Source: a virus. Taken from it: a DNA stretch of 39,904 nt. This document shows positions 1 through 39,904 of this stretch, in pieces. Position 1 is the stretch's first letter; each line of letters opens with the position of its first letter. The stretch is taken from IMG/VR virus record IMGVR_UViG_3300022562_000262, positions 1 to 39,904 of that record, one strand, 5' to 3'. The notes under the pieces were generated by a model. That model saw only the letters and a program-made list of their open reading frames with translations. It was not told the DNA's origin and did no database searches. The translations under genes were made by a program, and so were the position numbers.

Positions 1-636
1 GTAATTGTAACGCCTGTCCTGTATCGCCCTAACGTAATGCTCAAGCGCAACGCCCGACGCCTCGTAGTAATCAATGAGGTGGATTTCCTTGCCAACCACC
101 TGAGCGAACCAAATAGCCGTAGCATCGCGAATACCTAAATCCCAGCTCGTCCAGACCTGGGCGCTAGGATCATGCGGAACACCGCAAATGCGCTTGTCCG
201 CTTCCGCTTCCGAAATTAACTTTCCGTAATAAGAACCGATAACCGCCGCATCAAAGGAACACTCGAATTCCTGCGCGTACTGGTCCTCCGACATTTCGGC
301 GCGGGCCTGCGCGAGTTCCTCCGGCTCGATAAGATTCGTCTCGGATGCCTTGAGCATCAAAGAGAACCATTCGCCCTCCTTTTGGGATCTCCGCCATACA
401 TCATAAAACGAGTTATGGCCCTTTGGGGTGCCAATGAATACCGCGCGGCCCTTACGGTCCGCTAGTGCAGGGCGGATGATTTCGGCCCATAGTCGTGGGT
501 CGGTGTCTGCTGGTTCATCAATAACGGCGAGATCAAGTCCGATACCTCGGAGCGCATCGGGATTATCACCCCCATACAGTCGGACCCTTCCGCCGTGAGG
601 ATAATCAACCCGGAGTTCGGATTCATTAACCGTAGC
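1..636. repeat. left copy of diverged terminal duplication (terL segment)
   Basis: Bases 1-144 are identical to 39165-39308. Bases 145-165 are a 21-base in-frame segment absent from the right copy. Bases 166-636 align without gaps to 39309-39779 with many, mostly third-position, differences. The identical part marks genome circularity or terminal redundancy. The diverged part looks like a second strain variant rather than a true terminal repeat, which would be identical. Confidence 0.9.
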
Positions 637-903
637 GCCCAACTGCCGAAACGGAGACATAGCTTCCCGCAGATAGTCAAAAGCAACCGCCTTGGCCTGT
701 TTAAGTAAGGGCGCAATGTAAGCCACTCTCGGATTGGGACGTGGATTTGTCAGGGCTTCCTTTTGTAGCTCGTGCACACAAGCAACCGTCTTGCCGGCCC
801 GCCTATGCGCGACGATACAGGCGAATCGCTCGATCCGGTTGTGAAACTGTATAAACTGCTTTCGCGGTGTGTACGGAATGACAATGCGGTGCACATCGGT
901 CAT
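1..903 (-). CDS. terL: terminase large subunit TerL, N-terminal 301 codons (cut by window start)
   Basis: ATPase-nuclease motor that packages and cuts phage DNA at the portal. Starts at ATG 903, overlapping the lipoprotein stop by ATGA. A Walker A-type AHRRAGKT lies at residues 32-39 and Walker B LAVIDE at 125-130. The nuclease part begins around the WDLGIRDATAIW segment. The frame is open to base 1 and continues in frame at 39164 down to the stop at 38787, giving a full protein of about 426 residues, normal for the family. This copy keeps seven residues (SAQVWTS) just before WDLG that the copy at the other window end lacks. Packaging genes next to the portal fit the usual late order. Confidence 0.93.
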   Translation of the reverse strand, partial: MTDVHRIVIPYTPRKQFIQFHNRIERFACIVAHRRAGKTVACVHELQKEALTNPRPNPRVAYIAPLLKQAKAVAFDYLREAMSPFRQLGATVNESELRVDYPHGGRVRLYGGDNPDALRGIGLDLAVIDEPADTDPRLWAEIIRPALADRKGRAVFIGTPKGHNSFYDVWRRSQKEGEWFSLMLKASETNLIEPEELAQARAEMSEDQYAQEFECSFDAAVIGSYYGKLISEAEADKRICGVPHDPSAQVWTSWDLGIRDATAIWFAQVVGKEIHLIDYYEASGVALEHYVRAIQDRRYNY

Positions 904-1217
904 AACGGCCAAGGCGCACTCGGGTTATGTTCCGCCGGCCAGCCGTTGCAATGCGCTAACTCGTGTTCCTTGATCTGCGCTTGGCTATCCGGGGGCTCAG
1001 TGCTGAGGATGTAAACGTCGCAGGACTTGGACCACACGAAAGCGCAACCGAATATCTTATCAGGATTGTTGAACGCCAGGCATTCGGCGTGGAGGTCCGC
1101 CGCGTAATGAATGTGCAGCTCGCCCCTGTACGGGTGGACATACTCGGGCGGCGGCGTTTGCGTCGTTTGGCAGCCGGCCAGTAATAGCGCGGAAAGCAAT
1201 GCTATGCGCTTTATCAT
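900..1217 (-). CDS. phage lipoprotein with HExxH motif
   Basis: 105 residues. The N-terminus is a lipoprotein signal with lipobox LLAGC (Cys16), so the mature protein is predicted to be membrane anchored after export. Near the C-terminus, HELAH (85-89) is followed by CNGWPAEH, resembling a minimal zinc-metallopeptidase helix; a third metal ligand is not obvious. The segment around HELAHCNGWP recurs in phage proteins of this type, function unknown. It sits directly before terL, overlapping its start by four bases, so it is translated with late genes. Possible roles in entry or lysis are inference. Confidence 0.75.
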   Translation of the reverse strand: MIKRIALLSALLLAGCQTTQTPPPEYVHPYRGELHIHYAADLHAECLAFNNPDKIFGCAFVWSKSCDVYILSTEPPDSQAQIKEHELAHCNGWPAEHNPSAPWPL

Positions 1218-1435
1218 TAGCTCACATATATTGTAGGTTGCGCTACGTTCACGTTTCGTTCTATGGATGCTGTATGGGCGCGTTTTCTGGCATTCCGGGC
1301 AAACCGGAGCGCATAGCTCCCGATCAACTGCTCGTAAAACGATGGCTGGCGCTAGATCGGCGCGCTATTAATTCGCCTGTGATTTCAATGCGCTGTTATT
1401 TGCAACTGCTCGTATTTCAGCCATATTGCGAGCAG

Positions 1436-1528
1436 TCAGAGCATATGCGAATAAGCCAATAAGAACGCATAAACCGCAGCAACGGCGAGCGATCCGCCAA
1501 TAAGAACGGCGAGCAAATAGCCCTTCAT
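1436..1528 (-). CDS. 30-residue membrane peptide
   Basis: ATG at 1528 lies two bases after the stop of the small-terminase-like gene, with a G-rich Shine-Dalgarno-like run about 5 bases upstream. The product begins MKGYLLAVLIGG and is almost entirely hydrophobic, one transmembrane helix. No family recognised. Bases 1218-1435 downstream hold no convincing gene. Real small gene or spurious open frame cannot be settled by reading alone. Confidence 0.4.
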   Translation of the reverse strand: MKGYLLAVLIGGSLAVAAVYAFLLAYSHML

Positions 1529-1530
1529 AT

Positions 1531-1794
1531 TCAGCCCCCCACATTCGCCCAAGCAATTTCCAGCTTGACCGGGCCGGATTCGTCATCGGCTCCAATGGCT
1601 TGCGGAACTTTGCCATCAAGGCGGTCGGCAATTTCACGCGTCGCGATCACGTCGCCAGATTCGGCCTTGAGAATCAGTTCGCGTGCAATCTTGCGCAATC
1701 CGCGCTGGTCAACGTCCGCAAGCGCAGCGATTTCCATACGCAATGCTTCTCTAAACGGCTTATCTTTGTTCTGTGATCCTTTTGGCCTGCCCAT
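1531..1794 (-). CDS. terminase small subunit-like DNA-binding protein
   Basis: 87 residues. It begins MGRPKGSQNKDKPFREALR and continues with LRKIARELI and GDVIATREIADRLDGK. The basic RPKGSQNK start and short helical body resemble small phage proteins placed where TerS is expected, upstream of TerL. TerS would recognise the packaging site and load DNA onto TerL. The family is very divergent, so the functional call rests partly on position. The upstream ribosome site is weak; AT-rich DNA with possible divergent -10 elements lies at 1850-1860. Confidence 0.6.
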   Translation of the reverse strand: MGRPKGSQNKDKPFREALRMEIAALADVDQRGLRKIARELILKAESGDVIATREIADRLDGKVPQAIGADDESGPVKLEIAWANVGG

Positions 1795-1926
1795 TTGTAT
1801 TTTACCGTTTAACTTTTTGATCGTGTTCTTGTTTCGTACTCAATCTTCGCAATAATATCGCGCATTCTGTAATGTTGAAATTGGCTAGCCGGGGCAATCC
1901 TGCCCACCTATCAAGGGAGAACCAAA

Positions 1927-1971
1927 ATGATCCGCGAATGTATCCCTCACCTGATCGCAGTCTATAAGTAA
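1927..1971 (+). CDS. 14-codon leader-like peptide
   Basis: Short frame MIRECIPHLIAVYK preceded by a strong Shine-Dalgarno (AAGGGAG ending about 6 bases before ATG). It ends 47 bases before the next plus-strand gene. A possible promoter is TTGTTT at 1829 and TAATAT at 1853 with an 18-base spacer. It could be a translated leader or chance; no family. Confidence 0.3.
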   Translation: MIRECIPHLIAVYK

Positions 1972-2018
1972 ATCAACCCCTCGATCTAATCGAAATGTTT
2001 ATGGAATAGGAGGCAAAA

Positions 2019-2240
2019 ATGTCACTATTGCGTTGGGATGATACACCGCGATTTGAACCCGGATTCTATATCGGCTCCGAAGGAGAGAACGGCGAACATT
2101 TACGAGATGAAAGCGGTTGGCCCTATTCGATCTATAGGAGGGCCGGAGAAATCGGGGTTATTGATGTCGTTATTTGCAACGGTATTCAATGCCTAGAAGA
2201 TGCGCGACAGATAAAAGACAGAATCGAGTGCCTTTCATGA
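2019..2240 (+). CDS. hypothetical 73-residue protein
   Basis: Preceded by an excellent ribosome site (AGGAGG seven bases before ATG). It is an acidic, soluble protein with no membrane segment. No family recognised. Its stop overlaps the start of the HTH gene by ATGA, so the two are a unit. They are the only plus-strand genes between the terminase and replication operons, which suggests a small regulatory or moron unit with its own promoter. Confidence 0.65.
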   Translation: MSLLRWDDTPRFEPGFYIGSEGENGEHLRDESGWPYSIYRRAGEIGVIDVVICNGIQCLEDARQIKDRIECLS

Positions 2241-2428
2241 CCCCGCAAGAATTGAAAACCGCGCGCCGAGAGCTGGGCTTATCCGCTAGTGGATTAGCTA
2301 AGCTCTTGGGCGTCGGTAGCGGTCGAACCGTTAGACGCCGGGAAGCCGGCGACCGGGAAATCCCCGGCCCGGTTATCCGTTTGATAAAATTGCTTTTGAA
2401 AGACCCGGATATTAAAATTGAATCCTAA
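2237..2428 (+). CDS. small XRE-type helix-turn-helix regulator
   Basis: 63 residues. Start chosen at ATG 2237 because it overlaps the previous stop by ATGA. MTPQELKTARRELGLSASGL followed by AKLLGVGSGRTVRRREAG matches a compact HTH of the antitoxin/Cro style. It probably regulates its own operon or the nearby convergent replication genes. It ends converging with a minus-strand gene, overlapping by four bases. Target unknown. Confidence 0.75.
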   Translation: MTPQELKTARRELGLSASGLAKLLGVGSGRTVRRREAGDREIPGPVIRLIKLLLKDPDIKIES

Positions 2429-2604
2429 GCCTTAACGCCGCTGGCGCGCCCCTCGTTGCGATTGGCGTTTTCATCCACGACGCCCGATACATCGCGCTCT
2501 TTAGCGCGCAACTCGTGATAGTCATCCATTTTAGGATAACTGCGCGAATAAGGGCCGGCACCACGTTTCCACCCCCTGCCGTCGTCTTTCCTTGCCTTTG
2601 TCAT
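2425..2604 (-). CDS. hypothetical 59-residue protein, last gene of leftward replication operon
   Basis: Starts one base after the upstream stop (TAATATG). The product begins MTKARKDDGRGWKRGAGPYS and is rich in charged residues, with many Arg, Lys, Asp and Glu. No domain recognised. Exact fit between the neighbouring gene and the convergent plus-strand gene supports reality. Small basic proteins of this kind are common at the end of phage early operons. Confidence 0.55.
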   Translation of the reverse strand: MTKARKDDGRGWKRGAGPYSRSYPKMDDYHELRAKERDVSGVVDENANRNEGRASGVKA

Positions 2605-2605
2605 A

Positions 2606-2809
2606 TTAGCCCTTCAAAACTTCGTCGGCCATCCGATTGATATGGCCGAATTGTGATTTAGTCAGATTACCTTTTTTAAATTGCTGCGCAGCCCTCGCCT
2701 TGGCGTTGCGCGCGTGGGACTGATCCGGCATGGGATAAGCCCGACGCCCCGGTAAACCGAAATCAACTTTAGGCAAAGAATTGCGCCGCTTTGTGCTAAG
2801 TTTTGCCAT
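2606..2809 (-). CDS. conserved small phage protein (ARNAKARA type)
   Basis: 67 basic residues. The pattern MAKLSTKRRNSLPKVDFGLP, RRAYPM, then HARNAKARAAQ is a recurrent small phage-protein pattern of unknown function, usually placed beside the YKSRAQEAYFNANR-type protein, as here. Starts one base after the neighbouring stop. Possibly nucleic-acid or virion associated; not established. Confidence 0.7.
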   Translation of the reverse strand: MAKLSTKRRNSLPKVDFGLPGRRAYPMPDQSHARNAKARAAQQFKKGNLTKSQFGHINRMADEVLKG

Positions 2810-2810
2810 G

Positions 2811-2987
2811 TTATTTTTTCTTTTTCCGTTTGCGCTTTGTTGCGGCGCCCAACATTCCGCCGGATCGCGCTGGCAGTTTCATACCCTTTGACGCCTGATT
2901 CCATTCGTCCACATTCACTCCCTGCCGTTCAAGCCTTGCCCTGTTCGCATTAAAATATGCTTCCTGGGCTCGTGATTTATACGGCAT
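2811..2987 (-). CDS. conserved small phage protein (YKSRAQEAYFNANR type)
   Basis: 58 residues starting MPYKSRAQEAYFNANRARLE with a lysine/arginine-rich tail of about eight residues. Preceded by AGGTGA 3-8 bases before ATG. It occurs paired with the next gene in other phages, from memory. The strongly basic tail suggests nucleic-acid contact. Function unknown. Confidence 0.65.
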   Translation of the reverse strand: MPYKSRAQEAYFNANRARLERQGVNVDEWNQASKGMKLPARSGGMLGAATKRKRKKKK

Positions 2988-3090
2988 GGTTCACCTATTT
3001 ACGGCCTTTGGCGGTCTTGCCGCCTTATCTCCGTCGAGGCCACCAGCCATAAGAGGCTTTCAGGTGGTCGGCCCGCGCGCCGCGCGAAAC

Positions 3091-3621
3091 TCAATTTCCA
3101 CAAAGGGCCACCAAGCCAGCGCGAAGCAAACTCATCTCACCGTCGCGCAATGGTTCATCATATATTGCAATGCGATCCACAATTGCGGCGCAACGTTTCC
3201 CGCCGGCACCGAGCAACACTTTTCGAGCCGCCGCGAAATTGATTTTCCGCCGAAAGCATTCTTTATCGCTCGTCGCCTCCAATATTCCCGGAAGCGCATT
3301 GCCTTTGTTGGCCTCTCTATGCCAACTTTTGCCGCCGTATGGGTCGGGGCCGTCAATTGTCTCAAGATATAGAAGGACAAAATTGCCGTATTTTACTCCG
3401 GCTTCGTATTCGTCTTTCGTGATTTGGCCCTCAAAATAAAGACGCCCGAGCCCAGATTCTAGGCGGGCGTCTAGCCGGTTATCCCCGGCAGGTTTCCGGT
3501 GTGGCATTTCTGCCGCCCGGTCAAATCTTTCTTCCCGAATGCCCAAATTGAACCTCGGTTCACGATATGTTCCCCTACCTATAGGGGCCGAATGCACACA
3601 AAGTGGCCCTTTATTCCTCAT
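3091..3621 (-). CDS. conserved hypothetical phage protein, 176 residues
   Basis: Mostly helical, soluble protein with a basic N-terminus and the segment GLGRLYFEGQITKDEYEAG, reminiscent of phage proteins of unknown role that follow replication genes. Overlaps the RHH gene by 11 bases. ATG 3621 has no clear ribosome site; a GTG about eight codons in (LCVHS) has AAAGGG seven bases upstream and may be the true start. Downstream 2988-3090 holds a GGCGG/CCGCC hairpin and no clear gene. Confidence 0.65.
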   Translation of the reverse strand: MRNKGPLCVHSAPIGRGTYREPRFNLGIREERFDRAAEMPHRKPAGDNRLDARLESGLGRLYFEGQITKDEYEAGVKYGNFVLLYLETIDGPDPYGGKSWHREANKGNALPGILEATSDKECFRRKINFAAARKVLLGAGGKRCAAIVDRIAIYDEPLRDGEMSLLRAGLVALCGN

Positions 3622-3790
3622 TTTGTGGGGGCGCGAATTTTAAATTTCCTGCCGCCGCCCTAATACAGACCCGAATCGCCCCACTTAAAGAGGTTCCGTG
3701 CCTAGCTCGCATTGCTTCTAGGCATTTTCGGTCATAAGAGTTTAGCGTTATGTGAAATTTTTTCCCGTTGTCATTATCCGGCTTTGTCAT
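3611..3790 (-). CDS. small ribbon-helix-helix-like DNA-binding protein
   Basis: 59 residues, start overlapping the upstream stop by ATGA. KFHITLNSYDRKCLEAMRAR fits the beta strand and first helix of a CopG/Arc fold, followed by a second helix around LSGAIRVCIRAAA. Such proteins act as dimeric repressors. Within the replication operon it could autoregulate early transcription. Identification is by pattern only. Confidence 0.6.
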   Translation of the reverse strand: MTKPDNDNGKKFHITLNSYDRKCLEAMRARHGTSLSGAIRVCIRAAAGNLKFAPPQNEE

Positions 3791-4293
3791 GTCGTTGGCC
3801 CCAAATATCCGCCCCTTTCAAACGCCCCTATCGGTCTGGGCTTTGTCTTGCCCTGATCCACTAATTTGAAAAATTCCGTCGAGGTTATCTGCCCCGGCAA
3901 CACTGGCGGCGGCACAAATTCACGCACAACCCGCTTTGGTTCCGAAAGCCGCTGCATTCTGGCGGCGGTTTTCGTGCAAGCCTCGCGGACTTCCGCCACA
4001 TTCGGCAAAAATTTGTTTTCTGAGGCTAAACCCGTTCGTGGATCGGTCACGGATTCGACAACCGCCGCCGGGTATTCGCTTAGGACTGCCGCGACCGCCG
4101 AAACATAGATTTCGGGGTCATGTGCTTCGTCCCTTCGGTAGCAGCTGAACAATGTCCGCGCCAGCCGCAGGCAAGAGGCTTGGTCTAGGCCCCCAGATTT
4201 GCTCGCCCCGTTCGGCCCGTTCCGCGAGGCGATCGGCGGCGCGACTAACTGATTTGCTATCGTCTTGAAGTGTTCTCGGTCCTCCAAATCCAT
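3787..4293 (-). CDS. replication-operon protein, 168 residues, possible helicase-loader-like
   Basis: Start chosen at ATG 4293 because AGGAG stands nine bases upstream; earlier in-frame codons lie deep inside the DUF1376 gene. The middle (CLRLARTLFSCYRRDEAHDP, then YVSAVAAVLSEYP and ASENKFLPNVAEVREAC) has the look of helical proteins found after replisome-organiser genes. Its first 58 codons overlap the end of the DUF1376 gene in another frame, an unusually long overlap. A role in loading replication proteins is inference from position. Confidence 0.65.
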   Translation of the reverse strand: MDLEDREHFKTIANQLVAPPIASRNGPNGASKSGGLDQASCLRLARTLFSCYRRDEAHDPEIYVSAVAAVLSEYPAAVVESVTDPRTGLASENKFLPNVAEVREACTKTAARMQRLSEPKRVVREFVPPPVLPGQITSTEFFKLVDQGKTKPRPIGAFERGGYLGPTT

Positions 4294-4915
4294 TGCGTTT
4301 TCTCCTAGAGTTGCGGCGAAGCCAGTTGCTAAAAACTCTGTCCCAATCCGAACGCCGCTCCCCGTTCCCAAGCGACCAATCCCGCATTTCCCCCGCTGCT
4401 TCCTCCACCTCCTTCATCGAAAGCCCCAACCTTGTCGCTAAGTCGAAGTGGACTTCCGAGGGACGCCAATCGGCGGGGATCAAATGCTTACCCGCCCGCA
4501 AGGGCGGTTCTTCCTTTCTTTCTTTCTTATATAATTGTGATTGTGATTGTGATTGTGATTGTGTATCCAAATGCACGATTTTTGCAGAGCTTTTGCTGTG
4601 CTTTTGCAGGGCTGCCGCCTTGCGTTTATTGGAGATTTCGGAACAACGGTGCAGCTCCGAAACGACTCTTGAGTGTTGCGCCGAAACGTCGTTTACGACG
4701 TCAAAGAATTGCAACACCGTTTCCTTGTACTGGTGCCACAGCCGACTATCGCAACCCGATATTCTGGCTAGTTTTTTGTCGTCTAGGGGGATCAGTCCGT
4801 CATGCTGCCAAGCATGCATTATTAGACTAATGTATATCCCGCGTTCGGTTGCTCCGAGTTCCATCGTGTCGGCAAGGAAATCCCCAATATAGAGGGGCAT
4901 CCAAATGCGGTTCAT
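4118..4915 (-). CDS. DUF1376 replisome-organiser-like protein
   Basis: 265 residues, starting at ATG 4915 with an ATGA overlap on the RusA stop. The N-terminal ~90 residues (MNRIWMPLYIGDFLADTMEL, RGIYISLIMHAWQ, LARISGC) are a DUF1376 winged-helix-like domain found in phage replication initiators. A linker carries five Ser-Gln dipeptides encoded by a hexanucleotide repeat, then a lysine/glutamate stretch. The C-terminal half (ADWRPSEVHFDLATRLGLS, DWDRVFSNWLRRN) is the usual helical tail. It likely binds the origin or recruits helicase together with the DnaA-like protein. Confidence 0.85.
   Translation of the reverse strand: MNRIWMPLYIGDFLADTMELGATERGIYISLIMHAWQHDGLIPLDDKKLARISGCDSRLWHQYKETVLQFFDVVNDVSAQHSRVVSELHRCSEISNKRKAAALQKHSKSSAKIVHLDTQSQSQSQSQLYKKERKEEPPLRAGKHLIPADWRPSEVHFDLATRLGLSMKEVEEAAGEMRDWSLGNGERRSDWDRVFSNWLRRNSRRKRNGFGGPRTLQDDSKSVSRAADRLAERAERGEQIWGPRPSLLPAAGADIVQLLPKGRST
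4534..4563. repeat. five-unit hexanucleotide microsatellite in DUF1376 gene
   Basis: ATTGTG repeated five times in a row; on the coding strand it encodes alternating Gln and Ser. A TTTC-type run lies just beside it at about 4511-4530. Unit length keeps frame, so slippage would only change linker length. Confidence 0.9.
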
Positions 4916-5259
4916 GCGTCCGCTCCCTTGATTTCCAATTCGATCCCGTCGCCCTCGGATTCCGCCCAGCGCGCCGAAACGCTTTGCGCCAAATGGTCGC
5001 CTTCGACTAATCCCGCCCGTTGCGCAAAGTCGGAGACAACCTTGATTAGGTTGTCCACGTCCCTTTTCCGCTTGTCCGGTCTGTATGCCGTGATGTTTAG
5101 GTGGTAAGCGCCAGCCACCGGCTTCGGCTTTTGCGCGATCGCTTCGGCCATCGCCGTTTTCTGCCAAGAGACATATCGCGCAGAGCGATAAACGCGACCG
5201 CCGCCGGATTTCCAAATATGGTTAGCTGTCGGGGGGTAACTCAGTTTCAACTTAATCAT
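4912..5259 (-). CDS. rusA: RusA-type Holliday junction resolvase
   Basis: 115 residues. It fits the RusA family: substrate-binding N-terminus LKLSYPPTANHIW and the acidic catalytic segment RDVDNLIKVVSDF at 66-78 with Asp67, Asp69 and Asn70, followed by GLVEGDHL with Asp88. RusA dimers cut four-way junctions made during recombination or replication. Overlaps both neighbours by ATGA, so it is coupled to the DnaA-like and DUF1376 genes. Length is typical. Confidence 0.9.
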   Translation of the reverse strand: MIKLKLSYPPTANHIWKSGGGRVYRSARYVSWQKTAMAEAIAQKPKPVAGAYHLNITAYRPDKRKRDVDNLIKVVSDFAQRAGLVEGDHLAQSVSARWAESEGDGIELEIKGADA

Positions 5260-5816
5260 TTAGCCGCCTGCAATTGCTTCCATTCGGTGATAAGGCGGGC
5301 GATTTCGCGGGCGATCCGGCCCGCGCGTTCGTCTGCTTCTTCGTTCTCCGGATTGGGGGAAATCGCGTTTCTGGCGGCAACCCGATCGGCAATCATTGAC
5401 CGCATAAAATCAATGTCTGATTTGATCTTGTGGCCCTGGGCGATTTGGTTTGTTACTTTCGTAACCCCGTGCATGACGGTGGTATGGTCGCGCTTTCCCA
5501 GAATCGCCCCCATTTGGGTGAAACTGAGAGTCGTCAGCTCGCGGAATAGGTACATGGCCGCCTGCCGCGGAACCGTGTAGCGTTTTGCTCTCCGGTCCGA
5601 AATCAAATCAACCTTTCGCATTCCGTAAAACCGCAAGACCACTTGCAGAATGTCGTCGGCCATCGGAGTTTCGCGCTGGTACAGATAGGGGGTGACCGCC
5701 TCGCGCGGCATTGCCGTGTCTGGAACAGCGCTAGCGGCAATTCTCGCGCGCCGCTCCTTGTGGGCTTGGTTTAACTGTATTTGCGTCGGGCTAGCGTGTT
5801 CTATGGCTTCGAGCAT
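5256..5816 (-). CDS. DnaA domain IV-like replication protein
   Basis: 186 residues. Start chosen at ATG 5816 because AAGGGAG lies seven bases upstream. Residues ~55-120 match the DNA-binding domain IV of DnaA: ILQVVLRFYGMRKVDLISDR, then the signature GKRDHTTVMHGV at 107-118. No AAA+ ATPase domain is present, so it binds DnaA-box-like DNA without ATP-driven opening. It heads the leftward replication operon and probably marks the phage origin. The last ~50 residues form a charged helix. Such isolated domain IV proteins occur in alphaproteobacterial phages. Confidence 0.88.
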   Translation of the reverse strand: MLEAIEHASPTQIQLNQAHKERRARIAASAVPDTAMPREAVTPYLYQRETPMADDILQVVLRFYGMRKVDLISDRRAKRYTVPRQAAMYLFRELTTLSFTQMGAILGKRDHTTVMHGVTKVTNQIAQGHKIKSDIDFMRSMIADRVAARNAISPNPENEEADERAGRIAREIARLITEWKQLQAAK

Positions 5817-5864
5817 ACGCAAACTCCCTTGCTTTCAGAGGCCCAAAAATGTCCGCATGGGCGC

Positions 5865-5893
5865 ACAATAATACATTTCATATGTATTTGCAA
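5865..5893 (-). promoter_or_regulatory. leftward early promoter
   Basis: Reading leftward, -35 TTGCAA and -10 TATTGT are separated by 17 bases, about 45 bases upstream of the DnaA-like gene. The spacer is almost filled by the inverted repeat at 5870-5888, so a bound repressor would block polymerase. Confidence 0.55.
5870..5888. promoter_or_regulatory. candidate operator, perfect 7-base inverted repeat
   Basis: AATACAT and ATGTATT are separated by five bases, inside the spacer of the leftward promoter. Size and position fit a dimeric phage repressor site. Which of the three HTH/RHH proteins binds it is unknown. Confidence 0.5.
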
Positions 5894-5942
5894 TAGGCGG
5901 GACTCAATACAAAAAAAACGTGGAGAGATTTTACGTCTGAAA

Positions 5943-5971
5943 TTGCCTCAAGTGCACTAAAGTTGTATTAT
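5943..5971 (+). promoter_or_regulatory. rightward promoter of repressor gene
   Basis: TTGCCT and TATTAT are separated by 17 bases. Expected transcription start is about 5978, so the repressor message would be leaderless or nearly so if ATG 5989 (or GTG 5980) is used, as known for lambda cI. The motif AGTGCA occurs at 5951 (as the palindrome AGTGCACT) and again at 5979. Confidence 0.55.
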
Positions 5972-5984
5972 TCGTTAGAGTGCA
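5951..5984. promoter_or_regulatory. candidate repressor operator pair around rightward promoter
   Basis: AGTGCACT, an 8-base palindrome at 5951-5958, lies in the promoter spacer. AGTGCA recurs at 5979-5984 at the predicted transcription start. A repressor bound here would regulate its own gene. Confidence 0.4.
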
Positions 5985-5988
5985 AACA

Positions 5989-6300
5989 ATGCCGCAGGAT
6001 AAGATGGTAAGCTTAGAGGCCATCGCTGAGAGGTTAGAATTAACGCGCGAGGCTCTAGGCTTCCGTACACAGGTGGCTTTTGTCGAAGCGGTGGGCTGCG
6101 GACTGACTCCACAAAAATGGAACAACTATCTAGCCGGTATGGCGCGCCTGCCGGTCCCGGTTGCATTGGAAATGTGCAAAAAATTCCGGCTCTCGCTGGA
6201 TTGGATATACAGGGGCGACCCCGCTGCGCTTCCGGTCCAGCTCTACGAATCAATAAAAGCGGCTGAGAACCTAGCTAAAATGCGCCAACGTCGGGCATAA
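5989..6300 (+). CDS. phage repressor, XRE/Cro-CI-type HTH
   Basis: About 103 residues. RLELTREALGFRTQVAF begins the HTH, followed by LTPQKWNNYLAG and an end typical of short alphaproteobacterial phage regulators, LEMCKKFRLSLDWIYRGDP. There is no cleavable peptidase domain, so induction would not be by LexA-type self-cleavage. GTG 5980, ATG 5989 and ATG 6004 are all possible; 6004 has AGGA upstream, whereas 5989 would be near-leaderless. It sits opposite the replication operon across an operator-rich gap, the classic place for an immunity repressor. Confidence 0.8.
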   Translation: MPQDKMVSLEAIAERLELTREALGFRTQVAFVEAVGCGLTPQKWNNYLAGMARLPVPVALEMCKKFRLSLDWIYRGDPAALPVQLYESIKAAENLAKMRQRRA

Positions 6301-6478
6301 GTAGATTCATTAGGGCCGTCAGCGCCGCCAGAACGGCGAACGCATCCGCGCGGCATTCCGGCATTTGGATAAACAGTTGCATTGCTAAGGTGTGGTGTCG
6401 GTGGTTTCCCGGCACCACGATTCTGTTCACGTCTTGTTCTTCTTTCTTATGATCTGCAAGCGGAACGACGTTGCTCAA
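6275..6478 (-). CDS. small hypothetical protein, antisense to the early operon
   Basis: 67 residues beginning at TTG 6478 with AAAGGGA about nine bases upstream. The N-terminus reads SNVVPLADHKKEEQDVN and a C-terminal helix is hydrophobic (ADAFAVLAALTALMNLL). It converges with the repressor, overlapping its last 26 bases. The composition looks protein-like, but the TTG start and opposite orientation leave doubt. Confidence 0.4.
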   Translation of the reverse strand: MSNVVPLADHKKEEQDVNRIVVPGNHRHHTLAMQLFIQMPECRADAFAVLAALTALMNLLMPDVGAF

Positions 6479-6618
6479 AGCACGATCCCTTTGTTATTTC
6501 CAGTCGCGTTTCACCCCGCCGCATGGTCACGATTTCCCCGAAAATTACAAGCCAAATATAGCTATGGCCTATGTTAAATTTTTTTAACGAATTTTTTTGA
6601 ATTTTGCATCCACATGAC

Positions 6619-6647
6619 TTGAAATTTTTTCAGATAGGGTGTAGAGT
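6619..6647 (+). promoter_or_regulatory. early rightward promoter
   Basis: TTGAAA and TAGAGT with a 17-base spacer, inside AT-rich DNA, about 24 bases before ATG 6671. It would drive the long plus-strand early operon. Bases 6479-6618 show AT-rich tracts but no gene. Confidence 0.55.
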
Positions 6648-6670
6648 GTTTTTCATTGGAGGGAAGGCTA

Positions 6671-6952
6671 ATGGACCCACTCAAAAATCTACACGAAAAC
6701 CTAGTAGCGCAGGCCCGCGCGTTCAACGAACGCAGGCGGAAAACCTGCAACGACGTGAACAACCGCCACAACTGGCCGAACGATCCCGATTGTCAGCGTG
6801 TCGTGAACGAATGGGCGCGGATTTTCTGCGACACCGGAAAAGTCGCCAAGCTCTCCGACGTTCGCAAGCACATGATGAACGATACCGAACGCGCGCTTGA
6901 AGAAGCGGGCGGCACCATGTCTGAGGCAATCGAAAAAAATTGGAACATTTGA
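6671..6952 (+). CDS. hypothetical early protein, 93 residues
   Basis: ATG 6671 follows a strong GGAGGGAAGG ribosome site; the upstream in-frame ATG at 6656 lacks one. The product is helical and basic, with NDVNNRHNWPNDPDCQRVVN in the middle. First gene after the early promoter, so it is likely made very early. No family recognised; a host-takeover or regulatory role is possible only by position. Confidence 0.65.
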   Translation: MDPLKNLHENLVAQARAFNERRRKTCNDVNNRHNWPNDPDCQRVVNEWARIFCDTGKVAKLSDVRKHMMNDTERALEEAGGTMSEAIEKNWNI

Positions 6953-6954
6953 CC

Positions 6955-7386
6955 ATGAAAAAAATAGCGGTCGCCGCAGCCCTGACGGGCACATTCATTT
7001 TCTTTCTTCATGGGTTCGCGCACGCTGCCCCCCCCCAGCCAGCGCGACGGTCGGTTGCCGGTGGCGAACACGTCATCGGCAGCCGGCCCCAATCTTGTCC
7101 ACACGCGTGGTGCGGCTGCGGGCTCCGCAAATATCTCGGGCTCGCTGACACAAGCCTTAATCTCGCCTGGGAGTGGGCTCGCAAGTTTCCGAGAACATAC
7201 GCCCACGCTGGCGCGATAGCCGTCCGCCACCATCACGTCATGCAGTTGGTTAGCCACATAAGCGGAAGCGAATGGATGGTGCGTTCTTACAACGACTATC
7301 GCCGCTTGGGCTGGATCAGAGCGCGCGATGTCTCGGGTTTCATCTTCGTGGACGTTCCACGTCATTGGGCGAGTTTAGAGCCATGA
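6955..7386 (+). CDS. secreted cysteine-hydrolase-like protein
   Basis: 143 residues starting at ATG 6955. Residues 1-24 form a clear Sec signal peptide ending AHA. The mature part has GGEHVIGSRPQSCPHAWCGC (37-56), SLNLAWEW and HHHVMQLVSHI. Proteins with this VIG-RP-CP-CGC and HV pattern are frequent in alphaproteobacteria and resemble NlpC/P60 or CHAP-type cysteine peptidases, with a Cys in CGC and a later His as candidate residues. It would act in the periplasm, perhaps on peptidoglycan. Found in the early rather than the lysis region, so a lysogeny or envelope role is possible. Confidence 0.65.
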   Translation: MKKIAVAAALTGTFIFFLHGFAHAAPPQPARRSVAGGEHVIGSRPQSCPHAWCGCGLRKYLGLADTSLNLAWEWARKFPRTYAHAGAIAVRHHHVMQLVSHISGSEWMVRSYNDYRRLGWIRARDVSGFIFVDVPRHWASLEP

Positions 7387-7490
7387 TCGCAGAAATAGTG
7401 AAGGCAATCTGTCAAGGAATGGTTCTTCTGCTTTTCGCTTCCGCCATTCTGACTTGGGCGGCAATCCACATCGGGGCAATCGTTCCGTAG
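7383..7490 (+). CDS. 35-residue single-pass membrane protein
   Basis: Starts at ATG 7383 with an ATGA overlap on the secreted-protein stop. Product MIAEIVKAICQGMVLLLFAS and onward is one transmembrane helix. Coupling to the secreted hydrolase-like gene suggests joint function at the membrane. No family. Confidence 0.5.
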   Translation: MIAEIVKAICQGMVLLLFASAILTWAAIHIGAIVP

Positions 7491-7497
7491 GCATTAG

Positions 7498-7644
7498 ATG
7501 ATTTGGGTATCAATCTATCTCTACGTTATGGGCGCCGCGATTACATGGTGGTCAATCAAACCCATGGAAGCATCAATAGCCGCGAAAATTCTGGCAATCG
7601 TAATGTGGCCGATCTTGATACCGATTGCAGCCTTTGCTCCATAG
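7498..7644 (+). CDS. 48-residue two-helix membrane protein
   Basis: ATG 7498 lies eight bases after the previous stop. Two hydrophobic stretches (WVSIYLYVMGAAITWW and ILAIVMWPILIPIAAFA) are joined by a short polar turn. Small two-helix proteins in early operons can be membrane modulators or superinfection-exclusion factors; nothing specific is shown here. Confidence 0.5.
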   Translation: MIWVSIYLYVMGAAITWWSIKPMEASIAAKILAIVMWPILIPIAAFAP

Positions 7645-7653
7645 GAGGGCCGA

Positions 7654-7917
7654 ATGTCTATGCACGAATGGGATAAGCGAATAGCGCCAAGGCTACAAAA
7701 CATCGAGCATTGCGCCAGCAAGTTAGATTATTACGCCGCGATGGTAGAGGAAGAATTGAAAAATCTTCCAATGCGTCCGGTATGGCTTACTAGGGCGCGC
7801 GATACCCTAAGCACGTCCCAAAAGGCTCTCGTCAAGGCTCTGGAAGCCAACACCAGCGCAATCGAGAAGTATGACGACCTCCCCGTTATGATCGAATCAT
7901 TTGAGGCAGCGGAGTAG
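7654..7917 (+). CDS. hypothetical coiled protein, 87 residues
   Basis: Preceded by GGAGGGCCGA. Soluble, helical product with heptad-like stretches (LQNIEHCASKLDYYAAMVEE, LVKALEANTSAIEKYD). No domain recognised. Lies four bases before the next gene in the early operon. Confidence 0.6.
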   Translation: MSMHEWDKRIAPRLQNIEHCASKLDYYAAMVEEELKNLPMRPVWLTRARDTLSTSQKALVKALEANTSAIEKYDDLPVMIESFEAAE

Positions 7918-7921
7918 TCCT

Positions 7922-8503
7922 ATGGCAAGGCCTCCGATTGCATTTATGGAAAAGTACGGGATCGACTCCGACGAAGTGTGGGAGGTTCGATCGGGTGTCT
8001 GGGCCATCAAACATTCCGCGCTAGAGCGCGTTGCGACGGAGCAAAAAATTCGCTTTGACCGGCCGGCGGTACTTGAAATCAGCACCGCAGACAAAATCGC
8101 GGTTATGTGTGTATTCGGGTCAATGGGTGATCGCACCGAATGGTCGATTGGTGAAGCGGCTCCATACAACAACAAGAACGGATACCCGGCCGCGATGGCT
8201 GAAAAGCGGGCCAAGGATCGGGTAACGCTGAAACTGCTTAACTCCCACGGCATGATTTATTCGGATTCCGAGGCCGACGATTTCGCGCAAACGACCGCGC
8301 CGACGCTACCGAAGAAAGACGCCAAGGACATTTACACAAAGATGCAGCGCGAGGCGCAAGAGTGCGCCAGCACGGAAATGCTCAGAGGGTGGATGAAGGC
8401 TAATAAAGACCGCATTCACGTTCTGCCGGAAGATTGGCAGCAAATCCTACGGACCCAATGCGAGGAATTGTTACTAGACCTCAAACAGCGGGAGGCCGCA
8501 TGA
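7922..8503 (+). CDS. conserved phage protein, possible recombination mediator
   Basis: 193 residues. The segment YPAAMAEKRAKDRVTLKLLN around residues 88-107 and the following YSDSEADDF recur in phage early proteins located beside SSB-like and nuclease genes, and recall single-strand annealing proteins. The family is not firmly identified. The C-terminal ~60 residues are helical (MQREAQECASTEMLRGWMKA). Coupled by ATGA to the SSB-like gene, which supports work on single-stranded DNA. Confidence 0.55.
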   Translation: MARPPIAFMEKYGIDSDEVWEVRSGVWAIKHSALERVATEQKIRFDRPAVLEISTADKIAVMCVFGSMGDRTEWSIGEAAPYNNKNGYPAAMAEKRAKDRVTLKLLNSHGMIYSDSEADDFAQTTAPTLPKKDAKDIYTKMQREAQECASTEMLRGWMKANKDRIHVLPEDWQQILRTQCEELLLDLKQREAA

Positions 8504-8784
8504 CAGAATACGACAACACAAACCGGGGTGCGCTATTCAAGAACAAGCGCAAGGAAACCGACAACCACCCCGACTATACGGGATCGGTCAATGTCGCGGG
8601 CCGGGAGCATTGGCTTTCCGCCTGGATTAAGAAAGACAAAAACGATCAAGTTTATATGTCGCTATCTGTGAAGCCCAAAGATGCCCAGACCGGGAAAGCG
8701 AAAGTTGAAACATCACCGAAGCGCGGCGGCTGGGGCAGCGGCGCGAGTAGCACCGTGGAAATGGACGACGAGATTCCGTTTTAG
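8500..8784 (+). CDS. SSB-like / DUF736-like early protein with acidic tip
   Basis: 94 residues from ATG 8500, overlapping the previous stop by ATGA. N-terminus GALFKNKRKETDNHPDYTGS, then AGREHWLSAWIKKDK, matches a compact beta-rich phage protein resembling DUF736. The C-terminus is a glycine/serine linker ending MDDEIPF, the acidic-aromatic tip that in SSB proteins recruits partner enzymes. A single-stranded DNA-binding role is therefore likely but not proven. Confidence 0.7.
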   Translation: MTEYDNTNRGALFKNKRKETDNHPDYTGSVNVAGREHWLSAWIKKDKNDQVYMSLSVKPKDAQTGKAKVETSPKRGGWGSGASSTVEMDDEIPF

Positions 8785-8786
8785 TC

Positions 8787-8948
8787 ATGCCATCGGTTTC
8801 ATACTGGCTCCAACTCGAAGCACAAGCGCGGTCATGTGCTTGCCGCGACGATTGCAGCGAAAGGTATTGGGACCGATTGGCTGACTACTACCGCGCAATG
8901 GCGGATCACGAGCTGGATGAATCCAGAGATATGGACATAAAGGATTGA
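8787..8948 (+). CDS. small hypothetical protein, 53 residues, cysteine-bearing
   Basis: ATG 8787 two bases after the previous stop. Sequence begins MPSVSYWLQLEAQARSCACR and has three cysteines in SCACRDDC. It fills the gap between two early genes exactly. No family; a metal site is conceivable. Confidence 0.5.
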   Translation: MPSVSYWLQLEAQARSCACRDDCSERYWDRLADYYRAMADHELDESRDMDIKD

Positions 8949-8951
8949 GAC

Positions 8952-9134
8952 ATGGACGCGATCAAGGCTGAGTTCTGCAATACGAAATTCATCTTGGGTA
9001 GGAAATCCATGCAGATCATTCTGGAGGTTCCTATCGAGCAGGCCAGCAGCGTCCATCAAACCTTGGGTTATCCAGACCCCCACAATTCCCGCTGGGTTGC
9101 GGTTGCTCTCTTGAATGAGGATGCCGGCCAGTGA
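8952..9134 (+). CDS. conserved small phage protein, 60 residues
   Basis: Pattern MQIILEVPIEQASSVHQTLG then RWVAVALL recurs in phage early regions next to HNH and recombination genes. Probably a single alpha/beta domain. Its stop overlaps the next start as GTGA. Function unknown. Confidence 0.65.
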   Translation: MDAIKAEFCNTKFILGRKSMQIILEVPIEQASSVHQTLGYPDPHNSRWVAVALLNEDAGQ

Positions 9135-9496
9135 ATGCGGTTGTCGCCTTTCGCCAGCCCAGGGTTAAGAACGACCGGCATTTGAAATTCGTTCGCGGGC
9201 TTCCCTGCCTGATTTGCGCGACCAACATGGGCGTTGATGCCGCTCATATCCGATACAGCGATCACAGGGTTGACAAGCGATCAGTGGGAATAGGCGAAAA
9301 GCCGGATGATATTTGGACGGTCCCGCTATGCCGGGAACACCACACGCAACAGCACTCCATGAACGAGCGCGAGTTTTGGAGAGTATTCGGGATTGATCCC
9401 GTGTTCTACGCCCTAGCGATCTACGCTAGATCGGGAGAGCAAGACCGTGGCGAGCGCATCATAGCGGCGGCAAGGACGTTTATCGAAACGGAGTAG
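9131..9496 (+). CDS. HNH/DUF968-like putative nuclease
   Basis: 121 residues starting at GTG 9131 (GTGA overlap). CLICATNMG supplies a Cys pair, AAHIRYSDH the first His, and VPLCREHHTQQH the second zinc/catalytic cluster, followed by EFWRVFGIDP. This is the layout of the phage HNH-like family containing DUF968/Ref-type proteins, which act in recombination. Lies in the recombination part of the early operon. Catalysis not demonstrated. Confidence 0.7.
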   Translation: MNAVVAFRQPRVKNDRHLKFVRGLPCLICATNMGVDAAHIRYSDHRVDKRSVGIGEKPDDIWTVPLCREHHTQQHSMNEREFWRVFGIDPVFYALAIYARSGEQDRGERIIAAARTFIETE

Positions 9497-9498
9497 CC

Positions 9499-9687
9499 AT
9501 GCGAGATTTTTTCTATGGCGCGCAATGGGTGGAAGGCTACGACTATTGGGTAGCTATCAAGGTCGGGCGTGACGGGAACCCCGACCAAATAGGCCCATAC
9601 GATACGGAAGAAGAAGCAGAAGCCGCCGCAGAGGAATGGGAATTGAGCGATAACATAGACAATTCACAATTCGGAGTCGGCGCATGA
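9499..9687 (+). CDS. hypothetical acidic protein, 62 residues
   Basis: ATG 9499 shortly after the upstream stop. Contains YDYWVAIKVGRDGNPDQIGP followed by a Glu/Ala-rich helix, a plan seen in small phage proteins of unknown role. Overlaps the next start by ATGA. Confidence 0.6.
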   Translation: MRDFFYGAQWVEGYDYWVAIKVGRDGNPDQIGPYDTEEEAEAAAEEWELSDNIDNSQFGVGA

Positions 9688-9926
9688 GCGATATTCTGGA
9701 AGTCCGCGACACGGTTATAGCCAAATTGGAGGCCACGCAGATCGAGCTGGAAACCATCCTTGGCTTGATCGAGGATGCCGCTACCACGCTCAAGAATCTG
9801 GAGTTTCGGCACAACGACGTGAATACCGATTTCGTCGGGACAGAGGACGACGAGAATGCGATCTTGGAAGCTGCGCACGATTTAGCCAAAGCGGTCGGAA
9901 TGCTCAAGCCAATAGCGGGGTATTAA
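9684..9926 (+). CDS. hypothetical acidic helical protein, 80 residues
   Basis: Long amphipathic helices (IAKLEATQIELETILGLIED) suggest a coiled-coil dimer. Very acidic. Overlaps the previous gene by ATGA and the methyltransferase start by one base (TAATG). No family recognised. Confidence 0.6.
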   Translation: MSDILEVRDTVIAKLEATQIELETILGLIEDAATTLKNLEFRHNDVNTDFVGTEDDENAILEAAHDLAKAVGMLKPIAGY

Positions 9927-10447
9927 TGAGCCAGCGGGATAGTGGTTACGAGCGCAAGGAGCGCGACCTATACGAAACCCCGGAATGGGTAACGCAAGCT
10001 ATCGTTATGCGTCCACCGAAGATTGTTTGGGAACCCGCCTGTGGAAGTGGAAAGATGGTGAGCGCCCTTGGTTTTATGGACGCCGAAATTTACGGAACCG
10101 ATATAGCGGACGGCCAAGATTTTTTCGCCCACAATGTTTCTTATATGCGCGCCGATGCGATCATTACTAATCCCCCATATGTCTTAGCGACGAAATTTAT
10201 AGAACATGCGCTAAAACTGACAGAGCCACTAAACGGACAGGTGCTAATGTTATTAAGGACAGACTTCGATCACGCAAGTACGCGAAAGCGCCTATTCGGA
10301 AATTGCTCCATATTCTCACAAAAGTTAGTTCTTACTCGGCGCATAAAATGGTTTGAGGATTCAACTGGAAGCCCATCATTTAACCATGCTTGGTTCACAT
10401 GGGATTGGCAGCATTGTGGACCTCCAACTCTGGCGTATGGCCCATGA
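9926..10447 (+). CDS. adenine-type DNA methyltransferase-like protein
   Basis: 173 residues. EPACGSGKM at 36-44 is the SAM-binding motif I and NPPY at 82-85 is the catalytic motif IV of N6-adenine or N4-cytosine methyltransferases. Begins with YETPEWVTQAIV, typical of phage solitary enzymes. No restriction partner nearby, so host-restriction evasion or regulation is likely. The target-recognition part is short, as in other phage orphans. Coupled by ATGA to the HTH gene. Confidence 0.8.
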   Translation: MSQRDSGYERKERDLYETPEWVTQAIVMRPPKIVWEPACGSGKMVSALGFMDAEIYGTDIADGQDFFAHNVSYMRADAIITNPPYVLATKFIEHALKLTEPLNGQVLMLLRTDFDHASTRKRLFGNCSIFSQKLVLTRRIKWFEDSTGSPSFNHAWFTWDWQHCGPPTLAYGP

Positions 10448-10785
10448 GCGATTTTCACACCATAACCCTACGTCTAGCCGCTAAGGAATATGGTTTTTCG
10501 TACCATAGGCTAAAGCTGGAATACGATGCTGGGAGGCTAATAGCCTTCCAAATTGGAAATAGGTGGCATACAACGCGGGCAGATATTCGGGATTGGATCG
10601 AAAATTGCCGCGCCAGAGCAAGGGAGCGCGCCTGTGGTATGACCGACGGCGCAATAGCTACGTCATCCGCGACGGAGCGCGTTTCGTCCGCACAGGCAGC
10701 TCTGACCTCGATGCTGCGCAAAAACTCCTGGGAGACTACATCGCGGCGAACTACCGCCCGCGACAATCATCCTGTCCGTCAATAG
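10444..10785 (+). CDS. excisionase-like HTH protein, C-terminus overlapping integrase
   Basis: Starts at ATG 10444 (ATGA overlap). Residues ~5-55 (LAAKEYGFSYHRLKLEYDAG, then IGNRWHTTRADIRDWIEN) are a MerR/excisionase-type winged HTH, expected to direct integrase toward excision. The domain ends near residue 60, but the frame stays open to 10785; the last ~50 residues are read from integrase codons in another frame and look non-native. Either a real extended tail, a lost stop, or a frame error. The HTH identity is firmer than the 3' end. Confidence 0.65.
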   Translation: MSDFHTITLRLAAKEYGFSYHRLKLEYDAGRLIAFQIGNRWHTTRADIRDWIENCRARARERACGMTDGAIATSSATERVSSAQAALTSMLRKNSWETTSRRTTARDNHPVRQ

Positions 10786-11591
10786 CGGAGATTCTTCTAG
10801 CGTATCTCAAAGAGGTAGTTCCGCAGCGCCGCACGGCTCGCAACCTGAGATATAACGTCTCGAATCTGAATAAGTGGTGGGGCGACAAAAGGGTAATGGA
10901 CGTGACCAGCGCGAACTGCCGCGCGTATGCGGAGCCAAGGCAACAGGGCGGGGCGCTGGTTGACCTCAAGATTCTCCAGGCCGCAATCAATCACTGGCAC
11001 AAGGAACACGGCCCGCTGGAGATGGTCCCACGGGTCACGATACCGGCGAACCCACTCCCCAGAACCCGCTGGCTTACCCGGTCGGAAGCCGCCCGACTCC
11101 TGAAAGTGGCCAGAAAAACCCCGTATTTGGCCAGAATGATCCTGCTTTGCCTCTACACGGGTTCCCGAAAGGGCGTGATTCTGGCGCTGAAATGGGACCA
11201 AATAGACCTCAAACGGGCCATTTTGCACAGAAGGCCACAAATGGCCGCTGGTGCGCTGAATAAGCGCGCCCCACCCGTGAGGCTAGGAAGGCGCATTCTA
11301 GCGCACCTACGGCGCTGGGAACGGCTTGACGGCGGTTCCTGTGCCACGGTTTGTCATTACAACGGCCAATCCATTAAACAACCGCATAGGAGCTGGGATC
11401 GGATTTGTAAGTCCGCCGGGTTAAAAGGGGTGACGCCGCACACGCTACGCCACACTAGGGCAACGTGGCTGATGCAGAAGGGCGCCCCGGTCTGGGACGT
11501 GGCGGGGCATCTTGGAATGACTGTCAAGACGTTAGAGCAAACCTATGGGCACCATCACCCGGATTACCAGGGCGGGGTCGCGGACCTCTAA
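10563..11591 (+). CDS. int: tyrosine recombinase, phage integrase
   Basis: Up to 342 residues. Catalytic residues Arg202 (TGSRKG), His293 and Arg296 (HTLRHT), His316 (GHLGM) and Tyr328 (QTYGHHHP) are all visible, so the enzyme should be active. The arm/core-binding part occupies about 65-165. Listed start is GTG 10563; the family-like sequence begins near RLWYDRRRNSYVIRDG (residue 23 on), so TTG 10593 is also possible and would shorten the overlap with the HTH gene. It integrates and excises the phage at an attachment site, probably just downstream (11592-11763). Confidence 0.9.
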   Translation: MAYNAGRYSGLDRKLPRQSKGARLWYDRRRNSYVIRDGARFVRTGSSDLDAAQKLLGDYIAANYRPRQSSCPSIAEILLAYLKEVVPQRRTARNLRYNVSNLNKWWGDKRVMDVTSANCRAYAEPRQQGGALVDLKILQAAINHWHKEHGPLEMVPRVTIPANPLPRTRWLTRSEAARLLKVARKTPYLARMILLCLYTGSRKGVILALKWDQIDLKRAILHRRPQMAAGALNKRAPPVRLGRRILAHLRRWERLDGGSCATVCHYNGQSIKQPHRSWDRICKSAGLKGVTPHTLRHTRATWLMQKGAPVWDVAGHLGMTVKTLEQTYGHHHPDYQGGVADL

Positions 11592-11596
11592 TCTGT

Positions 11597-11611
11597 CCGA
11601 AACTGTGCCAA
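11597..11611. repeat. att/arm-site-like direct repeat, copy 1
   Basis: CCGAAACTGTGCCAA, beginning six bases after the integrase stop, recurs at 11749-11763. Preceded by TCTGT in both places. Could be integrase arm-type sites or part of attP. Confidence 0.5.
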
Positions 11612-11725
11612 AGTCGCGCCATTGCTAAGGAATAGTGGGGTGGGTGCCTTACGCGCGGGAAGGCTGTTTATTGAAAATACTAGCTTTTTTATGCGAAAAA
11701 TCAGCGAACAATGAAAGAACACACC

Positions 11726-12001
11726 CTAAACGTGGCGGCTATTCTGTGCCGAAACTGTGCCAATCGCCGCTTCTACGCTTTGGATGGAAGTGCGTTTGTG
11801 ATCTTCCAGTGCGTCTATGATTTGATCGCCGCTCATACTTCTTATGAGAGATAATCCGCGATCAACATCAACCCCCGCATCGGTGAGATAATAGGAAAGC
11901 GCAGATAGAATATCATCGATCCTGTGAAGATCGCGCCCGCAGATAATGACTTTCCACGTCTCTCCAGCAATGCCGGATTTCCATTTTTTCACGTCAAACA
12001 A
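11726..12001 (-). CDS. hypothetical protein, 91 residues
   Basis: TTG start at 12001 is favoured because AGGAG stands six bases upstream. The product begins FDVKKWKSGIAGETWKVIIC and is soluble and alpha/beta in appearance. No family recognised. Follows the serine recombinase on the same strand by nine bases, so probably co-transcribed. Its 3' end covers one of the att-like repeats. Confidence 0.5.
   Translation of the reverse strand: MFDVKKWKSGIAGETWKVIICGRDLHRIDDILSALSYYLTDAGVDVDRGLSLIRSMSGDQIIDALEDHKRTSIQSVEAAIGTVSAQNSRHV
11749..11763. repeat. att/arm-site-like direct repeat, copy 2
   Basis: Second copy of CCGAAACTGTGCCAA, 152 bases from the first, preceded by TCTGTG, so CTGTGCC occurs twice. 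It lies inside the 3' end of the convergent minus-strand gene. Confidence 0.5.
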
Positions 12002-12010
12002 AGTTGGCTC

Positions 12011-12640
12011 CTATGGCTTCTTGCGTTTGTGGGCAGCGATCAAGATGCCGCGCTTGCCGCCCTTGAAGTTAGAATAGATCGTTTGCGGGTGAACCCCGTA
12101 TTTCTTGGCAATTGCCTTGACCGTCCAGCCCTTCATAACCAGCGCCCTGATCTGATCCTTAACCTTTTCCGTTATCTTGCGTTCCCGGCCCACCTGCTCC
12201 CCCCTAGCCTTTAACGCCGCCATGCCTGCCCGAGTGCGCTCAATGGTAAGTTGGCGTTCAAACTCCGCAAAGGCTCCGGCAATGGCTAGATATAGACGGC
12301 CAATGGCGGTATTAAAATCGAAGTTTTCCTGTAGGCTTTTGAATGATGCCTCGGCCTCGAATATCTGATCGAGTCGCAGGTAGAGGTCACGCATTGACCT
12401 AGCCAGCCTGTCAAGCCGCCACACAACCAAGGTATCACCCGGACGCAAATCCTTGATGGCGAGGTCGAGCATTGGGCGGTGCTTTGCTGCCCCGCTCTTT
12501 TTTTCCTCTCGGATGATCGAGCAGCCGGCTTTCCTGAGCGCGTCAGTTTGGAGCGTGAGGCTTTGGTCCTCTGTCGAGACGCGGGCATAGCCGATTAGCT
12601 CCCCTTTGGGTGTTTCGGCGGGTTTCATGGGTTGACGCAT
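12011..12640 (-). CDS. serine recombinase, resolvase/invertase family
   Basis: 209 residues from ATG 12640 (ATG 12628 also possible). GYARVSTEDQ carries the nucleophilic serine (Ser22), and DTLVVWRLDRLARSMRDL the conserved Arg cluster. The E-helix region AIAGAFAEFERQLTIERTRA follows, then a C-terminal HTH (VKAIAKKYGVHPQTIYSNFK). Complete and probably active. Lies beside the tyrosine integrase, which is unusual for one phage. It could invert or resolve DNA, or belong to the accessory cargo segment. Three GTTGAC/GTCAAC hexamers flank its start. Confidence 0.88.
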   Translation of the reverse strand: MRQPMKPAETPKGELIGYARVSTEDQSLTLQTDALRKAGCSIIREEKKSGAAKHRPMLDLAIKDLRPGDTLVVWRLDRLARSMRDLYLRLDQIFEAEASFKSLQENFDFNTAIGRLYLAIAGAFAEFERQLTIERTRAGMAALKARGEQVGRERKITEKVKDQIRALVMKGWTVKAIAKKYGVHPQTIYSNFKGGKRGILIAAHKRKKP

Positions 12641-12685
12641 AACATGCAAAACGATATAAGTCAACAACTAGCGTATAAATAAATG

Positions 12686-12714
12686 TTGACATTTATATTT
12701 TGATGTGCTATGAT
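12686..12714 (+). promoter_or_regulatory. near-consensus sigma70 promoter for cargo genes
   Basis: TTGACA, exact -35 consensus, then 17 bases, then TATGAT. Expected start is near 12721, with ATG 12738 preceded by GGGAGAAGG. Such a strong promoter suggests expression independent of phage induction, as for lysogenic-conversion genes. The -35 overlaps one of the GTTGAC hexamers near the recombinase. Confidence 0.75.
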
Positions 12715-12737
12715 GTGTTTGTAAATGGGAGAAGGCT

Positions 12738-13001
12738 ATGGCAAAGAATGCCACGCTACCGAAATCTCTCTCCGATCTGGCGAAGGCTAACCCCGATAAG
12801 GTTCAGTCGCTAGATGTTGAGCGGGATGAATGGGATGGGCCGCGAAGCCCTTGGTCATACTGGATGTGGCTTAATCCAGGGTGGTCACCGGACGGCGAGG
12901 TTCACTGCATCCACGAGCCTACTGTGCGTGAGTTTATGGAAGTGTGGCGGCGGGTTGGGCCATGCGAATGCCAGCAGTGCCGCGAAGCAAAAGCCGCATA
13001 A
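12738..13001 (+). CDS. hypothetical cargo protein, 87 residues
   Basis: First gene after the strong promoter, with ribosome site GGGAGAAGG. Tryptophan-rich (SPWSYWMWLNPGWS), and the C-terminus CECQQCREAK holds three cysteines in a CxCxxC pattern. Possible zinc site with the earlier CIHEP. No family recognised. Confidence 0.65.
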   Translation: MAKNATLPKSLSDLAKANPDKVQSLDVERDEWDGPRSPWSYWMWLNPGWSPDGEVHCIHEPTVREFMEVWRRVGPCECQQCREAKAA

Positions 13002-13014
13002 CGAAAGGGCCGCC

Positions 13015-13380
13015 ATGAAATTCCCCACCTATGCAGTATTAAGCACCTCAACTGGCGTCCTACTTGGCGACATTGGTGGTGTCTATGGCGTCGTTTCCTT
13101 CCTAATTGGCCGCGATGCTTATACGCATGAGCTGGCTATCTATGGCCGCCGCGCAAGCGCCGCGATTAAGGCTGCGCTTCCCGACCTTCCGATTGCCAAG
13201 GATGCCGAGCATGTCAATGGCGGCAACTTCCGCAAGCATCTTGCTAAATGGGAAGATCGATTCGGAGCGGAAATTGAGCTACCGGAAAGCCTGCGGGATT
13301 GCCTTGCCGACGACAAAACCGCACTAGAAACAGCGCAGGAAATCTTTCCCGCCGATAAAATTATAACTATCAACAAATAG
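13015..13380 (+). CDS. hypothetical protein, 121 residues
   Basis: ATG 13015 chosen for AAAGGGC six to twelve bases upstream; the open frame extends further 5' but overlaps the previous gene. Begins MKFPTYAVLSTSTGVLLGDI with GGVYGVVSFLIG, then an alpha/beta body (HVNGGNFRKHLAKWEDRFG). The pattern suggests a soluble globular protein. Function unknown; part of the cargo operon. Confidence 0.6.
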   Translation: MKFPTYAVLSTSTGVLLGDIGGVYGVVSFLIGRDAYTHELAIYGRRASAAIKAALPDLPIAKDAEHVNGGNFRKHLAKWEDRFGAEIELPESLRDCLADDKTALETAQEIFPADKIITINK

Positions 13381-13439
13381 GGCCGCCAGACCCAATTTGG
13401 GCATGTGCGCCTCGGCATTCAGGGGCGGAGAACGAAAAA

Positions 13440-13742
13440 ATGGTAAATCATCCAAATCGCAAAAAGAATGAGCGCGCCGTATTAGTTACGACCGAATATC
13501 GTGGCGTTTTCTTTGGCTACGCTATCAAGACAGACGGAGCAACAATCAAATTGCGCCGCGCACGCAATTGTATCTATTGGCCGATCGCCAATAAGGGATT
13601 TCTCGGTCTTGCGTCGATGGGTCCTGTTGACGGCGCGAAGATTGGACCCGCTGCGGACATTGAATTACGGAATATTACCTGCGTGGCGGAATGTTCTGAG
13701 GACGCCACAAGGGCATGGGAGGCGGCACCATGGAGCCGCTGA
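13440..13742 (+). CDS. DUF6948-like protein
   Basis: 100 residues. VTTEYRGVFFGYAIKTDGAT, RRARNCIYWP, GFLGLASMGP and IGPAADIELRNITCV match, from memory, the DUF6948 family, a small beta-rich protein common in phages and prophages of alphaproteobacteria and often adjacent to a Gly-X repeat protein, as here. Overlaps that gene by 13 bases. Function is not established; co-occurrence suggests the two products work together. Confidence 0.65.
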   Translation: MVNHPNRKKNERAVLVTTEYRGVFFGYAIKTDGATIKLRRARNCIYWPIANKGFLGLASMGPVDGAKIGPAADIELRNITCVAECSEDATRAWEAAPWSR

Positions 13743-14347
13743 TCCTTAATGGCGATCCAGCAAAAGCAGTCGCCATTTTAGGCTCCGGCAACGGCAACGG
13801 CTACGGCTACGGCTACGGCAACGGCAACGGCTACGGCTACGGCTACGGCTCCGGCAACGGCGACGGCTACGGCTACGGCTCCGGCAACGGCTACGGCTAC
13901 GGCTCCGGCAACGGCGACGGCTACGGCTACGGCGACGGCTACGGCTACGGCTACGGCTACGGCTCCGGCTACGGCTCCGGCTACGGCTACGGCGACGGCT
14001 CCTATTGGCTATCTTGCATAGCCTACTTTGCCGAAAGGTGGAATGATGCCGAGCGGGCGCGACTTGCTGCCGCCAAAAAACTGAAAGCTAAGATTGCTTA
14101 CTGGCGATCCGATAAGAACGGGCAACCATCAAATAGTGGCGGCAAGATTGAAGCCGCCGGCCCCGGCGTTATTCACACAACGAATGGGCCACTCCGTCTA
14201 TGCAATGCGGGAACATTACACGCTACCTTGCTGCCTACGAAATGGAAAGGTGAGAGATGGTGGATTGTTGCGCTTCATGGCGAAGTGGTGGGCGACGAAG
14301 AGAAATTTGGCTGCCTAAAGCGCGAGATTATTGGTGAATGCCTTTGA
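13730..14347 (+). CDS. Gly-X dipeptide repeat protein
   Basis: 205 residues from ATG 13730, chosen because GGGAGG is 7-12 bases upstream. Residues 18-91 are 37 uninterrupted Gly-X dipeptides, X being Tyr, Asn, Asp or Ser; every Gly uses GGC. The rest is an ordinary domain beginning YWLSCIAYFAERWNDAERAR and ending with GPLRLCNAGTLHAT and KWKGERWWIVALHGEVVGDE, a beta-rich part that could bind ligand or host partner. The repeat would be flexible or fibrous. No secretion signal is visible. Similar repeat proteins exist in bacteria and phages; function unknown. Confidence 0.7.
   Translation: MEPLILNGDPAKAVAILGSGNGNGYGYGYGNGNGYGYGYGSGNGDGYGYGSGNGYGYGSGNGDGYGYGDGYGYGYGYGSGYGSGYGYGDGSYWLSCIAYFAERWNDAERARLAAAKKLKAKIAYWRSDKNGQPSNSGGKIEAAGPGVIHTTNGPLRLCNAGTLHATLLPTKWKGERWWIVALHGEVVGDEEKFGCLKREIIGECL
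13781..14002 (+). repeat. 37-unit hexanucleotide array GGC-NNC
   Basis: 222 bases of six-base units GGCTAC, GGCAAC, GGCGAC or GGCTCC. Variation is confined to bases four and five of the unit. Higher-order blocks are visible, such as GGCTCCGGCAACGGCGACGG occurring twice. Frame is kept by any unit gain or loss. Confidence 0.95.
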
Positions 14348-14370
14348 GGTTGGAGAAATAGCCGGATAGC

Positions 14371-14580
14371 ATGAGGCGGGCTACTAAGAAACGGATTGAA
14401 CGGGTTGCCGACGCAATCAAGTTCCTTGTGCCGCTGGATGGTGGCCCGCATACAGTAAATGGCAATGCGCTATCGGCTTGGACCCCGAAGGGGCTGGCGG
14501 AAGTAAAATGGCCTAAGTCATTCGGAAAGAATGAGCGAAAGATAATCCGCGCAATCGCCAAGACCGCAATCGAATTATGA
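14371..14580 (+). CDS. hypothetical basic protein, 69 residues
   Basis: Begins MRRATKKRIERVADAIKFLV and includes GGPHTVNGNALSAWTPKGLAE, a pattern seen in small phage proteins. Helical and basic, with possible nucleic-acid contact. Last gene of the plus-strand cargo set, converging with the late operon nine bases away, with no obvious terminator between. Confidence 0.55.
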   Translation: MRRATKKRIERVADAIKFLVPLDGGPHTVNGNALSAWTPKGLAEVKWPKSFGKNERKIIRAIAKTAIEL

Positions 14581-14589
14581 AAAGGGCCG

Positions 14590-14775
14590 CTATTTATTTT
14601 CGTCTGCCGGTTCCCAGGAATGAAGAACCTTCGCACTTAGATAATTCAATAGCGCCCATTGTTTCTTGCTGAGATTGTGGCACAGCGTTTGACCCGCCAT
14701 ATCGGTAAGGGACAGATATGCCTTATCGGACGCGGGTTGACCCGCCGTTAAGCATTTCACATTCTTATGTTGCAT
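14590..14775 (-). CDS. hypothetical protein, 61 residues, last of the late operon
   Basis: Start at ATG 14775 is favoured because the frame upstream is inside the preceding gene and GAGCGAGAAG precedes it. Product MQHKNVKCLTAGQPASDKAY onward is soluble with no domain recognised. Overlaps the upstream gene by 11 bases. Confidence 0.45.
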   Translation of the reverse strand: MQHKNVKCLTAGQPASDKAYLSLTDMAGQTLCHNLSKKQWALLNYLSAKVLHSWEPADENK

Positions 14776-14938
14776 TCTTCTCGCTCTCCGGTAGCGGGGG
14801 CTTTCCCTCTCCCTTCCAGACTCCGATATATGACCATTCCCCATGCGGGGTTCCTTTAAGGCTGTCGCTCACGGTCCAGCCCATGCGTTCGTATTCCTCT
14901 TTCAAATGCTTGCCGATAAATTTGGTCCAGCTAATCAT
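14765..14938 (-). CDS. hypothetical protein, 57 residues
   Basis: Start chosen at ATG 14938 for its ATGA overlap with the zincin-like gene. Sequence MISWTKFIGKHLKEEYERMG then EWSYIGVWKGEGKPPLP. Alpha followed by beta, soluble. No family. Confidence 0.55.
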   Translation of the reverse strand: MISWTKFIGKHLKEEYERMGWTVSDSLKGTPHGEWSYIGVWKGEGKPPLPESEKNAT

Positions 14939-15249
14939 TGCAGGGATTCCATAAGCCATTTCATAAAATCCGGGTTGTCACGGATCATCATGGCCATGCC
15001 TATCGACATAAGGCTGACAAGTCTTTCTTCCGTATCCTTCCCCCTGAGATTCATCACTTTGAATATGGCATGGAATATTTCATGCAATAGGGTTTCCGCC
15101 TCCTGTTGCTGGCTGGCATATTTTTCCCGCAGGGAAATAGCCATAGCGGTTTCGGAGAATGTCCCGAGATTATTGTCTCGGTCCTCACCTAATAATTTTA
15201 TGATGGAAATATCGAAGGGACCGACGCGGACGGAATCAAATGGAACCAT
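14935..15249 (-). CDS. minimal zincin-like phage protein (HExxH)
   Basis: 104 residues. LLHEIFHAIFKVMN (54-67) is an HExxH helix with hydrophobic surroundings, as in zinc-dependent peptidases. A downstream Glu in KDTEERLVSLMS could be the third ligand. The layout resembles short phage proteins with an ImmA/IrrE-style catalytic helix. Cytoplasmic, no signal. A partner or substrate is not visible; it may also be a structural remnant of the fold. Confidence 0.65.
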   Translation of the reverse strand: MVPFDSVRVGPFDISIIKLLGEDRDNNLGTFSETAMAISLREKYASQQQEAETLLHEIFHAIFKVMNLRGKDTEERLVSLMSIGMAMMIRDNPDFMKWLMESLQ

Positions 15250-15256
15250 GAAACAC

Positions 15257-15997
15257 CTATTTGGAAAACCAATGGCCGCAATCGCGGCATTGAAAGCGGG
15301 GGGATTTGCGTTTGATGGCGATATTGTAACCCCTGCGTATGACGTGGCTTGACTCGCACACGGGGCAGCCGGGGGCTTCGCTATAGACTGTTAATTTGGG
15401 ATGGGATGGGTGCCACGCGCGGAGTCGGAGATAAACCTTCTCTAACAGCTCTACGTCGCGGGCATTGTACCGGCGCATGAGGGACCACGCTTTGCGCTTC
15501 CCCTCCATGCAGCCTTTCCATAAATGAAAGCCGGTATGGGGTAATTTTCGGCCTATCCCGAGATAGGCGCCAAGATCATTAAGCCGGTTGCTGGTAAACG
15601 AAAATCGAGCCCTCGCAACCTTCAACGTATCTACGGATTTGTATGGTGTCGGTGGCTTAAGACCGTGGAATATGAATCTGGCGTTCGATTTCTTTAGGTC
15701 AAATTTATCGCCGTTATGGGCTACGATAATGTCGGCTTCGCAGAATAAATTATGAAGATCGAATACGAGCGCCGAATCGTCCTCTTTATCCTTCTTGAAT
15801 CTCTTATAATCCGGCAGAGCTATTGTTTTTACTTTTTTATCGCCAAGCCACTTATACGCGACCGATAAAATATACCAAGACGATTTAACGTCTATGGCGT
15901 TTTGCTCGTAAACTCCCCAATTCCAAGACAGGAGGGGCGCAGTCTCAATATCAATAAATAGTATCTTCGCGCCGGTTGTTTCGGGCAAAGTATCCAT
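15257..15997 (-). CDS. DEDD-type 3'-5' exonuclease with zinc ribbon
   Basis: 246 residues. LFIDIETAP gives Asp16 and Glu18, VAHNGDKFDLK gives Asp100, and YNARDVELL gives Asp181: the four acidic residues of an RNase H-like (RNase_H_2/YprB-type) exonuclease. The C-terminus has CPVC (211-214) and CRDC (237-240), a zinc ribbon for nucleic-acid binding. It probably trims DNA or RNA. Its place at the end of the late operon rather than in the replication cluster is slightly unusual. Confidence 0.82.
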   Translation of the reverse strand: MDTLPETTGAKILFIDIETAPLLSWNWGVYEQNAIDVKSSWYILSVAYKWLGDKKVKTIALPDYKRFKKDKEDDSALVFDLHNLFCEADIIVAHNGDKFDLKKSNARFIFHGLKPPTPYKSVDTLKVARARFSFTSNRLNDLGAYLGIGRKLPHTGFHLWKGCMEGKRKAWSLMRRYNARDVELLEKVYLRLRAWHPSHPKLTVYSEAPGCPVCESSHVIRRGYNIAIKRKSPRFQCRDCGHWFSK

Positions 15998-16013
15998 CCA
16001 TTCGTTGTTGAAA

Positions 16014-16178
16014 CTATTTTCTAAAGCGGTCCCAGATTTGCAGGGAATAATTCACCGCAGCCAATATGCCGACTAATATTCCAACAGCCCCGGAAAACAG
16101 GCCGAAGTTCGCACTAACAACGCCAATGAGCGCGCCAATGTCCGCCGTGTAAAGTATGTGAGGGGGTAGGTGTTTCAT
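16014..16178 (-). CDS. 54-residue membrane protein, possible holin-type
   Basis: Start ATG 16178 overlaps the upstream stop by ATGA. Begins MKHLPPHILYTADIGALIGV, and two hydrophobic stretches around Ser22 and Gly33 (GALIGVVSANFGLF, GAVGILVGILAAV) are followed by a short charged tail. It fills an otherwise unexplained gap. Position beside lysis genes makes a holin-like role possible. Confidence 0.6.
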   Translation of the reverse strand: MKHLPPHILYTADIGALIGVVSANFGLFSGAVGILVGILAAVNYSLQIWDRFRK

Positions 16179-16624
16179 GGTGCGCACAGGGGAAACACAT
16201 TGAGGGCTAAGATTTCCGGTGCGATCATGTACGCGACGTGATCTACCGTCAGCTCCCCGTTCTTGGCTACATAATCAGCAATCCATTTCTGGACTGCCGG
16301 GGGATAAAACCTATGGATCAATACATTCGTCAGTTCCGGCTGCGGAATGTCATTGATGGTCGCTAGATGGAATCCGAACGATGCCCTTTCCGTCACGCAC
16401 ACCTGAGATGGCGGAAGCGCGAGAACCAGGGTGCAGGCGGAAACGCACATTCCCTCGATACGGACGGGGACACCGGAAAGCTCTATGCGCTGGTAGAACT
16501 TCATGTAGTCGCTGACGACCCCGCCACCATCGTCCGTTATGACGATTGTTCCTGGGTGGGGAATGCTGTTAGCCGGGAGAGCCAAAGCACATAGGATCGC
16601 GCCGGCAAGCCACAACCGTTTCAT
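16175..16624 (-). CDS. secreted ClpP/crotonase-like protein (COG3904-like)
   Basis: 149 residues. Residues 1-20 are a Sec signal peptide. The mature protein has IEGMCVSACTLVLAL with Ser62 between two cysteines, then ERASFGFHLA with His86. This Cys-x-Ser-Ala-Cys plus His arrangement resembles predicted periplasmic serine-protease-like proteins of the ClpP/SppA fold. It would act in the periplasm. Located in the lysis block and coupled by ATGA on both sides. Catalysis is inferred; an Asp partner is not clear. Confidence 0.6.
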   Translation of the reverse strand: MKRLWLAGAILCALALPANSIPHPGTIVITDDGGGVVSDYMKFYQRIELSGVPVRIEGMCVSACTLVLALPPSQVCVTERASFGFHLATINDIPQPELTNVLIHRFYPPAVQKWIADYVAKNGELTVDHVAYMIAPEILALNVFPLCAP

Positions 16625-16854
16625 TTCTTTTCAGTTGATTCACAGCGGGATTCAACTTTAACGTCGTCGCCCGGAATCTGCGCTAGGGCTTCGATCTTGA
16701 AATTCGCCACGCTCGCAGCGAAGTCCGGCCCGTTCCTAAAGGACTCGCAAGCCGCCATGCTGTCGAATTTCTTGGGCGTATAAATCAAATCCTGCGGGCC
16801 GTAAGAGGGCTGACCGCCGAGAAAAACCATAAATGTAATGATGATTGCGAACAT
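16621..16854 (-). CDS. small exported or membrane protein, 77 residues
   Basis: Start chosen at ATG 16854, since AAGGA is 5-9 bases upstream. MFAIIITFMVFLGGQPSYGP is a signal or anchor, followed by a soluble part with two cysteines (AACESF, SRCEST), possibly a disulfide. Overlaps the next gene by four bases. Cell-envelope role in or near lysis is plausible; it might be spanin-like but no lipobox is seen. Confidence 0.5.
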   Translation of the reverse strand: MFAIIITFMVFLGGQPSYGPQDLIYTPKKFDSMAACESFRNGPDFAASVANFKIEALAQIPGDDVKVESRCESTEKK

Positions 16855-16862
16855 GGCGTTCC

Positions 16863-17183
16863 TTACTCGTTTAGGGAAGCGCGGGCGAACCAGCGTTGCT
16901 GCTCGTCCCACGTCATTGGACGGGAATGTTGAAGAAGATAGATAATCGCTTGGGCGGCAAGCCCGGAGCCTGGGTAGAAAGCATCCGCAACCGTCGCCGC
17001 TATCGGCATCAGGTCGGGTGCGATTTCCTTGAATGTAATATCTAGCGGTTGGTTAGTCTCCACCGCATGGGCCAAGACTTCCGACGCATGAATTATGTTT
17101 GGTACGTCTTGAATATTTATAGGGACGGCAACCCCGGCTACCCGTAGAAGGAAAACCGGGGCAGCCAGAACCCCAATGTTCAT
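16863..17183 (-). CDS. hypothetical protein, 106 residues, late region
   Basis: Hydrophobic N-terminus (VLAAPVFLLRVAGVAVPI) and another helix around GSGLAAQAIIYLLQ, with the C-terminus MTWDEQQRWFARASLN. Overlaps the previous gene stop by four bases. Similar short proteins occur beside the preceding gene in phage late regions. Function not known. Confidence 0.55.
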   Translation of the reverse strand: MNIGVLAAPVFLLRVAGVAVPINIQDVPNIIHASEVLAHAVETNQPLDITFKEIAPDLMPIAATVADAFYPGSGLAAQAIIYLLQHSRPMTWDEQQRWFARASLNE

Positions 17184-17497
17184 CCGGCGATGATGTGAAC
17201 GCCGGAAGCCGCGAGCTGAGCCTGGGCGGCCGGGGCGAGCGCCGAGAAGGCCGACGCTGTGATGGTCGGGCCAACAACCACATTCGGATTATTGACGGCG
17301 GCCGGGGGAGCCGGGGGCGCGTCTTTGTGAAAGAGGCCCAGCGGGTCCATCGCATCGGCACCAGCCTTGCTCTTGAGGCCAGCGAGAACGACGGACGTAC
17401 CAGCACCGAGAATAAGGTTGTTGATTACGTCCGTGCTGGACGGCACCAGCGCGTTGAGATTTACGTTAGAAAGAATGCTAGAAACGTCAACCGACAT
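17180..17497 (-). CDS. hypothetical Ala/Pro-rich protein, 105 residues
   Basis: Starts MSVDVSSILSNVNLNALVPS. Low-complexity Ala/Pro region (APPAPPAAVNNP), then ASAFSALAPAAQAQLAASGV. No signal or strong membrane span. Late position between lysis-type genes suggests a minor structural or lysis accessory protein, not established. Confidence 0.5.
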   Translation of the reverse strand: MSVDVSSILSNVNLNALVPSSTDVINNLILGAGTSVVLAGLKSKAGADAMDPLGLFHKDAPPAPPAAVNNPNVVVGPTITASAFSALAPAAQAQLAASGVHIIAG

Positions 17498-17509
17498 TAG
17501 TTGCTCCTT

Positions 17510-17743
17510 TTAGCCGCCTATTCCGGGCGGAGTTATGGCGGGACACCAGTTCCAGAAAAAATGAACGGCAAGCCCGCCGACCAACATGCCGTACAACACA
17601 AGAGACAAGGGCCATTTCTGTCCCACGCCCCAAACGAAACGAGAGAGGGTGTTATTGCGTTCGGGATGCTTGAACGCCCTCCACTCGAAATATGAGAAGT
17701 AAATTGCGCAGGCCAAGAGGCCGAGAATCCACGGGAGATTCAT
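17510..17743 (-). CDS. two-span membrane protein of lysis block
   Basis: 77 residues. Hydrophobic stretches at about 4-18 (PWILGLLACAIYFSYF) and 46-65 (LSLVLYGMLVGGLAVHFFW), with basic residues between. Overlaps the holin-like gene by ATGA. A holin or antiholin role is likely from neighbours. Confidence 0.6.
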   Translation of the reverse strand: MNLPWILGLLACAIYFSYFEWRAFKHPERNNTLSRFVWGVGQKWPLSLVLYGMLVGGLAVHFFWNWCPAITPPGIGG

Positions 17744-17925
17744 TTTTTCTCCGGCATCAAGAAGGCGATAACGCCAGCAATACCGGCACCGATAAGCATC
17801 ACGCTATTAGCCATGCCAGGATCGAGGTGGATGCCGACGACTCCAAGGAGTCCGGCAATCCCGGCCCATGACGACGGCTCTTTGAAGCGGGCCGCTATAT
17901 GGGCAATTGTTGCATTGTATTCCAT
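17740..17925 (-). CDS. putative holin, 61 residues
   Basis: Contains ARFKEPSSWAGIAGLLGVVG and ANSVMLIGAGIAGVIAFLMP, two hydrophobic helices, a short loop and a lysine end: the plan of small phage holins that form membrane holes to release endolysin. Directly downstream of the amidase/peptidase-like endolysin gene. Family assignment is by pattern. Confidence 0.65.
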   Translation of the reverse strand: MEYNATIAHIAARFKEPSSWAGIAGLLGVVGIHLDPGMANSVMLIGAGIAGVIAFLMPEKK

Positions 17926-17934
17926 TTAATTCTC

Positions 17935-18456
17935 CTAAATGACTTTGCTTGGATTTGTTTGATGGGCTGGAGTTCCAGCCGGCATGATGATTGGGCCGGT
18001 CTGCGGAATCGGGATAGACGCGGGCCAGAAATAACCGACAAGCCCGAATCTCGGGCTATTCTTTGGATACGGTTCTATTTGAACCATATCCCCCTCATTT
18101 CCGCCGAGGGTATAGACGTAACCGTTCAATTCTCCCCTGTAGAATCCGACGTGGCCGATACCCGAGTGGGGGCCGCTACCGCGCCAGAAAACGACAACCG
18201 CCCCAAGGGCCGGTTTGCCCATGTGGACGAAGTGACTGTTACGAGTGAAAGACTGAGAGGATGCCGAGCGCGTTCCGGTAACACCGGAAGTCTCCAGCAT
18301 CGCATTGACGAAGATCGCGCACCACGGGTCGCCTTCTTCTCCGCAATGCGCCATGTTGATGTAGCGGCGGATAGCGGGGCCTTTATTCTCCGGTTCTTCT
18401 CTTGTGCCGATTTCAGTCAATGCTAGACGGAACCACGCCGGGGCCGCGTCGAACAT
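17935..18456 (-). CDS. endolysin-like cysteine peptidase/amidase (TIGR02594 type)
   Basis: 173 residues. WFRLALTEIGTREEPENKGP opens the domain; Cys46 in DPWCAIFVNAML, His102 in GIGHVGFYRG and Asn120 in LGGNEG are the expected CHAP/NlpC-like catalytic triad. It should cut peptidoglycan. No signal peptide, so release would need the adjacent holin. The C-terminal ~30 residues are Pro-rich. Abuts the tail lysozyme stop directly (TAGATG). Confidence 0.8.
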   Translation of the reverse strand: MFDAAPAWFRLALTEIGTREEPENKGPAIRRYINMAHCGEEGDPWCAIFVNAMLETSGVTGTRSASSQSFTRNSHFVHMGKPALGAVVVFWRGSGPHSGIGHVGFYRGELNGYVYTLGGNEGDMVQIEPYPKNSPRFGLVGYFWPASIPIPQTGPIIMPAGTPAHQTNPSKVI

Positions 18457-19161
18457 CTAGGAAATCCTTGTTGGGTAAACGCGCTGAAAATGGAGCGCGA
18501 GGGCTTGCAATAGACGCGGATCAATCTGCCGGGGCGGCATGGGCGGCGCTAATTGCATCGCCGGGGCTTGTACGGGCACCGGGGCCGACACAGGCATAGG
18601 TCGCGGCGACCAACTGAATGCCGGGAGATTTGGGTTGGCCTGCGGAGCCTGTATCGGCTTGGCTGCCGGTTGTTCTACTTGTTGAGCCGGCGGTGCCTGC
18701 TGTGCCGTCTGCGGAGCCGGTTGTGGTGTTGCCTGGGCAATCTGGAAATTAGGGGTGGCCGGAAGGTAATTAGTCGCGTTTTTTAATCTCGTTCCCTCTG
18801 AATTATCCCCGTAGCGGATATATCTTTTAAGGGCAGCGTTAGCACTAGAAACGTCTTGCGATTGTAGAAACGGGGCGGCGCTTTTTGCTTCCGTCGTCCC
18901 CATTTCCTGATGGGCAAAATCAAGTTGTGTGCGCCAATCCGAGGGGTCTTTTCCGTTGGCTAGGGCGTATTTCTGTAGGTTAGCCAGCCGGTCATTGCGC
19001 CATTGCAGGAGCCCGTATGCGCCTTCTTTCTTGTTGAGATTATTGGGGTCAAAGCCGGATTCCTGCTCGATATTCCCCGTAATAGCTGCGCTTTGCGCGG
19101 GGGAATAGCCAATACCGCCCAAATAGGATATTATGTCTTGGGGTGTAGGAATAGAGGACAT
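18457..19161 (-). CDS. virion tail lysozyme (Phage_lysozyme2 type)
   Basis: 234 residues. N-terminal ~115 residues match the phage tail lysozyme domain: TPQDIISYLGGIGYSPAQSA, GNIEQESGFDPN with a likely catalytic Glu32, then GLLQWRNDRLANL and TQLDFAHQEM. A long Pro/Gln-rich linker and a short helical end follow. Probably packaged and used to breach peptidoglycan at entry, in line with adjacent ejection genes. Its ATG lies within a CATG shared with a possible plus-strand gene. Confidence 0.8.
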   Translation of the reverse strand: MSSIPTPQDIISYLGGIGYSPAQSAAITGNIEQESGFDPNNLNKKEGAYGLLQWRNDRLANLQKYALANGKDPSDWRTQLDFAHQEMGTTEAKSAAPFLQSQDVSSANAALKRYIRYGDNSEGTRLKNATNYLPATPNFQIAQATPQPAPQTAQQAPPAQQVEQPAAKPIQAPQANPNLPAFSWSPRPMPVSAPVPVQAPAMQLAPPMPPRQIDPRLLQALALHFQRVYPTRIS

Positions 19162-19375
19162 GGTTATAAATCCAGAAAAATCGCGTTACCCGCTTTTTCT
19201 CTTTCTTTATGTTGTGTGCGCAAGCGCAGTTGCCGCGCTAAAATTGCCACTGACGGACGCACAAAACGGTGCGCTATCGGTTCTATTGTTCGTCGGTATT
19301 ATTCTAGGGTGCAAAATATGGAGCTACGTTAGACAAAAGTTGGAAGTTCGGAGGCGTGGTGTACTGCGGCAATAG
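19160..19375 (+). CDS. possible antisense membrane protein, 71 residues
   Basis: Only plus-strand candidate inside the late operon. Its ATG overlaps, on the opposite strand, the lysozyme ATG (CATG). AGAGGAC precedes the start. Two strongly hydrophobic segments (YPLFLFLYVVCASAVAAL and ALSVLLFVGIILGCKIW) and a basic tail look like a true membrane protein. It covers the 142-base gap that has no minus-strand gene and overlaps the end of the next ejection gene by 72 bases. Confidence 0.45.
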   Translation: MVINPEKSRYPLFLFLYVVCASAVAALKLPLTDAQNGALSVLLFVGIILGCKIWSYVRQKLEVRRRGVLRQ

Positions 19376-20599
19376 CCGCGCACCTGACGCCGCTGCCCCG
19401 ACCGCGAGCGGACTCCTTGCTACCAATGACTTGGCCCCGGATCGCGCAAGCGGCGATGCCGCCCTAATCATCTCCGCAATTTGATTGGCTTCGCTCAACG
19501 CCCTGTTATTGCCGAATTGCTTTAATGCCAGGCCGACCATCGGAAGCGCCTCGGGCGGAAGCCCCATAAGGTGACCAATGCTTCCAGCCGCTATCATTCC
19601 AAGACCGCCGCCGCCGCCCAAAAGATTCCCACCCGCTCGGGTAATATTTTCAAGTCCAGACCCACGCACGAATTGCTGCATGGCAGACAATTGTTCCGGG
19701 GTATATCCCCTTTGCAATTTGGGGTTATTTATTATTTGTCTGAATTGTGTGCGCAGGGCATTTTCAACGTTTGCGCCCGAGTGTGCTGAAGCGGCATTGT
19801 TTTGCGCGTTGTATATGCGTTGCTCTAGCGAGTTTCCGAGTTTATACGATGTGTAGTTCCCGTTCGCTTCCTTAATGAGCGAAACATAATTTTGCGCCAT
19901 GTCTGGCGAGCCGGCCCGCAAGTCGTTTTGACCGAGATTTTCCAGAAAGTTATTGAAGTGGTTTAACGCAATGCCTGCCGCCGCCCTATCCGCCGCGTCG
20001 TTATTAACCGAATCGCGCACCATCCCGAATGATTTTTGCGCGGAATGTATATTCTGCGGAGTAACGAAACTCCCCTCTGGGGACGATTGGAGTTTGTTTA
20101 TAAGCCCCATTGTCTTGGGGGCTGTTACATCATTCCAACCCTCTTGATTCAGGGCCGCTTGCAAGCCAGAACCGAAATCGCCCAATGCCCCCGGCTTCAA
20201 TTCAAATTTAAGATTATTGGCCCTCCGGTAAAGTGACTTGGCCGCAGACCGGATTGATGAAAGAACTGGCGGGACGGCCCGCATTGCCGGAACAACCTGA
20301 CTCACCGGGGCAATGCCAGCTAGGTTTGTAACTTTATCAATATTCTCGCCGCCGTTTGCGCTGCTGGGGACAACCTCGTTCCCGGCATATACTTCGCCGG
20401 GATATTTTGCGGCCTGCCATAGACCCTCGGCTAGTTTAACCGGCCATGTATCCAGAATGCTAAATGGTTTTTGTTGCGGTTGATTCTGTGATGCCGGTTG
20501 GTTGGAATCGGTGGCTTGCGGGGAGTCGAATTGATCGAAAAAGTTTGATGCGGCGCCCTGTGTAGCGGGGGCGTCGAATTGATCGAAAAAGTTAGCCAT
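19304..20599 (-). CDS. internal virion/DNA ejection protein A, 431 residues
   Basis: The N-terminus carries a repeated motif NFFDQFD followed by Ala/Ser-Pro (residues ~3-11 and ~19-27), often seen at the start of podovirus ejected proteins. It continues with a Gln-rich low-complexity part and a long helical body (FELKPGALGDFGSGLQAALN, ALNHFNNFLENLGQ). Glycine-rich hydrophobic segment GGNLLGGGGGLGMIAAGSIG could contact membrane. Likely leaves the capsid with DNA to form a channel. Overlaps the next gene by one base. Confidence 0.65.
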   Translation of the reverse strand: MANFFDQFDAPATQGAASNFFDQFDSPQATDSNQPASQNQPQQKPFSILDTWPVKLAEGLWQAAKYPGEVYAGNEVVPSSANGGENIDKVTNLAGIAPVSQVVPAMRAVPPVLSSIRSAAKSLYRRANNLKFELKPGALGDFGSGLQAALNQEGWNDVTAPKTMGLINKLQSSPEGSFVTPQNIHSAQKSFGMVRDSVNNDAADRAAAGIALNHFNNFLENLGQNDLRAGSPDMAQNYVSLIKEANGNYTSYKLGNSLEQRIYNAQNNAASAHSGANVENALRTQFRQIINNPKLQRGYTPEQLSAMQQFVRGSGLENITRAGGNLLGGGGGLGMIAAGSIGHLMGLPPEALPMVGLALKQFGNNRALSEANQIAEMIRAASPLARSGAKSLVARSPLAVGAAASGARLLPQYTTPPNFQLLSNVAPYFAP

Positions 20600-21966
20600 T
20601 ACTGACCCAGGACACTAGCAGAAGCGCCCGCCCCATATTTTGCATCGAATTGGTCGCGTAGAGCCGGATTGGACTTAAGTGCATTGATGGCACGGGGATC
20701 AATATTTGGATGATTCCCAGCCGCAGACATATAATTTGTCCGCAATGTTTGCATCGCGTTTCTGTTGCCGGTCTTGATCGCGTTGGCTTCCTGCATAAGC
20801 TGCTGTGTAGCCGCCGACATTTGCCCCTTGCTATAACCCTCTCCCAACACTTCTAGGGCGTGATTGATGTTCTCTTGGTGGATTTGGCCGGTCGGGCTAA
20901 TCATGCGGGCATAAGCATTCGCCAGCGAGAAAACCGCTGCCTTCACCCGCGCCATATCGGCATTGCCGAGTTGTGTTGCGCCTTTTTGAATCAGTTTGTT
21001 CCACGGAACAATATTTGTCATCCCCGGAACTTTGGAATAGGTTTGATTTAATTGCTCGACCAACGGCCCCATTTCCTCAACGCCCTGGGTAACATTCGCA
21101 AGGCGAGTTCCAAGAGTCCTTTCAGAAGCCGTAAGACCTTGAAATTCAGCCATCCTGACGGCCTGCTGTCTCGGGCTAATACCCATTTCCTGCATTCTGC
21201 GGACAATCATCTTGCGCAATTCAACCACGTTCATCGCGCCGATTGCCGTGCGGCCAAGATTTTGCAATACGGATGGATCGCCGGCTATATATTGGTCGGC
21301 AAGTTGCCGAAGCGTACCCTCATCCATCTTGCCATTGGTGTTTTGCGTTATAACACCCGATTGTGTTCCGGGCGACGACGGAGCGCCGCCTGGGCCGGCA
21401 CCTAGAGCGGAAACCAATTCTCCACCCGGAGCTATTGCTTGCGGCTTCGCCAACTCCCCAAGCACCTGCGGGTTCAATGCCGCCGCATAAGCGAGCTTGG
21501 GACCGAGTTGGGGAAGAAGCGCGTCATAGGTCGCCTTCATCATCTGCATTCGCATACCGATAGGATCAGTACGCTGGCCCGTGGCAAGACCGCCAATCGC
21601 GTTTATGATACCGGCTATCGGGTTGCCGCCGCTGGTCAGGTTTGTTGCGCCTGCCTGTAGCCGTCCAAAGATGCCCGGAAGAATACCGGCTTCCGGTGGC
21701 CCCTCATTCTGTGGCTGATATTGCGCCGGCTTCGCTTGCGGTGGCAATTGTGCGGGAGCCTGCCCCGCTTGGGTCGCAAGCGATTTATCGGCCTGCGCTA
21801 CGGCCTGACCGGGGAACGCCTGCATTTGCCCAATGGGGCCGAGTGGAGAGATATTCATCGGTCCAGCACTAGGAGGCAAACCGGAGTCGCCACCAAGCCC
21901 CAGCATACTTAGCAGGCTGGTGTAGGATTGCGGATTGAATGCAAATGAATCGAGAAGGGAAGCCAT
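20599..21966 (-). CDS. internal virion/DNA ejection protein B, 455 residues
   Basis: Gln/Pro/Gly-rich first ~100 residues, then GATNLTSGGNPIAGIINAIGG, and a predominantly helical remainder (FQGLTASERTLGTRLANVTQ, ARVKAAVFSLANAYARM). No enzyme motif. Position between the tail lysozyme and nozzle side, and composition, fit a large podovirus ejection protein. Identification is contextual. Confidence 0.6.
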   Translation of the reverse strand: MASLLDSFAFNPQSYTSLLSMLGLGGDSGLPPSAGPMNISPLGPIGQMQAFPGQAVAQADKSLATQAGQAPAQLPPQAKPAQYQPQNEGPPEAGILPGIFGRLQAGATNLTSGGNPIAGIINAIGGLATGQRTDPIGMRMQMMKATYDALLPQLGPKLAYAAALNPQVLGELAKPQAIAPGGELVSALGAGPGGAPSSPGTQSGVITQNTNGKMDEGTLRQLADQYIAGDPSVLQNLGRTAIGAMNVVELRKMIVRRMQEMGISPRQQAVRMAEFQGLTASERTLGTRLANVTQGVEEMGPLVEQLNQTYSKVPGMTNIVPWNKLIQKGATQLGNADMARVKAAVFSLANAYARMISPTGQIHQENINHALEVLGEGYSKGQMSAATQQLMQEANAIKTGNRNAMQTLRTNYMSAAGNHPNIDPRAINALKSNPALRDQFDAKYGAGASASVLGQ

Positions 21967-21968
21967 AG

Positions 21969-22673
21969 TTATGCGCCCCAGCTAAACTTGAATGGACTCA
22001 TCCATTGCGCCCATGTCTGAGATAGCGGCTGAGTCGTGGTGCTTGTACCGCTGCTATTCGTCTGACCGCCAAGGCCGGCAATAGGCAACAACAATTGTTC
22101 CGTTGCCGCTGTGTTATTCACCATTCCGGGGATATTATTCGCTGTATTAAGCCCCGTTAGGGCATTTCCTAGAATGCCTTGATTAGTGGCGTTACCCGCC
22201 CCGTACAGAGAACTTTGCGCGCCGAGATAATTATTGGCGTTGGTATTGTATTGGTTCATCAACAATTGCGCTTCGCCCTGGGACAACCCACGGGCTAGAG
22301 CCTGTTGATTTAATCCCGAGTCCTGCCGACCGTTCGCGGCGAACATATCGTTAATCTGATTGGTAATATCAGAATTTAGCGTCTGCATGGCAGTCCCGAG
22401 ATAGGGATTGCTCATTGGGTCGAGATAGTTCGCATTCGTGAATGGAGACAAGCCCTGCGCATAGGTGTTGTAATAATCCTGCGCATTCTGATTATAGTTT
22501 GGTTGATTGGAAAGCAGGTTATTCGCCAAACCCGCTGTCTGCGGACTATAATCCGGCAACGTCGCGTTATTGGCTACGACATTGTTAACTAAATCAGTAA
22601 GCGGCTGCTGAGTCGGTCCCCAGGGCTGGCTTACCGTTTGGCTCTGCTGTTGGGATGAAGATTTGCCGCCCAT
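21969..22673 (-). CDS. probable virion ejection protein C, 234 residues
   Basis: Begins MGGKSSSQQQSQTVSQPWGP. Repeated Asn/Gln/Tyr-rich segments such as YYNTYAQGLSPF and LDPMSNPYLG, then the helix MFAANGRQDSGLNQQALARG. This layout is common in podophage proteins encoded just before ejection proteins. No membrane span. Function by analogy only. Confidence 0.6.
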   Translation of the reverse strand: MGGKSSSQQQSQTVSQPWGPTQQPLTDLVNNVVANNATLPDYSPQTAGLANNLLSNQPNYNQNAQDYYNTYAQGLSPFTNANYLDPMSNPYLGTAMQTLNSDITNQINDMFAANGRQDSGLNQQALARGLSQGEAQLLMNQYNTNANNYLGAQSSLYGAGNATNQGILGNALTGLNTANNIPGMVNNTAATEQLLLPIAGLGGQTNSSGTSTTTQPLSQTWAQWMSPFKFSWGA

Positions 22674-22675
22674 TT

Positions 22676-23020
22676 TTATCTCCCATTAGGCAGCGTAAGC
22701 AAATTAGGAGCTTGCGGCCTATTCTGAATACGCTGTAATGCTTGCTGCAACTGTTGCATTATTTGAGGGCTGTTCTGCACAAACGGCATTTGCATGAGTT
22801 GGTTGATGTAGTTCCCGCCGCCGGGAGCCCCGGTAAGTTGCGGCATCGCCGGTAACTGCGGAACTGCTGGTGTTACCGGCGCAGCACCGCGAAGATTCGG
22901 CAGGTTTGGCATATTCGGCATTTGAACCGGAGGCATACTCATTGGGGGTGTGGTCGGCGCAGAATAGTTCTGCGGACCAAACGGGTTCTGCGGTTGTGAG
23001 CTTCCAGTGTTTCCGCCCAT
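22676..23020 (-). CDS. Pro/Gln-rich small virion-associated protein, 114 residues
   Basis: Start chosen at ATG 23020, with AGAGGAAA upstream; an earlier in-frame start at 23044 lies inside the previous gene. The sequence is low-complexity (PMSMPPVQMPNMPNLPNLRG) with a helical Gln-rich end. Lies two bases from the ejection protein C start. Probably disordered; function unknown. Confidence 0.55.
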   Translation of the reverse strand: MGGNTGSSQPQNPFGPQNYSAPTTPPMSMPPVQMPNMPNLPNLRGAAPVTPAVPQLPAMPQLTGAPGGGNYINQLMQMPFVQNSPQIMQQLQQALQRIQNRPQAPNLLTLPNGR

Positions 23021-23021
23021 G

Positions 23022-23408
23022 TTATAATTTCCTCTCAAGCACAATGCAGGGCTGATGATAATCTTTGAGAATCCGGCGCCAGCCTTTGCGTCCTATGACC
23101 CTCATTCGCGAGCAACCTTCCGCCCGCGCGTAGCTTTCAATCTCGCTCAACTTGTGAATCCATAAATGCAGATCATGGCCACCAAGGGCGACAATCGTGC
23201 AAACGTCCTTGTTGACCTGGGTTACGATGGCCCCGAGTATTTGCCTGCCGTCCCACGCGCACCACAAAAGCGCATACTCGTTGAACAGGTCGCGTTCCAC
23301 GTCCTCAAACGGAGAGAAATCAACCTTATCCATCGCCAATTTGATGAACTTGGACACGCGCGGCCATATCTCGGGAAGCCTAAACGGATGAATGCAGACC
23401 GCTTTCAA
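23022..23408 (-). CDS. GNAT-like protein of the tail region
   Basis: 128 residues if TTG 23408 is used; it overlaps the previous stop as TTGA, mirroring ATGA elsewhere. A GTG at 23459 is the longer alternative. KAVCIHPFRLPEIWPRVSKF, then LWCAWDGRQILGAIVTQVN and EIESYARAEGCSRMRVIGRK, give the strand-helix order of a shortened acetyltransferase fold. Such proteins are recurrent between nozzle and ejection genes of podophages. The classical acetyl-CoA loop is weak, so it may have a structural or modified role. Confidence 0.6.
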   Translation of the reverse strand: MKAVCIHPFRLPEIWPRVSKFIKLAMDKVDFSPFEDVERDLFNEYALLWCAWDGRQILGAIVTQVNKDVCTIVALGGHDLHLWIHKLSEIESYARAEGCSRMRVIGRKGWRRILKDYHQPCIVLERKL

Positions 23409-23782
23409 TTCGCCGCGAGGATGATCCAATTCGTTCCGTCCGATTGTAATATGGCCCACTTACCAATCGTAGCCGCCAGTATCGCCGTTCCCGCCGTCGC
23501 GCTTCCTAACGGAGCGACGTTTGATGATGCGCTGTTGACTAACTGTGCGGCGTAGTTCTGGACATAAAGAATGCGACCGGGGACCGCCCCCGCAGATAGC
23601 AATGTCAATGTTATAGTCGCGGCCCCGTTGCATATAACCGAAGTATCTGACGGGAGCATGGTATAGCTCGCCGTAACCGTTACCGGGGCGTTCGTCCACC
23701 TACCGAGCAATTGCTGGACGGCGAACACGATCTTGGAAATAACCGTTTCGCCTGAGTTTAGATAGGGCGTAACGAAGGCCAT
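23405..23782 (-). CDS. tail-associated protein with fibre-like C-terminus
   Basis: 125 residues. After a helical start, beta-rich segments SYTMLPSDTSVICNGAATIT and the end GKWAILQSDGTNWIILAA resemble beta-sandwich caps in phage fibres and tail proteins. Overlaps the nozzle gene by one base. Probably attached to the tail tip or a fibre; exact role unknown. Confidence 0.6.
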   Translation of the reverse strand: MAFVTPYLNSGETVISKIVFAVQQLLGRWTNAPVTVTASYTMLPSDTSVICNGAATITLTLLSAGAVPGRILYVQNYAAQLVNSASSNVAPLGSATAGTAILAATIGKWAILQSDGTNWIILAAN

Positions 23783-25209
23783 TACTTCTCGCCCTCAATC
23801 GCAATATCCGGTTCCACCCCGGAGGCATAAGTCCAGCTCGCCGCAGCCGGTATTGTTATACGCGCCCTGGAGAACCGTGTACTAAAGCGTATCGGTATCA
23901 TGCCATCGGCACCCACGGTTTTAGCGGTGCCTGGACCATAAGTAGCAACGTCCGATTCGGTTTCTTGCTGTGAAGCCTGACCCTTGACGTTGGACGCATC
24001 AGTGATCGGTCGGAATCCTCTGACAAAAATCCGGCGACCCCCGGCACTATGCTGTGCGGTATCAAGAGTGGCCGCTAAATTGCTTCCCGTTAGGGTCTGC
24101 AATCTGTGCGATGTATTTACTATGCCAATATCGAATTGGCCCTGGCTACCGCTTCCGGTTGATGTAGCAAGGGGCCCAAGATATTCCCCGGTTACGGAAG
24201 CCCTAGACCATCTTTCCAATTGCCAATCATAGACCAATATTTTGTCGAATTGACCTGTTGTGGCGCTGTTTGAAGGATAGCTCCAATAAACTCTCGGCTT
24301 GTGGGTATCTGCGATACCAATAAATAGAGCCGATTGAGCAACGGAGCTGAAACCGCCGTAATCGTCATAGAATGTGCGGTCTATCTTTTCTTTTCCTATT
24401 GCAATCGGGTAGCCGCCGGGTAAAAGCATTTTGAAACCTGACGGAGAATAGAAAAATATCCTGTCACCCGCCTGGACTGCTGAATACATCGCAAGCGGGT
24501 GAACGCCGTCATTCTGCGCTATTCTTTCAATGCTGAATACATACGGAGATCCGGGTGCGAAATTCATCCTCCGTATGGAATAATCTTGTAGAATAGTGCC
24601 GTATTCACCGCCGACAACGCCGCGCACAAGGCCGCCGTCCGCAATGTCCTGATAATCAGATTGGCTTACGCCGCTTGTCCATGTCGTCGTCGCGTTCAAT
24701 CCAGACCATTGAATGCGGTAGCCATTCGGCGAAAGAACATTGGAAAGAACAACGAATCTGTTGACTATGGCAATAGAGCCGGCACTGGGTGGTGAGCCAC
24801 CAAGATCAGCGAATGCGCTACTGGAGGTCATATCATAGACCTGTGGCGCGGTATTTTGCTGTACGGCAAAAACGTAGTTATTGAATTGGGCAAACTGCCA
24901 ATTCATCCCGGTAGGTGGTGCAGTATAAGCAACACCACCCTTGGAAACATCAGTCCAGTTCCAAACTCCGGTATTTACATAAAGTCTATTGGCAGTTGTT
25001 GCCACAAACACCAACATGGTTCCGTCATTTTTAATGGCCGTGAAAAGACCGTTGACGGAAGCGCCAAGTACATTCGCCCAAGACCCTGTAGCTCCTGGGA
25101 ATGGACCATAGCCGTCACCCTGGGGCAACACGCCGTCGATATTGTCCGAATGCTGGCCCTCGTAATCCGCAACATCGGGCCGCCATTCACCGAACGGCAG
25201 GAAAGTCAT
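23782..25209 (-). CDS. tail nozzle/hub protein
   Basis: 475 residues, nearly all beta, with many short aromatic-rich repeats (NWQFAQFNNYVFAVQQNTAP, NGYRIQWSGLNATTTW, YGTILQDYSIRRMNFAPGSP, RVYWSYPSN). This is the propeller-like plan of podovirus nozzle proteins (P22 gp10, SU10 nozzle), a ring below the adaptor that channels DNA. Location after the adaptor matches. Confidence 0.75.
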   Translation of the reverse strand: MTFLPFGEWRPDVADYEGQHSDNIDGVLPQGDGYGPFPGATGSWANVLGASVNGLFTAIKNDGTMLVFVATTANRLYVNTGVWNWTDVSKGGVAYTAPPTGMNWQFAQFNNYVFAVQQNTAPQVYDMTSSSAFADLGGSPPSAGSIAIVNRFVVLSNVLSPNGYRIQWSGLNATTTWTSGVSQSDYQDIADGGLVRGVVGGEYGTILQDYSIRRMNFAPGSPYVFSIERIAQNDGVHPLAMYSAVQAGDRIFFYSPSGFKMLLPGGYPIAIGKEKIDRTFYDDYGGFSSVAQSALFIGIADTHKPRVYWSYPSNSATTGQFDKILVYDWQLERWSRASVTGEYLGPLATSTGSGSQGQFDIGIVNTSHRLQTLTGSNLAATLDTAQHSAGGRRIFVRGFRPITDASNVKGQASQQETESDVATYGPGTAKTVGADGMIPIRFSTRFSRARITIPAAASWTYASGVEPDIAIEGEK

Positions 25210-26045
25210 GGGGTAACACCGATCACGCGCACAGCAGACGGACCGCGTGTTTTGCTGTCAAAATTATTTATTTCGGCCAAGAGTTCATCCCGACGCGCCT
25301 TCATCAAAGATGCGTTCTCTGGATCTTTCTGAAAAACATATCCTTCACACAGAGCGCCGAACAGATAAACATCGGGCCATGCCGTCATTAGCCAATTAAC
25401 AGAACCGGATACAAGGGAACCTATCGTTTGATAATATTCAAATTCGATATTGCCAGTTCCAGTCGGCATTATTATTAGATTTGACCCCTCGATTGAAAAA
25501 TATTGGGGGCTGCCCGAAGGTCTTGACGGGTAAAGATTCCTCAATGCGGACGGGTGGACATATTCAAGATCATTAGTAGGTGATCCCATATATGTCACGC
25601 GCCTCCAAGCGAGGTAATCACTTGGTAACGAAGCAATACCGGCAAACTCAGTTATTGATCCACCGGATGTATAAGCGTTCGTGAAAGTGGAATTTTGCAG
25701 GTCAACTGTCGTGCTGGTTATACGAGTAATGAGCCAATAACCGTTTGCCTCAGTTGTACCACCTACGCCAGTAACATAAACCTCATCGCCAGTCGCCAAC
25801 GTCGTATTGCTCGTAACCGTTAGGCGGATTGCACCGCCCCCGTTGTCCGCCGCATTGCTGATTGTAAGGGCTGTCGGGTTTGATGGAGTAAGAAGCGTGG
25901 TTGATTCCATTTGCCGAACGCGCAAAGTACGGTTAGCCACTGCCTCAAAAATAGTTACCCAATCAGAATAGTAGCTCGTGAGGTCAGAACGCCCAAGCCA
26001 ATTCGTGATGGCGGTGGTCAAACCTGAATAATTGGTCAAGCTCAT
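25206..26045 (-). CDS. head-tail adaptor protein with inserted beta domain
   Basis: 279 residues. The start YSGLTTAITNWLGRSDLTSY followed by IFEAVANRTLRVRQME, and the late segment WPDVYLFGALCEGYVFQKDP, are the helical adaptor (SU10 adaptor/P22 gp4-like) that binds portal. Between them, residues ~60-133 (TGDEVYVTGVGGTTEANGYW, TSGGSI) look like an E1-FCCH-type beta insertion seen in other phage structural proteins. Overlaps the nozzle start by ATGA. Confidence 0.75.
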   Translation of the reverse strand: MSLTNYSGLTTAITNWLGRSDLTSYYSDWVTIFEAVANRTLRVRQMESTTLLTPSNPTALTISNAADNGGGAIRLTVTSNTTLATGDEVYVTGVGGTTEANGYWLITRITSTTVDLQNSTFTNAYTSGGSITEFAGIASLPSDYLAWRRVTYMGSPTNDLEYVHPSALRNLYPSRPSGSPQYFSIEGSNLIIMPTGTGNIEFEYYQTIGSLVSGSVNWLMTAWPDVYLFGALCEGYVFQKDPENASLMKARRDELLAEINNFDSKTRGPSAVRVIGVTP

Positions 26046-26362
26046 TTATCGACCCTCAGCCATTTCCAATCCGGGTCTTGCAGCTTGCGTTTCACAAGAC
26101 GATCCATTTCGTCGCCAAACAGTTTTATGGTCAGGTTGCCACGTTCCCATTCCTCATTGAGCCATCGTTCTAGGATGACATTGGGAATGGATGCGACGTG
26201 CCTGCCCCAATCGCTTTTCTGCGGCATAGAACGAAGGTTCTTGTTTCGTTCTAATATATCTTCTACGTCTTGAACGCGCTCCATTGTGAGTTCGCGTTCG
26301 CTGTGTCGATAGTGCAGCCTTGTTTCCACTTCCCCCGGAATAGTCAGGAGTTGGGGAATCAT
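26042..26362 (-). CDS. conserved podophage head-region protein, 106 residues
   Basis: TRLHYRHSERELTMERVQDV, DILERNKNLR, WGRHVASIPNVILERWLNE then RKLQDPDWKWLRV is a recurrent pattern in phages with SU10-like capsids, encoded between capsid/decoration and adaptor genes. Helical, soluble. Possible head-completion or assembly factor; function not established. Confidence 0.7.
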   Translation of the reverse strand: MIPQLLTIPGEVETRLHYRHSERELTMERVQDVEDILERNKNLRSMPQKSDWGRHVASIPNVILERWLNEEWERGNLTIKLFGDEMDRLVKRKLQDPDWKWLRVDK

Positions 26363-26676
26363 CAGGACAACTCAGTAACCCACATCGTTCCAGCGGTCGC
26401 CGTTACCAGTCCGTTGGTCGATGCCTCGATGGCGGAAATTCTCTGCCCCGGCGTGACCGTCACATATTCGGGGAAGTTTGCCGGCAGAAACGGGTCGGAG
26501 GTTGTCGCTGTCTGCGCACCATCGCCGATTTTGTAGTGGGCCGCCGAATTGGCGACCAATCGGATTTGATACGTCTCCGCACCGAACGCATTGGTAATAG
26601 CCGCGCTGGCCGCTGTATAAGCAATCGTCTGCGTAGTGCCGACGCGCGAGGAATGTTGCTTCTCAAAAAAGGACAT
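26362..26676 (-). CDS. small beta-rich head protein, 104 residues
   Basis: Beta-sandwich-like composition (AETYQIRLVANSAAHYKIGD, PEYVTVTPGQRISAIEAS). Encoded between two hairpins and the adaptor block, near the decoration protein, so a capsid decoration or head-completion role is likely. Start preceded by GGGAACG. No named family. Confidence 0.6.
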   Translation of the reverse strand: MSFFEKQHSSRVGTTQTIAYTAASAAITNAFGAETYQIRLVANSAAHYKIGDGAQTATTSDPFLPANFPEYVTVTPGQRISAIEASTNGLVTATAGTMWVTELS

Positions 26677-26696
26677 GTTCGTTCCCTAAAGAGGAA

Positions 26697-26719
26697 CGGC
26701 GCGGTTATTAGCCGCGCCG
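26697..26719 (-). terminator. hairpin downstream of decoration gene
   Basis: On the minus strand CGGCGCGG, a seven-base loop, then CCGCGCCG; no long U tract follows. A second small stem (GTTCC/GGAAC) follows at about 26679-26696. May act as a partial terminator or an RNA-processing/stability barrier. Confidence 0.5.
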
Positions 26720-26724
26720 CTAAA

Positions 26725-27084
26725 TTAAGCCTGCTTCTGTATGCGAGCGAAACAAGCCCCGGTTACGGTCCCCGTCGCGCCGGCCGGTGTGAAGGAAATC
26801 ACATCGTCCTCCGCAACAAGATTGGCCGCAGTCGGGCTTGCCGTAAACAGTGAGCCGGCAGAGCCGCCGGTAACGCTGACCGCGCCGCCGGTAATAGCAG
26901 TGCCATTGATCGCGGTAGTAACCGTCGATGTTCCGGTGACAGCGCCATTCTGAATAACGCCGACTTCCAGAATCTTGCCACGGCATGGAGCGTGGGCATA
27001 CGCCACGATGGGAGTTCCACCGAGGCTGGATGAATATGCCGTAACCTCTACAACCGTTAGCGGGAAATTATTGGTCAGAGCCAT
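26725..27084 (-). CDS. capsid decoration-like protein, 119 residues
   Basis: Entirely beta-strand-like with Ala/Thr/Gly-rich repeats (VEVTAYSSSLGGTPIVAYAH, GTSTVTTAINGTAITGGAVS, LVAEDDVISFTPAG). Directly after the major capsid gene and bounded by hairpins, with AGGAG upstream of ATG. Fits a decoration or head-stabilising protein made in high amount. Confidence 0.65.
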   Translation of the reverse strand: MALTNNFPLTVVEVTAYSSSLGGTPIVAYAHAPCRGKILEVGVIQNGAVTGTSTVTTAINGTAITGGAVSVTGGSAGSLFTASPTAANLVAEDDVISFTPAGATGTVTGACFARIQKQA

Positions 27085-27104
27085 TGTGTTCTCCTAAATG
27101 AATA

Positions 27105-27127
27105 GGGGCAGCCACAAGGACTGCCCC
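27105..27127 (-). terminator. strong hairpin after the major capsid gene
   Basis: On the minus strand GGGGCAGTCC, loop TTGT, then GGCTGCCCC, followed by a weakly T-rich stretch. Lies between capsid and decoration genes. Likely attenuates transcription or protects the capsid message. Confidence 0.6.
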
Positions 27128-27148
27128 TCGCCTGTTATGGCTCCGTTA

Positions 27149-28102
27149 TTACGACGTGGTGAGGTCGAACACGCCGCCGCTCGACTTCTCGTTGCGGGCC
27201 TCAAGGGCAAACTCCGAGAGGATTTCCTTCTTCACGCTGTCGCCAGTGATCGACAACGGAATGGAAACCAGCTTGCGGCCATTCAGGTAGGCAACCGCCC
27301 ACATATCCATTTGCAGAACAAGGCAATCGCGCGAGCGGCTGAAACGATTCGGAACAACTTTGAGAGTGCCGAAATCGCTTTCATATGCGTCAACCGCCGC
27401 AGTGATCTTCTTGGTCTTGGTGTCCTCAATCGGGGACGCGCGGCCAGTGAAGGTCGAGAACTGCTGCTTGTTGAACGCGCCCACCATGATAACGTCCGGT
27501 TTGCCGCCGGAAGTCCAGATGGAATTGAGAACGCTCTTAAGTTGAGCCTCCGTGAATGCCCGCTGGGTGCCGTCCGTGCGGGTGGCCGCTCCGTCAGCGG
27601 TGGCCGGATTTGCAGCTGCGCCCGTGCCAATGCTGGTGTTCGTCTTGATCCATGACAGAATCGAGGCGGTCTGGCGCGGAGAGTCGGTCGTTACCTTGGC
27701 GTTGTTGGAGCCAACGAGATAAGTCTCGTTGTCGCGCTTCAACTCCAGACCTTTCAGCATTTCCTGATAGGCCATTTCGTCGTCGCGGCCGGCGTGTTCC
27801 ACCGCCTGCTGCGAGCCTGACACAACCGGGACTTTCCGGGCTATCTGGCAAGTATTGGCAAGGCGGACGGTCGCCGTCGCGCTGTCACCCGTGGCGTCGT
27901 CGCCTTCGAGCTGGAAGTTCGTGGCAACGGCAGTAGCGAGAGCCTGAGTCTGCCATTCATGCGTTACGCTGGTGGCTTTGGTGGTATCGGCACCCGTGAC
28001 AAACGGGGTGTCGGTCGGATCAATGCGATAGATCATGTCCGACAAATCTTCACGGTTGCCAATGGCAGCCGTGGTTTTGAAGGTTCCGGTAGGTGCTGTC
28101 AT
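27149..28102 (-). CDS. major capsid protein, SU10/DUF5309 type
   Basis: 317 residues. The opening TYKT-like segment TGTFKTTAAIGNREDLSDMI, then YRIDPTDTPF, EWQTQAL, NTCQIARKVPVVSGSQQAVE and GRDDEMAYQEMLKGLELKRD are characteristic of the SU10 major-capsid family (HK97 fold). WTSGGKPDVIMVGAFNKQQF and the end ALEARNEKSSGGVFDLTTS also match. It builds the icosahedral shell. Length is usual. Directly downstream of the scaffold gene. Confidence 0.92.
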   Translation of the reverse strand: MTAPTGTFKTTAAIGNREDLSDMIYRIDPTDTPFVTGADTTKATSVTHEWQTQALATAVATNFQLEGDDATGDSATATVRLANTCQIARKVPVVSGSQQAVEHAGRDDEMAYQEMLKGLELKRDNETYLVGSNNAKVTTDSPRQTASILSWIKTNTSIGTGAAANPATADGAATRTDGTQRAFTEAQLKSVLNSIWTSGGKPDVIMVGAFNKQQFSTFTGRASPIEDTKTKKITAAVDAYESDFGTLKVVPNRFSRSRDCLVLQMDMWAVAYLNGRKLVSIPLSITGDSVKKEILSEFALEARNEKSSGGVFDLTTS

Positions 28103-28103
28103 T

Positions 28104-29171
28104 TTATCCTCTTGCGCGTCTGCGAGCTACCAAGAGCTTCGCCATATCGCGCGGGTTGTTGGTTTCACTTGCCATCTTTTCGAGGGCGCGAAGTTCTGCA
28201 TCTGCCGTACTGACGCGGACCCCCGGAGTTCCGGGTTTCAACACGGGTGGCAACGGTTTCGGTGCCGGTTTTGCTGCTTGCGCCTTTGCCTGATCGTAAA
28301 GCGCGGCCTTCAACATGATTTCCTGGGCCGCTGCCGTGCGATAAGCCGGCGTATTCCAAGCCTGCATTGCCTCTTGTTTCGTCAAACCATGCGCCTGCAA
28401 GGTGGAAAGCACGGCCTCGCCGGCCTTTCGTAGCTTATCCGGGTCTTGCAATTCGGGGTGGTTATCGAGGAATTTCTTGTCCTCTTGCTCGACAAAAGCC
28501 TGCCATTGCTGTTGCTGTTGCGCGGTCTGCCGTTCTTGCGCAGACTTCATTTCCTGTTGGACGGCAGCAATTTTCTTTTGCTGGGCGTCCCATAGGGCGT
28601 AACGCGGCCAGTCCTCGCGGGCCAGTTTTTCAACGTCCGCCATTGTCTTGACGTCCGAAAACTCGCCCTGTTGCTGGTCTTGCAATGTTTGCAATAGTGC
28701 AGGTAATGCTTGCTCGTAGCTTAACCTAGCTTGTTCCGCTGCTTGTTCTCGTGCTGTCAGCCCTTTCAGTTTTTCGGCTTGCTCGTTTTGAGCTCTACGA
28801 AGGGCGGTTTCGCGTTCCTGTTCACGTCGCGCAATCTTCTCCTGCGCTTCGCGAGGGTAGGTCGCAAATTCCTCCTTGTCCGCTTTGCTCCATGACCTGG
28901 GCGGTTCGATGGGCGGCATTTCTGCCGGTTCTTGCGCTTCGGTCGTTTCGCCGGGATCCTCCGTTGGAGGGGCGGCTTCTTCAACTTGCGTTGATTCTTC
29001 TGTCGGCTCTGCTGCGGGTTCCGCGCTCGCCGGTTCCGGGTTGTCCCGGTTGAAACGTATATTCGATAATTCTTTGGCCGCTTCGTTAGCGGATTGGTAT
29101 GATGCGCCAGTATCAGCCGGGGTGATGACAGGGATTACGCTGCCATCAGGGGCGGTATGAACGTCAGACAT
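28104..29171 (-). CDS. scaffolding protein
   Basis: 355 residues. Acidic, Pro/Glu-rich disordered first ~90 residues (AEPAAEPTEESTQVEEAAPP), a PRSWSKADKEEFATYPREAQ entry to a long coiled coil rich in Gln/Glu/Ala, and a basic end (LLVARRRARG) for capsid contact. This is the standard scaffold design, and it precedes the capsid gene by one base. It shapes procapsids and is lost before packaging. Confidence 0.85.
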   Translation of the reverse strand: MSDVHTAPDGSVIPVITPADTGASYQSANEAAKELSNIRFNRDNPEPASAEPAAEPTEESTQVEEAAPPTEDPGETTEAQEPAEMPPIEPPRSWSKADKEEFATYPREAQEKIARREQERETALRRAQNEQAEKLKGLTAREQAAEQARLSYEQALPALLQTLQDQQQGEFSDVKTMADVEKLAREDWPRYALWDAQQKKIAAVQQEMKSAQERQTAQQQQQWQAFVEQEDKKFLDNHPELQDPDKLRKAGEAVLSTLQAHGLTKQEAMQAWNTPAYRTAAAQEIMLKAALYDQAKAQAAKPAPKPLPPVLKPGTPGVRVSTADAELRALEKMASETNNPRDMAKLLVARRRARG

Positions 29172-29184
29172 TAAATCTCCTTGG

Positions 29185-29478
29185 TTAAGCGACCTTCAAT
29201 TTCCTGTTTTGCCTATCTGCAATCGCGTCAATTTCGTGCTGGGCAACTTTCCCGTCATTCACCGCGCTAATCAGCGCATTGCGTACTTTGCCGACCAATT
29301 GGAGGGCTTGCCAAAGGCGCTCACGCGAACCCGAATCTTCGATCCCGGTCGCTCTCCAAGCGGCAATAAAATCGTTTTCCAAACTAAAGAATGCGCCATT
29401 CAGCATTTCATCGCGCAACAATGATTCGGCGTGTTTTGCTTTTCTTATTTGTTCGTCCAGCTTGACGGTATCCGTCAT
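29185..29478 (-). CDS. conserved hypothetical protein, 97 residues
   Basis: Helical, with SLENDFIAAWRATGIEDSGS and ERLWQALQLVGKVRNALISA, a combination seen in short podophage proteins encoded just before scaffold genes. May be a chaperone or minor head factor. Overlaps the fibre gene stop by ATGA. Confidence 0.6.
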   Translation of the reverse strand: MTDTVKLDEQIRKAKHAESLLRDEMLNGAFFSLENDFIAAWRATGIEDSGSRERLWQALQLVGKVRNALISAVNDGKVAQHEIDAIADRQNRKLKVA

Positions 29479-31310
29479 CGCTTGAATATCTCCATGAGGC
29501 GAAGCGCGTTAGCCGCCGCCTGTTGTGCGTGAGCCGCTTGCTGCCTTGCTATTTCCCGCGCCGCTAAATCCGCGCCGGTTTCCCGTTTAGCGGTCCTGTC
29601 CTTGTTCTTTTGTTGTTTATTAAAGTGCCATTGCTCAATCGCGTGTTCGTTCCTTAGAACTTCGACGCGATGCAGGGCTTCCGATAATTTTGTTTCGGCT
29701 GCGTCTAACAGCTTCAAATTATGCAATGAAGGCGTTTTGAACGCCCTTACTTGCGCGTCTTTGTGGGACGATTCTGCTACTTTCAAATCGGCTTCCGCAC
29801 GTTCCAGCGGAGTGCGCGATGCTATCTTTCGTTTTCGTTCGCGCCTTTCGTGTTCAACGCGATCCCTTAGATCGTGGTATTCTCGTTTCGTAAATCGTTT
29901 TGCGGAAATCCCGCTACCTATCTGCGCCGCTGAAACCGATACGCTAATGGCGTCGGAACTGCTAAACAACTCGGATAGGCTGGTAAACGTAATAGCGCCG
30001 GTCGCTATCGTTTCCGAAGCAACACCTGATTCAGAAATACTAAGAGAATATATATTGCCGCCGGATACCGTATCAGACGGCGTAACGGATTCCGAAATCG
30101 TCGCCGCCCAAGTGACCGCAACAGAATTGGTATCTGTGGCCGCGACCGATTCGGAAGTTGTTACCGGATAGGTCGAGGCGGTCGAATTGGTATCGGTAGT
30201 AGTAATAGATTCCGAAATCGAAGGGCTTGTTGTAAGCGAAACATTAACTGTATCGGAGCTAGTGGCCGACTCAGACAGGCTTACGACAACCGGGGTAGTA
30301 AAAACCCACCCGGCATTGTTGCCGCTGTCCGTGGAACTCGTCCCGGCATTCCAAGTAGCACCACCTGTTGCGTTGCTGTCCTTAATATCAAGATAGTCTC
30401 GGCTAACCGTCCCAGACGATTTAGATAGGTTAAACCGTGTTCCGGTTGACGAACTCCGTAGAGAAATTACGTTACCAGATGTACCGCTTACCGTGAAATT
30501 AGTTACAGTCTGCGTACTACTAGAAGCAAATTGTAACGTATGCGCATGACTATCGGTATCATGTAACGTGGTGAAAGTATTAGAGCCGGTTATAGAAAAA
30601 GTATTACCGGATCCGATATATGCCGGGTTTAATATATAGTAAGTCTTGCCACCACCAGCGAACGTCCGACTTAATGATGTGCTTCCGCCTATAATTGTGG
30701 AAGTACCTGCGTTTAATGTTGCATTGGTGCCGCTGATTGTCCAGAAGTTGGCGGCCCTCAAAGTAAGTGTAGAAGCGTTTAGATTTATAGTTCTGGTCGT
30801 TGTTCCGGTTGACGCGAAACTTGACGCAGTTACAGCATACCCGCCGGTATCGAAAGTTCCTGCGGTATGTACAATGCTTACCGAAGCATAATTTATCGCT
30901 ACCCCAAGCGTTACAGTACCGCTCCCGCTTAGATTAAGATTCTGTGGCGGGTTGCTTTCAGAAAGGGTAACACTGGTAGTCGGAGAATAATTAAGTGTGT
31001 TGGTTGCGCCTGGGACCGTCCAATGGCCGGCATTAGTTGAAGTCCAATTCCCGTACGCGGCTACCGTGCCGCTAAGTTGCATTACCTGACTTGAAACGCC
31101 AGTGGAGTTAGAATAATTATTACAAGTCGCGCCGGTGCCTAGAGTGCAGGTTTTTATCCCAGCCGTTAAGTTTGAGTTGGCGTCGAATACAACGTCGTCA
31201 GTTGAAGTCGGCGGACCGGCCCCAGACGATCCCCCCGAAGTCGTTGACCAGTTGGCGGTACTGGAATTGTCCCAAGTACCAGTCCCACCGACCCAATAAT
31301 ATGTGGCCAT
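29475..31310 (-). CDS. large adhesin-like virion protein with SES repeats and coiled tail
   Basis: 611 residues in three parts. Residues 1-~340 are beta-rich with ATYYWVGGTGTWDNSSTANW at the start and many Thr/Ser/Asn strands, like a beta-helix adhesin. Residues ~343-468 contain six ~20-residue repeats centred on (S)SESxTxxDT. Residues ~470-611 are a charged coiled coil (REYHDLRDRVEHERRERKRK). This resembles fibre or appendage proteins of tailed phages. The coiled C-terminus echoes that of the neighbouring 184-residue gene, hinting that both dock to the same site. Confidence 0.7.
   Translation of the reverse strand: MATYYWVGGTGTWDNSSTANWSTTSGGSSGAGPPTSTDDVVFDANSNLTAGIKTCTLGTGATCNNYSNSTGVSSQVMQLSGTVAAYGNWTSTNAGHWTVPGATNTLNYSPTTSVTLSESNPPQNLNLSGSGTVTLGVAINYASVSIVHTAGTFDTGGYAVTASSFASTGTTTRTINLNASTLTLRAANFWTISGTNATLNAGTSTIIGGSTSLSRTFAGGGKTYYILNPAYIGSGNTFSITGSNTFTTLHDTDSHAHTLQFASSSTQTVTNFTVSGTSGNVISLRSSSTGTRFNLSKSSGTVSRDYLDIKDSNATGGATWNAGTSSTDSGNNAGWVFTTPVVVSLSESATSSDTVNVSLTTSPSISESITTTDTNSTASTYPVTTSESVAATDTNSVAVTWAATISESVTPSDTVSGGNIYSLSISESGVASETIATGAITFTSLSELFSSSDAISVSVSAAQIGSGISAKRFTKREYHDLRDRVEHERRERKRKIASRTPLERAEADLKVAESSHKDAQVRAFKTPSLHNLKLLDAAETKLSEALHRVEVLRNEHAIEQWHFNKQQKNKDRTAKRETGADLAAREIARQQAAHAQQAAANALRLMEIFKR
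29906..30284 (-). repeat. six-fold SES repeats in adhesin gene
   Basis: Six imperfect ~20-codon units with core S-E-S and D-T/S (SESATSSDT, SESITTTDT, SESVAATDT, SESVTPSDT, SESGVASET, SELFSSSDA). Boundaries approximate. Repeat number could vary between strains. Confidence 0.75.
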
Positions 31311-31891
31311 TACATCGCCAGGGTGTAACTAACATTCACCGTGTCGGATGCTGCTACCGTTTTGTCTCCTTCCGCGAATAGACCGGCGGATAGCAATGTG
31401 CCCGCCGTATTATCAATCGTGCTTAGTGCGCCGGTTCCATACACGATGAACGCGCCTTTCAGCGTACCCGTTCCCGTAATCGCGAACGAAAGGGAGGCCG
31501 AAAGAGACTTTGAACCACCAGAGGCCGCCGACCAAGCGCAGGTTTTTCGCGGGCTTGTATAAGTTGGAGCATTCGCGCTACCGGCCTCCGTCCACCCGGA
31601 ATGACTTGTCATGGTGTCGGCAGCGGCAATCCCCGTATAGGACACGCTTGAAATCAACCCCATATAGGGACCGACAACCGTGTAAGCGGAGCCCGCAAGG
31701 ATCGTGTCGAGCGCGAGATTTTTACCAACCGTCGCGACCGTGTTGATGATCTTGTCCGACCATTTAACTTTTCCATCCGCCCCGATACATTCCGCCGTGT
31801 AAACGCCTTTAAGCGGAGCAATATCTTTCACCCCGGCCCCGCGAATGACTGTTGCGCTGGCGCCGTCCGAAATCGTCACTTTGTCATTCAT
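31310..31891 (-). CDS. beta-rich virion protein, 193 residues
   Basis: Contains YTAECIGADGKVKWSDKIIN and LDTILAGSAYTVVGPYMGLI, a phrase seen in phage head/tail fibre-region proteins, then beta strands to the end. Overlaps both neighbours by one base. Likely a minor structural protein; partner unknown. Confidence 0.65.
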   Translation of the reverse strand: MNDKVTISDGASATVIRGAGVKDIAPLKGVYTAECIGADGKVKWSDKIINTVATVGKNLALDTILAGSAYTVVGPYMGLISSVSYTGIAAADTMTSHSGWTEAGSANAPTYTSPRKTCAWSAASGGSKSLSASLSFAITGTGTLKGAFIVYGTGALSTIDNTAGTLLSAGLFAEGDKTVAASDTVNVSYTLAM

Positions 31892-32445
31892 TAGTTCATC
31901 AATAGAAGCGCGATGGCTTCTTCCTCATCTTCAAATCGTTCAATGGCGGCAATCAATTCACGGGCGATTTCCTGCGCGAATTTCGCCCGCTTCAAAGAAT
32001 CGGCAACCCTGACCGCAGAGCTTGCGGCATCAAGGTTCAACGCCAGATTTTCAATATCTGTCTTTAATGCGCTGACTTCCGCGTGTTCCGCCAAATCGAG
32101 CGCGCGTTTCGCTAATTGCGCCGCTTTTTCTAATGCGGCCTTCTTTTTCTTTGAGCGTGTAACTTCCGCAGCCCGTAGCGCGGCGCGGTGTGCGCCTATT
32201 ATTTCATGCCAGCGTTTCCGGCTGAAATAGCCGCCGGAGATTCTATCGCCGCCGGTTACACCGATAACAGGTCCGGTTGCTTCCGGTGTCTTTCCAGAGA
32301 AAGTCCCGGCGCGTCTTGCGCCGTAACCATCCAGAGAAAGTCTAGTTATTATCCCTACCGGGTGAGTCTCGCCAGCCTTTGCAGAAAAACTGCCGGCGCG
32401 TCTTACGCCATAGCCGTCGAACCCGAGTCTTGTGACGGCGACCAC
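31891..32445 (-). CDS. fibre-block protein with DGYG-RRAG repeats and coiled tail
   Basis: 184 residues. N-terminus has two near-identical repeats, TRLGFDGYGVRRAGSFSAK and TRLSLDGYGARRAGTFSGK, then GGYFSRKRWHEIIGAHRAAL and a long coiled coil. Repeats of this type occur in fibre-region proteins of alphaproteobacterial phages. The repeat may bind another virion component. Structural role by context. Confidence 0.65.
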   Translation of the reverse strand: MVAVTRLGFDGYGVRRAGSFSAKAGETHPVGIITRLSLDGYGARRAGTFSGKTPEATGPVIGVTGGDRISGGYFSRKRWHEIIGAHRAALRAAEVTRSKKKKAALEKAAQLAKRALDLAEHAEVSALKTDIENLALNLDAASSAVRVADSLKRAKFAQEIARELIAAIERFEDEEEAIALLLMN

Positions 32446-32446
32446 A

Positions 32447-33202
32447 CTACGTCACCACAAATGTATCGCCGCTTGTCGGCGCGCTGGTAAGCGCCGTAAC
32501 CGTAAGGGTTGGCGTTGCCGAGGCGCTACTCGCGGTTATATCCGTGGACTGACCACGCAACGCCGCCGTAGTGGTATTATAAGTAAAGGTAACTATTCTG
32601 CCTTTGAATTGGTCCGCAGCCGTACCAGACGGAGAAAATGCGCTGGTCGGAATGCTTGTCGTAGTAGCGCCCGCTGTAACTGTGCCGGTGGCGACCGCCC
32701 CCGTAGTTTTGGCAAGGTTTGCTGCGGAAGTTGTATCTGTGTTGATCGCTTTTAGGTCAGAACTTACGTTTCCACCCGCCGTGATCCCCATAGCGGAGAA
32801 ATTAGTTGGGAATGCCTGGGTTAGCGAATACCCCGTCTTGTCGCTATTGGTGGAAACCGTAATGCCTGTTGCCGCCGTGATATTCGTTGGAGTAGCAAGC
32901 GCGGCCTGTGGGTCGAATCCAACAACAAGGGCAACCGGTCCATCGAACGGGTCTGCGCTTGCAGCCGTTGCATGTAATACAATCTCGCCAAGCGTGTTCG
33001 TGTCGGTCGCGTTGCCCGCAACCTGATACCAGCCATTAGCTATTTCGGTTACAGCTCCAGAAGGCGCGGCGAATGCACCCCCCTCCTTGCGAATTGTAAC
33101 CGTGGGGGTTGCGCCCGTAAGTCCGGTTATGTGATCTGCGCTTTGCGTGAGGAAAAACTTAAGCGCGAGCTGAGTGGAGGATTGCTTAACGAGAGCTGTC
33201 AT
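32447..33202 (-). CDS. fibre-block beta protein, 251 residues
   Basis: ITGLTGATPTVTIRKEGGAF, VTEIANGWYQVAGNATDTNT and LGEIVLHATA are a known phage structural pattern resembling BppU-like baseplate/fibre domains. The middle YSLTQAFPTNFSAMGITAGG is also recurrent. The C-terminus is Thr/Ser-rich beta (STDITASSASATPTLTVTAL). Probably a host-contact or fibre-support protein. Confidence 0.65.
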   Translation of the reverse strand: MTALVKQSSTQLALKFFLTQSADHITGLTGATPTVTIRKEGGAFAAPSGAVTEIANGWYQVAGNATDTNTLGEIVLHATAASADPFDGPVALVVGFDPQAALATPTNITAATGITVSTNSDKTGYSLTQAFPTNFSAMGITAGGNVSSDLKAINTDTTSAANLAKTTGAVATGTVTAGATTTSIPTSAFSPSGTAADQFKGRIVTFTYNTTTAALRGQSTDITASSASATPTLTVTALTSAPTSGDTFVVT

Positions 33203-34066
33203 TTATGCCGCCCATGATTGGCGTGAACCGACGCGCCCACCTATGGGTGAGGCTGTTCTTCTGAATTTTGCGGAAAATGCGGCTGCTGATAAATACACAG
33301 CCGGCAATTCTTCTTTCGCTGGAATTATAAAACCGTATGGGTTATATTGAAGCTGCGAAACTTCGGTGGACGAAAGAGCCCTATTCCAAACCATTCCTAT
33401 GTTCGTGATTATATTATTTGATGCGCCTATTGCGGCTCCGACCTGCATTGTGGGTCCGGTGACGGTTGGAGAACCGGCACCGAATGCTTTCGATCCTATA
33501 TTGTTTCCGTCGCGATAAAGTATGCAAGTTCCCCCAACTGGAATTACCCCGCAGAGGGTTACTATTTTCCCACCATAACCAGCGGCAGATTGGGTGGTTG
33601 TGTTGACATTAAGAAATGTCCCGCCATGATTCCAGGCTAAATCCCAATTACCCGTGCCATTTCCATTTACGAATAGGACTCCTATAAAACTTCCCGATCC
33701 GCTGGTGGGAATATCAATATATTGTCCACTATTTGCACCTGGGGCATTTGAAACTTGCAGACCGCGCCAAAATAAAGTTAGGTCGCCGCCCACAGTAGAG
33801 GCATTAACTACTGATCCGCTATAAGCGGAAGCGGGTCCGACTGTCGCTACTCCAACGCCGTCAGGAGTCACGCCGGGAGTGGGACTTGAGGAAGTTAGCG
33901 GAGCCTGCTTACCGCAAATATCGACAATCCCTGTAGCGCCGGGCAAGAAACATGCTTCCAAATTTCTAGTCAGCGGGTTAGTCCAATCAATCTTTAGCGG
34001 CCCGCTTTCGTGGCGAATTTGGCCCTGTGCTATTTGCTTCGTTGGCGAAATTAAAAGACGACTCAC
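33203..34066 (-). CDS. LamG/concanavalin-like virion protein, 287 residues
   Basis: DWTNPLTRNLEACFLPGA opens the domain and GMVWNRALSSTEVSQLQYNP (late) is the typical end of a LamG_3/concanavalin-A-like fold. Such domains bind carbohydrate, suggesting host-surface attachment. The last ~35 residues are basic and likely anchor the protein. Gap-free neighbour on both sides. Confidence 0.75.
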   Translation of the reverse strand: MSRLLISPTKQIAQGQIRHESGPLKIDWTNPLTRNLEACFLPGATGIVDICGKQAPLTSSSPTPGVTPDGVGVATVGPASAYSGSVVNASTVGGDLTLFWRGLQVSNAPGANSGQYIDIPTSGSGSFIGVLFVNGNGTGNWDLAWNHGGTFLNVNTTTQSAAGYGGKIVTLCGVIPVGGTCILYRDGNNIGSKAFGAGSPTVTGPTMQVGAAIGASNNIITNIGMVWNRALSSTEVSQLQYNPYGFIIPAKEELPAVYLSAAAFSAKFRRTASPIGGRVGSRQSWAA

Positions 34067-34531
34067 TTACGCCACCGAGCGATTATAGGTTCGGTATTTG
34101 AGAGTGTTGCTGGCTGCAGCAAGCGCAACGCCACCCTGATTGTATAGAACCGGCTTCCATGTCCCAGGCGGCATGATAATTCCAGTCAGCGAACCGGTCT
34201 GCGCCTGGGTTGCCGCGACAATACCTATACTTCCAATGGAATAGTTATTAGGAGGCGGTCCGGCTGCCGAAGTTGCAAAACGACCGTCGCCGTAGCTAGT
34301 TCCGTCGTCATTGAGTGGATACAAATAAAGCCCAATGAAATTCGGCGCCACAAAGGCAGCACTCGCAAGCACAAGTGAAAAATCAGCAAAAATATCTAGC
34401 GCAGTACCGTTTGTTATCGCGGTGCCGCCAAGGATTGCGTTGCCGGATGCTATCGAGTTCAATTCCGTGGACATTATTGTTGTCCACGTCAGGCCGACAC
34501 CGGTGCCGGAAATCCATTTTTCAGTAGCCAT
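34067..34531 (-). CDS. conserved virion protein, 154 residues
   Basis: KWISGTGVGLTWTTIMSTEL, NFIGLYLYPLNDDGTSYGDG, RFATSAAGPPPNNYSIG and TLKYRTYNRSVA form a recognisable phage structural family of unknown detailed function, commonly in the same block as the next gene. Beta-rich. Overlaps the next gene by one base. Confidence 0.7.
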   Translation of the reverse strand: MATEKWISGTGVGLTWTTIMSTELNSIASGNAILGGTAITNGTALDIFADFSLVLASAAFVAPNFIGLYLYPLNDDGTSYGDGRFATSAAGPPPNNYSIGSIGIVAATQAQTGSLTGIIMPPGTWKPVLYNQGGVALAAASNTLKYRTYNRSVA

Positions 34532-34977
34532 TAGCTAACTCCTGCTGCCGCACAATCGCCCAAGTCGAAAGCGCGCGGATAATTATTGGCTTGCCACCAG
34601 GGAATCTGTGGCGAATCGTATGTTTTCGCTAAATTTGAAAGATTGGTGAAAGTTTGCGTACCATTCGGGAAAATCGCGATTGTCCGAGAACGCGCCTGCG
34701 TTCCGGGCGACGTATCGACCGTCCCCATGTCGAGAATATCGCGAATATTCTGCTGATTTGCCGCCGTGAGAGCATTAAATTCGGAGGCGACAATTACATT
34801 ATAAATTAGATAAGTAGGAATCACCATTGGAACGGAGGGGCCAACGGAGGTCCAGCCATTGACCGCATTTAATTTTTGCTGCGTGGTCATCCCGGCAGTA
34901 AGCGCGGTCCCGGTAACGCCGGTAGGCGGCTGCGTAGCGGAGTTCCACGCCGCAACCAGCGCGTCATAATAGGCCAT
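34531..34977 (-). CDS. conserved virion protein, 148 residues
   Basis: YYDALVAAWNSATQPPTGVT, LTAGMTTQQKLNAVNGWTSV and VPWWQ-like PQIPWWQANNYPR match a family seen next to the preceding protein in phages. Helical start, beta middle. First gene after the portal. Function unknown. Confidence 0.65.
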   Translation of the reverse strand: MAYYDALVAAWNSATQPPTGVTGTALTAGMTTQQKLNAVNGWTSVGPSVPMVIPTYLIYNVIVASEFNALTAANQQNIRDILDMGTVDTSPGTQARSRTIAIFPNGTQTFTNLSNLAKTYDSPQIPWWQANNYPRAFDLGDCAAAGVS

Positions 34978-34987
34978 TTATTTTTTC

Positions 34988-37315
34988 CTATTGGATAGTT
35001 TCTACACCGATAACGCGGTTTGTTTTTGGATCGCGCACAACCCTTTTCGGCGCCGTGATCGCTTTGTGCAAGGCGTGATGCAATTGTTCGCTATGTTGCG
35101 CAAGATTTTGCGCAATTCCATTCAAATGTTCGTGGACTTTCGGCATGATTTCGTCTGGAACAACGCCGCCGGTTTTCAGGGTGTGTTCCGTTTTCTGATG
35201 TTCCATTGTTAGCTGCTTTGCAGCCATATCCATCTGATGTTTCTGCTGCTGCATAGCCAAATCCATTTCGGCCATGCGGTCGTCGTGCTGCCTCTTGGCG
35301 TCGTCCATCTGTAGTTTCATGGCTTCAAGCTGGCGCTGATGCTCGAATCTCTGTTGTTCCAAAGCGGCGTCGGCTTCCATCTTGGCTCTCTGGTGCGCGG
35401 CGTCGATCTGCTGCTTTTGCTGCTGTAATTGCGCCTGCATCTGCATTTCCATGATCTTGGGGTCGGGATGCTGTTGTGGAGGCGGACTATTAGCCGGATT
35501 GGAGAAAAACTTATCAACGTCCTTGAATCCCACGGCCCTTACCAGCTCCTTGGCGCTTTCATAGAGATTGTTAGGTGTAACCAAATTGGTCAGGCCGGCG
35601 GTCAGGGCTTTTTCCTGTGACGCGGTAATCATGGAAAGTTCGGTTAGTCTCTGTGCACGTCCACCCGATCCCGTACCGACGTGAACCGTCATGTCATTAC
35701 GGGTTTTCCAATTCCTTGGATCGACCGGAACCCACTGGTTGCGAAGTCTTACCGTTCTTGCTTTCTGACCGTGCTTTCTGATGGTCCCGTGAAGCAGATA
35801 AAACAGGTCGCGGATTCCGGTTTCCGCGAAAATCCGGGCTATAAGTTTCATTCTCGCCTGGGAAGCCGTGTAAGCGAGATTGGCAGCCGTGGCGGACTGA
35901 TTCTGTAGCGCGTCAGCGTCGATTCCCTGCCCCTGACGGGATACACCAGTACGCCATTCTCTCAGGGTGTCGTAATATTCAAGAACCGGAAAGGCGGATT
36001 CCGCGATATTCGGGACAACTTGCCAGTTCACGGCCCCCGGTTGTTTCGTTCTTATAATCCCGCCCGGTCTTGCAACCAAAAGGTCATCAAGGGTGGAATC
36101 CGACGAAAGGCTTTCAGCGACTTCTACGCGCGGCTTTAGTGCAAGATACATATTATCGAGAGTGCCGCGTGTGATCGCTGTCTTTACCTTCTGAATATCT
36201 AGTGTAACGTCGGCAATCGACCGGCCCCAAAACCTGTGCGTGACAGGAATCGGGCACATTGCGGCAAACGGAATTTCGTCACACTCTTGAATGTCGGGCT
36301 TTCCATCCAGATTGAGGATTTCGCCCGTCAGACCGGAAGTCGTCACCCGATAAAGCCGGGAAACCCCATCACCCTCATAATCCATCCTAACGTAATGCTC
36401 GATCACCTGCTTTTGCTTGACCGCAGGATTAACGTCGGAATCGTAAAACTGGTGTTCGTCAACCGAATCGCGGTTGACTTCCTCCATATTCGTGTACGCA
36501 CGATAAACAGGAAGGGCTCTAACCTGTTGAGGGTCATAACCCTGTTCGATTAGACGCTGTTCGGCCTTCAAAACCTTATGAAAAAAGTAGTTGCAATCCT
36601 TTAGAGTCCTAGCCCCGCGCTCTAATCCGCATTCTTCCGGTGGAACATTGACCACGGCTGCACTGGAATAATCTTTTTTCCGTACAACTGTCACGTCATG
36701 CAGCATGGGCTGCTTTTCGGCGCCCGGAGGGGCTTGTTCCATGCCCGGAATCATCCCCGAAGGGTCGGGACGCTCGGAATGCGCGACAACCTCAACGTCG
36801 GGGTCGGCGCAAATCAGCGCATAAGCATCATCCGATTGGTCGTAATAAGTCTCTTTTTCCTCTTTTTCGCGTTGATCCCAAAAAACCTTGACGAATCCGA
36901 CTTTCGATAAAAGCGCGTCTTTAATAAACGAGTAGAGAACCATAAAACCGGGGTTCTCGTTCATAAAAACGTGGTTGACGTAATCCGTTTCCTGTCTTGC
37001 GGCCTCTACATCTTCCGGGCCGACCGGATCGAATTGCACCACTTCGTCCGAGCCCGCGAAAATTTCCATCATTGAAGGCATCAAGCCCTCAATGGTGTCC
37101 GCAACGTCGAAAGAAACCGCAGAACTGCGCCCGTCCTCGACGGGCATATCCTTGGTCATGTCCCCGAAATAATAATCCAGGGCGTCGGCGCGGTCGGTAG
37201 TTAGTTTGGACGCCTGCATTGCGCCCATAGCGGCTTCATGCTCGGAAGCCAGCATGGCGCGCAATTCTTCAATGCGCATTTTACCGCGCTGGGGAGTCTC
37301 GTTTGTGGAGTCCAT
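34988..37315 (-). CDS. portal protein, podovirus type
   Basis: 775 residues, long like P22/SU10-type portals. N-terminal part has LTTDRADALDYYFGDMTKDM and SSAVSFDVADTIEGLMPSMM, a conserved portal opening. EIPFAAMCPIPVTHRFWGRS, DVTLDIQKVKTAITRGTLDN and NQSATAANLAYTASQARMKL are core motifs. From ~625 to 725 a Gln/Met/Lys-rich coiled coil forms the barrel-like C-terminus. Twelve copies form the DNA gate at one vertex and hold TerL and adaptor. Position after TerL is canonical. Confidence 0.9.
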   Translation of the reverse strand: MDSTNETPQRGKMRIEELRAMLASEHEAAMGAMQASKLTTDRADALDYYFGDMTKDMPVEDGRSSAVSFDVADTIEGLMPSMMEIFAGSDEVVQFDPVGPEDVEAARQETDYVNHVFMNENPGFMVLYSFIKDALLSKVGFVKVFWDQREKEEKETYYDQSDDAYALICADPDVEVVAHSERPDPSGMIPGMEQAPPGAEKQPMLHDVTVVRKKDYSSAAVVNVPPEECGLERGARTLKDCNYFFHKVLKAEQRLIEQGYDPQQVRALPVYRAYTNMEEVNRDSVDEHQFYDSDVNPAVKQKQVIEHYVRMDYEGDGVSRLYRVTTSGLTGEILNLDGKPDIQECDEIPFAAMCPIPVTHRFWGRSIADVTLDIQKVKTAITRGTLDNMYLALKPRVEVAESLSSDSTLDDLLVARPGGIIRTKQPGAVNWQVVPNIAESAFPVLEYYDTLREWRTGVSRQGQGIDADALQNQSATAANLAYTASQARMKLIARIFAETGIRDLFYLLHGTIRKHGQKARTVRLRNQWVPVDPRNWKTRNDMTVHVGTGSGGRAQRLTELSMITASQEKALTAGLTNLVTPNNLYESAKELVRAVGFKDVDKFFSNPANSPPPQQHPDPKIMEMQMQAQLQQQKQQIDAAHQRAKMEADAALEQQRFEHQRQLEAMKLQMDDAKRQHDDRMAEMDLAMQQQKHQMDMAAKQLTMEHQKTEHTLKTGGVVPDEIMPKVHEHLNGIAQNLAQHSEQLHHALHKAITAPKRVVRDPKTNRVIGVETIQ

Positions 37316-37319
37316 TGAC

Positions 37320-38549
37320 CTACTGCGAAAGAATTGGAGCTTGTTGACGCGGCGGCGCTAGTGCGCCGGCTGCTGGGAATAATCCAGCAAGTCCGTATTT
37401 TCGGATAATGTCTATAATATCGGGATTGAAAACGACGTAGTTTCTAGTTCCAGTAGCGGAACCGCGCGAACCTTGGTCTAGGTATTTAATGCCGGGGATG
37501 CCGGCGTCGGAAAGAGCCTTAGACGCGAATGGGTCGATAATGTCGCCAACGGAAACCGGGTTCGCTATTTCTGGTGTCCGGGTTTTATCGGCAATTATTT
37601 TGGCTCCCAGGCGCCTATAAAAATCACTCCCATAATTTTCTTTTGTGGCCGGTAATGGCGGTTCCCCAATTCTATTACTGAGTTTCGGAAAACTGTATTC
37701 GGCGGGTAAACCAATTTGTTGCGCTATATCTTTTACGGCTTGCGGCTGCTCACCAATAGGCTTCTCCCAATCCAAGAACTGTTGCGGTTCGGCGTTTATG
37801 TTGACTTCGTACATGCGGCCCGGAGCTATGCTCGAAACTTGTTCCGGCGTGGCGTTCTTAACGTGTTTGTTGTAATAATCGGCCATCGCCCGCATATCCT
37901 CGCCAGCGGAGCCTCCGCTTGTCATCGAATAATGGTTTGCAATCCTGTTTTCGATTTGCTGCCGAAGAAACGGTATCATCGTGCTATCTGGATTGTGCTT
38001 CATTGTTGACAGAAGCAAATCCATTTGCTGCCCGGTATCCAGAGCCGCATGACCAGAAATACCGGACGGCATTGGTACGCCATTAACCCCGAATTGCGCC
38101 TTACCGCTTCCTAGCGAGTTTGGGTTTAATCCGGTCAAGGCCCTTTTATATTGTTCCGCAACCGCTGGATTCTCGGCAAAATACAGTCCATGCCCGTAAG
38201 CCTGGGCGCCCTCGCCCATGCCGATCTTGCTCAAATCAAACTTATTAAAATCGTAGGGACTGCCGTGGTAGGCCCTGATCCCCATTCTAAGAGCGTCCGC
38301 TTCCGCTGGCATGGCCCCGGCCCCTAGCGTCGTCATCATCGCTAGGTCAGCCGCAGGCTTAATCATCTCATCAACCGTGCCGCCATACTTATAGGCGTTG
38401 CCAGGAGCCATCGCGGCATTAGCCGCAGTCTTACCCAATCCAGCAATAATGCTGTCGAGTATCGTGGGCGGATTCGCTGGTAATTCTTGTGGCGACAAGG
38501 TGCCGTAATTGGCCCCCGGAGCCGATAGCAAATCCCATAATGAGGTCAT
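37320..38549 (-). CDS. ADP-ribosyltransferase-like protein in packaging module
   Basis: 409 residues. An N-terminal helical ~90 residues precede AYHGSPYDFNKFDLSKIG (His at 95), GAQAYGHGLYFAENPAVAEQY (YGHGLYFAE at 118-126) and, near the end, DAGIPGIKYLDQ and TRNYVVFNPDII. This is the strand order of PARP/diphtheria-type ART domains: H in strand 1, Y in G-x-YF, then a final NYVVF strand. Such domains occur in large polyvalent and MuF-associated phage proteins. It would modify a host target by transferring ADP-ribose from NAD. A glutamate in the last motif is not evident, so activity is uncertain. It lies four bases upstream of the portal. Confidence 0.72.
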   Translation of the reverse strand: MTSLWDLLSAPGANYGTLSPQELPANPPTILDSIIAGLGKTAANAAMAPGNAYKYGGTVDEMIKPAADLAMMTTLGAGAMPAEADALRMGIRAYHGSPYDFNKFDLSKIGMGEGAQAYGHGLYFAENPAVAEQYKRALTGLNPNSLGSGKAQFGVNGVPMPSGISGHAALDTGQQMDLLLSTMKHNPDSTMIPFLRQQIENRIANHYSMTSGGSAGEDMRAMADYYNKHVKNATPEQVSSIAPGRMYEVNINAEPQQFLDWEKPIGEQPQAVKDIAQQIGLPAEYSFPKLSNRIGEPPLPATKENYGSDFYRRLGAKIIADKTRTPEIANPVSVGDIIDPFASKALSDAGIPGIKYLDQGSRGSATGTRNYVVFNPDIIDIIRKYGLAGLFPAAGALAPPRQQAPILSQ

Positions 38550-38617
38550 TTCGGCCTGAATACTTCAATGAAACCAAAAACGATGACAATGACGAAAATC
38601 ACGAAAAGAACGCCCAT
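38546..38617 (-). CDS. 23-residue membrane micropeptide
   Basis: Starts within TAATG, overlapping the previous stop, and ends with an ATGA overlap on the ART-like gene. MGVLFVIFVIVIVFGFIEVF is one transmembrane helix. The exact fit on both sides argues that it is real. Function unknown; membrane modulator of packaging or ART protein is conceivable. Confidence 0.55.
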   Translation of the reverse strand: MGVLFVIFVIVIVFGFIEVFRPK

Positions 38618-38790
38618 TATTTTATGACCTGTATCAGTAACGGTCCCGTGCCCTTCCAGTGGAACAGCCGGCCATCCGGCAATTCCCAAACTTCACCCGA
38701 ACCCTCTTTTTCCAACTCGGGACGCCGCAGCCAGCCCATTCTGTGAGGGTAAACAATATCCACCCTTGCAGTCGGGTCCGTATCCGTCAT
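38617..38790 (-). CDS. hypothetical 57-residue protein after TerL
   Basis: ATG 38790 overlaps the TerL stop by ATGA. ARVDIVYPHRMGWLRRPELE and VWELPDGRLFHWKGTGP suggest a small beta protein. Fills the gap between TerL and the micropeptide exactly. No family. Confidence 0.6.
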   Translation of the reverse strand: MTDTDPTARVDIVYPHRMGWLRRPELEKEGSGEVWELPDGRLFHWKGTGPLLIQVIK

Positions 38791-39780
38791 GCGACACCAA
38801 ACTTAGGATAAACGATCTTTTTATGAAAGTTGGACTGCCGGACGTTATCGAGTGTCATAGCCAAGTAACGGAAACTGTCAGCACAATGGCTAGTCCAGTC
38901 ATGCACCGGGGTCGGCTTCAATATCTTCTGCCGCTCGTCGTAATCGGACCTGTAGAGCTTCATAGCCTCTATGGCCCTTTCGGTCTTTTTCTTGTCAAAC
39001 CAGCACCGGGGAATCATTACCCGAGCAGCGTTGATGCCATCCTCTACACGGTGCATGGGGGCTACCGTGACATTCCTCAGTCCAAGACTGTCCAGTACTT
39101 CCAATCGGGACTTTCCGGTCCCCAATTCCTTGGCTTGCGCGTCATGCGGGACGATATGGCCGGCGTAATTGTAACGCCTGTCCTGTATCGCCCTAACGTA
39201 ATGCTCAAGCGCAACGCCCGACGCCTCGTAGTAATCAATGAGGTGGATTTCCTTGCCAACCACCTGAGCGAACCAAATAGCCGTAGCATCGCGAATACCT
39301 AAATCCCAAGGATCATGCGGAACCCCACAAACCCTCCCGGCTTGCTCCGCCTCCGAGATTAACTTTCCGTAATAAGACCCGATAACCGCCGCATCAAAGG
39401 AACATTCAAATTCCTGCGCGTACTGGTCCTCGCTCATTTCGGCGCGGGCCTGCGCCAGTTCCTCCGGCTCGATAAGATTCGTCTCGGATGCCTTGAGCAT
39501 CAAAGAGAACCATTCTCCCTCCTTTTGTGATCGCCGCCATACGTCATAGAACGAATTATGGCCCTTTGGAGTGCCGATAAAGACCGCGCGGCCCTTCCTG
39601 TCCGCTAATGCAGGGCGGATGATTTCGGCCCATAGGCGGGGGTCGGTGTCTGCTGGTTCATCAATAACGGCGAGATCAAGTCCGATACCTCGGAGCGCGT
39701 CGGGATTATCAGCGCCATAGAGTCGTACCCTTCCGCCGTTAGGATAGTCAATTCTGAGTTCTGACTCATTAACAGTTGCG
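38787..39780 (-). CDS. terL: terminase large subunit TerL, C-terminal part with diverged upstream copy
   Basis: 38787-39164 is the true 3' end of TerL: it has IVPHDAQAKELGTGKSRLEV, VEDGINAARVMIPRCWFDKK and VHDWTSHCADSFRYLA, the nuclease end of the family. 39165-39780 duplicates codons 90 to 301 of the left-end copy with many silent changes and lacks seven residues before WDLG, a normally conserved spot. The frame as read extends to 39827, but its first 16 codons are translated from an inverted segment and are not terminase. So the two ends together give one real gene. Confidence 0.88.
39165..39779. repeat. right copy of diverged terminal duplication
   Basis: Matches 1-636, with the first 144 bases identical, then the 21-base deletion relative to the left copy, then 471 gap-free bases with dozens of substitutions. 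Marks where the linear sequence closes on itself. Confidence 0.9.
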
Positions 39781-39904
39781 TGTGTGCAAGAGCTACAAAA
39801 GGAAGCCCTTACCAATCCACGTCCCAACCCGAGGGTGGCTTACATTGCGCCCCTACTTAAGCAAGCCAAGGCAGTTGCTTTTGATTATCTGCGGGAAGCT
39901 ATGT
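39781..39904. repeat. inverted terL segment at window end
   Basis: These 124 bases are the reverse complement, with differences, of 657-780 (TerL codons 42 to 83). The junction has GTTGC, which in the sense strand flanks the segment as GTTGC and GCAAC inverted repeats. Most likely a chimera or fold-back; a real inversion would destroy TerL. Confidence 0.85.

Follow-up and report, generated by a model that had tools for sequence, protein, structure and literature searches.

The window analysed here, i.e. the whole 39,904-base stretch of DNA that makes up one IMG/VR virus record, carries a pair of overlapping plus-strand genes some distance after an integrase and a resolvase gene (Table 1). The first of the two encodes a DUF6948 protein (E=1.6e-20, 73.4 bits against a gathering cut-off of 27), and the second encodes a protein built around a strictly periodic glycine repeat.

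Table 1. Coordinates of the DUF6948 gene, the array gene and the features preceding them in the window
Feature	Position	Strand	Basis
Integrase gene	10563-11591		
Resolvase gene	12011-12667		
Promoter-like site, TTGACA-17-TATGAT with TG before the -10	12686-12714	+	11/12 match to sigma-70-like consensus only
DUF7736 gene, upstream of the DUF6948 gene	13015-13380	+	
DUF6948 gene, 100 aa, predicted Sm/LSm-like small beta-barrel	13440-13742	+	Pfam PF22253; AlphaFold2; Foldseek; VIA-align
Plausible ribosome-binding site of the array gene, GGGAGG	13717-13722	+	Sequence match
Gly-X array gene, 205 aa, 13-nt overlap with the DUF6948 gene	13730-14347	+	Start conserved in relatives
(GGC NNC) x37, coding (Gly-X)37	13781-14002	+	Tandem Repeats Finder; unit count
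C-terminal globular domain, predicted DUF7666/rIIB-like, ADP-ribosyltransferase-like fold	14003-14344	+	AlphaFold2 (pLDDT 93.8); BFVD; VIA-align

The array gene (ATG at 13730, stop codon at 14345-14347) specifies a 17-residue leader, MEPLILNGDPAKAVAIL, followed by 37 Gly-X pairs and a domain of 114 residues; a second in-frame ATG lies at 13715, and relatives keep 'MEPLIL..' from 13730 as their start. The first-pass annotation of this DNA had described the repeat as a hexamer array in a gene overlapping that of DUF6948, and the count bears this out, as its 222 nt are exactly 37 GGC-NNC units, namely 19 GGCTAC, seven GGCTCC, seven GGCAAC and four GGCGAC (X = Y19 S7 N7 D4), with variation confined to bases 4 and 5 of the unit. 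Tandem Repeats Finder scored the array at 321, and the two other arrays in the window at 60 and 54. Elsewhere in the window a short hexamer repeat (ATTGTG x5, 4534-4563) gives Ser-Gln repeats in a minus-strand ORF (4118-5215). All 37 array glycines are encoded by GGC, whereas the C-terminal domain of the same gene mixes its glycine codons (GGC 7, GGG 2, GGT 2, GGA 1), so the uniformity of the array is not simply codon bias; that explanation was discarded for the arrays at large as well, since glycine codons are mixed in the C-terminal domains of array ORFs, and there are arrays with GGG or GGT throughout. Chance or artefact was rejected because arrays recur with conserved in-frame flanks, and because Barbavirus genomes, with a coverage of 193-4,789x (PMC6715854), share array alleles. 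Two Pfam near-misses for the window's array protein, TrAA12 and Rrp40_N, lay below cut-off and were not accepted.

AlphaFold2 models, all of single chains, were used to place the two proteins among known folds. The DUF6948 model (pLDDT 92.4) has five strands, with one helix inserted between the third and fourth of them and another at the C-terminus, and almost all of its top 50 Foldseek matches in the PDB were Sm/LSm proteins (probability 0.97-1.00, best E 2.9e-3). VIA-align superposed it on 3by7 and on Lsm1-7 over 72 residues (rmsd 3.1) with a Z of 6.8, a value below 8 and thus in the range where the tool warns of a merely common arrangement, so that the Sm assignment is provisional and holds at the level of the fold. 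At the level of sequence, a PDB profile search returned nothing relevant to an Sm link, hhalign of DUF6948 against archaeal LSm proteins (in an alignment that included some extra ORFs) gave a probability below 1%, and individual members produced weak Pfam matches to SM-ATX (E=0.006), Hfq (0.019) and LSM (0.13). The near-invariant residues of DUF6948 are G22, V23, G26, R42, W47, G61 and A89, and the RG contained in the classic Sm2 motif is absent among them. As no sequence homology to Sm proteins was found, we do not file DUF6948 as a member of the Sm family, and describe the protein as Sm-like in its predicted fold only. All 72 members of our DUF6948 alignment A2 match Pfam DUF6948.

The modelled C-terminal domain of the array protein resembles the DUF7666/rIIB fold, and may resemble that of ADP-ribosyltransferases. 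In BFVD, a comparison with predicted models on both sides, it matched DUF7666 proteins (E 8.5e-4 and 9.6e-4) and rIIB (5.1e-4 to 3.8e-3) with probability 1.0, and VIA-align gave a Z of 6.4 against the ADP-ribosyltransferase Arr; Foldseek found no significant match to this model in the PDB, and the DUF7666 profile matched four of 43 members of the C-domain family, with a best E of 0.0084 and none above the Pfam cut-off. BFVD also contains this fold on proteins with ankyrin or pentapeptide repeats, and a repeat thus seems to be a frequent companion of the domain. Relatives of the C-domain were found at 47 IMG/VR loci, and almost all of those reaching far enough upstream carry (Gly-X)n, of about 7 to 67 units, most of them with DUF6948 upstream; one relative (L024) is without a Gly-X array in its frame. 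At L045 (2854-2960) an upstream continuation of the array is read in another frame (LWLWLW...), and represents a frameshifted array segment. A tblastn search of INPHARED with the window's C-domain and the window's DUF6948 as queries gave no match, and other DUF6948 subfamilies did match. Two further genes on the minus strand of the window are worth recording, namely one for a small HExxH-like protein (14935-15249, LLHEIFHAIF), a similar gene being found near a few loci of the C-domain family, and a possible ADP-ribosyltransferase gene between portal and terminase (37320-38549), with an ART-PolyVal match just under the cut-off (E=8.4e-6).

Scanning with only the hexamer pattern gave at least 120 loci, and when the ORFs around arrays were clustered, one family, DUF6948, was present at 111 of the 136 loci listed, on the same strand and at a median gap of 29 nt. 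We counted as testable those arrays that had been found by the DNA pattern or by the window's C-domain and that had at least 450 nt of sequence upstream. Among the 129 such arrays in the matches listed, a profile search placed a same-strand DUF6948-like gene just upstream in 115 and never on the opposite strand, and most of the 14 arrays that lack it there are later copies in tandem sets. Over 350 array loci listed, DUF6948 is a neighbour at 319 and any other family at no more than 25 (the next real families, judged by eye, being YqaJ exonuclease with 24, ERF with 22, SSB with 10 and RecT with seven), and it is the only near-universal neighbour of the arrays.

The converse was examined with three DUF6948 subfamily alignments, which gave 240 loci from DUF6948 alone, 231 of them with enough sequence downstream. 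A fixed rule called an array at 225 of the 231, and after the six failures had been viewed by eye the count stood at 230 of 231 viral loci: two were ordinary arrays misread by the rule (L286, L307), three were arrays with unusual residues (L241, L331, L335), and the sole array-less locus (L274) has an HNH-type ORF next, after which the contig ends. Because these alignments had been started from array-linked DUF6948 genes, Pfam's own PF22253 model was also run on whole genomes, where it matched in about 1% of those sampled (2/295, 3/385, 2/395 and 5/396). Gly-X arrays were found at all 12 distinct loci above its cut-off in bacterial and archaeal genomes, of which four came from direct look-up, five lie in genomes that were also in a scan of genome contigs, and two (L482, L483) have a looser array alphabet; the single match below cut-off (L484) has no Gly-X array. 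In the genome-contig scan itself, an array accompanied DUF6948 at nine of nine loci. The proposal that the two genes form a conserved system thus held in both directions, and we are practically certain that a conserved DUF6948 + (Gly-X)n module exists.

The module is widespread, occurring in many unrelated bacterial viruses and some archaeal ones, in which its two parts are tightly linked and sometimes fused. Named phages with the pair include Rheinheimera Barbavirus (115 records), Pectobacterium and Dickeya phages, Iodobacter phiPLPE and Chlorobiaceae phage CV-1-33, and genome-contig records with the pair come from Rhodopseudomonas, Xanthobacter, Aurantimicrobium, Daviesbacteria, Acidobacteria, Methanoperedens, Aequorivita, Myxococcales and Ahrensia. 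In phiPLPE a 35-unit Gly-X array (L412, 1200-1409) occupies an unannotated gap between phiPLPE_84 and phiPLPE_83, the array gene having been missed in the deposited annotation. Contigs often begin or end within an array (L424, L425, L477 and many from IMG/VR, e.g. L007, L010, L015, L016, L017 and L025); as short-read assemblies break at the array, the module is probably under-counted. Some arrays have only 5-10 units, and such short calls can also be contig ends.

The occurrence of the pair in phage isolates (Rheinheimera Barbavirus, Pectobacterium, Iodobacter phiPLPE and the Chlorobiaceae phage), and the nature of the other recurring neighbours, which are recombination and single-strand genes (YqaJ, ERF, SSB, RecT), do not support the earlier suggestion that it is carried as lysogeny cargo. 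Neither 'integrase' nor 'lysogen' appears in the text of the paper that describes the Barbavirus isolates (PMC6715854). The promoter-like site of the window, a candidate for the strong promoter suggested in the first-pass annotation, could serve the plus-strand genes from 12738 to 14347, and the number of sigma-70-like sites in the window is not above that in shuffles. A AGGGCCGCC-like motif occurs just upstream of or between plus-strand genes (13006-13014, 13379-13387 and 14583-14591), with no significant enrichment over the whole window.

Array proteins recovered by the pattern scan have unrelated leaders and ends, many being a short leader plus the array only, and the array is therefore not tied to the C-domain seen in the window. 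Five of them (L067, L073, L118, L120 and L153) share a second, unrelated C-terminal domain, which ends 'DEFIxLTKNxYGG', and each has DUF6948 upstream. Tandem paralogous array genes were found in L111 (five copies), L053, L058, L095, L126 and L142; in L111 (1720-2929), L058, L095 and L142 the copies share leaders (and in L111 also ends) and have differing arrays, a layout like that of a precursor-peptide family. In three loci (L300, L304 and L306) the array and then DUF6948 are fused in one ORF, and in L084 DUF6948 comes first. These are two independent fusions in opposite orders, which argues that array and DUF6948 act together. The two are also joined in the PHROG family phrog_18306, whose profile matches the window's array at positions 52-134 and DUF6948 subfamily B at 146-231.

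The residue alternating with glycine is Y, S or D in most arrays, and a Y/N/D class is nearly confined to arrays that accompany DUF6948 of subfamily A3 (33 N : 36 S; in A4 and A5 together, 5 N : 172 S; Fisher p 1e-16, with kinship ignored), the array of the window being mixed, with both S and N. Arrays found through DUF6948 have an X composition of 36% Tyr, 29% Ser, 23% Asp and 4% Asn. An ATG within 40 codons gives an open Gly-X frame in 267 of 315 arrays, compared with 64 and 15 for the other frames.

In 333 distinct arrays (9,682 units), mean within-array heterozygosity is 0.42 and 0.37 at unit bases 4 and 5, and 0.045 and 0.050 at bases 3 and 6, both of which are open to synonymous change; in 101 ORFs with a globular C-part, heterozygosity at the third base of glycine codons is 0.052 in the array versus 0.474 outside it. 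Between arrays the third-base types vary (CC 203, CT 64, GC 34, TC 22, TT 6, AT 3, AC 1), and the type follows genome G+C. The Pectobacterium phages Abuela and Amona have no differences in 994 flanking bases, but their arrays number 30 and 27 units, in orders that agree hardly more than by chance (p 0.06). Rheinheimera isolates with identical 1,500-base flanks (Barba1A, 12A, 15S and 10-8A; Barba3A and 10-9I) differ in their arrays by duplications of a single Y or N unit, plus one local swap, and among the arrays listed for 115 Barbavirus genomes there are four length alleles, the two commonest being common to dozens of isolates. In 20 of 23 pairs of near-identical phages the arrays differ in length by a multiple of 6, and the three exceptions pair L301 with the fused or truncated arrays of L300, L304 and L306; a phase-variable frameshift switch was rejected on this count. 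Internal block repeats exceed permuted order in 26% of arrays, versus 5% expected. Length differences seen in metagenomes only (e.g. 12 and 30 units in L347 and L348) may be assembly effects and were not relied on. Array units thus turn over far faster than point mutation, though not every generation, by slippage and probably by conversion between units, and since nearly every array still has the Y/S/D mixture, that mixture must be maintained by selection on composition. Ongoing change in whole units that preserves the frame had been predicted from the window, and both parts of that prediction agree with these comparisons; an invariant repeat number without conserved adjacency, the outcome named beforehand as counting against it, was contradicted by variable arrays and by the adjacency described above.

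The reading that we prefer, while judging it slightly short of an even chance, is that DUF6948 is an Sm-like, nucleic-acid-binding protein, and that the Tyr-rich (Gly-X)n chain is its multivalent partner, in which the order of units is free. The DUF6948 protein, a small beta-barrel in its model, would oligomerise and bind RNA or single-stranded DNA, and the array would be its disordered partner, with tyrosines as 'stickers' and Gly, Ser and Asp as spacers. Such a chain might hold many DUF6948 units, and so gather the bound nucleic acid into one body in the infected cell, to which, in the window's family, the attached DUF7666/rIIB-like domain would also be drawn. Selection would then act only on array composition and on a range of lengths, leaving slippage and hexamer conversion free to reshuffle the order, and this would account for hypervariable order together with near-uniform synonymous bases. 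Constraint at the protein level is supported by the retained X composition and by the open Gly-X frame with its start codon; arrays of 5-10 units would make weak scaffolds, and count against the mechanism. More tentatively, and with a good deal of doubt, we suggest that a protein of predicted Sm fold and a hypervariable Gly-Tyr/Ser/Asp repeat protein build a nucleoprotein condensate during infection, which would be a viral counterpart of granules formed by LSm and low-complexity RNP proteins.

The changing order might instead be the function itself, the array diversifying as a surface for recognition or as a decoy in an arms race, e.g. by binding or evading some host factor or a defence protein, while DUF6948 served as its carrier or chaperone. 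This would fit the change of order and length within identical flanking DNA, and the occurrence of the C-domain fold on ankyrin and pentapeptide proteins, which would suit a repeat that is an interchangeable module for binding. We nevertheless think it unlikely, as an alphabet of almost only Y, S, D and N, with no further classes of charge or size, is poor for specific recognition, and as arrays are stable within lineages, the two commonest Barbavirus alleles being shared by dozens of isolates. Less likely again is a repeat that acts as DNA or RNA, i.e. a six-base-periodic element bound by DUF6948 or used in recombination, of which the Gly-X protein is a by-product. The strict period, the near-uniform third bases within an array, the adjoining predicted nucleic-acid-type fold and the rank of recombination genes as next commonest neighbours all agree with such an element, but third bases differ between arrays (CC, CT, GC, TC, TT, AT) in step with genome G+C, the open frame with a start codon is the Gly-X one, in-frame fusions join arrays to globular domains and to DUF6948, and most other NNC codons are excluded from the alphabet.

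A silk-like or amyloid-like solid, made up of beta-sheet fibres or gels of Gly-X chains, whether intracellular or part of the virion, seems slightly more improbable still: strict alternation of glycine with Ser and Tyr recalls the Gly-X blocks of silkworm fibroin, but about a quarter of X residues are Asp, which should oppose stacking, and the array genes lie among early recombination and replication genes, not structural ones. A selfish or neutral microsatellite that sits in frame beside DUF6948 by chance would, like any slippage-prone repeat, show the single-unit duplications seen between near-identical isolates and the excess of block repeats (26% against 5%), and is already disfavoured to the point of being very improbable by a near-absolute association with one gene family across phyla, by fusions in both orders, and by a Y/S/D mixture that is kept despite fast turnover and an alphabet tied to DUF6948 subfamily.

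A gene pair so tightly linked, which is found in phages of soil, gut and sea as well as in the genomes of bacteria and archaea, probably has an important role. With this module, the pairing of an Sm-like protein with a low-complexity partner that is separate from it can be put to the test outside eukaryotes, and hundreds of natural low-complexity chains with the same alphabet in different orders are useful for asking whether composition or order matters. The array locus is also a very fast-evolving one, which breaks short-read assemblies and goes unannotated. Aromatic residues were heavily under-represented in a survey of prokaryotic and phage low-complexity regions (PMC6821194), so the Tyr-rich class of arrays is unusual.

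No mention of DUF6948, DUF7666, the repeat or the module was found in the open-access papers searched, and those on Sm-like phage proteins and phage condensates had nothing on the module. The window's gene and array match DUF6948 (PF22253) and phrog_18306, both catalogued as of unknown function; the obligate link to (Gly-X)n, the Sm-like predicted fold and the hypervariability were found described nowhere in that literature, and we regard the module as undescribed there. DUF6948 is like Sm, LSm and Hfq proteins in predicted fold, with no detectable sequence homology; it differs from them in having a helix between its third and fourth strands, and in that its terminal helix is at the C-terminus where theirs is usually at the N-terminus. 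The proteins that it resembles in fold include 3by7, an Sm-like protein from an uncultured marine source, for which a phage origin has been suggested in the literature. The C-domain is similarly alike in predicted fold to DUF7666 and T4-type rIIB while scoring below the Pfam cut-off, and is carried only by the window's array family; its possible likeness to the ADP-ribosyltransferase fold (Arr, PARP; Z 6.4 for Arr) implies no enzyme activity. Phase-variable contingency loci share with the array the slippage-driven length change of a short-unit repeat, but the array changes the length and order of a protein and not an on/off state, as a unit of 6 nt keeps the frame and the gene is never switched off. 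No reverse-transcriptase gene was noticed around the array, and arrays, unlike the targets of diversity-generating retroelements, also change by gaining whole units. In its working, and not by homology, the pair would be analogous to the RNP granules of eukaryotes, in which LSm proteins and Tyr/Gly-rich low-complexity domains (FUS-like) are found, each system pairing an Sm-type module with a Tyr/Gly-rich chain.
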